A stretch of 39,479 nucleotides of DNA from a virus (IMGVR_UViG_3300008448_000233:1-39479), one strand, 5' to 3'. Positions 1-39,479 are shown, counted from the first letter of the stretch. A program made the numbers and translations. The notes: generated from the letters alone by a model not told the origin.

Positions 1-3000
1 AAAGCGAATTGGGAAATACCTGAGTCAATAGATATTGAAAATTTTGATTATTCATGGCACCCATATGTAGAAGATCAACCTTATATCTATCAATTCGGAA
101 CACAGCATCAAAAGACCGGCGGCCCTCGCTATATTACGCCTGGTGCACTACCCACAAGCCCTACTAAGTATATTGATACACGTATTCTAAAAGCAAAAAG
201 GTTACCCAATTGTAAAAATTTTGTGATACGTAACAACTATAAAATTAAAGATTTTGATTGGTCATGGCATCCAGATGATACGGATGAGCCATATATTTAT
301 GTATTTGGTAATAATCAATATTCTGCTGAAATCATGCCTACTATTGAATATGCAATGGTTGGTGCAAAGCAAATTAAATATATTAGTTCAATTATTGCAG
401 TATTAGATGATGATAGAACTAATTGGATAATACCTGAAAATATTGATACAACTGATTTTGACTTTAGTTGGAAACCAAACCCCAAAGATCCACCTTATAT
501 CTATGAATTTGGCACGCAGTGGCAAAAGACGGGCGGCCCGCGGTATGTGGTTGATGATGCTACTCAAGTGAAATACATAGAAGGTAGTAAGGCTAAATCA
601 TTACCTAATAAACAAAACTGGATCTTACCTATAGATATACCTATTATAGACTTTGATTATAGTTGGCATCCTGATTCCACCGATAGTCCGTATATCTACG
701 TTTTTGGAACTCAATGGCAATCAACTGCAGGTCCTAGATATGTGGTCGAGGGCGCAACTGAATACAAATATATAGACGTAAATTTTGCTAAAGCAGGACC
801 GACGAATAAAAATTGGAGCGTGCCGTCAAATGTTGTTATAACAGATTTTGATTATAGTTGGCACCCACATCCTGATGATCCGATCTATATATATGAATTT
901 GGAACACAATGGCATGATCGCGGCGGCCCTGTGTATACTGCAACCGGGGCAAATAAAGATACACCTATTAAATATATTGATACCCTAGTTATTAAAGCCA
1001 TTTTAGGACCAACTACAGATAACTGGTATATTCCTGAAGGGATTACAATAGGAGATTTTGATTATAGTTGGGTACCCCACCCCAATGATCCACCGTACAT
1101 CTATGTATGGGGTAATAAATATGTAAGTAATATATATAAATCTACGATAGAATATCGTGTCCCCTATGCAACACAAATTAAATACATGACTAATGATGTT
1201 GATGTGTTGCCAGAATGGGATAGATGGTATATACCTAATAATATTGATAAGGCTACGTTTGATTTTAGTTGGAGACCGGATCCATTAGAACCGGATTTAG
1301 TTTGGCAATTCGGAACGCAATGGCAAGAAACAGGCGGCCCTAGATACATAACCTCCAACGCGACCGAAATAAAATATGTAGATAGAAATATCATGCAATC
1401 TTTTCGAGTAGCAGATAAAAAAAATTGGGAGATACCGAATAATATAAATGTTTCTAATTTTGATTTTAGCTGGCATCCGGACGATAGGGCAGATCCATAT
1501 ATCTACCAATTCGGTACACTACTAGATAGAAATGATGGTCCTAGATATATAACTTCGGGCAATAAAGGTGAGATTGTATATTTGCCTAGAGTAGAAATAG
1601 TAAACAATACCTTTTCTGAAATACAACCTACTGGAAATAATATTGTTGTAAATTCATATTATATAGAAACTACACTTGATGAGTTAGTAAAATTGCATGT
1701 TGGAGAGGTGTTTTGGGCGTTGAATAGGGGAATAAATTATGATAAATTTAATTTTGATTGGAGACCCGATTCTATAAAGGATATAGAATATATACAAGTT
1801 TTTGGGTCACCTGATTCTACTGCAACTCATACTTATTTTATAAACGCTGATTATTATCTATCAGGGAATAAAGATTTTAAATTTATAGATAATGCAAAAT
1901 TGAGTGCTGAGTATTTGTCTAATCTGTTTATCAAGCCTGACATGTTTTTTGTGGATAAAGGCAATAAAGAATCATTAGAACGTTTTGAGCAGATCAAGAA
2001 AAAATACACTAACGTACAAAAGACACGATATCTAAATAATTGGGTAGACACAATTAATCGATGTATTAATCGCAGCAATACTGAATTATGTTGGATATTA
2101 AACAGTGAATTAGATTATACTAATTTTGATTTTAATTATTATCCTAATCCATGGCAAAGAAATATGGTACATATATTTGGTACTCAGTGGAATCACTGGG
2201 GAACTACATTCATGGTTAATAGAGAAGATTTTGCTAGGGACACCAAATATATCAAAGTTATTGAACATCTTACTAATATAAACTTTGTTAAAGATAGAAT
2301 TGCTATAGCAAAAGATATAATATATGACACAATATATATTGATCATGGTAACATTGATGAATCAATAATATCCTCTATTGAAAATCAAGGAAAAATAGTT
2401 GTAAAGTACGAAAAAGATTATTTAACAACATTTAAAAATATTCTTTCTAATCTGCCTGAAAAAAAAGAACATTTTGTTTGGTTAGTGAGTTCTATATGTG
2501 AATATGATAAATTTGATTTTACATATATCTGTGATCCTTATGCCAAAGAACAATTACATGTATTTCCTAGTGATCAGCAAAAATTTGGTGATACTTTTTT
2601 CGTTAATGTAAACCGAATGCGTGAACTTATTGGAAATATGCAAACATTAGCAGACTATGATAAAATAAATTATAATCAAACATTAAAGGCAACTAGATTA
2701 CCTGCTCCAACAATAATTAATGAGTTTGATTCTCATGTCATGGGTATAATGCAAGATTTTGATTTTCCATATGCCACTTTGATTACTAATGATAATTTAG
2801 ATGTTATTCCTTCAGATGAAGAAACTATAAGTTTATGGGATTTGGAATCTAAAACAGTCTTGATTACGAGTACCGGTGGAACTAGGATTATTGTACCTAA
2901 AGAAGCAAAACAGTATGTTGAAACTCAATTGTATGATTATCCGTATATTAAAACTTCTAAAAGATTATCTAAATCCAAACCATTTGATATTGTTTATTTG

Positions 3001-3657
3001 AGTAATGGCGAGAAATGTGCTGAAGAAAATTATGAACATCTATTAAAAATATCCAAAGGACTAGATAATAATATTAAGAGAGTAGACGGCATTAATGGGA
3101 GAGTGCAAGCATATCATGCTGCTGCTGAAAAGAGTGATACCAATTGGTTTTTTGCAGTGTTCGCTAAATTAAAAGTTAATTTGAAATTTGATTTCAACTG
3201 GCAAGCAGATAGATTGCAGATACCTAAGCATTATATGTTCTTGGCAAAAAATCCTGTTAATGGGTTGATATATGGTCATCAAGGAATGATAGCATACAAC
3301 AAGCAAATGGTATTGGACAATCAAGGGCAAGGATTAGACTTCACATTAGATAGTCCACACGATACTGTAGAATTATTATCTGGTGTTGCTACCTTTAATA
3401 CAGATGAGTTCAGTACTTGGCGAACAGCATTCAGAGAGGTTATAAAGCTTCAAAAAGAAAATTCTGAAATTAGCCTACGTAGATTAGAATCTTGGCTCAC
3501 TAAAGCAGAGGGAAACTTCGCAGAATTCTCATTGCAAGGTGCTAGTGATGGTATAAACTATTACAATGAAGTAGATGGTGATTTAAATAAATTAAAACTA
3601 AGTTATGAATGGGATTGGCTTAAAAAAGAGTTCACTAAAAAATACAGAAAAGGTTGA
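1..3657 (+). CDS. Giant FDFSW-repeat protein with glycosyltransferase-like C-terminus (5' end outside window)
   Basis: The frame is open from base 1 without a stop, so the GTG at 223 is not the real start and the gene begins upstream; 1218 residues are visible. Twelve copies of a module with the core FDFSWHPD...PYIYxFGTQWQ..GGPRY recur. N-terminal copies are about 65-70 residues long; C-terminal copies are longer and include a Rossmann-like strand ahead of the core (for example DMFFVDKGN and DTIYIDHGN). The last ~225 residues (from about base 2980) resemble, from memory, a glycosyltransferase-like family of marine phages: FDIVYLSNG, a GINGRVQAYHAAAEKS helix, then SGVATFNTDEFSTWRTAFRE. The acidic DxD expected after that helix reads FAVFAKL, so catalysis is doubtful. 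A virion surface or adsorption role is possible but unproven. Confident that it is a real gene, modest on function. Confidence 0.85.
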   Translation, partial: KANWEIPESIDIENFDYSWHPYVEDQPYIYQFGTQHQKTGGPRYITPGALPTSPTKYIDTRILKAKRLPNCKNFVIRNNYKIKDFDWSWHPDDTDEPYIYVFGNNQYSAEIMPTIEYAMVGAKQIKYISSIIAVLDDDRTNWIIPENIDTTDFDFSWKPNPKDPPYIYEFGTQWQKTGGPRYVVDDATQVKYIEGSKAKSLPNKQNWILPIDIPIIDFDYSWHPDSTDSPYIYVFGTQWQSTAGPRYVVEGATEYKYIDVNFAKAGPTNKNWSVPSNVVITDFDYSWHPHPDDPIYIYEFGTQWHDRGGPVYTATGANKDTPIKYIDTLVIKAILGPTTDNWYIPEGITIGDFDYSWVPHPNDPPYIYVWGNKYVSNIYKSTIEYRVPYATQIKYMTNDVDVLPEWDRWYIPNNIDKATFDFSWRPDPLEPDLVWQFGTQWQETGGPRYITSNATEIKYVDRNIMQSFRVADKKNWEIPNNINVSNFDFSWHPDDRADPYIYQFGTLLDRNDGPRYITSGNKGEIVYLPRVEIVNNTFSEIQPTGNNIVVNSYYIETTLDELVKLHVGEVFWALNRGINYDKFNFDWRPDSIKDIEYIQVFGSPDSTATHTYFINADYYLSGNKDFKFIDNAKLSAEYLSNLFIKPDMFFVDKGNKESLERFEQIKKKYTNVQKTRYLNNWVDTINRCINRSNTELCWILNSELDYTNFDFNYYPNPWQRNMVHIFGTQWNHWGTTFMVNREDFARDTKYIKVIEHLTNINFVKDRIAIAKDIIYDTIYIDHGNIDESIISSIENQGKIVVKYEKDYLTTFKNILSNLPEKKEHFVWLVSSICEYDKFDFTYICDPYAKEQLHVFPSDQQKFGDTFFVNVNRMRELIGNMQTLADYDKINYNQTLKATRLPAPTIINEFDSHVMGIMQDFDFPYATLITNDNLDVIPSDEETISLWDLESKTVLITSTGGTRIIVPKEAKQYVETQLYDYPYIKTSKRLSKSKPFDIVYLSNGEKCAEENYEHLLKISKGLDNNIKRVDGINGRVQAYHAAAEKSDTNWFFAVFAKLKVNLKFDFNWQADRLQIPKHYMFLAKNPVNGLIYGHQGMIAYNKQMVLDNQGQGLDFTLDSPHDTVELLSGVATFNTDEFSTWRTAFREVIKLQKENSEISLRRLESWLTKAEGNFAEFSLQGASDGINYYNEVDGDLNKLKLSYEWDWLKKEFTKKYRKG
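43..3270 (+). repeat. Twelve-copy FDFSW protein repeat
   Basis: Codons for the first Phe of each FD/N-F/Y/W-x-W/Y core lie at 43, 253, 457, 652, 847, 1057, 1258, 1459, 1747, 2125, 2512 and 3187. The steps are 195-210 bases for the first eight copies, then lengthen to 288, 378, 387 and 675. Early copies keep W-x-IP before the core and GTQWQ..GGPRY after it. Late copies diverge strongly. The DNA is divergent, so this is an old protein-level repeat, not a recent tandem duplication. Confidence 0.85.
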
Positions 3658-3682
3658 CATAAATACACATGCATGATACACT
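3654..3682 (+). promoter_or_regulatory. Early-type sigma70-like promoter
   Basis: TTGACA at 3654-3659, a 17-nt spacer and TACACT at 3677-3682. The -35 contains the TGA stop of the giant gene (3655-3657). A late-type box CATAAATA (3658-3665) overlaps it. It would serve the His-rich lipoprotein at 3711. Confidence 0.5.
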
Positions 3683-3710
3683 ATTTGTAATATAATTTTA
3701 CGAGGTTCTA

Positions 3711-3989
3711 ATGAAGAAACTTCTTGCAATTTCTATTATTTTGTTGTCGATTACTGGATGTGCTACTCCACAGCAAAATGCTGCGCTCGCCGGCCTAGTC
3801 GTGGGTGCAGCAGTTATGGGCGCCGCACAATCAAATTCAAATCATTATCACCCACCTCATCAGTATCATCACCATCATTATCATAATTATCAATATGTCC
3901 GCCCTAGGTGTACATATGCCCGTGGCGCATTTATAGGTCGTAATGTGCATGGTGCTGCAATTTTTGAATATCACCAAATTTGTAACTAA
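3711..3989 (+). CDS. Histidine-rich small lipoprotein
   Basis: 92 residues. The N-terminus MKKLLAISIILLSITGC is a clear lipoprotein signal with lipobox SITGC, so the protein should be exported and lipidated at Cys17 in a Gram-negative host. A small-residue, Ala/Gly-rich hydrophobic stretch follows (AALAGLVVGAAVMGAA), then a striking His/Tyr segment (residues ~44-62, including HHHHYHNY) that could bind metal ions. The C-terminal part carries two Cys. GAGG precedes the ATG. No family recognised; a metal-binding or envelope-modifying role is only inference. It opens the cluster that also holds a DUF3445-like protein and an Fe(II) oxygenase. Confidence 0.8.
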   Translation: MKKLLAISIILLSITGCATPQQNAALAGLVVGAAVMGAAQSNSNHYHPPHQYHHHHYHNYQYVRPRCTYARGAFIGRNVHGAAIFEYHQICN

Positions 3990-4012
3990 GACTCTATTTA
4001 CCGATCAATATC

Positions 4013-4044
4013 CCCCGCGTACTAAATACTATTAGACTGCGGGG
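4013..4044 (+). other. Possible hairpin upstream of the 4051 gene
   Basis: CCCCGC (4013-4018) can pair with GCGGGG (4039-4044) around a 20-nt loop. The loop contains the late-type box ACTAAATA, and the right arm supplies the only purine-rich stretch before the ATG. It may therefore mask translation on read-through transcripts but not on transcripts started at the late box. Weak, sequence-only inference. Confidence 0.3.
4021..4028 (+). promoter_or_regulatory. Late-promoter-like box ACTAAATA
   Basis: ACTAAATA ends 22 nt before the ATG at 4051, the same spacing as the boxes before 20005, 24621 and 28569. It resembles the T4 late -10 TATAAATA. Confidence 0.4.
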
Positions 4045-4050
4045 TTTACC

Positions 4051-4380
4051 ATGGGTAAAAAAATTTTGTTTGGTATCTTATTATTTTTAAGTCCGTTTCT
4101 TCAGGCTAAAGAATTTAGTATTAATAAAACGATTCCGTGCGACACATTAAAAAATGTTTTGTCACTGATAGTAAAGTATGAAGAATCTGTTTTTTGGCAA
4201 GCATCTAATCCTGAAAAACTAATCACTGTCCTAACGCTTAATCTTGATACTAAGACATGGACTATAATTTTAACTGATGGTGACTTAGCATGTGTCATGG
4301 ATACAGGCAAAGGCTTTGAATTCATAGATACACTAAAGCAACGACAAAAAGGTAATGTTAAAAACATAACACGTAGTTGA
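4051..4380 (+). CDS. Small exported protein with two cysteines
   Basis: 109 residues with a Sec signal peptide (MGKKILFGILLFLSPFLQAKEF, cleavage probably after QA). The mature protein contains one Cys near its start (IPCDTL) and one near its end (DLACVMD), which could form a disulphide in the periplasm. The body is mixed alpha/beta (LITVLTLNLDTKTWTIILTDG). No family named with confidence. It is followed after four bases by the DUF3445-like gene, so the two are probably co-transcribed. No lipobox is seen. Confidence 0.75.
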   Translation: MGKKILFGILLFLSPFLQAKEFSINKTIPCDTLKNVLSLIVKYEESVFWQASNPEKLITVLTLNLDTKTWTIILTDGDLACVMDTGKGFEFIDTLKQRQKGNVKNITRS

Positions 4381-4384
4381 AATC

Positions 4385-5128
4385 ATGAGTTTTTTTGTAA
4401 CCGTACCGTATAAAACTACTCCAAATATGCAAAAGCATACAGGAAATATTACTGAGGTAGTACATACGTTAGAATACATGGTATCAAAAACAAAAGAATT
4501 ACAGAAATGGAATAAAGATTTGTATGCATGCCGAAGACCTGATCTAGTTAAATTGGCATCAAAAAAAATGCTAACACCTGTTACATATGATATTGTACAA
4601 TTCGCTATGAATTTCAAAGAAGATGTAGCAATATTGCATAATGGTATTCTAGAATCTATTTGTTTTTGTTATCCAAGTTCTTGGATTCCATCTGAGAAAA
4701 TAGGAATGTCGTTAACAGAGATTCATACTCCGGTAGCCGACGGAGAGCTTCTGCAAAAAATGAGCCAACGTATTGCGGAGACAATGGCAACTCAGGGTAA
4801 TTTTCGTAGATACGTATGGACTATCAGTTCTTCAAATGAATTGAGCAACCACCCATATATGATAAAACCTGAAATCACTGAAGCAACTGTTATCGAGGAT
4901 TTATATCTCAGAACAGAATCACAAACATCTACTCCATTGGGAGACGGCAAAACAAGTTTGTTTTTTGTAAAGGTAGAAGTCACCCCTTTAAAAGACTATT
5001 GGGTTGATTTCGAAAAACGTAAAATTATTATTGATAGTATCAATAGCATGACTGAGAATGTGTTACGCTATAAAAACTTAATAGATATAAAAAAGATATT
5101 AAATAAATATTCCAACTTAGTCAACTAA
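4385..5128 (+). CDS. DUF3445-like (heme-dependent oxidative N-demethylase-like) protein
   Basis: 247 residues. Two blocks match what I remember of DUF3445, the heme-dependent oxidative N-demethylase-like family: PSSWIPSEKIGMSLTEIH at residues 97-114, followed by TPV, and a downstream VWTISSSNELSNHP block (about 144-157) equivalent to the family's W-x(n)-LHqP region. Family members are linked to oxidative demethylation of small methylated amines in bacteria; the substrate here is unknown. It lies directly before (stop 5128, start 5129) a 2OG-Fe(II) oxygenase, so two putative iron-dependent oxidative enzymes are coupled. It is somewhat shorter than the bacterial proteins I recall. Assignment is by motif memory only. 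Confidence 0.65.
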   Translation: MSFFVTVPYKTTPNMQKHTGNITEVVHTLEYMVSKTKELQKWNKDLYACRRPDLVKLASKKMLTPVTYDIVQFAMNFKEDVAILHNGILESICFCYPSSWIPSEKIGMSLTEIHTPVADGELLQKMSQRIAETMATQGNFRRYVWTISSSNELSNHPYMIKPEITEATVIEDLYLRTESQTSTPLGDGKTSLFFVKVEVTPLKDYWVDFEKRKIIIDSINSMTENVLRYKNLIDIKKILNKYSNLVN

Positions 5129-5710
5129 ATGTTTTTACCCATACAATACAAACCTGAAATTTCTAACTCATTAGAAAAGTTTATTTTTTGTCAACCAAAT
5201 ATCCTATCTAAGGATATATGCCATGAATTAAGAAATTATCTAGATACAACTTCAGGTACACACAGGCGTGGATCAAAAACTTCGGAGACAGTTGCGGCAA
5301 CCTTTTCAACTACACTGTTTCATAATGTTCATATTCCTTTATACGAAATAATACAGCAGAATATACAGATTTATAATAATGAATTTAATTTCATTATATC
5401 GCATATGGAAATAGTGGAAATAAAAAAATATGAAGTTAATGATAGATTCGGGGCACATACTGATAATTATCGTGCTACTATTCAAGGTATAGACCGTAAA
5501 TTAAATGTTATTGTGCAGTTAAGCGATGAGGATTCATATGATGGTGGAAATCTTTACGTTCTCGATCATGCCAAACAAAGAATTATTCTACCTAAAACAT
5601 TAGGAACTCTTATAATTTTTCCTGCTAACTATTTGCATGGAGTAAGTTCAGTCACTAGGGGTTCTAGATATAGTTTAATTACCCATGTTTGGGGCCCGGA
5701 GTTTAAATAA
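5129..5710 (+). CDS. 2-oxoglutarate/Fe(II)-dependent oxygenase (PKHD/prolyl-4-hydroxylase type)
   Basis: 193 residues with the double-stranded beta-helix signature: H110-x-D112 in FGAHTDNY, distal H170 in NYLHGVSSVTRGSR and R180, the expected 2-oxoglutarate ligand, in GSRYSLITHVWG. The DGGNLYVL segment before the distal His is also typical. Such enzymes hydroxylate proteins, nucleobases or small molecules using Fe(II), O2 and 2-oxoglutarate; they are common in large phages, where substrates are mostly unknown. The start codon follows the DUF3445 stop with no gap, indicating translational coupling. All catalytic residues are intact. Confidence 0.88.
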   Translation: MFLPIQYKPEISNSLEKFIFCQPNILSKDICHELRNYLDTTSGTHRRGSKTSETVAATFSTTLFHNVHIPLYEIIQQNIQIYNNEFNFIISHMEIVEIKKYEVNDRFGAHTDNYRATIQGIDRKLNVIVQLSDEDSYDGGNLYVLDHAKQRIILPKTLGTLIIFPANYLHGVSSVTRGSRYSLITHVWGPEFK

Positions 5711-5714
5711 TTTT

Positions 5715-5969
5715 ATGAAGATAAAAACATCATTGCAAGGACTAGAAGTATGTGCTAAATTGAAGCATGATCTATCTAGTATCAAATATAATCATGATTT
5801 GCAAAAATTACTGAATAATATATATTCAATGATTTCGGAAATATCTAAGCTTGAAGTAAACTCAAGAAGGATGCATACTTATTCAGTATTAGAATCTCCC
5901 TTAAAAGAATTAAATGAGACTGTTACTAAATTAGAACAGTACATTCTGCTTGCAAAATTAATGAATTAA
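5715..5969 (+). CDS. Small helical protein of unknown function
   Basis: 84 residues from the ATG at 5715, which I prefer to the upstream in-frame ATG at 5685 that lies inside the oxygenase gene. The sequence is helical and coiled-coil-like (LQKLLNNIYSMISEISKLEV; LKELNETVTKLEQYILLAKL) without signal peptide or recognised domain. It lies 4 nt after the oxygenase stop and 1 nt before the next gene, so it is a member of the same transcript. Confidence 0.6.
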   Translation: MKIKTSLQGLEVCAKLKHDLSSIKYNHDLQKLLNNIYSMISEISKLEVNSRRMHTYSVLESPLKELNETVTKLEQYILLAKLMN

Positions 5970-5970
5970 T

Positions 5971-6183
5971 ATGTATAACTTAATCTTTGTTGCGTCATTG
6001 TCCACTACATTGGGTGCCTATCCTGATCTACCCAGTTGTCAACAGGCTATGCGTGATCATGCTAGATTTCAAATTTTGGGAGCAGGAATGCCTTCTAATC
6101 CTGAAATTGAAAAAGCAATAACCTTGCAATTGCAATATACAAGAAAGTACATTTGTCTGAAAGCAGAAAAAACTGTGAAATAA
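5971..6183 (+). CDS. Small protein with hydrophobic N-terminus and paired cysteines
   Basis: 70 residues. The N-terminus MYNLIFVASLSTTLGAYPDL is a short hydrophobic segment that may act as a signal or anchor. It is followed by LPSCQQAM and a C-terminal KYICLKAEK, a two-Cys arrangement I have seen in small marine phage proteins of unknown role. It ends the 3711-6183 cluster before a new promoter at 6210. Confidence 0.6.
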   Translation: MYNLIFVASLSTTLGAYPDLPSCQQAMRDHARFQILGAGMPSNPEIEKAITLQLQYTRKYICLKAEKTVK

Positions 6184-6209
6184 CTTGGATTTCATACGGA
6201 ACATAAAGG

Positions 6210-6238
6210 TTGACATTAAATCAGTTTGGTAATATAAT
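6210..6238 (+). promoter_or_regulatory. Early-type promoter, TTGACATTAAAT variant
   Basis: TTGACA 6210-6215, 17-nt spacer beginning TTAAAT, TATAAT 6233-6238. Perfect sigma70 hexamers upstream of the 6270 gene. Confidence 0.75.
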
Positions 6239-6269
6239 ACTCTTATCGTAAATATTTCGAGAGTAATAG

Positions 6270-6530
6270 ATGGCCTTCTTTGTATATCACCGTAAATCTA
6301 CTCAAGTTATCAAGGCGTTCAACACCCACAGCAGTGCAAAGCGTAGCATGACCTGCATGAACCGTAATGCCAACTCTGATGAGTATTCGGTGGCCGAGGA
6401 AGAGTACTACAATAAGAATATTGTATGGCGTAAAAAGGTCAAGAACCTCATGACTGGACAAGAGGTTGAGATTGATAGCAACACTCCTCACTGTTGCGAT
6501 CCGTCTACCGAGACGTTTTGGTCAATGTGA
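6270..6530 (+). CDS. Conserved small phage protein
   Basis: 86 residues: basic N-terminal half, KRSMTCMNRNA motif, then a DTPHCCDP-like Cys segment (SNTPHCCDPSTETFWSM) at the C-terminus. Three Cys in all (C29, C75, C76); zinc binding is possible but not shown. I recall similar short proteins in many large phages, all uncharacterised. It is monocistronic between two perfect or near-perfect promoters (6210 and 6542) and is richer in G+C than the genes before it. GAGAG precedes the ATG. Confidence 0.75.
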   Translation: MAFFVYHRKSTQVIKAFNTHSSAKRSMTCMNRNANSDEYSVAEEEYYNKNIVWRKKVKNLMTGQEVEIDSNTPHCCDPSTETFWSM

Positions 6531-6541
6531 TATTATTTTTA

Positions 6542-6570
6542 TTGACAATAAATCCTGAAGTAACTATACT
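6542..6570 (+). promoter_or_regulatory. Early promoter with extended -35 TTGACAATAAAT
   Basis: TTGACA 6542-6547, 17-nt spacer starting ATAAAT, TATACT 6565-6570. Drives the MoxR-like ATPase at 6601; AGGAG lies 6594 bases into the window, just before the ATG. Confidence 0.8.
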
Positions 6571-6600
6571 TCAATCATAATTTTTCAACAGGAGTAACAA

Positions 6601-7698
6601 ATGGCTCAAGTATCTGACAATCTTACAGTAACCAGTGTACAAGCCCGCAAGGCTATCAATAAGGCGTTTCAATCCAAACGCCCTGTTTTCTTGTGGGGTC
6701 CTCCCGGTATTGGTAAATCTGAGGTCGTGCAAGAAATTGCTAATGATCTAGGTGGTTTCATGATTGATTTGCGTATGGCGCAAATGGAGCCCACTGATAT
6801 TCGAGGTATCCCTTTCTATAACAAAGATCTAGGTAAGATGGATTGGGCTCCCCCGATTGATCTTCCCGATGAAGAGTTTGCAAGCAAATATCCTATTGTT
6901 GTGCTCTTTTTGGATGAACTGAATTCTGCACCGCCGGCTACGCAAGCCGCTGCATATCAGTTGATTCTAAATCGCCGAGTGGGCAAATATCGTCTGCCTG
7001 ATAACGTAGCACTGGTAGCAGCAGGAAATCGTGACAGTGACAAAGGTGTTACGTATCGTATGCCGATGCCGCTAGCGAATCGTTTCATTCACCTTGAAAT
7101 GCGTCCTGACTTTACTAGTTGGCAGAACTGGGCAGTAGACAAAGGCATTCATAAGGATGTGGTTGGTTATCTGTCTTTTGCAAAACAGGATATTTTTGAC
7201 TTCAATGCAAAATCATCCAGCCGAGCATTTCCTACTCCGCGTTCATGGGTTTTTGTGAGTGATCTTCTTAAAGATGAGGATACTGACAATGATACTCTGT
7301 TCAACCTGATCGCAGGTTCAGTGGGTGAAGGTCTCGCTGTTAAGTTTATGGCACACCGCAAAGTATCAGGTAAGATGCCCGAACCCAGTGATATTCTCAG
7401 TGGTAAGGTCAAAGATTTACAAGTCAAGGAAGTTTCGGCTATGTATAGTCTGACTGTTTCTATGTGCTATGAACTAAAAGACGCACTGGATAACAAGAAG
7501 GTTAGTAGCAAGGAATTCCATAGTATGGCTGATAACTTTTTCAGTTATATCATGGCTAACTTTGAAACAGAACTAGTTGTTATGGGTGCTAAGATCGCAC
7601 TCAAGACTTACAAACTTCCGATCGAGCCTAGTCAATTGAAGAATTTTGACGATTTTCACAAGAAATACGGTAAGTACATTGTGGAAGCTAGCAGTTAA
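6601..7698 (+). CDS. MoxR-type AAA+ ATPase
   Basis: 365 residues. Walker A GPPGIGKS at 33-40, Walker B VVLFLDELNSAP around 100-111 with D105/E106, and an AAGNRDSD sensor-like segment followed by MPMPLANRF, which matches the MoxR/RavA/YehL-like branch. MoxR ATPases act as chaperones that load or remodel partner proteins, often a VWA-domain protein encoded nearby. A VWA/metallopeptidase protein is encoded at 7987, separated only by a 62-residue gene, so a functional pair is likely. A GNRA-loop hairpin follows the stop. Confidence 0.9.
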   Translation: MAQVSDNLTVTSVQARKAINKAFQSKRPVFLWGPPGIGKSEVVQEIANDLGGFMIDLRMAQMEPTDIRGIPFYNKDLGKMDWAPPIDLPDEEFASKYPIVVLFLDELNSAPPATQAAAYQLILNRRVGKYRLPDNVALVAAGNRDSDKGVTYRMPMPLANRFIHLEMRPDFTSWQNWAVDKGIHKDVVGYLSFAKQDIFDFNAKSSSRAFPTPRSWVFVSDLLKDEDTDNDTLFNLIAGSVGEGLAVKFMAHRKVSGKMPEPSDILSGKVKDLQVKEVSAMYSLTVSMCYELKDALDNKKVSSKEFHSMADNFFSYIMANFETELVVMGAKIALKTYKLPIEPSQLKNFDDFHKKYGKYIVEASS

Positions 7699-7701
7699 AT
7701 A

Positions 7702-7725
7702 AAAGAAAGGGGAAACCCTTTCTTT
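7702..7725 (+). terminator. Ten-base-pair hairpin with GAAA tetraloop after the AAA gene
   Basis: Left arm AAAGAAAGGG (7702-7711), loop GAAA (7712-7715), right arm CCCTTTCTTT (7716-7725), then CGTTTACT. The stem is perfect, but the T tract is short and interrupted, so it may be a weak terminator or a 3' stabiliser. Confidence 0.6.
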
Positions 7726-7746
7726 CGTTTACTATATAAATAATTT

Positions 7747-7935
7747 ATGTCTGAAAATAAAAAACTAAAGATTGTGTTCGCGCCCGGCTGCTTCGATGAC
7801 TTCGATGGCACCCAAGAAGAGTTGGACCAACTCATTGATGAGATTAATGATTTGGTTGAATCGGGAGATTTTTTAGAAAAGTCTATTCCTGTTGACTTGG
7901 ATGACTACACCCCTAATCGTCGTCAATTAAATTGA
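7747..7935 (+). CDS. Small acidic conserved phage protein
   Basis: 62 residues, strongly acidic, with FAPGCFDDFDGTQEELDQLI near the N-terminus and a helical DEINDLVES segment. I recall the APGCFD.F.GTQEEL signature from other marine phage genomes, function unknown. It lies between the MoxR-like ATPase and its likely VWA partner. There is no Shine-Dalgarno; an exact TATAAATA (7735-7742) ends only 4 nt before the ATG. Its TGA stop (7933-7935) lies inside the -35 box of the next promoter. Confidence 0.7.
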   Translation: MSENKKLKIVFAPGCFDDFDGTQEELDQLIDEINDLVESGDFLEKSIPVDLDDYTPNRRQLN

Positions 7936-7961
7936 CAATAAATCTAGTTTTAGTCTATAAT
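7932..7961 (+). promoter_or_regulatory. Early promoter TTGACAATAAAT
   Basis: TTGACA 7932-7937, 18-nt spacer, TATAAT 7956-7961. The -35 includes the preceding stop codon. Drives 7987. Confidence 0.78.
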
Positions 7962-7986
7962 AGAATTTATTAATAAAGGTCAATGT

Positions 7987-9285
7987 ATGAATACTATCGC
8001 AATGTCTGATGTTCTTCCTGGCAGCAAAGGAAAAAAACGTCGCAGCAAAAAATTAGAAAATTTGGTCGGTCCCACTGATTCTAATGTCGATCTTCAAGCC
8101 CGAGAAAGGTTGGTGACTGCGCGTATTGGATTGCTATTGCGTCATAGTTTTTTCGGTAATTTGGCTACTAGGCTTCAACTTATCAACGCCGATGACTGGT
8201 GTTCTACCGCTGCGACTGATGGATTGAAGTTTTATTACAATAGCCGATTCATCATGATGCTGCGTCCTAAGGAAGTAGAATTTTTGGTTGGACATGAGGT
8301 ACTTCATGTAGTGTACGACCATATCGGTAGGCTAGGAAATCGTGATCCTCAGATTTTCAATATTGCTAACGATTATGCAGTCAATGCTGACTTGAAGCGG
8401 CACAAGGTTGGTGAGTTTATCAAGACTGTTCCTTGCTTGTATGAGGCTAAGTACGATGGCAAAGCAAGTGAGGAAATCTATGATGATTTGATGAAAAATG
8501 TTAAGACGATTAACATTGATGATTTGATCGATCAAATGATCGACGATCATCTAGAAGGAACCGGTGACGGAGAAAATGAGGGCGATGAGGGCGATAAAAA
8601 AGGTAAAGGCAAACGCCCCACTATGAGTGAAGAAGAGCGTGAACGCGCTCGGCAAGAAATTAAACAGGCTATTATCAATGCGGCTAGTTCCGCAGAAGCC
8701 GGTTCACTCCCCAAAGGAGTAGAACGCTTGATTAAGCAGGCTACTGATCCTGTCATGCCCTGGCGTGAATTGATTCAGACTAATTTGACTAGTGCTATCC
8801 GCACTGACTTCAGTTGGCTGCGTCCTAGTCGGCGTGGTTGGCACATGGATGCAATTATGCCCGGGATGACGCCGGGCGAAGAAATTGACGTAGTAGTAGC
8901 CATTGACATGTCAGGATCTATTTCTGATAAACAGGCTCAGTCTTTTCTAGGTGAAATTGCTGGTATGATGGAAGCATTCGATGGGTATAAGGTTCATGTA
9001 TTTTGTTTCGATACAGAAATCTACAATCCTGCCGATTTCTCTAGCGAGAATCTAGACACTATTGATAGTTACGAACCTAAAGGTGGAGGCGGCACCGACT
9101 TTGATGCTATCTTTAATTATCTTAAAGAGGTTGGTAATGTTCCTAACCGACTGATCGTTTTCACTGACGGATATCCATTCGGTAGTTGGGGAGATCCTGA
9201 TTACTGTGATACTACTTGGATCATTCACGGAGATAAAGATCCAAACCCCCCATTCGGGCAATTTGCAATCTACAATGAAAAGTGA
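7987..9285 (+). CDS. VWA-like protein with N-terminal metallopeptidase motif (DUF2201-like)
   Basis: 432 residues. The N-terminal half has GHEVLHVVYDH with the HExxH zinc motif H103-E-V-L-H107. A charged low-complexity linker rich in Gly, Glu and Lys follows (about 190-225). The C-terminal VWA-like domain carries a MIDAS-type D307-M-S-G-S and VFTDGYPFG. This architecture matches the putative metallopeptidase plus VWA family (DUF2201-type) that is usually encoded beside a MoxR ATPase, as here. The pair probably acts on a protein substrate by ATP-driven remodelling or proteolysis. The target is unknown. Confidence 0.87.
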   Translation: MNTIAMSDVLPGSKGKKRRSKKLENLVGPTDSNVDLQARERLVTARIGLLLRHSFFGNLATRLQLINADDWCSTAATDGLKFYYNSRFIMMLRPKEVEFLVGHEVLHVVYDHIGRLGNRDPQIFNIANDYAVNADLKRHKVGEFIKTVPCLYEAKYDGKASEEIYDDLMKNVKTINIDDLIDQMIDDHLEGTGDGENEGDEGDKKGKGKRPTMSEEERERARQEIKQAIINAASSAEAGSLPKGVERLIKQATDPVMPWRELIQTNLTSAIRTDFSWLRPSRRGWHMDAIMPGMTPGEEIDVVVAIDMSGSISDKQAQSFLGEIAGMMEAFDGYKVHVFCFDTEIYNPADFSSENLDTIDSYEPKGGGGTDFDAIFNYLKEVGNVPNRLIVFTDGYPFGSWGDPDYCDTTWIIHGDKDPNPPFGQFAIYNEK

Positions 9286-9520
9286 TGAGGGTTTAGTATT
9301 CGAATCCCCTAATGGCGGCAAGACTATCTACGCAAGAAAGCGTGGCTCTCTTGACCGCCATATTGTACATGAAGATCCTATTTGGAAAAAAGAACAGGAA
9401 TTGTCTGAACGGTGGATTCGTCTTAAAGAGGCTGTATTCATGGCTAATAGTGATCCCACACTAAATGATGCACTAACAAAATTGGAGATATTATATGCCC
9501 TCAAGAAAAAAGAAAAGTAG
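9275..9520 (+). CDS. Small conserved phage protein
   Basis: 81 residues from the ATG at 9275, which overlaps the end of the VWA gene by 11 nt. An in-frame upstream codon at 9206 lies deep in that gene and is rejected. The N-terminus reads MKSDEGLVFESPNGGKTIYA, a compact beta-like segment; the rest is helical and charged, ending in a Lys-rich tail. Unknown function. Coupled to the next gene by a 26-nt overlap. Confidence 0.7.
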   Translation: MKSDEGLVFESPNGGKTIYARKRGSLDRHIVHEDPIWKKEQELSERWIRLKEAVFMANSDPTLNDALTKLEILYALKKKEK

Positions 9521-9866
9521 AAGATATCTTGCTATGTGGGATAAGTTAGGGCTTGAATGTTTGTTTGACGTTGATGCAGAATTACATAAACTCAACATTT
9601 GGGAAAAGGATAGAACATTTTCTATTCTCAAAGAAGAACCCCACTCAAGAAAACCTGATGGTATCCCATTACAAATGATGATATTAAGGGCTAGATATAA
9701 TTCACACCGACAATATGAGATATATGAATTTTCTAGCACACTCCCAGTAGAAGAAATTAAAAAAGTATTTGAAATGAATCCACAACCTTTAGTAAATTGG
9801 ATTCGTGAAAATGGCGGTAAGATATACAGTGATTATGAACGGTCATCAAAATGGTTGATACAATGA
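9495..9866 (+). CDS. Conserved hypothetical phage protein
   Basis: 123 residues with a very basic N-terminus (MPSRKKKSRRYLAMWDKLGL) and a mixed alpha/beta body (DGIPLQMMILRARYNSHRQYEIYEF). The basic start could contact nucleic acid, but no domain is recognised. Overlaps both neighbours, so it is translated from the same message as 9275 and 9863. Confidence 0.7.
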   Translation: MPSRKKKSRRYLAMWDKLGLECLFDVDAELHKLNIWEKDRTFSILKEEPHSRKPDGIPLQMMILRARYNSHRQYEIYEFSSTLPVEEIKKVFEMNPQPLVNWIRENGGKIYSDYERSSKWLIQ

Positions 9867-10117
9867 CAAGTGTCCGTGATTTGGTTGTTTATCCTGATAT
9901 TTGGTTCATCAATAGAAAACTGTCTTACAAACCTGTACATTTTGTAACAGCAAAGACTCCTTTGAAAAAAGAGTCTGCGGTATGGGTGATTCATACATTG
10001 CATGGAAGGTTTACTTTTGAAGGCACCAATGAGTTCAATGAAGATTTTGAAGAAATAGTTTATCCTTCATTCGAAGATCCTAAAGAAGCGGTGTTATATG
10101 AATTGAAGTGGTCATGA
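9863..10117 (+). CDS. Conserved hypothetical phage protein
   Basis: 84 residues from the ATG at 9863, which forms an ATGA overlap with the previous stop; an alternative ATG at 9851 would add four residues. The sequence MTSVRDLVVYPDIWFINRK then a Thr/Phe-rich beta region and an acidic tail suggests a small globular protein. Function unknown. Last gene of the 7987-10117 early transcript. Confidence 0.65.
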   Translation: MTSVRDLVVYPDIWFINRKLSYKPVHFVTAKTPLKKESAVWVIHTLHGRFTFEGTNEFNEDFEEIVYPSFEDPKEAVLYELKWS

Positions 10118-10157
10118 CATAAATATTTTTCTTGAAAAAAATCTAAGTAAATATAAT
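10118..10157 (+). promoter_or_regulatory. Possible promoter region (late-type box and TATAAT)
   Basis: CATAAATA (10118-10125) resembles the late box. Further on, TATAAT (10152-10157) follows TTGAAA (10132-10137), but the spacing is only 14 nt. One of these probably serves 10177. Neither is compelling. Confidence 0.35.
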
Positions 10158-10176
10158 ACATTCAAGGAGAATTAAT

Positions 10177-10884
10177 ATGAGTTTTTTAAGACATGTAGGT
10201 AAGCACGGTGACCGAAAAGTAGCGGTAATATTTAGAGAGGTACCAGGAGAATCTCACATGTGCTTAGTTACTTATACCGAATTGTTAAATCAAAATATCC
10301 ATGATCCAATGATTTCGTGCATTGAAAGTGATATAGGTCAGTCGAGTGAAAATTTAGCCGATGCATTAAATAGGATGTTCACTAAAGATGGAAGACCTAT
10401 TTTACAGGTATTACACTTAGAAGGACAATTAAAAAAAGTTAATACTGAGCAGATTGTCATGACTCCTCAGCCTAATACAAAAATTAAGTTAAATGAACTT
10501 AATAAAATTTTAGATGAAATGAAGCAAGGAGAAGATGCTGTAAAAAGATTAGCAGAACTAGACAAATCTCTAGGAATTCAGGATCCAAATTTTGTTCGTA
10601 AAATGAAAGGTGAAAGGCTACCTTCGCAGATTACGGAAAGTAGAGATGCAGTGTCATCATCAACTACTGACGGCATATTAGGTGATCAACAACTGGCTAA
10701 TAATTTAAAACAACAGGCAGAAAAAATGACCAATGAAGCAAACGGGTTATTGGCTGAAGCGAATAGGCTTTTACAAGAAGCCAACCAAATGTTAGGTGTA
10801 TCGGTAGATCAGCCTAATACAATTTCAAACTTATCGGTAAACAAAAAATCTCGTGGAAGAACAGTAAAAGTAAAGACCGCATAA
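10177..10884 (+). CDS. Conserved phage protein with C-terminal coiled coil
   Basis: 235 residues. The globular N-terminal half starts MSFLRHVGKHGDRKVAVIFR and contains ENLADALNRMF. The C-terminal part (about 170-205) is a heptad-like coiled coil with a repeated EANxLLxEANRLLQEANQML pattern, and the tail is basic (KKSRGRTVKVKT). I recall this N-terminal signature from other marine T4-like genomes without a known role. AAGGAG precedes the ATG. Probably co-transcribed with the following gene. Confidence 0.7.
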   Translation: MSFLRHVGKHGDRKVAVIFREVPGESHMCLVTYTELLNQNIHDPMISCIESDIGQSSENLADALNRMFTKDGRPILQVLHLEGQLKKVNTEQIVMTPQPNTKIKLNELNKILDEMKQGEDAVKRLAELDKSLGIQDPNFVRKMKGERLPSQITESRDAVSSSTTDGILGDQQLANNLKQQAEKMTNEANGLLAEANRLLQEANQMLGVSVDQPNTISNLSVNKKSRGRTVKVKTA

Positions 10885-10887
10885 TAT

Positions 10888-11184
10888 ATGTCTCCTGAAT
10901 TTATCGCTAAATGGGAACACATCTTAGAAGATGTAGAGAAAAAACGTGTACCAGTGCAATTTATAAAGAAAATAATTCTAAAGTTAGAAGGTAAGCGTCA
11001 ACAAACAATTAACGTAGAAAAATTTTTAAATCAAGGTTTAGAACCTGACCAAATAGAAGAGGCTGTTGGCAAAAAACTACATGAGTTAGATGATCAAATA
11101 GTCAGCATAGAATTTACGTTAAATGTACAAAGTATTGCAGATACTGTTCAACCTGAAACAGATAGGTTACTTGGAAATCTATGA
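10888..11184 (+). CDS. Conserved phage protein, helical
   Basis: 98 residues, predominantly helical (MSPEFIAKWEHILEDVEKKR; KIILKLEGKRQQTINVEKF) and charged, without recognised catalytic motif. It lies 3 nt after the previous gene and its stop overlaps the dihydrofolate reductase start by 4 nt (ATGA), linking this pair to the nucleotide-metabolism run. It resembles unannotated proteins in other aquatic T4-like phages, from memory. Confidence 0.65.
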   Translation: MSPEFIAKWEHILEDVEKKRVPVQFIKKIILKLEGKRQQTINVEKFLNQGLEPDQIEEAVGKKLHELDDQIVSIEFTLNVQSIADTVQPETDRLLGNL

Positions 11185-11654
11185 AATTGATTGTCGCCTG
11201 TGATCCAAACGGTGGGATAGGTTATAAAAATAAATTGCCTTGGACTAAAATTCAAGGCGATTTGCCTAGATTTAAACAACTTACACAAAACAAGATTGTT
11301 GTTATGGGAAGAAATACATGGGATAGTCTACCAAAAAAGCCGTTGCCGAATAGAATAAATTATATTTTAACTAGCGATCCTTTTAGCATACCCGATAAAA
11401 TCGGACCCGATATAATATATGGGTTTTCTGATGTTAATATACTAACGCATTTTAATTCAGATACATGTATAATCGGCGGCGCCAAATTAATAGAGTTAGC
11501 ATGGCCCCTGATCACCACAGTGCATTTGACTAGAACATTTGCCACATATACTTGTGACACTCATATTGATATGTTAAGATTGATTAGAGAATTTTCAATT
11601 GATTATGAAGAAGTCAATGAAGATCATACATATGAAATTTGGAAAAGAAAATGA
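11181..11654 (+). CDS. folA: Dihydrofolate reductase
   Basis: 157 residues, usual bacterial length. N-terminal MKLIVACDPNGGIGYKNKLP with the W-x-I-x-GD-L-P-R-F-K segment carrying the active-site acid (Asp27 region), VVMGRNTWDSLPKKPLPNR for NADPH and substrate binding, and CIIGGAKL. It regenerates tetrahydrofolate that thymidylate synthase consumes, and the two genes overlap by ATGA exactly as such a coupled pair would suggest. Together they support dTMP supply for phage replication, as T4 frd and td do. Confidence 0.95.
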   Translation: MKLIVACDPNGGIGYKNKLPWTKIQGDLPRFKQLTQNKIVVMGRNTWDSLPKKPLPNRINYILTSDPFSIPDKIGPDIIYGFSDVNILTHFNSDTCIIGGAKLIELAWPLITTVHLTRTFATYTCDTHIDMLRLIREFSIDYEEVNEDHTYEIWKRK

Positions 11655-12550
11655 AACCATATCATGATTTATTAACAGATATTTTAGAAAACGGAGAAGA
11701 TAAAGATGACAGAACTGGCGTTAGCACTATTAGTGTGTTTGGACGTACTCTTCGCTTTAATCTGTGTCGGGGCTTTCCCGCTATCACTACTAAAAAACTT
11801 GCATGGAAGGCTTGTGTCGGTGAACTACTTTGGTTCATTGAAGGCTCTAGTGATGAACGTAGACTGGCGGAACTCACCCACGGTACTGCCGACGGCAAGG
11901 TTACGATTTGGACACCTAACGCACTTGCGCCCTATTGGAAAGATAAGGCGAAGTTCGAAGGGGATTTGGGTAGAGTCTATGGGGTTCAATGGCGGCATTG
12001 GAATGCATATCGGGTTGAAAAAGACATGGGCCCTGCGCACAAAGGCGGTACCAGGCTCGCGGTGGATAGGACGGAAATAGACCAATTAAAGAACCTTCTA
12101 GAAGGTTTAGTAAAAGATCCTAATGGTCGTAGACATATTCTTAGTGCATGGAATGTTAGCGAACTAGATCAAATGGCATTACCGCCGTGTCATGTAATGA
12201 GTCAATTTTATGTCAACAAGAATAAAGAACTAAGTTGCCATATGTACCAGCGCAGCGTGGATGTGTTTCTTGGCTTACCTTTTAATATTGCTAGTTATGC
12301 GTTACTAACTCATTTGATTGCTCATCACTGCGGATTGAAAGTGGATGAGTTGATTATTAGTACCGGGGATACTCATATCTACAAGAATCATGTTGAACAA
12401 GTAAAAGAACAATTATCACGAACAGAATTTACTTTGCCTACATTGTATTTGCCTGTAGATAAAACTAATATATTTGAAATGACTCCTGAAGATATTGTTT
12501 TAGATGGATATCAGAGTCACGGACCAATAAAGGCATCGATGGCAGTATGA
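11651..12550 (+). CDS. thyA: Thymidylate synthase (ThyA type)
   Basis: 299 residues from ATG 11651; the TTG four codons upstream is less likely. Converts dUMP and methylene-tetrahydrofolate to dTMP. Catalytic Cys180 in ALPPCHVMSQFYV, phosphate-binding RRHILSAWN (160-168), QRSVDVFLGLPFNIASYA and HIYKNHVEQ are all present. Longer than E. coli ThyA (264 residues), with an insertion around residues 80-140 as in other ThyA subgroups. The gene has visibly more G+C-rich codons in its first half than its neighbours. Stop/start ATGA overlaps with folA and with the following hydroxylase. Confidence 0.95.
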   Translation: MKPYHDLLTDILENGEDKDDRTGVSTISVFGRTLRFNLCRGFPAITTKKLAWKACVGELLWFIEGSSDERRLAELTHGTADGKVTIWTPNALAPYWKDKAKFEGDLGRVYGVQWRHWNAYRVEKDMGPAHKGGTRLAVDRTEIDQLKNLLEGLVKDPNGRRHILSAWNVSELDQMALPPCHVMSQFYVNKNKELSCHMYQRSVDVFLGLPFNIASYALLTHLIAHHCGLKVDELIISTGDTHIYKNHVEQVKEQLSRTEFTLPTLYLPVDKTNIFEMTPEDIVLDGYQSHGPIKASMAV

Positions 12551-13080
12551 ATATTAAAACCTTTTATGAACCGCAAGATTTAGGACCTGTTAGAGTTTTG
12601 ACCGCAATTGATAGTAAATTATTATGTGACTCTTTGCAATCTTTTGTGGATAAAGCTCAAACTGGAATAAGACAACAGGGTCTTAGATGGGCAGGTGACT
12701 TTGAAGGCATAGGTGATATTAGATATCAAAATAATAATCCCACTGGATTAAAAGAAAAAGATTTTACTAAATGGATTCCTGGAACTGAAACATTGCAGCA
12801 AATATCAGATACATTACAAATACGAAAAGAAGGAAGAGTCAGGATGTTGATGATGCCACCAAAAAGTACATATTCTTTTCATTATGATCCAGATTTATGG
12901 AGAGTCCATATTCCTTTAATCACTAATTCAAGTTCTTTCGTAGTATCTCACGGTAAACTATGGCATCTACCGTTAGGATACGCTTATTTAGTTCAAGTAG
13001 AATACCATCATTTGGCATTAAATGCCGGTGATCAAAATAGAATACATATTGTTTTTGATTACTGCGATAATTTAGCATGA
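12547..13080 (+). CDS. Aspartyl/asparaginyl beta-hydroxylase-like Fe(II) oxygenase
   Basis: 177 residues. The cupin-fold signature is H112-x-D114 in SFHYDPDLWRVHIPL, a distal His in EYHHLALNAGDQNRIHIVFDY (about H155) and R165. This spacing fits the AspH-like branch rather than the PKHD type seen at 5129. Such enzymes hydroxylate Asp, Asn, Arg or Pro, free or in proteins. Embedded between thyA and a conserved 79-residue gene with ATGA overlaps at both ends. Substrate unknown. Confidence 0.8.
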   Translation: MNIKTFYEPQDLGPVRVLTAIDSKLLCDSLQSFVDKAQTGIRQQGLRWAGDFEGIGDIRYQNNNPTGLKEKDFTKWIPGTETLQQISDTLQIRKEGRVRMLMMPPKSTYSFHYDPDLWRVHIPLITNSSSFVVSHGKLWHLPLGYAYLVQVEYHHLALNAGDQNRIHIVFDYCDNLA

Positions 13081-13316
13081 TTACCGTAACTGTACACTCT
13101 TTTATTTTATCCGACGTAGACGATCCGGAAGTATATGCAGCAGAACCATTGTATAAGTGGCAAATTAGTGAAAAAGGTCAATGGATCATGAAAAACTCAA
13201 CGACTACACCAACTTGGTATATAACACCATTAGCCGATTTATACAGTCATACTTGCATAGTTAAGGCAACGCTTTCTGAAAAAAATTATACATATTGGAA
13301 ATTAAAGTATGAGTAA
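13077..13316 (+). CDS. Small conserved phage protein
   Basis: 79 residues, with VHSFILSDVDDPEVYAAEPL, YKWQISEKGQWIM and a closing YTYWKLKYE, rich in Trp and Tyr. I remember this signature from other marine phages beside hydroxylase genes, but no function. It overlaps the previous gene by ATGA and the following epimerase by 8 nt. Confidence 0.7.
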   Translation: MITVTVHSFILSDVDDPEVYAAEPLYKWQISEKGQWIMKNSTTTPTWYITPLADLYSHTCIVKATLSEKNYTYWKLKYE

Positions 13317-14283
13317 ATTTTTAATAACCGGTGGATTAGGGTTGATAGGGCATAGAGTATCTTCTTTGTTAGAAAAATTAGGTCATGAGATAGTTATATT
13401 TGATACTCAAACTAATTATGGTATAATACCACAAGAAGAAATTGATTACCTGATATCTGAACGAAAGAAAAAAATAAAAACATCTAGAATTTACAAATAT
13501 GATATTTGCTCTAACACTGGCAATATTGAATGGATGTTTGCTAATCATAAATTTGATACAGTAATTCATTTGGCAAGTTTTCCTAGACAAAAGGTAGTAA
13601 ATGCTAATCCTATGTGGGGCAGCAAAGTCATGAGTGAAGGCTTATTAAATTTGTGTGAATTGAGCAAAAAATATAAAGTAAAAAAATTTGTATACATTAG
13701 TTCAAGTATGGTCTACGGAGATTTTACTGATAATGTTACAGAAGAATATAGTTGTAAGCCGCAAGGACAATATGGAATACTTAAACTCACGGGAGAATAT
13801 TTGGTTAAAGATTACACTCGCAGAGGCTGTTTTGATCATGTTATTATTAGGCCAAGTGCTGTATACGGTCCACTTGATGTGGAAGATAGAGTTATTGCAA
13901 AATTCATGCTCACAGCAATGCGAGGAGGTACTCTTAAGGTTAATGGAGCAGGAGAAACCCTCGACTTCACCTATGCCGACGATGCCGCAGAAGGAATCGT
14001 TAAAGCCAGTTTAAGTGAAAATACAAATAATAAAATATATAATATCACAAAATCTCATAGTCATAGTTTACTAGATGCTGCTAAACTAACAGTAAAAATT
14101 GTAGGTAAAGGTTCTATTGAAGTGCGAGACAAAGATATAGATTTTCCTAGCCGCGGCGCATTGAATATTGATGCGGCTCGTAGAGATTTTGGTTACGACC
14201 CTAAAGTAGATGTAGAAGAAGGATTTCAAAAATACTACGATTGGTTGAGCAACAGTAGATACTGGGCAACAAAGAATGTTTAA
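13309..14283 (+). CDS. NAD-dependent epimerase/dehydratase (extended SDR)
   Basis: 324 residues. Rossmann motif TGGLGLIG at 7-14, conserved HLAS, SSSMVYGD and catalytic Y155-x-x-x-K159 in QYGILKLTGE, then RPSAVYGP. These mark an extended short-chain dehydrogenase/reductase of the GalE/nucleotide-sugar type, which uses NAD(P) to epimerise or dehydrate activated sugars. It sits two genes before a PLP sugar aminotransferase, so a phage-directed activated-sugar pathway is plausible. Confidence 0.9.
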   Translation: MSKFLITGGLGLIGHRVSSLLEKLGHEIVIFDTQTNYGIIPQEEIDYLISERKKKIKTSRIYKYDICSNTGNIEWMFANHKFDTVIHLASFPRQKVVNANPMWGSKVMSEGLLNLCELSKKYKVKKFVYISSSMVYGDFTDNVTEEYSCKPQGQYGILKLTGEYLVKDYTRRGCFDHVIIRPSAVYGPLDVEDRVIAKFMLTAMRGGTLKVNGAGETLDFTYADDAAEGIVKASLSENTNNKIYNITKSHSHSLLDAAKLTVKIVGKGSIEVRDKDIDFPSRGALNIDAARRDFGYDPKVDVEEGFQKYYDWLSNSRYWATKNV

Positions 14284-14629
14284 CAAAGCACTAATACCAA
14301 TCATTCGTAAGATGATGCCCAAGACGATAGCACAAGATATTGTCGGAGTGCAACCAATGTCTATGAGTCATGTGTTCACTATGAAAGGTGACAAAGTTGG
14401 TTTTAAAAACTACGTCATGGCTCGTAATCAGAATGAATGTGTATTGTACGACACCCCTGACAAACCGCATTATGCCGTTGATGTAAGAACTACAGTTGAA
14501 GAATGGCTTCACGAACAGCCTATTGATATGTGGAAGTATGCAGAAGAAACAGATGATTGCCATATGAGTTTTAACAGATACATTATCAACGAAGAATTAT
14601 TAACTTGGATGACACTACGATGGGGATGA
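14276..14629 (+). CDS. Small protein with a major-capsid-like N-terminal motif
   Basis: 117 residues. The N-terminal ~35 residues (LIPIIRKMMPKTIAQDIVGV then QPMS) strongly recall the segment of T4-type major capsid proteins (gp23: R-x-FP-x-L-x-x-x-IVGVQP-hydrophobic-GPTG), but the rest of the capsid protein is missing. The remainder is a short alpha/beta domain (YAVDVRTTVEEWLHEQPIDM). It overlaps the epimerase by 8 nt and the aminotransferase by ATGA. Either it is a small capsid-interacting protein or a shared fold fragment. Confidence 0.6.
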   Translation: MFNKALIPIIRKMMPKTIAQDIVGVQPMSMSHVFTMKGDKVGFKNYVMARNQNECVLYDTPDKPHYAVDVRTTVEEWLHEQPIDMWKYAEETDDCHMSFNRYIINEELLTWMTLRWG

Positions 14630-15684
14630 ACATCCCGCACTTCGGATTATCTAGACAGTATAAAAATCTCAAAGACGAATTACTAGATGCTACACATAGA
14701 GCATTAAAAGATGGTCAATTAGTAGGGGGTCAGTATACTAGAGCGTTTGAAGAATGGTTAAAGCTTCGTACAAAAACTAAGTACGCTGTAACAGTACACT
14801 CGGGCACACAAGCACTAGAGATTATTGCTCGCTATAAAAAGATCAACCACGGTCAAATTATGCAAGGTAATCCCAAAATTCGTGTACCTAATCTTACATA
14901 CCCTGCAACACTCAATGCATTCCTAACTGCTGGATGGGAGATAGAATTAGGAGATACTGACAAGTACGGAATACTGTCAAGAACAGTCAGCAGTGGTGTC
15001 TACGAATGTCCGGTAGGTTTCGCCGGCCGTAGACCTTGGCCCGAAACAAACTATCAAGAACATCCCTATATAATAGTTGATGGTGCCCAACACTGGTTAG
15101 AATGCGGAGGTAATGTCGGCTCCGGCATGGCAATCAGCTTTGATGCTACAAAGAATTTAAATGCTAGCGGTAACGGTGGCGCAATTGTAACTAATGACGA
15201 ACATTTATATCTGTATGCAGTAAGACATAAAGACAACAACAAACCTGATTTTTATGAAGCAGGCACTAATTCCAAAATGAGTGAACAAGAGTGTGCCCAA
15301 CTGTTGATTCGTGCAAAGTATATAAATGGTTGGCAGAAACGAAGGAAAGAAATATCTGAATTTTGGTGTGATAGGTTTAATGAATTGCCAATAATTTGTT
15401 TGAACAATACTACGTGCCCTCATGCATTTCAAAAGTTTGTCATATACATGCCCGATAGAAATTCATTTCATACTCATATGATATTAAATGGTGTTGATAC
15501 GAAGATTCATTATGAATATACTTTGGGAGATTTGCCTCTAACTTTTGGATGGAATAAACCTGATATGCTAAATACTAGTGTTATGTTGAGTAGGGGGGTG
15601 ATCAGCTTACCTTTATATCCCGAACTCACAGATATCGAAATAAATTACATAGCAGACAAAGTTGATGAATATTTCAGAAAGTAA
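14626..15684 (+). CDS. DegT/DnrJ/EryC1/StrS-family PLP aminotransferase
   Basis: 352 residues from ATG 14626 (ATGA overlap); the TTG at 14605 is rejected. PLP-dependent sugar aminotransferase signatures: VHSGTQALEI near 57-66, D152 in IVDGAQHWLE contacting the PLP ring nitrogen, and the Schiff-base Lys K176 in SFDATKNLNASGNGG. Family members transaminate keto sugars for surface glycans, or occasionally nucleobase-linked precursors. With the epimerase upstream and the radical SAM gene downstream it forms a sugar- or base-modification module. Confidence 0.9.
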   Translation: MNIPHFGLSRQYKNLKDELLDATHRALKDGQLVGGQYTRAFEEWLKLRTKTKYAVTVHSGTQALEIIARYKKINHGQIMQGNPKIRVPNLTYPATLNAFLTAGWEIELGDTDKYGILSRTVSSGVYECPVGFAGRRPWPETNYQEHPYIIVDGAQHWLECGGNVGSGMAISFDATKNLNASGNGGAIVTNDEHLYLYAVRHKDNNKPDFYEAGTNSKMSEQECAQLLIRAKYINGWQKRRKEISEFWCDRFNELPIICLNNTTCPHAFQKFVIYMPDRNSFHTHMILNGVDTKIHYEYTLGDLPLTFGWNKPDMLNTSVMLSRGVISLPLYPELTDIEINYIADKVDEYFRK

Positions 15685-16642
15685 AATATATCCTATCAGA
15701 ATCGAACCAATTAGAAAACGATACACGAATATTGTTGAATGGGAGTTAGGAAACACTTGTAACTTTAACTGTAGTTTTTGTTCTGATAAGTACAAGTCGG
15801 GAACAGACAAATTTTTAGATATATCAACCTATACACAAATTGTAGATAAACTAACAGCAGAAGCTGCACCTAAAAAACTATGGGTAAAGTTGACAGGCGG
15901 TGAACCTACACTCTATCCTAAACTCATCGAACTAATGACCTACATAAAAAGCAAAGGCCATTATACATATCTCATGACAAATGGCTCTAGAACTATGCGT
16001 TATTGGCAAGAGTTGAAAGATTCAAGTTGTGCAGACTTCATTGCGTTCACGCATCACGTAGAACAAACTAATGATGTAGATCATACCGTAAAAATTGTGC
16101 AACTATTTGAAGATGTTCCTACTATGCTTATAGTACACATAACGTGTCTTCCGAAGTACTTTACTGAATCTCTTAACGCATTTACGAAGATAAAAACAGA
16201 ATGTGCATCCTATATTAATATACAACAAATAAATGATAAATTAGGAATGTCAAAATATACTGATAATCAAAAACAAATATTGCTGGAATGTAGTATTGGG
16301 CACACTGATAAAATTTCAAGAAAGACTAAATCAAACATTCCTTCAGATTATAGTTACCACAATGGTATTGTCAAATACATTTATAACAATGATTTCGTAG
16401 AAGTAGATCACGCTATCAACTTTATAAAAAGAGGAAAAAATGATTTCTTTGGGTATAAATGCGAAATAGGTATGTCTAATATCCGTATAGAGTATGAAAC
16501 CGTTAAGAGGGCAGTTTGTAACGCAGGGGAAACATTGTCAGTTTATGATGAAAATTTATTTAGAATTGAACCTGTTACTTGTCCATATCATGCATGTACT
16601 TGTACTTTGGATTTTCTTATGCCTAAGAGCATAAATAGATGA
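15665..16642 (+). CDS. Radical SAM enzyme
   Basis: 325 residues from ATG 15665, overlapping the aminotransferase by 20 nt. The [4Fe-4S]-binding CNFNCSFC motif (C32, C36, C39) and KLTGGEPTLYP (GGE SAM-binding motif) are clear. The C-terminal CPYHACTC cluster could bind an auxiliary Fe-S centre, as in SPASM/twitch proteins. It would generate a 5'-deoxyadenosyl radical; the substrate is unknown. Best read as the last enzyme of the coupled 11181-16642 operon. Confidence 0.9.
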   Translation: MNISESKIYPIRIEPIRKRYTNIVEWELGNTCNFNCSFCSDKYKSGTDKFLDISTYTQIVDKLTAEAAPKKLWVKLTGGEPTLYPKLIELMTYIKSKGHYTYLMTNGSRTMRYWQELKDSSCADFIAFTHHVEQTNDVDHTVKIVQLFEDVPTMLIVHITCLPKYFTESLNAFTKIKTECASYINIQQINDKLGMSKYTDNQKQILLECSIGHTDKISRKTKSNIPSDYSYHNGIVKYIYNNDFVEVDHAINFIKRGKNDFFGYKCEIGMSNIRIEYETVKRAVCNAGETLSVYDENLFRIEPVTCPYHACTCTLDFLMPKSINR

Positions 16643-17163
16643 TTATGTGGATACTCAATATTTTACCTGAAGCAGCAATACATTGGACTCTAAGTATTAG
16701 TATTATAGGTATACTAATTTCTTTTGTTATAGGCATATTTCCTGTAATCAAAACTTATAAATTGCCTATACAAATAATTAGTGTGATTTTACTATCATAT
16801 ACTCTTTACTTAGAAGGGTCATTGGCCAAGAAGAAAGAGTATGAATTGGCTTTAAAAAATATGGAAATAAAGATTGCTAAAGCAGAAGCTGAAGCGGCAA
16901 ATAAAAATGTTGAGATTCAAGAAAAAATAGTAGAAAAGACTAAAGTCGTAAGAGAAAAAGGTAAAAAACAAATAGAATATATTACAAAAATTGAAAAGGG
17001 TGATACCTTAACAATTGTAAAAGACATGAGTGAAGAAGAAAGAAAAAAATTTCAATCTCAAATTGAAGAACTTAGAAAGTTTAATGAATCCTGCACTATC
17101 CCCAGTATTATAATTGAACAACATAATGCTGCTGCACAAAAAACGGATAATACAAAAAAATGA
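16639..17163 (+). CDS. Membrane protein with coiled coil, inner-membrane spanin-like
   Basis: 174 residues. Two hydrophobic segments (about 16-36 and 41-60) are followed by a long charged coiled coil (about 62-145; KNMEIKIAKAEAEAANKNVE and onward) and a short tail. An inner-membrane anchor plus long helix directly overlapping a small lipoprotein gene is the layout of two-component spanins, which fuse inner and outer membranes at the last step of lysis. Classical Rz has one anchor, so the two segments are unusual. No holin or endolysin is adjacent. ATGA overlaps on both sides. Confidence 0.6.
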   Translation: MIMWILNILPEAAIHWTLSISIIGILISFVIGIFPVIKTYKLPIQIISVILLSYTLYLEGSLAKKKEYELALKNMEIKIAKAEAEAANKNVEIQEKIVEKTKVVREKGKKQIEYITKIEKGDTLTIVKDMSEEERKKFQSQIEELRKFNESCTIPSIIIEQHNAAAQKTDNTKK

Positions 17164-17423
17164 AATTTTTAATTTGTTCTTTTATTGTAATAATTTCAGG
17201 ATGTGCATATGCCCCGGTGAAGCCGGAGTTTCCTAAAGCAACTCCCATATTAATGCAGAAATGTGAAGAGTTGCAAAAAATAGAAGGAAATACAGTTACT
17301 ATAACAGAAATGCTTAAAACTATAGTAAACAACTATACTTTATACTACGAATGTTCTACTAAAGTAGAAGGTTGGCAAGACTGGTACATAGAACAAAAAA
17401 AGATATATGAAAGTATCAAGTAG
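17160..17423 (+). CDS. Small lipoprotein, candidate outer-membrane spanin
   Basis: 87 residues, lipoprotein signal MKFLICSFIVIISGC with lipobox IISGC. The mature part has KPEFPKATPILMQKCEELQK, then an Asn/Tyr-rich helix with YYECSTKVEGWQDWY. I recall a Pro-x-FP-x-x-x-x-LM-x-x-C signature in Rz1-like or lysis-associated lipoproteins of other phages. It overlaps the spanin-like membrane gene by 4 nt, the usual coupling. Confidence 0.65.
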   Translation: MKFLICSFIVIISGCAYAPVKPEFPKATPILMQKCEELQKIEGNTVTITEMLKTIVNNYTLYYECSTKVEGWQDWYIEQKKIYESIK

Positions 17424-17664
17424 TATCTTCTTAACAACATTTTTTTTAATGGGATGTGTTTCTCCAGCAGAACAAGCATACTATGATACTGCTAAATCAA
17501 TAAGCAAAGATCAAACAATGGCTCAAACTGCATGTTGGGCAGCAGTAAGCGAAATAGCCAAAAACGGAGATGAGTCTGTAAAGGCCAATGCTATGCGCTT
17601 GGGTTATTACACATGTAAGGTAGAAACTATAAAATTAGAGACTCCCAAACGTTTAGGACTTTAA
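17407..17664 (+). CDS. Second small lipoprotein
   Basis: 85 residues with signal MKVSSSIFLTTFFLMGC and lipobox FLMGC. The mature domain is helical (AEQAYYDTAKSISKDQTMAQ) with two further Cys (TACWAAV, YYTCKVE). It overlaps the preceding lipoprotein by 17 nt. It is either the outer-membrane spanin partner instead of 17160, or a separate envelope protein. The following bases hold a late-type promoter box. Confidence 0.65.
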   Translation: MKVSSSIFLTTFFLMGCVSPAEQAYYDTAKSISKDQTMAQTACWAAVSEIAKNGDESVKANAMRLGYYTCKVETIKLETPKRLGL

Positions 17665-17672
17665 GATAAATA
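17665..17672 (+). promoter_or_regulatory. Late-promoter-like box GATAAATA
   Basis: GATAAATA just after the lipoprotein stop; 17 nt lie between it and the ATG of a virion gene at 17690, with TAGGA as ribosome-binding site. It also sits in the short palindrome AAGATAAATATCTT (17663-17676). Confidence 0.5.
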
Positions 17673-17689
17673 TCTTATAGGATCATAAA

Positions 17690-18460
17690 ATGGTTAAGCA
17701 GGTAAAAACAGCATCAACTACGTTTACTAATACTATGACTCAGGCTAGTGTTTTTCCTGTGGCTGAAATACAGAATTCTAATGTAAATCCTCAATTGACA
17801 ACGGCAGTCCCGGTGACAACAGTTAATAATATAGGTATACAAGCAAATAATTTATATATTTCAGGGGTGACTTTATCTACTACAAATAGTACACCATTAC
17901 CACTAGGTTATACCTCAATACCATATGGATCACAAGAATATATCAATATAGGTGCATATCCTAACGATGGTACCGGCGATCCGTTAAGGGTAGCATTTGA
18001 TAAAATTAATAATAACTTTTCTAATTTATTTGCTACTACATTCAGTACATCTGAAAGCATTACTACAGGACTAACATCTAACCAAGTTATACTAGAACAA
18101 CCAGTTAATACCTTTATGCAAGGTGTATTTCAAATTAGAAGTTATGATCCTACAAATATAGATATGCAAGATATTACTTTATCAGCATCAATCACAAACG
18201 ATGCTAATTCTGTAAAATTTACCGGGTATGCAACTCTTTTTGACGGTAATGCATTATGTAGATATGATATGGACGTATTTAATGATAGTGTTAGAATACT
18301 AGTTAACCCGTTAATAAATACTGACATACATCATTATATTTCATATCAAGTTACTAACTCAGGCGCTGTCGAAGGACCTTCTATTGCTCTAAATGGATAT
18401 CCATCTGATTTTATTATGAGTACTGAAGATGATATAGAATTAATTGCTGAAGGTGGATAA
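17690..18460 (+). CDS. Virion structural protein, tail-fibre or baseplate-like
   Basis: 256 residues, Asn/Thr/Ser-rich beta sequence without charge clusters. The segment INIGAYPNDGTGDPLRVAFD followed by KINNNFSNLF is a signature I recall from T4-like tail-fibre and baseplate proteins of marine phages (NDGTGD...R.A...IN.NF). The rest is beta-rich (ITLSASITNDANSVKFTGYA). It follows a late-type box and precedes the two CTS-tagged genes without gap. The exact tail location cannot be fixed. Confidence 0.75.
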   Translation: MVKQVKTASTTFTNTMTQASVFPVAEIQNSNVNPQLTTAVPVTTVNNIGIQANNLYISGVTLSTTNSTPLPLGYTSIPYGSQEYINIGAYPNDGTGDPLRVAFDKINNNFSNLFATTFSTSESITTGLTSNQVILEQPVNTFMQGVFQIRSYDPTNIDMQDITLSASITNDANSVKFTGYATLFDGNALCRYDMDVFNDSVRILVNPLINTDIHHYISYQVTNSGAVEGPSIALNGYPSDFIMSTEDDIELIAEGG

Positions 18461-18487
18461 ATGAGAGCAAAAGAATTTATTTCTGAA
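18461..18487 (+). other. Capsid-targeting-sequence-like tag, copy 1
   Basis: Encodes MRAKEFISE; predicted prohead-protease cleavage after Glu9 (I-S-E). Confidence 0.55.
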
Positions 18488-18856
18488 CAAAAACTATCAG
18501 ATGTGCATGATGGTTTACAAGTGGCAGCAAAAGCATTGCCTAATACCTTTGTGATTACTGATTTAAAAAATCAAGATTTTTATGAATTATATAGGTTTGG
18601 AATAGCGATTGCAGATGTGCGCGGCAATCAGGGTAGTGATGATGTAAACAATTATAAGCCTAACTTTGAAGCAGAGAGTGACTGGGGTGAAAATCAAATA
18701 GTCAGCAGTTTTGATCCTAACGTAGGAAAAGTAATAGATCAAGCATTAGCCAAGGTACACAAAAAAGGAAAAAAAGCAGTAAGTACTCCGGGTAGTGAAG
18801 AAATGGATGATACAGATTATAAGTCACCTGTTATACCCTTCAAGGGATACGAATAA
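18461..18856 (+). CDS. Small virion internal protein with capsid-targeting-like tag
   Basis: 131 residues. The N-terminus MRAKEFISE followed by Q is close in form to the T4 capsid-targeting sequence of internal proteins (about 10 residues ending in hydrophobic-x-Glu), after which the prohead protease cuts. Cleavage after E9 is predicted. The body contains YRFGIAIADVRGNQGS and a GENQIVSSFDPNVGKVIDQA segment; the C-terminus ends PFKGYE. The next gene has the same N-terminal tag and FKGYE tail, so the two are tandem paralogues. Probably packaged into the head and released by proteolysis; injected-protein roles are possible. Confidence 0.7.
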   Translation: MRAKEFISEQKLSDVHDGLQVAAKALPNTFVITDLKNQDFYELYRFGIAIADVRGNQGSDDVNNYKPNFEAESDWGENQIVSSFDPNVGKVIDQALAKVHKKGKKAVSTPGSEEMDDTDYKSPVIPFKGYE

Positions 18857-18882
18857 TGAGAGCAAAAGAATTCATTAGTGAA
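18856..18882 (+). other. Capsid-targeting-sequence-like tag, copy 2
   Basis: Same nine residues as copy 1 with synonymous nucleotide changes (ttcattagt against tttatttct), so the peptide rather than the DNA is conserved. Confidence 0.55.
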
Positions 18883-19227
18883 GAGAAAAAAGGAAAATTA
18901 ACACCTAGGCAACGGTTTGCTTCCAAAGGTATACATATTTTTAGCGATACTAATTACGATAGATCTTATGATTTAAATAGGGTAATGATGGCAGTAGCAT
19001 CTACTGACGGCATCTCTGCACCTGTAATGGATGGTGAGAGTTGGAATTCAAAATATAATACAGGTCATCCGTATACCAAGATAGAATCTGATATGCTAAA
19101 GTTAGCGTATAAAGCAGTAGGGGTACCATTTAAAGATTTGAATCACGGTGATTTAAGAAGTCAAGAATTACCCTCGACCAATAAACAAAGCATTGTAAAA
19201 TCATTTAAAGGGTACGAGAAAAAATAA
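18856..19227 (+). CDS. Second CTS-tagged internal protein (paralogue)
   Basis: 123 residues, starting MRAKEFISE then EKKGKLTPRQRF, identical for the first nine residues to 18461 and ending in KSFKGYEKK. Between the conserved ends the sequence differs (SNTDYDRS-type N-terminal region, DGESWNSKYNTGHPYTKIES, KAVGVPFKDLNHG). The first base overlaps the stop of the previous gene (TAATG). Conserved tags with diverged cores suggest duplicated head-internal proteins with separate roles, like T4 IPI, IPII and IPIII. Confidence 0.7.
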   Translation: MRAKEFISEEKKGKLTPRQRFASKGIHIFSDTNYDRSYDLNRVMMAVASTDGISAPVMDGESWNSKYNTGHPYTKIESDMLKLAYKAVGVPFKDLNHGDLRSQELPSTNKQSIVKSFKGYEKK

Positions 19228-19280
19228 TAGTAAAGGTAATTAACGAATAAGTAGTTGTATATTTTTATAACTTATACACT

Positions 19281-19973
19281 ATGATCGATATAAACACTAC
19301 CTTGGATTTAGTAAAATTAAAGTTTTACAACGAATGGCTATATACTGCTCATATATATGATGAAGGTGACAGTCAATTTCACAAAGAATTAACTACTCAA
19401 GTTGTTAATACTTATGTAGATCCATTGAATCTTCCTAAAGATGCTAAAATTCTAGATTTAGGGTGCGGCCCGGGCTATTTTTTAGATGAAATGAAATCTA
19501 GAGAATATACTGACGTTATCGGAGTTACTCTTAGTCCAGGTGATATTAAACTCTGTGAAGATAAAGGTCATACTATTAAAAAATATGATTTGAGTTTTCT
19601 ACCACAAAAAGACGGGTATTATGACGAAAGTGTAGATTTCATATTTCTACGACACGCATTAGAACATAGTCCCTATCCTATCTTTAGTTTAATGGAATAC
19701 AACCGAGTGTTGAAACAAGGTGGGAAAATATACATAGAAGTGCCTGCACCAAATTGTGATAGAAAGCACGAATTTAACTTGAATCATTATAGTATCCTAG
19801 GTGATCAGATGATAGTTGCTCTATTACAAAGAACTGGGTTTGATCTTAATCTTTTCAATAGTTTAGAATTTGATTTGGGTATCAAAGATACGCCTGACGG
19901 GGAAGCAAGAAAAGTCAGGGAAAAGTTCTATTGTATCTTAGCCACTAAAGCAAGACCCTTAGATATTAAATAA
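19281..19973 (+). CDS. Class I SAM-dependent methyltransferase
   Basis: 230 residues. Motif I ILDLGCGPG (57-65), then IGVTLSPGDIKLCEDKG and a VDFIFLRHALEHSPYP segment typical of the UbiE/Methyltransf_11 class, ending IYIEVPAPN. It transfers a methyl group from S-adenosylmethionine; the acceptor is unknown and could be a glycan, small molecule or virion component. It lies between CTS-tagged genes and a fibre-like gene. Upstream 53 nt hold no clear promoter. Confidence 0.88.
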   Translation: MIDINTTLDLVKLKFYNEWLYTAHIYDEGDSQFHKELTTQVVNTYVDPLNLPKDAKILDLGCGPGYFLDEMKSREYTDVIGVTLSPGDIKLCEDKGHTIKKYDLSFLPQKDGYYDESVDFIFLRHALEHSPYPIFSLMEYNRVLKQGGKIYIEVPAPNCDRKHEFNLNHYSILGDQMIVALLQRTGFDLNLFNSLEFDLGIKDTPDGEARKVREKFYCILATKARPLDIK

Positions 19974-19974
19974 A

Positions 19975-19982
19975 GATAAATA
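19975..19982 (+). promoter_or_regulatory. Late-promoter-like box GATAAATA
   Basis: Ends 22 nt before the ATG at 20005 and overlaps the left arm of the hairpin at 19978-20002, so transcripts started here would lack the left arm. Confidence 0.5.
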
Positions 19983-20004
19983 CTCACTATAAGTGAGTAT
20001 TTTT
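19978..20004 (+). terminator. Perfect 11-bp hairpin with T tract, abutting the next start codon
   Basis: Left arm AAATACTCACT (19978-19988), loop ATA, right arm AGTGAGTATTT (19992-20002), then TT and the ATG. It has the form of an intrinsic terminator for the methyltransferase message and occupies the place of the ribosome-binding site of the 20005 gene. Confidence 0.55.
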
Positions 20005-21612
20005 ATGGCAATCCCAACCCCAACTGAAGTCGCACCCTGGTATCTTAGAAACATAACCCAAGCACTGGAATTAGATTCAGTAACTGGGCAAGTTCATGTA
20101 AGATCAAGTATTGTAGGCGGTAATGTTACTATTGCAGGCAATGTTATTGTCAGCAATGTCACTGTAGATGCTATAGGAAACATTGATGTTAGTGGGCCTA
20201 CAATGCCCGTCAGTGGTAATATTAATATTGACGCAGGTAATGTCACAGTATTACAAGGAACTGACCCGTGGGTAGTTTCAGGAAATGTTAATATTGACAA
20301 CTTCCCTGCTACAACAGCAGTAACACAAAGCACTGATCCTTGGATTATAGAAGGCAATGTAAATGCTACACTACAGGGAACATCGTTAGTAAATTTTATA
20401 CCTGAAGCAACTGATTCATTCGGAAGACTTCGCGTAAGTACTCCATACACCTTATACGATACACAGGTAAGGTATTATGATCACGAGCAATTTAGTTCTA
20501 ATATAGCAGGTACTGCCAATGTAGTTTACAACTCTAATTCTAGCACATTTGAATTAAATGTAGGAACAACTATAAATGATAGTGTTTTAAGAGAAACAGT
20601 AAGAGTATTTCCATATCAGCCGGGTAAAAGTTTATTGATACTTAATACATTCTGTATGGCAACTCCCAAAACAGGCTTAAGACAGCGTTCAGGATATTTT
20701 GGAGCAAATAATGGCATATACTTTGAGGTCTCGGGTACTACATTGAATATGGTTATTCGTAGTAGTAGCACAGGTATATTAGTAGAAGATAGAATAGCAC
20801 AATCTAGTTGGAATGGTGATAGATTAAATGGATTAGGCGGCGCAAACAATCCTAGCGGTTTAACATTAAATCCGGCACTAGACCAAATTTGGTGGACCGA
20901 TATTGAATGGTTGGGTGTAGGAAGTGTAAGGGTGGGTTTTATAATTGATGGCATCTATATTACATGTCATACATTTCAACATGCAAACACACCAAGTACC
21001 TTAACTGCTGATAATACTACAACCTATATGGGTACAGCCTCATTGCCCATACGCTATGAAATAACAAATACTGGTGGAACAGCATCACCTAGTATGATGC
21101 GTCAAATTTGTTCAAGTGTAATATCTGAAGGGGGGTTTCAACCATCTGGTAACCCAAGAGCAGCCGCGCATCTATTAGGTAGCCCAGTCACATTACTTAA
21201 TACCGGTGCATTCAAACCAGTCATGTCTATAAGACTAAAAAGTACCATGTTAGATGCTATTGTGGTTCCGATAAACTATTCTATTGTTCCGGTATCACAG
21301 AGTTTATTCCAATACCGTATATATAAGTATGCTATTACTAGTGGCGGTACATGGGTAGATTCAGCAGCAGATAGTGCAGTGCAATATAATTTAAGTCCAA
21401 CTGCATTAGTAAGCGGTGATATAGCGGAACAATCATTTATTAACTCTACTAATCAAAGCAGTGGTTCACCCACGCAAGAATCATTCAGTTTTACATATCA
21501 ACTTGAAAGAGAGCCGTTTACTGGAGTAGCATACGAATATGTAATTATGATGGCTACTACTGGGCAAAATCAAGATGTATATGTAAGTATCGAATGGCAA
21601 GAAGTAACTTAA
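20005..21612 (+). CDS. Tail-fibre-like structural protein
   Basis: 535 residues from ATG 20005; GTG 19993 lies inside the hairpin and is rejected. N-terminal MAIPTPTEVAPWYLRNITQA, then repeated short beta motifs of the GNV-x-I type (residues ~40-125: GGNVTIAGNVIVSN, SGNINIDAGNVT, VVSGNVNIDN, IIEGNVNA), typical of fibre shafts or beta-helices. A larger C-terminal domain begins with SFGRLRVSTPYTLYD and contains a lectin-like region with YFGANNGIYFEVSG. I recall this SFGRLRVS..YTLFD signature in marine phage fibre proteins. Probably a receptor-binding or decoration component. No Shine-Dalgarno. Confidence 0.75.
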   Translation: MAIPTPTEVAPWYLRNITQALELDSVTGQVHVRSSIVGGNVTIAGNVIVSNVTVDAIGNIDVSGPTMPVSGNINIDAGNVTVLQGTDPWVVSGNVNIDNFPATTAVTQSTDPWIIEGNVNATLQGTSLVNFIPEATDSFGRLRVSTPYTLYDTQVRYYDHEQFSSNIAGTANVVYNSNSSTFELNVGTTINDSVLRETVRVFPYQPGKSLLILNTFCMATPKTGLRQRSGYFGANNGIYFEVSGTTLNMVIRSSSTGILVEDRIAQSSWNGDRLNGLGGANNPSGLTLNPALDQIWWTDIEWLGVGSVRVGFIIDGIYITCHTFQHANTPSTLTADNTTTYMGTASLPIRYEITNTGGTASPSMMRQICSSVISEGGFQPSGNPRAAAHLLGSPVTLLNTGAFKPVMSIRLKSTMLDAIVVPINYSIVPVSQSLFQYRIYKYAITSGGTWVDSAADSAVQYNLSPTALVSGDIAEQSFINSTNQSSGSPTQESFSFTYQLEREPFTGVAYEYVIMMATTGQNQDVYVSIEWQEVT

Positions 21613-21613
21613 T

Positions 21614-21859
21614 ATGAAAGATGGCGACTTAATTACTTGGATATTCAAAATAACTATACTTACTTTGGCAGCGATTGTATTATGTGTAGTTATAGTCATG
21701 ATGTTCGGGTTGTTCGATGATCGTGTAAACAATGAGAAAGTATTTGAAATTATAGGGCCGGCGTTTAGTACAGTAGTCGGTGCTTTTGTAGGATTACTAG
21801 GTGGACTTACAATAAACGGTGGCAAATCAAAAGGTTGCCCTAAAGACGATTCCAAATAA
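21614..21859 (+). CDS. Small two-segment membrane protein, holin candidate
   Basis: 81 residues. Two hydrophobic segments: about 8-32 (IFKITILTLAAIVLCVVIVM region) and about 47-66 (IGPAFSTVVGAFVGLLGGLT), with a charged turn and a hydrophilic tail. Size and topology fit a class II-like holin, and I recall a similar GPAF-x-T-x-VGAFVGLL family in marine phages. It lies between the fibre gene and terL, a location also seen for holins or small virion membrane proteins. No lysin is next to it, so holin is a guess. Confidence 0.5.
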   Translation: MKDGDLITWIFKITILTLAAIVLCVVIVMMFGLFDDRVNNEKVFEIIGPAFSTVVGAFVGLLGGLTINGGKSKGCPKDDSK

Positions 21860-21868
21860 ATAAAGTTT

Positions 21869-22792
21869 ATGAGTGTAACACCTTCGTTAGTTAAAACACC
21901 GTATACTAAAACAAAGTTTGCAACGCAAAAAGAGTTGGATGACTTTATAAAATGTTGTGACCCCGACACAGGTTATCTATATTTTATGGATAACTTTTTT
22001 ATGATACAACACCCCACGCGTGGTAGCATGGTGTACCATCCGTGGGACTATCAAAAAAGATTAATAGAAACTTATCATAAGTATCGTTTTAGTATTAGCC
22101 TAATGCCTCGCCAGAGTGGCAAATCAACAAGTGCTGCAGGATATTTACTTTGGTATGCTATGTTCGTACCAGATAGTACAATTCTTATTGCGGCACACAA
22201 ATACACAGGCGCGCAGGAAATTATGCAGCGTATTCGCTATGCATATGAAAATTGCCCCGACCATATCAAAGCGGGCGTGACTACTTATAACAAAGGTTCC
22301 TTAGATTTTGAAAACGGATCTAGAATAGTATCTGCTACTACTACTGAAACCACCGGTCGCGGAATGTCTATTTCTTTGTTATACTTAGACGAGTTTGCTT
22401 TCGTTCGGCCATCTATTGCTGAGTTATTTTGGACCTCAATTACACCCACGTTGAGTACTGGGGGTAAAGCGATTATAACTAGCACACCCAACAGTGACGA
22501 AGATCAGTTTGCACTTATTTGGAAACAAGCCAATAAATGTGAAGATGCATATGGGAATGAAACTGAATTAGGAATCAATGGTTTCAGAGCATATAGAGCG
22601 CAATGGAGTGAACAGCCCGGAAGAGATGAAAAATGGGCTACTGAAATGAAAGCTCAATTAGGCGAAGATCGTTTCCGTCGAGAAATAGGATGCTTTAACG
22701 GTGAAACACAAATAAACCTAAAAGATTCAACCGGTAAAATATTCACGGCTACAATGTCGGATCTAGAGAAATTATTAAATGACGATAAATAA
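21869..22792 (+). CDS. terL: Terminase large subunit, N-terminal half fused to N-intein
   Basis: 307 residues: N-extein 1-274 (ATPase) plus IntN 275-307. The ATPase has a T4 gp17-like Walker A in MPRQSGKSTSA (79-89) and Walker B LLYLDEFAFV (170-179), with the coupling segment ITSTPNS (203-209). At 271-274 the sequence REIG precedes Cys275, where a canonical terminase would continue with CEF. The frame instead runs into CFNGETQINLKDSTGKI and stops after LLNDDK. That tail is an intein start (Cys1, block A), so the protein must be joined to TerL-C by trans-splicing. As encoded it lacks the whole nuclease domain. Confidence 0.93.
   Translation: MSVTPSLVKTPYTKTKFATQKELDDFIKCCDPDTGYLYFMDNFFMIQHPTRGSMVYHPWDYQKRLIETYHKYRFSISLMPRQSGKSTSAAGYLLWYAMFVPDSTILIAAHKYTGAQEIMQRIRYAYENCPDHIKAGVTTYNKGSLDFENGSRIVSATTTETTGRGMSISLLYLDEFAFVRPSIAELFWTSITPTLSTGGKAIITSTPNSDEDQFALIWKQANKCEDAYGNETELGINGFRAYRAQWSEQPGRDEKWATEMKAQLGEDRFRREIGCFNGETQINLKDSTGKIFTATMSDLEKLLNDDK
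22691..22789 (+). other. N-terminal split-intein fragment (IntN, 33 residues)
   Basis: Starts at TGC 22691 (Cys275 = intein residue 1) with CFNGETQI, a block A signature, and ends at the stop after 33 residues. An IntN this short is of the atypically split kind known from metagenomic TerL inteins such as AceL-TerL (IntN about 25), unlike the ~100-residue IntN of DnaE. Confidence 0.88.
22784..22791 (+). promoter_or_regulatory. Late-promoter-like box GATAAATA over the TerL-N stop
   Basis: The bases encode the last residues and stop of TerL-N (Asp-Lys-stop). If used, it would transcribe the homing endonuclease and TerL-C independently of TerL-N. Coding constraint makes this less certain than other boxes. 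Confidence 0.35.
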
Positions 22793-22796
22793 AAGT

Positions 22797-22826
22797 GTAG
22801 TTCGCGGAATGGGGATTCCCAACTAC
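22797..22826 (+). other. RNA hairpin between the TerL-N and endonuclease genes
   Basis: Outer stem GTAGTT (22797-22802) with AACTAC (22821-22826); inner stem GGAAT (22806-22810) with ATTCC (22815-22819) around GGGG; asymmetric internal loop CGC/C. There is no T tract, so it is not a standard terminator. It lies upstream of, and does not mask, the ribosome-binding site AAGGAG of 22853. Confidence 0.6.
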
Positions 22827-22852
22827 TCTAATGCTATAAAGGAGCAATCAGC

Positions 22853-23527
22853 ATGACTATTTATTCACCTCAGTGTATACCTACAGGATATTATGTATAC
22901 GCCTATTTACGACAAGACGGTACACCTTATTATATAGGCAAAGGTAAAAACAAACGAGCATGGCAGAAACATGAAACTATAAAAAGACCGTCGTATATCA
23001 ACATTATTATATTAGAGCAATCACTTACTGAAATAGGTGCAGTTGCATTAGAAAGAAGGATGATATGTTGGTATGGTAGAAAAGATTTAGGTACGGGAAT
23101 ATTGCGAAACAGAACTGATGGAGGTGATGGTACATTCAACTGTATGCCTTGGAATAAAGGGTTGAAGTTACCCAACCACGGCGGACGTAATAAAGGAACA
23201 GTATGGTCACCTGATGAGCGAGAGTCGCAACGCAAAGTTCGGTCTGCCCTGAATTATTACAATTATTTAAAAGACCCGGTAAGATGCCAAAGTATAAGCA
23301 CTGCCCAAAAAGGTAGAGTGGGTACGAGTTTAGGTAAAAAATGGTTTAATGACGGAATAAACGAGTATTATGGTGATAGTGTACCGATAGGATTAACTGC
23401 CGGCAGGTTAATAAACAATCAATCTAAAAAAGGATTAAGATGGTTTAATAACGGAAAAGAAAATAGGCAGTTTAGAGAAGGCACACAGTTAGAAGGATTT
23501 ATACATGGCAGAGTTAGTAAAAAATAA
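22853..23527 (+). CDS. Free-standing GIY-YIG homing endonuclease between the terL halves
   Basis: 224 residues. GIY-YIG nuclease domain at about 12-100: YYVYAYLRQDGTPYYIGKGK with R35, and catalytic Glu67 in ALERRMICWYGR. The DNA-binding part has a NUMOD3-like helix region (KGTVWSPDERESQRKVRSAL) and two copies of a KKWFNDG/LRWFNNG...G...GR motif (about 160-187 and 195-221). It would cut terL DNA lacking the insertion at this site and so spread the split locus by recombination. The gene is in neither extein frame. Strong SD (AAGGAG); its end overlaps TerL-C by 23 nt. Confidence 0.92.
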   Translation: MTIYSPQCIPTGYYVYAYLRQDGTPYYIGKGKNKRAWQKHETIKRPSYINIIILEQSLTEIGAVALERRMICWYGRKDLGTGILRNRTDGGDGTFNCMPWNKGLKLPNHGGRNKGTVWSPDERESQRKVRSALNYYNYLKDPVRCQSISTAQKGRVGTSLGKKWFNDGINEYYGDSVPIGLTAGRLINNQSKKGLRWFNNGKENRQFREGTQLEGFIHGRVSKK

Positions 23528-23837
23528 ATTAGGATTAGAAATTCTCACTGATAATGGCTGGGAACCATTTGATGGTATAGTCAATCAAGGAATTAAGCAC
23601 ACTATAATAGTAGAGACAGAAATTACTAAGGTGACTCTTACTCCTGACCATCAAATTTACATTAATGTTGATGAGAAAATTTCTGCGGAACGCCTTAAAC
23701 CAGGTGATTTAATTTCTACTCTCCACGGCCCACAACAAGTTATATCAATAAAAGAAAATCTATTAGAAAACGTGTACGACATTGTAAACGCAGGTGCTAA
23801 TAAGAGATTTTACGCTAATGATATATTGTGTTCCAAT
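23505..23837 (+). other. C-terminal split-intein fragment (IntC, 111 residues)
   Basis: Block B LTPDHQIYI (T-x-x-H, about residues 45-53), AERLKPGDLI, block F NVYDIVNAGANKRFYANDIL (about 89-108) and block G CSN followed by extein Cys112 at TGC 23838. The final Asn and +1 Cys are intact, but the penultimate residue is Ser instead of the usual His. No endonuclease domain is inserted. Confidence 0.88.
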
Positions 23838-24563
23838 TGCGAATTTATTATCGCCGATGAAACTCTAATTAATCCTACTACGCTAATAGATTTAGAGGGC
23901 ATAGATCCTATTAATAGAATGGGTCAGGTTCGCTGGTATGAAAAGCCAAAAAAAGGAAATATCTATTCAGTGTCACTGGATCCTAGTCTAGGTACGGGAA
24001 GTGATCCTGCTGCCATACAAATTTTTGAAGCAAACACTACGACTCAGATAGGTGAATGGAAACACAATAAAACAGATATTCCTACTCAAATTAAATTATT
24101 AGCCCAAATAAACAAATATATCCAAGAATGCACTGAAGAACCTAGTAATATATACTATTCTATAGAAAACAATAGTATAGGCGAAGCAGCATTGATATCA
24201 CTGAATGAATACGGGGAAATAAACATACCCGGTATTTTCCTCAGTGAACGTGGTAAAAAGAGGAAAGGGTTTAATACTACACATAAAGTAAAAATTGCAG
24301 CATGTGCTAAGTTTAAAACCTTAGTAGAAAGTAGAAAAATGAAGATTTATAGTAAAAGTTTAGTGAGTGAACTTAAAACCTTCGTTGCTATGGCAGGAAG
24401 TTACGCAGCAAAAATTGGTGAAACTGATGACTTAGTAATGGCTTCATTATTAAATATACGAATGATGCAAGAATTATCCGAATATCACATGAACTTAGAA
24501 GAACATATGCGTGATCATGATGAATATGTACAACCTTTGCCTTTTTTTGCAGTTATAAGTTAA
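23505..24563 (+). CDS. terL: Terminase large subunit, C-terminal half preceded by C-intein
   Basis: 352 residues: IntC 1-111, then C-extein from Cys112. The C-extein opens CEFIIADETLINP, which completes the terminase REIG-CEF motif after splicing. The nuclease domain has the RNase H-like acids D159 in VSLDPSLGTGSD, E221 in SIENNSIG and D308/D309 in GETDDLVMASL. The joined exteins (274 + 241) give 515 residues, shorter than T4 gp17 (610) but complete for ATPase and nuclease. The ATG at 23505 has an AAGGA upstream. Packages concatemeric DNA into proheads and cuts it. Confidence 0.93.
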   Translation: MAELVKNKLGLEILTDNGWEPFDGIVNQGIKHTIIVETEITKVTLTPDHQIYINVDEKISAERLKPGDLISTLHGPQQVISIKENLLENVYDIVNAGANKRFYANDILCSNCEFIIADETLINPTTLIDLEGIDPINRMGQVRWYEKPKKGNIYSVSLDPSLGTGSDPAAIQIFEANTTTQIGEWKHNKTDIPTQIKLLAQINKYIQECTEEPSNIYYSIENNSIGEAALISLNEYGEINIPGIFLSERGKKRKGFNTTHKVKIAACAKFKTLVESRKMKIYSKSLVSELKTFVAMAGSYAAKIGETDDLVMASLLNIRMMQELSEYHMNLEEHMRDHDEYVQPLPFFAVIS

Positions 24564-24590
24564 TTCATATACTTTCATTTATTATAGTTT

Positions 24591-24598
24591 GATAAATA
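24591..24598 (+). promoter_or_regulatory. Late-promoter-like box GATAAATA
   Basis: Located in the only gap (57 nt) between TerL-C and the 817-residue gene; ends 22 nt before the ATG at 24621. Confidence 0.5.
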
Positions 24599-24620
24599 CT
24601 TTATTAACATACTAATAAAA

Positions 24621-27074
24621 ATGCCAATAAAAACTGACTCATTGAACAGAGAATTATATAATTTACTAAACTCTAGAGGATATAACCCTATATCAATGGA
24701 TGCCGATATCGCTAGAGCAGGAAAAACAGTTCCTCCTGAAGAAGCAGATGTTTTTAAATTTACATTCAAACGGGGCAACAAGGCGATTGATGATGCATTG
24801 ATTTCAGTCGATGGTTCAAACAATCTTATAGTATACTATGATGAAGAGTTAAGTAAGGATGGTGAGTTAAAAACACCTGGTTCGGAAATCGATGACAGTT
24901 GGTTTGGTTTATTGAATTTTTTAAAAAAATGGGCTTTCTCTAGAAGGCTTGCGTGGGAGCTGGCTCCTAAACACAGAGTCGATAGTGACATGGCACAAAG
25001 GACATATATGAAAAAGAAAGAACAAATCGCAGAAGGTTATTACCCAATGGGCAAGCAAGCCAGCTATAGTGACGCTATACCCACAGTGAAAATTGTATTG
25101 CAACATTCAAGACAAATACAAGAAGGCGAGCAAAGATATCGCAATGTGGCTAAAATATTTTTAGAAAATATTCACGGAGAGCGTATTCTTGCCCCTACAA
25201 CAAAGCCAGGTATAGCACAAATCTATGCTAGACATTTGGCTGAAGGTGGTGTACCTAATGATGAGCGATGGAATCATATTAAGAGTTTGTGCGAAGAATA
25301 TAGTAAGATGGCTGGATTTGTTCGTGCTGTTCGTAGTAATCAATTCAACGAATCAGCACAAAAATTAGTAGAAGCAGGATTAAACCATTATCATAGTTTA
25401 CGTGAATCCTTAGGAAAAATGAGAGGTCAGCGGGGATATACGGCATATTTTGAAAGTTGGACTCCTACATTAATGGAAACAGAAAGTGATGATCAACCGA
25501 AATTGAATGAACTTTTTGTTCAGGAAACACTTGATCCAAGAATTGAAAGTGTAATGCCAATCTTGAATAGATTACACGTTAATATCGGTGAAATGAAAGA
25601 AGTAAATGAATTAGCAGAATGGGCTGATAATTTAACTGAATTAGCAGAACCAGCAATCACTAAAGATGAATTTAGAGAAAAAATGTCTGCCCTTCAAAAA
25701 ATTCAAATGGACCCTCACACTGCAAAAGATTCTATGCTTAAAAAAGAATTAATGAGAAAAATAGCAGAATTGAAATCAAGAGCAAAAAGTTCAGGAATAG
25801 AAGTAACAGAGGATGAAGGTAGACAAGCATTAAATCCAATTGGAATTCCTGAAAATCAAAACCTAACTAAACGAGATTACTCCGACAAATCTTGGATGAC
25901 CAACAATAATAACAAACCAAACTCTCTAAAACATAAAATAAGAGATACTATGAAGGGACTGAAAGGGTTTGTTACAGGCAAAGAACGAGAAATGATGGAT
26001 AGGGGAGAGCTCGATACGTATCAAGATATGCAAAACATGAGAGAAAATTCAACTAGTATAGATGAACAAAATTCTCGTAGTCAATCTATAAAAGATTTAA
26101 TTTTGGGAATGGATGATAATCATTATCCAAGCCCGGCTAGACCTGAATGGGATCTTCAAGGTATTGATACCTTAAAGGTAGTATATAGTGCAGCAGATGC
26201 ACCAACAGAAGTATTTCGTGGAGAAAAATCAGGCTTATGGACTATAGAAAGAGATGATGATTATCCAAGAGGAAATTGGGTAACTATAGCAGTTACTGAA
26301 CCAAAACATTTTAAACAATTCTTAGATATTGTATATAGCAATAATCCAAATACCAAGATATTTATAAATGATAAAGTAAAACAAGGTGTGGCGGAAGGCA
26401 TAGAACATTGGACTAATAGCGGTCATAAAATTATTGCCAACCGTAAAACTCCTAAAGGAGAATTCGTAATTATACAAAATAAAAACGATGGTAAGTACGA
26501 AATACATAAATTTGTTGGTCCTACTTCAACCACCGGTTACGATTTTGTATCTGTTCATACCTCCCCCGAAGAAATGCAGACTGCTTTTAAAAAACTAACC
26601 AGTGTAGCAGAAGGCGTTGATACAGGCGAATATGATGCACGTAAATATACCCCGGCTAAAAAAGGAGAACAAGATAAAGTACACGCAAAACATCGTGAAC
26701 GTATGCAGAAATTACGCAAAGAAATGGATGACGAAGCCAAGAAGAAAGATGTAGAGGAAGGTTTAGATGCCAATCAAAAGCGTGTAGGACAATTAGGCCC
26801 TACTGAGAAAGTTAAGAATAACAATATCGGTAAACTAGTCGGTGCTAATGAATCTGTCAATCTATCTGAAATGGATAGTGAAGGTTACAAAGGACACCGC
26901 GGCGATGAAGATTCAGGTAAGGGTCCCGAAAAATCTGTAAAGCCAATCAAATCTAAAGATGCTGCCAAAGACGCTGAAAATGTTTTAAACAGATCAATGG
27001 ACAAGGCACATAAGAAAGATATGAAAGAAGGACAAGAAGACCTCGATGCTATCCTAAGAATTATCAGAAAGTAA
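24621..27074 (+). CDS. Large virion-associated protein with multiple prohead-protease-like sites
   Basis: 817 residues, highly charged, with no enzyme motif recognised. The N-terminal ~300 residues look globular; the middle (320-400) is helical (VNELAEWADNLTELAEPAIT), residues ~510-660 form a beta-rich domain, and the last 150 are Lys/Glu-rich and disordered-looking. Sites of the form hydrophobic-x-Glu-Gly occur at I136-E138, I166-E168, L206-E208, V590-E592, V662-E664 and V711-E713, like the T4 prohead-protease consensus. A late-type promoter and the position after terL support a structural role, perhaps a scaffold-like or head-internal protein. No Shine-Dalgarno seen. Confidence 0.65.
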   Translation: MPIKTDSLNRELYNLLNSRGYNPISMDADIARAGKTVPPEEADVFKFTFKRGNKAIDDALISVDGSNNLIVYYDEELSKDGELKTPGSEIDDSWFGLLNFLKKWAFSRRLAWELAPKHRVDSDMAQRTYMKKKEQIAEGYYPMGKQASYSDAIPTVKIVLQHSRQIQEGEQRYRNVAKIFLENIHGERILAPTTKPGIAQIYARHLAEGGVPNDERWNHIKSLCEEYSKMAGFVRAVRSNQFNESAQKLVEAGLNHYHSLRESLGKMRGQRGYTAYFESWTPTLMETESDDQPKLNELFVQETLDPRIESVMPILNRLHVNIGEMKEVNELAEWADNLTELAEPAITKDEFREKMSALQKIQMDPHTAKDSMLKKELMRKIAELKSRAKSSGIEVTEDEGRQALNPIGIPENQNLTKRDYSDKSWMTNNNNKPNSLKHKIRDTMKGLKGFVTGKEREMMDRGELDTYQDMQNMRENSTSIDEQNSRSQSIKDLILGMDDNHYPSPARPEWDLQGIDTLKVVYSAADAPTEVFRGEKSGLWTIERDDDYPRGNWVTIAVTEPKHFKQFLDIVYSNNPNTKIFINDKVKQGVAEGIEHWTNSGHKIIANRKTPKGEFVIIQNKNDGKYEIHKFVGPTSTTGYDFVSVHTSPEEMQTAFKKLTSVAEGVDTGEYDARKYTPAKKGEQDKVHAKHRERMQKLRKEMDDEAKKKDVEEGLDANQKRVGQLGPTEKVKNNNIGKLVGANESVNLSEMDSEGYKGHRGDEDSGKGPEKSVKPIKSKDAAKDAENVLNRSMDKAHKKDMKEGQEDLDAILRIIRK

Positions 27075-27083
27075 TTCCCCAAA

Positions 27084-27108
27084 AAACCTCACTTAAAAGG
27101 TGAGGTTT
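27084..27108 (+). terminator. Nine-bp hairpin after the 817-residue gene
   Basis: AAACCTCAC (27084-27092), loop TTAAAAG, GTGAGGTTT (27100-27108). No T run beyond TTT, so termination is uncertain; a preceding A tract would make it bidirectional in form. Confidence 0.5.
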
Positions 27109-27119
27109 ACCATATTTGG

Positions 27120-27127
27120 GATAAATA
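27120..27127 (+). promoter_or_regulatory. Late-promoter-like box GATAAATA upstream of ssb
   Basis: Lies just before the early-type promoter at 27132; both could serve the gp32-like gene, giving early and late expression. Confidence 0.4.
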
Positions 27128-27131
27128 TAAG

Positions 27132-27160
27132 TTGACATATCGCAGTAAGTATGTGATACT
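27132..27160 (+). promoter_or_regulatory. Sigma70-like promoter of the gp32-like gene
   Basis: TTGACA 27132-27137, 17-nt spacer, GATACT 27155-27160. An inverted repeat (27135-27170) overlaps the whole element. Confidence 0.55.
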
Positions 27161-27170
27161 TACGATATGT
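27135..27170 (+). promoter_or_regulatory. Long inverted repeat over the ssb promoter (operator candidate)
   Basis: ACATATC (27135-27141), GCA bulge, GTAAGTAT (27145-27152), centre GTG, ATACTTAC (27156-27163), GATATGT (27164-27170). Fifteen paired positions cover the -35 to just past the -10, the expected position for a dimeric repressor or activator site. Confidence 0.5.
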
Positions 27171-27244
27171 TAGTCACATAGAGGTGTGTGGCGAATAATA
27201 ATTTAATGAGACCATCTCAATTTTTAATTTAAGGAGAAAATAAA

Positions 27245-28234
27245 ATGGCGAGCCTCGCAGAAATTCGTGCCCGTATTGCGGCACAAGAAAACAAACAACA
27301 AAAGGGTTCTAACACCCAATCAGATAACTCAATTTACCCTCATTGGAATGCAGACGAAGGCACTATTGCTACAGTGCGATTCTTACCTGACGCTGATTCT
27401 AAAAATACCTTCTTTTGGATTGAACGTCAAATAATTAAGTTACCTTTTAATGGTGTAAAAGGTGACCCTAATATTAAACAGACCGTAGTGCAAATTCCAT
27501 GCATGGAAATGTATGGAGAAAGCTGTCCTATTCTTGCAGAAATTCGTCCATGGTACAAAGACGAAACACTTAAGGAAATGGCAAACAAGTATTGGAAAAA
27601 GCGTAGTTATTTGTTTCAAGGATTTGTACGCCAAAATCCAATCGGTGATGATAAGACTCCCTCAAACCCGATTCGAAGGTTTATTATCAGTCCACAAATT
27701 TTCACTATCATTAAATCTAGTTTGATGGATCCTGAAATGGAAGAACTACCCACTGATTATATGCATGGTCTTGATTTTAATATCAAAAAGACTAGCAAAG
27801 GTGGATATGCCGATTACAGTACTAGCAACTGGGCTCGCAAAGAGAGTGCATTAACTGAATCTGAACAAAATGCAATTGAAACGCATGGATTGTTTAATCT
27901 ATCAGATTTTCTACCTAAGAAACCTAATGAAGCAGAATTGCGTATTATCAAAGAGATGTTTGAGGCTAGCGTAGACGGTCAACCATACGATAATGCACGT
28001 TGGGGTCAGTACTATCGTCCATATGGACTTGAAGCACCTGCAGGTGCTACGGCTGAAACACCCGCGACTGCTGAAACCAGCGCACCCGTAGCAACTCCTG
28101 CTAATGTAAATTCATCTTCATATGAGGATGAACCTACAGTAAGTTCTCAGCCTGTTCAAGTTCCCAAAAGCACTTCAAGTGATAAAGCACAAGACATCCT
28201 AGCGATGATTCGTGCTAGACAGTCTAAGTCTTAA
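27245..28234 (+). CDS. 32: gp32-like single-stranded DNA-binding protein
   Basis: 329 residues. The N-terminus (MASLAEIRARIAAQENKQQK) fits the short cooperativity arm of T4 gp32. The core has YPHWNADEGTIATVRFLPD, LPFNG, then IPCMEMYGESCPIL, equivalent to the gp32 zinc-loop region; only C86 and C94 are obvious, so the four-ligand zinc site of T4 may be reduced. The C-terminal 65 residues are Ala/Thr/Ser/Pro-rich and end with KAQDILAMIRARQSKS instead of a strongly acidic tail. It coats ssDNA in replication and recombination and would work with UvsX and UvsY encoded just downstream. AAGGAG precedes the ATG. Confidence 0.85.
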   Translation: MASLAEIRARIAAQENKQQKGSNTQSDNSIYPHWNADEGTIATVRFLPDADSKNTFFWIERQIIKLPFNGVKGDPNIKQTVVQIPCMEMYGESCPILAEIRPWYKDETLKEMANKYWKKRSYLFQGFVRQNPIGDDKTPSNPIRRFIISPQIFTIIKSSLMDPEMEELPTDYMHGLDFNIKKTSKGGYADYSTSNWARKESALTESEQNAIETHGLFNLSDFLPKKPNEAELRIIKEMFEASVDGQPYDNARWGQYYRPYGLEAPAGATAETPATAETSAPVATPANVNSSSYEDEPTVSSQPVQVPKSTSSDKAQDILAMIRARQSKS

Positions 28235-28239
28235 TTAGA

Positions 28240-28259
28240 ATAGGGGCTACGGCCCCTAT
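28240..28259 (+). terminator. Hairpin with cUACGg tetraloop after ssb
   Basis: ATAGGGGC (28240-28247), loop TACG, GCCCCTAT (28252-28259). C(UACG)G is a very stable UNCG-class tetraloop, common in T4 intergenic hairpins. There is no T tract, so a processing or 3'-protection element is as likely as a terminator. Confidence 0.6.
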
Positions 28260-28273
28260 CTTAGGAGAATAAT

Positions 28274-28519
28274 ATGACATTACCAGATGAACGGTATCGT
28301 GCCCTAAAACAGGGTAAGAAACTATTAGAAGAATTATGTGATCCAGGAAGGACACCTCGTGTGCCAAGTATAGTAAGAGATAGAGCACGTGGAGTGTTAA
28401 GACATTATCCTAATGATTATGATTTAGAAAAAATTGCAGATAACTGTCCGGAGATGCTTGACAAAGCATCAATTTCTAGTAAAATACTTAAATCTGCAAA
28501 AATAATAGGAGAAAATTAA
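28274..28519 (+). CDS. BPSL0761-like small protein
   Basis: 81 residues: MTLPDERYRALKQGKKLLEE, then PGRTPRVPSIVRDRARGVLRHYP. This matches my memory of the BPSL0761 family (M-x-x-PDER-x-RA...TPRVP...RxxARxxLRHYP), small proteins of unknown function found in proteobacteria and phages. AGGAG lies upstream. It sits between the ssb and the homing endonuclease next to uvsX, in the recombination cluster. Confidence 0.75.
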   Translation: MTLPDERYRALKQGKKLLEELCDPGRTPRVPSIVRDRARGVLRHYPNDYDLEKIADNCPEMLDKASISSKILKSAKIIGEN

Positions 28520-28538
28520 TGGGTAAACCTTTTATTTG

Positions 28539-28546
28539 TATAAATA
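28539..28546 (+). promoter_or_regulatory. Exact T4-type late promoter box TATAAATA
   Basis: Perfect match to the T4 late -10, ending 22 nt before the homing endonuclease ATG, with AGGAGG in between. T4 homing endonuclease genes are often under late promoters too. Confidence 0.65.
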
Positions 28547-28568
28547 GATTATATGAATAGGAGGCATC

Positions 28569-29195
28569 ATGTTAGAAGCGTATGTTTATAAAGTAACAAA
28601 CAAAATAACAGGTCAATTTTATTTCGGCTCACGAACAAATAACATAGCAAAAGGTAGAACCCCTGAAGAAGATTTATGGAAATATTACTTTACTTCGTCA
28701 AAGGTAATCAAGAGATTGATAGAAGAACACGGAATAGATTCGTTTGATGTTGAGATCATACACAAAGATATTGATTATGCTAAATGTTTTTGGAGAGAAC
28801 AACAATTGATTTTTGAAAATAGAAATAATCCTAATAGGTTGAATAAAGCGTATGTTAATCCGAAAACAGGTAAAAAGGTTTTAACAACCTTTAATGAAAC
28901 GGAAGAAGAACGAAAATTTCGGGCCAAGAAGATTAGTGAAAATAAAAAAGGTAGATTCAATTCAAATGGTCATTTTGGTTTAAAACATAGTGATGAAACC
29001 CGCAAAAAAATGAGAGAATCGCAGCAAGCCTTGGGGTATAAACATTCAGACGAAGTAAAGCAGAAAATGAGAAATCACCAAAGAACCGCAGAACATGCGG
29101 AAAAGTTAGGTGCTTCATTACGCGGAAAACCGTGGTCTGAGGCAAGAATAAATGCACAACTTAAAAGGAAAAATAATGGCAACACGACCGTTTGA
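28569..29195 (+). CDS. Free-standing GIY-YIG homing endonuclease beside uvsX
   Basis: 208 residues. GIY-YIG domain: YVYKVTNKITGQFYFGSR with R22 and catalytic Glu77 in FWREQQLIFE. The C-terminal DNA-binding region holds NUMOD3-like repeats: FGLKHSDETRKKMRESQ, GYKHSDEVKQKMRNHQ and GKPWSEARINAQLKRK. The layout is that of T4 Seg proteins. It would cleave relatives that lack it near uvsX. Its last 20 nt overlap the start of uvsX, so insertion did not disrupt the neighbour but replaced its leader. Confidence 0.92.
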   Translation: MLEAYVYKVTNKITGQFYFGSRTNNIAKGRTPEEDLWKYYFTSSKVIKRLIEEHGIDSFDVEIIHKDIDYAKCFWREQQLIFENRNNPNRLNKAYVNPKTGKKVLTTFNETEEERKFRAKKISENKKGRFNSNGHFGLKHSDETRKKMRESQQALGYKHSDEVKQKMRNHQRTAEHAEKLGASLRGKPWSEARINAQLKRKNNGNTTV

Positions 29196-30246
29196 TATTT
29201 CAAAATTTAGAAAAGATATCACAAAGTCGATTGAGGGTTTAAGTATCGGATTTAATGATCCTACTGATTGGATTTCTACAGGAAACTATGCACTAAATTA
29301 TCTTATTAGTGGTGACTTTAATAAAGGTGTACCTTTAGGTAAAGTTACAGTATTTGCAGGAGAGTCAGGCGCCGGAAAATCATTTATTTGCTCTGGAAAT
29401 CTTGTTCGTCATGCTCAACAGCAAGGTATCTTTGTGGTATTAATTGATACCGAGAACGCACTAGATGAAGCATGGCTACATGCATTAGGTGTATCTACTG
29501 ATGAAGATAAACTGTTGAAACTTAATATGGCAATGATTGATGATGTTGCTAAAACTATTTCAGAGTTTATGAAGTCTTACAAAGCAATGCCAACAGATGA
29601 TAAGCCAAAAGTACTTTTTGTTCTTGATAGTCTAGGTATGTTACTTACCCCTACTGATGTTAATCAATTTGAAGCAGGTGATATGAAAGGGGATATGGGT
29701 CGTAAGCCCAAAGCACTTACGGCACTGGTACGTAACTGTGTTAACATGTTTGGTAGTCATAATGTTGGGTTAGTTGCTACTAATCATACTTATGCAAGCC
29801 AAGACATGTTTGATCCAGATGACAAAATCTCAGGTGGGCAAGGCTTTATCTATGCAAGTTCAATTGTCGTAGCAATGAAGAAATTGAAACTTAAAGAAGA
29901 TGAAGATGGTAATAAGATTAGTGATGTTCGAGGTATTCGTGCAAGTTGCAAGATTATGAAAACACGCTATGCAAAACCATTCGAAAGTGTACAAGTTAAA
30001 ATCCCATATGATACTGGTCTAAATCCATATAGTGGATTGCTTGATATGATTGAAAAGGCTGAACTTGTAAAAAAAGAAGGCAATTCATTAGTTTATACAA
30101 CTATTGACGGTGAAATAATTAAGAAATTTCGCAAAGCATGGGAAGCAAACACTGATGGTTGTTTAGATACAGTCATGTCAGAGTATTCACAAAAACTAAA
30201 TTCCAAGATAAGTATTACAATATCAGAGGGGGATGAATCCGAATGA
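29176..30246 (+). CDS. uvsX: UvsX/RecA-type recombinase
   Basis: 356 residues from ATG 29176, chosen because AAAAGGAA precedes it; an upstream ATG (29152) lies inside the endonuclease gene. Walker A GESGAGKS (62-69), a DTENALDEAW segment, Walker B KVLFVLDSLGML and an ATNHTY segment define a RecA/UvsX strand-exchange ATPase. It forms filaments on ssDNA with gp32 and UvsY for recombination-dependent replication and repair. It is followed by a coupled acidic gene (ATGA) and uvsY. Confidence 0.93.
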   Translation: MATRPFDISKFRKDITKSIEGLSIGFNDPTDWISTGNYALNYLISGDFNKGVPLGKVTVFAGESGAGKSFICSGNLVRHAQQQGIFVVLIDTENALDEAWLHALGVSTDEDKLLKLNMAMIDDVAKTISEFMKSYKAMPTDDKPKVLFVLDSLGMLLTPTDVNQFEAGDMKGDMGRKPKALTALVRNCVNMFGSHNVGLVATNHTYASQDMFDPDDKISGGQGFIYASSIVVAMKKLKLKEDEDGNKISDVRGIRASCKIMKTRYAKPFESVQVKIPYDTGLNPYSGLLDMIEKAELVKKEGNSLVYTTIDGEIIKKFRKAWEANTDGCLDTVMSEYSQKLNSKISITISEGDESE

Positions 30247-30494
30247 GCTTAGATTTTGTTGCAGAAGTATGGGACGCATTGCGTACACACATTGATTTCA
30301 ACGAACGCAGTGATGCGGCCGACACTATGGTAAATTTGCTAGTAGAGAACAACTACGAAGCAGATGATATTAAAAGTGCATTCCGCGGAGATAAAGAAAT
30401 AATCACTGCACTAAAAAATTATGTAGACGAACATGATCTTGAAGAAGATTATGAAGATTATTCAGATGACGATGACTACGACGACTGGCAATAA
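30243..30494 (+). CDS. Small acidic protein between uvsX and uvsY
   Basis: 83 residues. The N-terminal half is helical (FVAEVWDALRTHIDFNERSD); the last 25 residues are almost entirely Asp, Glu and Tyr, ending DDDYDDWQ. Such a tail resembles DNA-mimic or SSB C-terminal tails and could contact recombination proteins. It overlaps uvsX by ATGA and is directly followed by uvsY with no gap. No family recognised. Confidence 0.7.
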   Translation: MSLDFVAEVWDALRTHIDFNERSDAADTMVNLLVENNYEADDIKSAFRGDKEIITALKNYVDEHDLEEDYEDYSDDDDYDDWQ

Positions 30495-30950
30495 ATGAAT
30501 TGGTATACTAGAGTATCACAGAATCTTTCAGTGATACCTGATTTTATTTCTTATTATGAATCTGAATTAAATGATGCAAAAAAAGAAGTAAAAATATTTG
30601 GCAATGTTGAAAAGAATATTGCCAATCTGCCTGGCATGACAGAACACAGATTTAATCAACTTCAAGAAATTGAAGCGGTATTAAACTATCTCAATATTCA
30701 ACTAAGAAAGATTCGAAGGAAACACTTTCAAAAATACTTAGAGTCTTATAATAGGGCATTGACTAGCCGTGACGCTGAAAAATATGTCGATGGAGAAGAA
30801 GAAGTTATTGATTTTGAATCATTGATCAATGAAGTGGCACTATTAAGGAATAGATGGTTAGGAATCATGAAAGGTATAGAATCTAAAAATTTTATGCTGG
30901 GGCATGTGGTTCGGTTAAGAGCTGCTGGTATGGAAGACATTAGTCTTTAA
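30495..30950 (+). CDS. uvsY: UvsY-like recombination mediator
   Basis: 151 residues, helical and charged. The C-terminal segment (LLRNRWLGIMKGIESKNFML then GHVVRLRAAGMED) aligns by eye with the T4 UvsY end (WG.L.......IKSRGFAIKHI.DMRAFEAG). The location after uvsX and the gp32 gene supports it. UvsY helps UvsX displace gp32 on ssDNA. The N-terminal half is more divergent, so the call rests on the C-terminus and context. Confidence 0.75.
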   Translation: MNWYTRVSQNLSVIPDFISYYESELNDAKKEVKIFGNVEKNIANLPGMTEHRFNQLQEIEAVLNYLNIQLRKIRRKHFQKYLESYNRALTSRDAEKYVDGEEEVIDFESLINEVALLRNRWLGIMKGIESKNFMLGHVVRLRAAGMEDISL

Positions 30951-30970
30951 ATTTTTTAAAGGATAACAAT

Positions 30971-31720
30971 ATGCAATCATTAGGATCACTACTCAGCGGT
31001 AATTTAGTTAGCAATAATTCTACCATTCCTGATACTATTACTAAAGATGTATGGAATAATGTAAACGATTTATTCGGATTAAATTATAAAGTAGAAATTA
31101 AAACATACGAAAGAGAAGAAGATATACTAACGTTAAGTTGCGTTATTCATCGACTACGTACTTCTTCAAATTATACGGTTCATTATAAACTTGCTGATAC
31201 TTCTTTGTGTAACAAAATAACTGAAGAAGATATAATTCTTTCTACCAAGATAAGAGACTATTATAGTAAAAAGATTATGATTTGGAAACTTAAACAATCA
31301 TATATGAGTAAATTTCGTGATGACTTGAATGAATTTATTCATAGCGATGGCAAAAAGTTTTCAGAAACTATGGTAGGATTGGTATTTAAACTTCCAGAGT
31401 TTTATGAATATGATAAAAAAATTGATACTATCTTTTCAGAAAGAAACAGAATTTTAACTAAAAATGAAGAGCCAAGTGTGAAGCAACTTTCACTGATTCA
31501 ACTGACCACACTCAATAGAAAATATAATAAACAAAATGAATATTGGTTCTCAGATCAAGAAAATACTATAGTAAAAGTAGAGTTACAAAAAAATAATCCA
31601 TTGATAAACATTTGGAACCAACTGATATCTAAGCCTGTTTTATTGCAAGCAAAATTTAGTCCTCAAAAAATGGATGAATATAGATATTATTCTGCTCAAA
31701 ATTACAAATTAATTATTTGA
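30971..31720 (+). CDS. Conserved hypothetical protein
   Basis: 249 residues, Lys/Asn/Ile-rich alpha/beta protein starting MQSLGSLLSGNLVSNNSTIP. Contains a repeated Y-K-x-E/L strand pattern (YKVEIKTYERE; YTVHYKLADTS) and helical KIRDYYSKKIMIWKLKQSYM. No domain recognised. It is probably the last gene of the ssb-uvsX-uvsY transcript, since its TGA stop lies in the -35 box of the next early promoter. AAAGGA precedes the ATG. Confidence 0.7.
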   Translation: MQSLGSLLSGNLVSNNSTIPDTITKDVWNNVNDLFGLNYKVEIKTYEREEDILTLSCVIHRLRTSSNYTVHYKLADTSLCNKITEEDIILSTKIRDYYSKKIMIWKLKQSYMSKFRDDLNEFIHSDGKKFSETMVGLVFKLPEFYEYDKKIDTIFSERNRILTKNEEPSVKQLSLIQLTTLNRKYNKQNEYWFSDQENTIVKVELQKNNPLINIWNQLISKPVLLQAKFSPQKMDEYRYYSAQNYKLII

Positions 31721-31745
31721 CAATAAATGGACATTTAAGTATAAT
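31717..31745 (+). promoter_or_regulatory. Early promoter TTGACAATAAAT
   Basis: TTGACA 31717-31722, 17-nt spacer, TATAAT 31740-31745; the -35 includes the previous stop codon. Drives 31778. Confidence 0.82.
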
Positions 31746-31777
31746 ACTTCTATTGAAACTAGATATTAGGGTTAATT

Positions 31778-32050
31778 ATGCGTACTAAGACTATCGTCGA
31801 TGGTTTTAAGAATTCGCAAAAATTTCGTTTTATTCTCATGGCAAACAGCGGTGAGGAATTCGGGATGACGATCACCATCAAGCAAATGTCGGATCAGTTT
31901 GCTACCCGTGATGCTCGGGTCGCTGTATGGACCGCACTCGAAAGGTTGGCATATGATCGCGGTATGGCTAAGGTTCGTCATGATCCATTACCCACCGGTC
32001 TTGTTGTCGGTGCACAAGGCTTCCGCCAAGTACAGGTCGACCTGTACTAA
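31778..32050 (+). CDS. Small early protein, unknown
   Basis: 90 residues: MRTKTIVDGFKNSQKFRFIL, then GMTITIKQMSDQFATRDARV and a GLVVGAQGFRQVQVDLY end. Compact alpha/beta with several Arg, no known domain. Codons are G+C-richer than the upstream recombination genes, and the gene is alone between two strong early promoters, so it may be a host-takeover factor, an inference. Confidence 0.7.
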   Translation: MRTKTIVDGFKNSQKFRFILMANSGEEFGMTITIKQMSDQFATRDARVAVWTALERLAYDRGMAKVRHDPLPTGLVVGAQGFRQVQVDLY

Positions 32051-32052
32051 AT

Positions 32053-32081
32053 TTGACAATAAATAGATTTGACTATATAAT
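32053..32081 (+). promoter_or_regulatory. Early promoter TTGACAATAAAT
   Basis: TTGACA 32053-32058, 17-nt spacer, TATAAT 32076-32081. Upstream of 32112. Confidence 0.82.
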
Positions 32082-32111
32082 ATAGTCTTACTCAGTCATA
32101 AGGAGTTTTTT

Positions 32112-32336
32112 ATGGGTTATCGCGTTGTTGCAGACAGTGTCCAAATGGACATGATGCGTCAAAAGTACGGTCCCCGTAAGGGACTTGAGGGTCCTTTCAA
32201 CTTCAGTGGTCGTGTTCTGTACTACGATCCTAAAGAAGGCTCCTACTACGATCCGACCACTGACTTTTATGTGGATCGGGAAGAAATGAACAAGATTCAT
32301 GAGCGTCTGATGGGCGCACTAGGTTGGAAAGGTTGA
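32112..32336 (+). CDS. Small early protein, unknown
   Basis: 74 residues, rich in Tyr, Asp and Arg: MGYRVVADSVQMDMMRQKYG, then GPFNFSGRVLYYDPKEGSYY and DPTTDFYVDREEMN. No domain recognised. AAGGAG precedes the ATG. It is followed at 7 nt by a tiny HTH-like gene. Confidence 0.7.
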   Translation: MGYRVVADSVQMDMMRQKYGPRKGLEGPFNFSGRVLYYDPKEGSYYDPTTDFYVDREEMNKIHERLMGALGWKG

Positions 32337-32342
32337 CAAAAA

Positions 32343-32516
32343 ATGTCTAAGATGAGTGATATTTTCATTGAAATTCAAGACCGTCTTTCTAAAAAAGAGG
32401 ATCCCAAAAATATTGCCGAAGAACTCAATATTCCAATCAGTTGGGTTTATGGTGCATATGAAGTTACTCCTGAGGAAGAGGAATTGTATTCGCCATATAA
32501 AACGTATAACAGTTAA
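32343..32516 (+). CDS. 57-residue helix-turn-helix-like small protein
   Basis: Short gene starting ATG 32343 (or 32352), protein MSKMSDIFIEIQDRLSKKED followed by PKNIAEELNIPISWVYGAYE and an acidic Tyr-rich tail. The PKNIAEELNIPISWVYGA segment reads like a HTH (helix, LNIP turn, recognition helix with SWV). Could be a small DNA-binding regulator. AAAGG lies about 11 nt upstream; the gene ends just before a strong terminator. Confidence 0.6.
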   Translation: MSKMSDIFIEIQDRLSKKEDPKNIAEELNIPISWVYGAYEVTPEEEELYSPYKTYNS

Positions 32517-32530
32517 AAAATAATTTGTAT

Positions 32531-32558
32531 AAAAAAGGGTCTTAGGACCCTTTTTTTT
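32531..32558 (+). terminator. Intrinsic terminator
   Basis: Stem GGGTC (32537-32541) / GACCC (32546-32550), extended by six A:T pairs, loop TTAG, followed by eight Ts. The clearest rho-independent terminator in the window; ends the 31778-32516 early transcripts. Confidence 0.85.
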
Positions 32559-32565
32559 ATTTTGC

Positions 32566-32573
32566 ACTAAATA
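32566..32573 (+). promoter_or_regulatory. Late-promoter-like box ACTAAATA
   Basis: Ends 21 nt before the lipoprotein ATG at 32595, just after the terminator, with GAGAAAGG as ribosome-binding site. Confidence 0.45.
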
Positions 32574-32594
32574 TAAAAACGAGAAAGGTGCAGC

Positions 32595-34481
32595 ATGAAA
32601 AATATATTATTATTATTCTTAGTATTTTTAGTATCCTGTGGAGGAGGATCGGACCCCTCACCTACAACGACTGATCCTCAAATTACTACGGTTCCGGGAT
32701 TGTCAGAAAACTCTGGCACTGATATAAATTTATACAAACTAGATCCACTAAAGATTAGGGAGGCTAGTGTAATATTACCTGCTGACTCCACTACTACACT
32801 ACAAGAAGTACAACAGTCAGCAATTTTTAGTCTGTTTAGAACTCCCTACTCTGGATCTTTTAACGAGGGCAACATAGACAATGCACTGGTAATTACACTT
32901 AAAGTACTTAATATACCCAACAGGACCAGGGTGCCCTATATAATATCAGGAATAAATGTTGAAGATATAGAATCCATGGTGCTTAATGGTGCTAGTATGC
33001 CACCAGCCCTTGCTGGTTACTTTGATTTAGGATCGCAAGGAGCAGTTGGATTTGCCAATCTAGTATTGATATTTAAATCAGATCAAACAACCGAGGGTGC
33101 AGAAACACTATCTTTAAGATTAGGTACTGGCTGGACCAACGTAGATGCACTAACTGTAACGGCAACCATTAATGATACTAGTACTACGCCAGTACCACCA
33201 GTAGTACCAGACCCCACATATACATTAACTAAAACACCGGCTGGTTCAATTGATGAAGGATTATTAAGTAGTCCAGTTACAATTACACTGAATACTACTG
33301 GGTTAGAACGTGGAACTGCTGTTCCATGGACAATTTCAGGTTCATTTATTACTGTTGCTGATATAGAATCAATGGTAGTAAATGGTACGCCACAAATTCC
33401 AAGCTTAACTGGACAATTTATTGTAAACAGTGGTGGGTCTACCACAATGGTGTTAACATTCAAAGCAGACAAATTTACTGAAGGTGCAGAAACTCTAGTA
33501 CTAGGACTTCCTACTGTTCCTGGTACGCCCACCGTTAGTATAACAATCAATGATACCAGTACAACAGCCGCAACATTGGTAGACACAACCAATCCTATAA
33601 TTTCAATCACTAGCGTTTATAATTTTGTTGCAAACAGTAGTATGAATGTAGAAGGAGTGGCAGTGGATAACGTGGGTATCCGTTCGGTTACCTGGATTAA
33701 CAGAATAGAAGGAGTAATAGTTAACCAAGGGTCTGCTACCCTTACCCAGTTCGGTAACTATGCTACTTGGACTACAACTATTCCTCTGCAATTAGGAAAC
33801 AATAACATAGAAATATTAGCAACTGACACTAATGGTAGGACAGGGTATGAAATAATAGTTGTATCTGGGTCAGTGGCCATGGTGTCTGGACAAAACAGTT
33901 ATGAAGCAGACCCTTGGGCTATTGAAGAAACAGAGATGGTTGCATCACAATCTGTCGAAATGGGTGACTCTGATTTAGCATCAATGGTCACAAGTCAGCC
34001 TACTAGTTACGTTGGAGATCCCACTACCCACATTGAACAAATGAGACTTCAAGCCGAACGTGTACATAGGTTCACACAACTGGGCATAGATAGCGATAAA
34101 GTCATAAGCTTGGCTTCATTAGGTATACCTGAACCACCTGCAGAAGTACATCCTTGTAATAAAGGATATTATTTACACCTACATCATGCAACATTGCCTA
34201 ATATTAAATTTAAATTAGACGGTGATTGGTGGCTGCTGGCCAGTGCCACCAGCAGAATTGCTACCGATCCTAACAAAGTTCATTTCTATTGGGCAAAACA
34301 AATTGGTGACACATCTTTAGGTTTACATGATACTGGGATACAAACTGAAAATTCACAGTTGAAACTAGGAACAATAGATGCAAAACTGGATCTAGGTTGG
34401 GCAGTGGTCCCCTACAGTTATGCAATGTATGTAGGGATATCACCACTACCTATTAGTAGAAATGAAATATGCGAAGTCTGA
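32595..34481 (+). CDS. Large Calx-beta/Ig-like surface lipoprotein
   Basis: 628 residues. Signal peptide and lipobox LVSC, Cys15 followed by GGGS, typical of an exported lipoprotein. Two Calx-beta-like repeats: about 75-200 and 208-330, each opening with SF/SIDEG and closing TEGAETLxLxLx...INDTST. Then an Ig-like domain (about 335-430; GVAVDNVGIRSVTW, LGNNNIEILATDTNGRTG), and a C-terminal domain (from ~480) with paired Cys. Such repeats are adhesive or Ca2+-binding in bacteria. It overlaps the papain-like protease gene by 13 nt, so the two are expressed together. Signal for late expression upstream. Whether it is on the virion or on the infected cell is unknown. Confidence 0.85.
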   Translation: MKNILLLFLVFLVSCGGGSDPSPTTTDPQITTVPGLSENSGTDINLYKLDPLKIREASVILPADSTTTLQEVQQSAIFSLFRTPYSGSFNEGNIDNALVITLKVLNIPNRTRVPYIISGINVEDIESMVLNGASMPPALAGYFDLGSQGAVGFANLVLIFKSDQTTEGAETLSLRLGTGWTNVDALTVTATINDTSTTPVPPVVPDPTYTLTKTPAGSIDEGLLSSPVTITLNTTGLERGTAVPWTISGSFITVADIESMVVNGTPQIPSLTGQFIVNSGGSTTMVLTFKADKFTEGAETLVLGLPTVPGTPTVSITINDTSTTAATLVDTTNPIISITSVYNFVANSSMNVEGVAVDNVGIRSVTWINRIEGVIVNQGSATLTQFGNYATWTTTIPLQLGNNNIEILATDTNGRTGYEIIVVSGSVAMVSGQNSYEADPWAIEETEMVASQSVEMGDSDLASMVTSQPTSYVGDPTTHIEQMRLQAERVHRFTQLGIDSDKVISLASLGIPEPPAEVHPCNKGYYLHLHHATLPNIKFKLDGDWWLLASATSRIATDPNKVHFYWAKQIGDTSLGLHDTGIQTENSQLKLGTIDAKLDLGWAVVPYSYAMYVGISPLPISRNEICEV

Positions 34482-35458
34482 TAGCAGTAGTACTGCTATT
34501 ATTTGCTAATCAAGCATACGCAAATAAATGGCCCATTTGGCCACAGATACAAAGCGTAAATAGCAGACTAGGCTGGCAGATAGATAAGATTCAAGTAATA
34601 GGACACAACTCCAGAGTGCCACTGTACGGTGGGCAAGATCCTTTCCCCTTTTGTGCATCAGTTGCAGCCAGTATATTGCACGATCAGCACGAATGCATGA
34701 ATAAAAATCAGGATTGCAGTGTATATCCTAGAACGTCGGCATTATCATTGGTAAGTTCTAGCCAAGGAACACCAAACAGAATAAATTGGGACAATGGAGG
34801 GGTTACCATATTGGCGTTAAAACAAGTCTTAAAAAATGGCGGAGCCGCATCTCACCTCAGTTGTAACTACGATACTATTGTAGAACCACGTAAAAATAAA
34901 GGGGTAGATTTTGTTAGAATATATGGTAATTATGCTAACCATAAACAATTTCGTAAATGGGGCGGTTATCTACAAAGATATTACAGAGATGAATTTATTT
35001 GGGAAGTAACTCAACTGGGTTTATATAGAAAAAATTTAGATGCCGTGTTGTCAAAAGATTTCAACTCACCACATGATTTGTTTAATTCGATTATCGTAAC
35101 TGAGGAGTGTGGTAATATAGAAATAACTAGTAGTAAGCAATATACCTTAAAAATAATTGATAACCCTGATCAAGACATTAAACTATCATATGAAAAAATT
35201 CAGTATCTATTAAAAAATAACACACCAGTTGGTATTAATCTGTGTTTGAATATAGATGTTGGACTTAAAACTTGTAGCAAACATTCACTGGTAATTTTTG
35301 CCGAAGGCCTGGCTAAGAATACAATTACCGGGGACATTAGGCGTGTATATCATTTAGCAAATACTTGGAGTGAACACTGGCATAAGGATCATAATGACGG
35401 CTGGGTATTTGCAGACCAATTATTATTAGGTGTTTATTCGATGTTTTGGCTGGAATAA
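34469..35458 (+). CDS. Secreted papain-like (C1-type) cysteine protease
   Basis: 329 residues. Signal peptide MRSLIAVVLLLFANQAYANK, cleavage likely after AYA. A papain-fold catalytic set can be read: Gln56 and Cys62 in GGQDPFPFCASVAAS (papain Gln19-Cys25 has the same spacing of six), a GGVTILALKQVLKNGG segment like the papain G-G-x(n)-A-x-x-Y-x-x-x-x-G region, His272 in CSKHSLVIFAEG and Asn298 in HLANTWSEHWHKDHNDGW, like N-S-W-G-x-x-W-G. The maturation pro-region is absent or reduced. Several further Cys may form disulphides. Expression is coupled to the lipoprotein. Substrate unknown. Confidence 0.78.
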   Translation: MRSLIAVVLLLFANQAYANKWPIWPQIQSVNSRLGWQIDKIQVIGHNSRVPLYGGQDPFPFCASVAASILHDQHECMNKNQDCSVYPRTSALSLVSSSQGTPNRINWDNGGVTILALKQVLKNGGAASHLSCNYDTIVEPRKNKGVDFVRIYGNYANHKQFRKWGGYLQRYYRDEFIWEVTQLGLYRKNLDAVLSKDFNSPHDLFNSIIVTEECGNIEITSSKQYTLKIIDNPDQDIKLSYEKIQYLLKNNTPVGINLCLNIDVGLKTCSKHSLVIFAEGLAKNTITGDIRRVYHLANTWSEHWHKDHNDGWVFADQLLLGVYSMFWLE

Positions 35459-35465
35459 AATTAGA

Positions 35466-35494
35466 TTGACAATAATTTTATAAGATAGTATAAT
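35466..35494 (+). promoter_or_regulatory. Early promoter TTGACAATAATT
   Basis: TTGACA 35466-35471, 17-nt spacer, TATAAT 35489-35494. Upstream of 35524. Confidence 0.78.
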
Positions 35495-35523
35495 TATTTT
35501 ATATACAATGTTCCATTCAGTCA

Positions 35524-36003
35524 ATGAATTTAGTTATTCAAACTAAAATTATGGTCAATTACAGTATTATTGCTGAAAATCCATATTGGAAATCTTCAGG
35601 AGGAAATGTATTCCTTATTAAGGATTTGTCTACATCAGAGGTAGACACTGTAAATTGTTCAGGAATACCTATTATAAAATCTTTGGTAGAAATGAATAGT
35701 GATTTCCGCAAAGAGTATGTAGTTAATTGGTTTCTTTCTGAAGAAAATCAGTTATGTGATACCTTCGAAAATCCTTTTGAAGTATTTTGGCGTAACGATC
35801 ATTGGGTAGCATATCGTAGTATAAAAAATACTGGGATTTTTCATTATGCCATTGAAAAAAAAATCGAACAGTATGATATGGCCATTGGGGGCGAACGCAC
35901 TAATTACAGAGTGATTTATGTGATGCTAAACGGGGATAACGTACTTAGCAGTAAAACAGAAGAATATTTTAATCAAAACTCAATTGATTCTAAAAATGTC
36001 TAG
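35524..36003 (+). CDS. Conserved phage protein, A+T-rich paralogue
   Basis: 159 residues: MNLVIQTKIMVNYS...NPYWKSSGGNVFLIKDLS, then VVNWF and WRNDHWVAYRSIKNTG, ending GERTNYRVIYVMLNGD. It is clearly related to the protein at 36877 (shared SPYWKMKGG-like start, EEYVVDW, RQANYRVVYTMRNGD), the two genes lying about 0.9 kb apart. Unknown function. No clear Shine-Dalgarno. Codons are A+T-rich unlike the paralogue. Confidence 0.75.
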   Translation: MNLVIQTKIMVNYSIIAENPYWKSSGGNVFLIKDLSTSEVDTVNCSGIPIIKSLVEMNSDFRKEYVVNWFLSEENQLCDTFENPFEVFWRNDHWVAYRSIKNTGIFHYAIEKKIEQYDMAIGGERTNYRVIYVMLNGDNVLSSKTEEYFNQNSIDSKNV

Positions 36004-36304
36004 AAAACATACAGTCACTGCATTGGTGTATGACAAGAAAGGTAGAATGCTTTCTATGGGTCGTAATAGTTATGTAAAGACCCATCCTATGATGGCAAAA
36101 ATGGCAGAACATGTAGGAGAACACTACAAGATTTATCTACATGCAGAAGTGGATGCGTTGATTAAAGTAAAGGATTGGTCAAAGGCCCATAAATTGGTAA
36201 TCACTAGGTTTAATAGACAAGGAGAACCTGTATTGGCTAAACCGTGCAAGGTATGTCAACACATGATCAAACTTGCATCTATTAAAGAAGTGGAGCATAC
36301 TTGA
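35996..36304 (+). CDS. Cytidine/deoxycytidylate deaminase-like protein
   Basis: 102 residues from ATG 35996, overlapping the previous stop; the TTG at 35984 is rejected. Zinc deaminase motifs: H49-A-E51 in LHAEVDALIK and P83-C84-x-x-C87 in AKPCKVCQHM. Shorter than T4 dCMP deaminase (193 residues), so it is a minimal phage-type deaminase. If it acts on dCMP it would feed dUMP to ThyA at 11651; a tRNA or base target is equally possible. Confidence 0.8.
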   Translation: MSRKHTVTALVYDKKGRMLSMGRNSYVKTHPMMAKMAEHVGEHYKIYLHAEVDALIKVKDWSKAHKLVITRFNRQGEPVLAKPCKVCQHMIKLASIKEVEHT

Positions 36305-36307
36305 CAG

Positions 36308-36336
36308 TTGACAATAAATCCAAACCTTGCTATAAT
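36308..36336 (+). promoter_or_regulatory. Early promoter TTGACAATAAAT
   Basis: TTGACA 36308-36313, 17-nt spacer, TATAAT 36331-36336. A second TTGACA (36301-36306) overlaps the deaminase stop. Confidence 0.85.
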
Positions 36337-36367
36337 ACATTTACGCTGAACAACACGGAGCAAGCAA

Positions 36368-36811
36368 ATGGCTACTCGCAGCACAATCGCACTGGAATAC
36401 GCTGATCTGACCATTGATATGATCTACTGCCATTGGGATGGTTATTTGGAGAACAATGGTCGTCTGCTGCTGGAACACTGGACTGATCCGTTCAAGGTTC
36501 GTGACCTGATGGACTTGGGTTCTATCAGTGCTCTGGGCAAAGAGATTGGTACCAAGCAGAACTTCGATGACCGTAGCACACACAATTTAGATTGGTGTTT
36601 GGCCTACGGGCGGGATCGTGGTGAAGTGGAAGTTGGTGCTGTTCGATTCCCCAACTACCAAGCATACCTCGAATTTGGTAATTTTGAGGAATTCAATTAC
36701 ATCTTTCGGAAACCTACATATGGTTCGGGTGTTTGGTATGTAAGTCGTGATGACGGATTTGTTCAGTTGAACCGTGCCTTGGATCGTGTGGCTGTGGAAG
36801 CACTCAAGTAA
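36368..36811 (+). CDS. Conserved phage early protein
   Basis: 147 residues: MATRSTIALEYADLTIDMIY then CHWDGYLENNGRLLLEHWTD, YGRDRGE and VRFPNYQAY. I recall this MATRSTIALE...YCHWDGYL...GRDRGE family in many phages and prophages as an uncharacterised protein. One copy here behind a strong early promoter, with host-like G+C-rich codons. GGAGC ribosome-binding site. Confidence 0.8.
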   Translation: MATRSTIALEYADLTIDMIYCHWDGYLENNGRLLLEHWTDPFKVRDLMDLGSISALGKEIGTKQNFDDRSTHNLDWCLAYGRDRGEVEVGAVRFPNYQAYLEFGNFEEFNYIFRKPTYGSGVWYVSRDDGFVQLNRALDRVAVEALK

Positions 36812-36818
36812 ACCCAAG

Positions 36819-36847
36819 TTGACAATAAATCCAGTTTTTGATATACT
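36819..36847 (+). promoter_or_regulatory. Early promoter TTGACAATAAAT
   Basis: TTGACA 36819-36824, 17-nt spacer, TATACT 36842-36847. Upstream of 36877. Confidence 0.82.
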
Positions 36848-36876
36848 GTATTCATAGTCGAGAAATGGAGAGAAAT

Positions 36877-37344
36877 ATGAAGATCGTCATCAACACTCAA
36901 GTCCGCGAAAACTACGGTTCTGCCGAGAGTCCTTACTGGAAGATGAAGGGTGGTTCTGTCTTTGTTGTTCCGAACCTCTCGGCTGAGCAGACCCTCAAGG
37001 TCAAGGAGAATGGTATCCCCACTATCAAGGCTCTCATCGAAACTCGTACCGAGATGTTCGAGGAGTATGTGGTAGACTGGTCTATCCTTGACAACGATGC
37101 CGTTGTCTGCGATCCTTGGGAGACTCCTACGGATCTGTTTTGGACTAACGGTCGGTGGGTCGCTATGCGTACCATCGAAAATGGTGAGTACGGCTATATG
37201 CGCCGTGAGGTCGCTAGCAAGACCGAAGAGTATGAACTGGAGATGGGCGGCCGTCAAGCCAACTATCGTGTGGTCTACACTATGCGTAACGGCGATGTAG
37301 TCACTGGTGCACAGGTTCAAGAGTATCTGGTTAAGGCTGCTTAA
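36877..37344 (+). CDS. Conserved phage protein, G+C-rich paralogue
   Basis: 155 residues from ATG 36877 with GGAGAG upstream; the ATG at 36838 lies inside the promoter and is rejected. MKIVINTQVRENYGS then ESPYWKMKGGSVFVVPNLS, EEYVVDWS and WTNGRWVAMRTIENG, GGRQANYRVVYTMRNGD. Paralogue of 35524, with mostly C/G-ending codons. It is coupled to 37346 by one base. Function unknown. Confidence 0.8.
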   Translation: MKIVINTQVRENYGSAESPYWKMKGGSVFVVPNLSAEQTLKVKENGIPTIKALIETRTEMFEEYVVDWSILDNDAVVCDPWETPTDLFWTNGRWVAMRTIENGEYGYMRREVASKTEEYELEMGGRQANYRVVYTMRNGDVVTGAQVQEYLVKAA

Positions 37345-37345
37345 T

Positions 37346-37555
37346 ATGATTCAACATTTTACTCCTGAGCAGGATCAGTTCCTACAACTTAGGCAATCAA
37401 TGGCTTACTACTCCGGACTCCGAGAGGGTATTTCTTTGTTTGCATACTGGAAAGACGGTGTACAGTATGTAGGTACTACGGGCAAGACTCTTAAGGATGC
37501 TCTCGCCGAAATTCAAGTCGAGGAAGATACAGTCCGCTCTCGATTTAAAATTTGA
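37346..37555 (+). CDS. Small early protein
   Basis: 69 residues from ATG 37346: MIQHFTPEQDQFLQLRQSMA, YWKDGVQYVGTTGKTLKDAL, then VEEDTVRSRFKI. The upstream ATG (37307) lies in the previous gene. Unknown function; related small proteins occur in T4-like phages by memory. Its TGA stop lies within the next -35 box. Confidence 0.65.
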   Translation: MIQHFTPEQDQFLQLRQSMAYYSGLREGISLFAYWKDGVQYVGTTGKTLKDALAEIQVEEDTVRSRFKI

Positions 37556-37580
37556 CAATAAATGGTCTTGGGTATATAAT
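37552..37580 (+). promoter_or_regulatory. Early promoter TTGACAATAAAT
   Basis: TTGACA 37552-37557, 17-nt spacer, TATAAT 37575-37580. Upstream of the AAA gene at 37613. Confidence 0.85.
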
Positions 37581-37612
37581 ACATACATAGACAGTTAAAT
37601 AACGGAGCAAAT

Positions 37613-38635
37613 ATGTCAACGATTCGAATTCTTTCTGGTACGTATCGCAATCAAGCCGTTCGCGGGGAAGTCTTTACCTTGGTCAAAGGTTTTCAGACAG
37701 GTAAGAAAGGCAATTACGTTACTGTTCAGAATGACGGACAGTTTGCCATTGATATTCCTCAAGTGAAAGTTAAAGTAGACTCTATGTCCGATATTGAGTT
37801 TTTGAATGGTAATGCCCCTGTTGCAGTTGCAGCAGAGGTTGCGCCCACTGTTGTCACGGAGACTGATGAGCAGGCTATGGATCGTATTGCCGAACGATTC
37901 GGCATCCTCGATGAAATGTCTAAGGCATGTATCTCGGGTGATATCCGTGCTATGATCGTCACCGGCCCTCCAGGCGTCGGTAAGAGTCACGGCGTGACTA
38001 CGCAAATGGAGCGAGCCAGTTTGTTTGACAAGGTTGCTGGTCGCAAGGTCCGTTTTGAAATTGTTAAAGGTACTATGTCTGCGATCGGACTGTTTGCACT
38101 GTTGTACAAGTTTTCTGATCGTAAGAATGTATTGGTGTTTGATGATTGTGATATTTGGGAAGATCAGGATGCAGTCAATATTCTGAAAGGTGCATTGGAT
38201 TCTGGCAAGACCCGTCGCATTAGTTACAACAAGGATAGCCGACTGTTGCGTGAAGAAGGTGTCCCGAACACTTTTGATTTTCATGGTTCAATCATCTTTA
38301 TCACTAACAAGACCTTCGATAACAAGCGAGCCACTAAGATTCAGCCGCACTTGGATGCTCTTCAGTCTCGTAGTCACTTCTTGGATCTGACTATCAATAC
38401 CGAGCGTGACAAGATGCTCCGCATCCGTCAAGTGCACCGTGATGCAGACCCGGGTCTGTTCGTTGACTATGGCTTCACTAAGGAGCAAGAGGATATGGTT
38501 CTCGACTTCATGTGGGACAATCACACCAAGTTGCGTGAAATCAGCCTGCGTATGACTCTCAAGATTGCCGATCTTGTCAAGATTAGCCCGACTTCTTGGA
38601 AGAATTTGGCCCGTGCTACTTGCATGAAGGCTTAA
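37613..38635 (+). CDS. AAA-type ATPase with N-terminal KOW-like segment
   Basis: 340 residues. N-terminal ~70 residues are small beta-rich (MSTIRILSGTYRNQAVRGEV; FTLVKGFQTGKKGNYVTVQN). The ATPase has Walker A GPPGVGKS (118-125) and Walker B VLVFDDCDIWED with a following ALDSGKTRR and a sensor-like FITNKTF. It is unlike the MoxR protein at 6601 and resembles an AAA family I recall in T4-like marine phages. Role unknown; a DNA-replication or host-protein remodelling partner is possible. Strong early promoter and GGAG upstream. Confidence 0.85.
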   Translation: MSTIRILSGTYRNQAVRGEVFTLVKGFQTGKKGNYVTVQNDGQFAIDIPQVKVKVDSMSDIEFLNGNAPVAVAAEVAPTVVTETDEQAMDRIAERFGILDEMSKACISGDIRAMIVTGPPGVGKSHGVTTQMERASLFDKVAGRKVRFEIVKGTMSAIGLFALLYKFSDRKNVLVFDDCDIWEDQDAVNILKGALDSGKTRRISYNKDSRLLREEGVPNTFDFHGSIIFITNKTFDNKRATKIQPHLDALQSRSHFLDLTINTERDKMLRIRQVHRDADPGLFVDYGFTKEQEDMVLDFMWDNHTKLREISLRMTLKIADLVKISPTSWKNLARATCMKA

Positions 38636-38655
38636 ACAAACACCGTGTGAAGGTG

Positions 38656-38684
38656 AGGGGCAATGTCAATAAGTCCCCTTTTCT
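38656..38684 (+). terminator. Weak hairpin between AAA and RNA ligase genes
   Basis: AGGGG (38656-38660) can pair with CCCCT (38675-38679) around a 14-nt loop, followed by TTTTC. Short stem, large loop; low confidence. Confidence 0.3.
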
Positions 38685-38696
38685 ATTGGAATTAAT

Positions 38697-39479
38697 ATGC
38701 GTAAATTAGCCACTATCCGCCGTATTGACGAGATTCGCCCGATTCTGGGTGCTGATGCTATTGAAGCCGCAGTTATCGGTGGCTGGACTGTAGTAGTTAA
38801 AAAGTCAGAATTCAGTATTGGTGATCTAGCAGTGTATCTAGAAATTGACAGCTGGGTCCCAACTGAACTGGCTCCGTTCCTAAGCAAAGGTAGTGAACCT
38901 CGTGAGTTCAACGGTGTTAAGGGTGAACGCCTTCGTACTGTCAAGTTGCGTGGTACACTATCCCAGGGACTTCTGTTGTCGCGCATGTTTGTACTTGATC
39001 GAATCGGTGAGATTGCGGTAGGCCAGGACGTTACTGAATTGCTCGGCATTCAAAAGTATGAAGCACCTATTCCGGCTCAATTGGCGGGTGATGTTGAGGG
39101 TCCGTTCCCTACTGAAGTGCCCAAGACCGATCAGGAACGCATTCAAAATCTGTCTGAAACTCTCAGAGAATGGCAGGACAACAGTGCCTTTACCTGGGAA
39201 GTTACTGAGAAGTTGGACGGCAGTTCTATGACTGTGTTTGTCAATGGTGGCAGTGAAGGTGTTTGCAGCCGTAACTGGGCACTGAAGGAGACTGAGGGTA
39301 ACAGTCTCTGGCGTGTTGCTCGTCGTGAACAATTGATTGAAAAAATCCGTAGCACTGGACGTAATCTTGCACTGCAAGGCGAAATCATCGGCGAAGGTAT
39401 TCAAGGCAATCGTTACAATGTACGAGGTCAGGAATTTCATCTGTTCGATATCTACGATATCGACCGTGGTGATTACATG
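38697..39479 (+). CDS. RNA ligase, ATP-dependent (3'-truncated by window end)
   Basis: 261 residues visible, open to the last base. Nucleotidyl-transferase motif I EKLDGSSMTVF with K172 as the adenylated lysine, GEIIGEGIQGN (motif IIIa-IV region) and FHLFDIYDI. An N-terminal ~130-residue domain (MRKLATIRRIDEIRPILGAD, then VKLRGTLSQGLL) before the ligase core matches the DRB0094/Rnl5-like class of RNA ligases rather than T4 Rnl1. Such enzymes reseal nicked RNA and can counter host anticodon-nuclease attack. No complete stop is seen. Weak SD (TGGA). Confidence 0.85.
   Translation, partial: MRKLATIRRIDEIRPILGADAIEAAVIGGWTVVVKKSEFSIGDLAVYLEIDSWVPTELAPFLSKGSEPREFNGVKGERLRTVKLRGTLSQGLLLSRMFVLDRIGEIAVGQDVTELLGIQKYEAPIPAQLAGDVEGPFPTEVPKTDQERIQNLSETLREWQDNSAFTWEVTEKLDGSSMTVFVNGGSEGVCSRNWALKETEGNSLWRVARREQLIEKIRSTGRNLALQGEIIGEGIQGNRYNVRGQEFHLFDIYDIDRGDYM

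What the first reader, a model, noticed from the sequence alone, without database searches (positions are those of the whole stretch)
21869..24563. Fractured terminase: atypically split intein with a GIY-YIG homing endonuclease between the halves
TerL is encoded as two genes. TerL-N ends REIG-Cys275 followed by a 33-residue IntN. TerL-C begins with a 111-residue IntC and resumes at Cys112 with CEFIIAD. Between them is an intact free-standing GIY-YIG endonuclease. Splicing gives a 515-residue terminase with Walker A/B in the first half and nuclease acids D159, E221 and D308/309 in the second. Fractured genes with split inteins and a free-standing endonuclease are known from metagenomes (for example gp41, NrdJ and IMPDH loci), and atypical short-IntN inteins are known in TerL (AceL-TerL). 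The endonuclease in the fractured genes I recall was Vsr-like; GIY-YIG here would be a different nuclease class in the same role.
Basis: partly seen in the sequence, partly recalled or inferred. Interest (0 to 1): 0.92.

Follow-up and report, generated by a model that had tools for sequence, protein, structure and literature searches.

The report
Split-intein terminase carrying swappable homing nucleases
This phage's DNA-packaging motor is made as two proteins that a split intein probably stitches together, with a selfish DNA-cutting gene between them; relatives carry three unrelated cutters in the same slot, and this cutter is preceded by an undescribed structured RNA leader found almost only in front of such genes.

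Summary
TerL is broken after Gly274 by a 33-residue IntN, a free-standing GIY-YIG gene and a 111-residue IntC that resumes at Cys112. Profile search and a fold of an unsplit relative identify a HINT intein close to VidaL and Cat-TerL. About 50 distinct relatives are fractured at this site; others are intein-less (up to 90% identical TerL) or carry unsplit inteins. So this is a new member of a known kind: atypically split TerL inteins, and GIY-YIG in fractured genes (AceL NrdHF), are published.

(1) The slot holds HNH (most), GIY-YIG or DUF7487 nucleases; GIY-YIG and HNH types share one C-terminal half, so catalytic domains are swapped. (2) Inserts moved recently: far lower synonymous divergence than exteins, patchy on the TerL tree. 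(3) Unsplit inteins carry the nuclease tail as an out-of-frame scar: fractured genes have re-fused. (4) In HNH loci a copy of the C-extein start abuts a late-promoter box, resembling I-TevI's operator. (5) The window's GIY-YIG gene has an ~82-nt leader, absent from Rfam, with strong covariation, in front of unrelated homing endonucleases in >100 phage contigs. Splicing, homing and regulation are inferred, not shown.

The parts
21869..22690 (+). TerL N-extein, 274 aa (ATPase domain: Walker A at residue 80, Walker B at 170)
   Evidence: Pfam Terminase_6N 1.5e-14; motifs
22691..22789 (+). IntN, 33 residues, Cys1; stop codon 22790-22792
   Evidence: aligned with 12 relatives; profile matches solved inteins
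22784..22865 (+). structured leader of the nuclease gene, matched end to end by covariance model R1
   Evidence: R1 E 1.8e-19 in the window, which is in the model; 155 distinct copies elsewhere; covariation
22784..22791 (+). GATAAATA late-promoter-like box; also encodes the end of IntN and overlaps its stop codon
   Evidence: sequence; conserved in leader copies; promoter activity not tested
22797..22826 (+). leader hairpin P2
   Evidence: all ten pairs have changes on both sides across 104 copies
22831..22848 (+). leader hairpin P3, with the Shine-Dalgarno AAGGAG at 22839-22844
   Evidence: 81% paired vs 61% shuffled in the no-bulge subset; the window belongs to the bulged-A class, which hardly varies
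22853..23527 (+). free-standing GIY-YIG homing-endonuclease-like gene, 224 aa
   Evidence: Tyr16, Tyr27, Arg35, Glu67 and Asn86 invariant in 25 relatives; structural hits are UvrC GIY-YIG domains, weak (E 0.3, prob 0.9)
23153..23524 (+). C-terminal half of the nuclease (residues 101-224), shared with HNH-type slot nucleases
   Evidence: 52-55% identity to L007, L013-L016
23505..23837 (+). IntC, 111 residues; its start overlaps the end of the nuclease gene by 23 nt
   Evidence: AGAAGG Shine-Dalgarno-like at 23491
23838..24560 (+). TerL C-extein, 241 aa, from Cys+1 (RNase H-like nuclease: D159, E221, D308/309 of the ORF)
   Evidence: Pfam Terminase_6C 4e-5; T4 gp17 and RB49 homologues in PDB

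Best explanation
A mobile fractured-gene element sits in an essential terminase gene. The two ORFs are translated separately; IntN and IntC associate into one HINT domain and ligate the exteins by class-1 trans-splicing (Cys1, Asn-Cys+1), giving a 515-residue TerL. The GIY-YIG protein between them is a homing endonuclease: its N-terminal domain cuts and its C-terminal half recognises terL, probably around the insertion codon. A cut in an intein-less co-infecting phage would be repaired from this genome, copying IntN, nuclease and IntC together. The leader would give the nuclease its own late transcription and translational control, in the manner of T4 I-TevI or Aeh1 mobE. Shown by sequence: anatomy, intein family, conserved catalytic residues, purifying selection in relatives, patchy distribution, recent movement of inserts between relatives, nuclease exchange, leader covariation. 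Inferred: splicing itself, homing itself, the target site, leader function.
For: Intein profile and fold. Intein-less TerLs up to 90% identical; the window nests among 17 of them. GIY loci scattered on both the TerL and the intein tree. L013/L016: exteins dS 0.96 and 1.82, inserts dS 0.10-0.39; dN/dS of IntN, IntC and nuclease about 0.07-0.17 where measurable. Nuclease classes swapped on a shared C-terminal half. Decayed nucleases with the split gene kept (L006, L230) and re-fused inteins with nuclease scars. The leader stands in front of unrelated homing endonucleases and covaries; late promoter plus hairpin control of phage homing endonucleases is published (PMC2988022).
Against: No splicing, cutting or expression data. 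The penultimate His of the intein is Ser and block F has Lys where some relatives have His. The window nuclease itself has no Pfam hit at any useful score, and its model is of moderate quality (pLDDT 72.7). The target site is inferred from HNH loci, not from the GIY-YIG enzyme.
Confidence: 0.87

Rival explanations
1. Genes in pieces: TerL works as two non-covalent subunits and the intein remnants are inactive, as with the Aeh1 ribonucleotide reductase split by a homing endonuclease.
For: A precedent exists for a phage enzyme that works in pieces after insertion of a homing endonuclease (PMC10448857 citing Friedrich 2007).
Against: Cys1, TxxH, terminal Asn and Cys+1 are invariant across the aligned relatives; IntN and IntC are under purifying selection; unsplit alleles keep an in-frame intein.
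Confidence: 0.07
2. The nuclease is a packaging accessory of the phage rather than a selfish element, like the HNH proteins beside some terminases.
For: HNH proteins can act with the terminase at cos sites in HK97-like phages (discussed in PMC10448857).
Against: It is absent from 65 close relatives, replaced by unrelated nucleases, decayed in L006 and L230, and moves with the intein.
Confidence: 0.05
3. For the leader only: it is a recombination module, a common 5' border by which homing endonuclease genes are exchanged, and its regulatory role is secondary.
For: Unrelated nucleases share it; TATTTA after the start codon is kept in all three reading phases, so it is conserved as DNA or RNA rather than as protein.
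Against: Compensatory changes at all ten P2 pairs and covariation in P3 around the Shine-Dalgarno need selection on an RNA structure; recombination would favour plain sequence identity.
Confidence: 0.25

Closest known systems
Atypically split TerL inteins AceL-TerL, GOS-TerL, the engineered Cat, and VidaL
   Same: Short IntN (25, 37, 30 residues there, 33 here), long IntC (104, 115, 104; 111 here), Cys+1, terminase host for the first two (PMC11766414); Cat and VidaL are the closest solved relatives by sequence.
   Different: Only 16% identity to VidaL over the fold; penultimate Ser instead of His; the gene between the halves is a leader-driven GIY-YIG. Whether AceL-TerL sits at the same codon was not checked.
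Fractured genes with split inteins and a free-standing homing endonuclease (Dassa 2009); AceL NrdHF
   Same: Host gene broken inside an intein with a free-standing nuclease between; AceL NrdHF also has GIY-YIG (PMC7891396).
   Different: At this one terL site HNH, GIY-YIG and DUF7487 replace one another; decayed and re-fused alleles are visible.
T4-type homing endonucleases and their control: I-TevI, segB, Aeh1 mobE, seg43(25)
   Same: Late promoter, RNA hairpin and Shine-Dalgarno directly before a phage homing endonuclease; for I-TevI also an operator that resembles the homing site (PMC2988022).
   Different: Those are described gene by gene; here one homologous structured leader is shared by unrelated nuclease families across many phages, with no Rfam family.

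Membership tests
Class 1 split intein | Cys1 (or Ser1), TxxH block, C-terminal Asn followed by Cys/Ser/Thr+1 | tested here: met
   invariant in the alignments
Class 1 split intein | Penultimate His before the terminal Asn | tested here: not met
   Ser in the window and most relatives; not essential: AceL NrdHF lacks it and splices (PMC7891396)
Class 1 split intein | HINT fold from the two parts together | tested here: inconclusive
   the unsplit relative L165 folds as HINT, pLDDT 93.8, VidaL top hit; the window pair itself could not be folded together
Class 1 split intein | Trans-splicing activity | not testable with these tools
   needs co-expression
Fractured gene with split intein | Conserved enzyme gene broken inside an intein with a free-standing nuclease gene between the halves | tested here: met
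Atypical TerL split intein (AceL/GOS/Cat type) | Terminase host, IntN of about 25-40 residues, sequence kinship | tested here: met
   33/111 split; CatC 4e-9, CatN 0.33; published sizes
GIY-YIG homing endonuclease | GIY and YIG motifs with catalytic Tyr, Arg, Glu, Asn | tested here: met
   invariant Y16, Y27, R35, E67, N86 in 25 relatives
GIY-YIG homing endonuclease | Match to Pfam GIY-YIG at the curated cut-off | tested here: not met
   no GIY-YIG hit for the window protein; relative L223 0.016; profile to PDB GIY-YIG proteins E 0.013; fold hits to UvrC weak
GIY-YIG homing endonuclease | Cleaves the empty site and drives its own inheritance | not testable with these tools
   indirect only: distribution and dS contrast
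Known RNA family (Rfam 15) | Gathering-score match for the leader | tested here: not met

The most novel reading that the evidence does not exclude
The 82-nt leader is an undescribed RNA family: one portable late-expression cassette shared by GIY-YIG, HNH and at least one DUF7487-type homing endonuclease in a large pool of mostly uncultured phages, so that unrelated selfish nucleases plug into a common regulatory front end; and fractured intein genes are a reversible state, healed when the nuclease is deleted and IntN and IntC re-fuse over its scar.
Probability: 0.7. Interest if true: 0.8.

Novelty: new variant of a known kind. Interest (0 to 1): 0.72.

Why it matters
One insertion site can be read through its whole cycle: empty, fractured with any of three nuclease classes, nuclease decayed but gene still split, and re-fused with a scar. 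That makes two open questions testable: how split inteins arise and whether they can revert, and how homing endonucleases change catalytic domain while keeping their target. The leader suggests that phage homing endonucleases share a dedicated regulatory RNA; a cultured Rhizobium phage carries a copy, so it can be tested. The diverse set of short-IntN inteins also enlarges the pool for protein-labelling tools.

Tried and rejected
(a) A third helix P1 pairing ATAAATA with TATTTAT into a three-way junction: flanking positions show no covariation, so dropped; the conservation of TATTTA stays unexplained. (b) Leader as part of a known RNA: no Rfam hit. (c) Leader in cellular genomes: no exact-pattern hit in genomes of 84,980 species. 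(d) Leader absent from cultured phages: the first blastn probe suggested so, but a second probe plus the covariance model found one in Rhizobium phage RHph_I1_18. (e) A per-locus nucleotide test of the extein copy was mostly not significant; the reading-frame motif test over all HNH loci was (19 of 33 against a shuffled mean of 0.3, max 3). The motif was chosen after seeing the sequences, so the contrast is optimistic. (f) The scar in L183 is visible but not significant alone (E 0.53), and L181's match lies mostly in the normal overlap with IntC. (g) The primary papers on fractured genes and on GOS-TerL are not in the library.

Full report
WHAT IS THERE. All coordinates and residues of the finding check out. 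TerL-N (21869-22792) ends REIG followed by a 33-residue IntN; TerL-C (23505-24563) starts with a 111-residue IntC and resumes CEFIIAD. Between them lies a 224-aa ORF with the GIY-YIG signature. The window is a 39,479-base IMG/VR virus record. PHROGs finds baseplate wedge, UvsX-like recombinase and single-strand DNA-binding proteins, and TerL is of the T4 type.

IT IS AN INTEIN. A profile of 13 concatenated IntN+IntC pairs (A1) finds VidaL (1.9e-13), the engineered TerL intein Cat (4e-9), DnaX, gp41-1 and NrdJ-1 among PDB sequences; ten of the 13 members match Pfam Intein_splicing at E up to 1 (best 8.5e-6; the window's own match, 0.012, is below the curated cut-off). Cys1, the TxxH pair, the terminal Asn and Cys+1 are kept. 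The penultimate residue is Ser and block F has Lys in the window; AceL NrdHF lacks both conserved His residues and still splices. An unsplit homologue from the same terL site (L165) folds as a HINT domain at pLDDT 93.8 with VidaL as best structural match.

A FAMILY AT ONE SITE. Scans of viral contigs with TerL-C and with the intein profile gave 65 intein-less loci, about 50 distinct fractured loci and several unsplit inteins, nearly all after codon 274 (lists are capped at 80, so these are lower bounds). Slot nucleases fall in three classes. HNH is the most frequent (34 of 52 scanned slot ORFs match Pfam HNH). GIY-YIG occurs in the window, L003, L004, L005, L011, L178 (frameshifted), L223 and, of another type, L212. 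Proteins with Pfam DUF7487 form the third class (L002, L008, L009, L213, L234; 5 of 52 ORFs match). The GIY-YIG and HNH proteins share a C-terminal half, 52-55% identical over residues 101-224 of the window protein, ending in the conserved ...GR..KK that overlaps the IntC start. The catalytic domain is therefore exchanged on a constant, presumably DNA-recognising, half. On the IntC tree the GIY class needs six changes, five forced by supported branches.

MOBILITY. The window TerL sits in a set of 18 rows of which the other 17 are intein-less (support 96); its closest relative, L018, is 90% identical and empty. On this tree the GIY loci are as scattered as shuffled labels. L013 and L016 have TerL exteins at dS 0.96 and 1.82 but IntN, nuclease and IntC at 0.10, 0.36 and 0.39; L003/L004 show the same trend less strongly. 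dN/dS of the intein halves and the nuclease, where measurable, is about 0.07-0.17. This is what transfer of the insert as one unit predicts.

DECAY AND HEALING. L006 retains only the last 64 nuclease codons and L230 about 32, and both genes are still split. In the unsplit inteins L165 and L186 the nuclease tail survives out of frame directly upstream of IntC (HMM E 1.6e-8 and 5e-11); L181 and L183 show shorter, weaker traces. These continuous inteins therefore most likely come from fractured ones that lost the nuclease and re-fused. I found no earlier report of this direction, but the primary fractured-gene paper was not readable here.

OPERATOR-LIKE COPY IN HNH LOCI. In 19 of 33 HNH loci the DNA just after the IntN stop encodes a copy of the C-extein start (E-F-I-I-Y/F-D-E-T or part of it; shuffled mean 0.3, max 3). 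In the 18 of these that have an (A/C)TAAATA box, the box begins within 4 nt of the end of the copy. T4 I-TevI represses its own late promoter by binding an operator that resembles its homing site (PMC2988022). The same arrangement here suggests that the homing site lies in the first codons of the C-extein. This is inference from position and sequence.

THE LEADER. Most GIY-YIG loci instead have an element that spans 22784-22865 in the window: GATAAATA (whose bases also encode the last residues and the stop of IntN), a hairpin GTAGTTCGCGG..CCCAACTAC (P2), a second hairpin holding the Shine-Dalgarno (P3), the ATG, and TATTTA. Relaxed matching over all fetched loci gave 155 distinct copies. Among 107 copies in loci fetched by DNA pattern alone, 99 precede an ORF with GIY-YIG or HNH motifs; most of the other eight are short, truncated or other nuclease-related ORFs, including an endonuclease of another type (L265) and a NUMOD3 remnant (L349). 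Of 144 downstream proteins, 93 and 53 match two PHROGs named homing endonuclease. All ten P2 pairs have changes on both sides; the covariation score is 0.311 against 0.089 shuffled and at most 0.08 when slid. P3 is 81% paired against 61% shuffled in the subset without a bulge. TATTTA is conserved in three reading phases, so it is not kept for the protein. Rfam has no match, and genomes of 84,980 cellular species have no exact-pattern hit. Among cultured phages one copy was found, in Rhizobium phage RHph_I1_18, directly before a SegE-like nuclease (E 1.3e-9). By analogy with I-TevI, segB and mobE the likely role is late, controlled expression of the nuclease; a recombination role is not excluded.

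COMPARISON AND NOVELTY. The locus is a fractured gene with an atypically split TerL intein: known kinds. GIY-YIG in such a gene is also known (AceL NrdHF), and Providencia phage PSTRCR_127 and Serratia phage 92A1 have the arrangement in TerL, with the middle gene annotated as hypothetical protein. What seems new is the nuclease swapping at one site, the re-fused alleles with scars, the operator-like copy, and above all the shared structured leader.

LIMITS. There is no wet evidence. Classification of some slot nucleases rests on motifs. Collections are capped and fragmentary. Literature access was partial.

Noticed in passing
L184:1088-4445 (similar traces in L230, L227, L193): TerL encoded in three genes with two successive split inteins: ORF 1088-1726 ends in an IntN after SITLLY (Walker B), ORF 1813-2544 is IntC + middle extein + second IntN, then an HNH gene, then IntC + TerL-C.
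   Followed up: partly
L162 (Providencia phage PSTRCR_127) 2193-5101 and L163 (Serratia phage 92A1) 2151-5113: Cultured Straboviridae with a fractured TerL and a GIY-YIG gene (SegE-type by Pfam in L162) in the gap; annotations do not mention a split gene or an intein.
   Followed up: partly
L164 (Salicola phage SCTP-2) and L240-L244: TerL inteins at other positions, near the Walker A and Walker B motifs, so terL has several intein insertion sites.
   Followed up: no
window 7987-9285: A 432-aa ORF that matches a PHROG named HNH endonuclease at 6e-106 over its whole length (phrog_1314); unrelated to the TerL insert.
   Followed up: no
leader copies, TATTTA just after the start codon (window 22858-22863): TATTTA is kept in three reading phases and mirrors the upstream ATAAATA, but shows no covariation with it; its role is unexplained.
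   Followed up: partly
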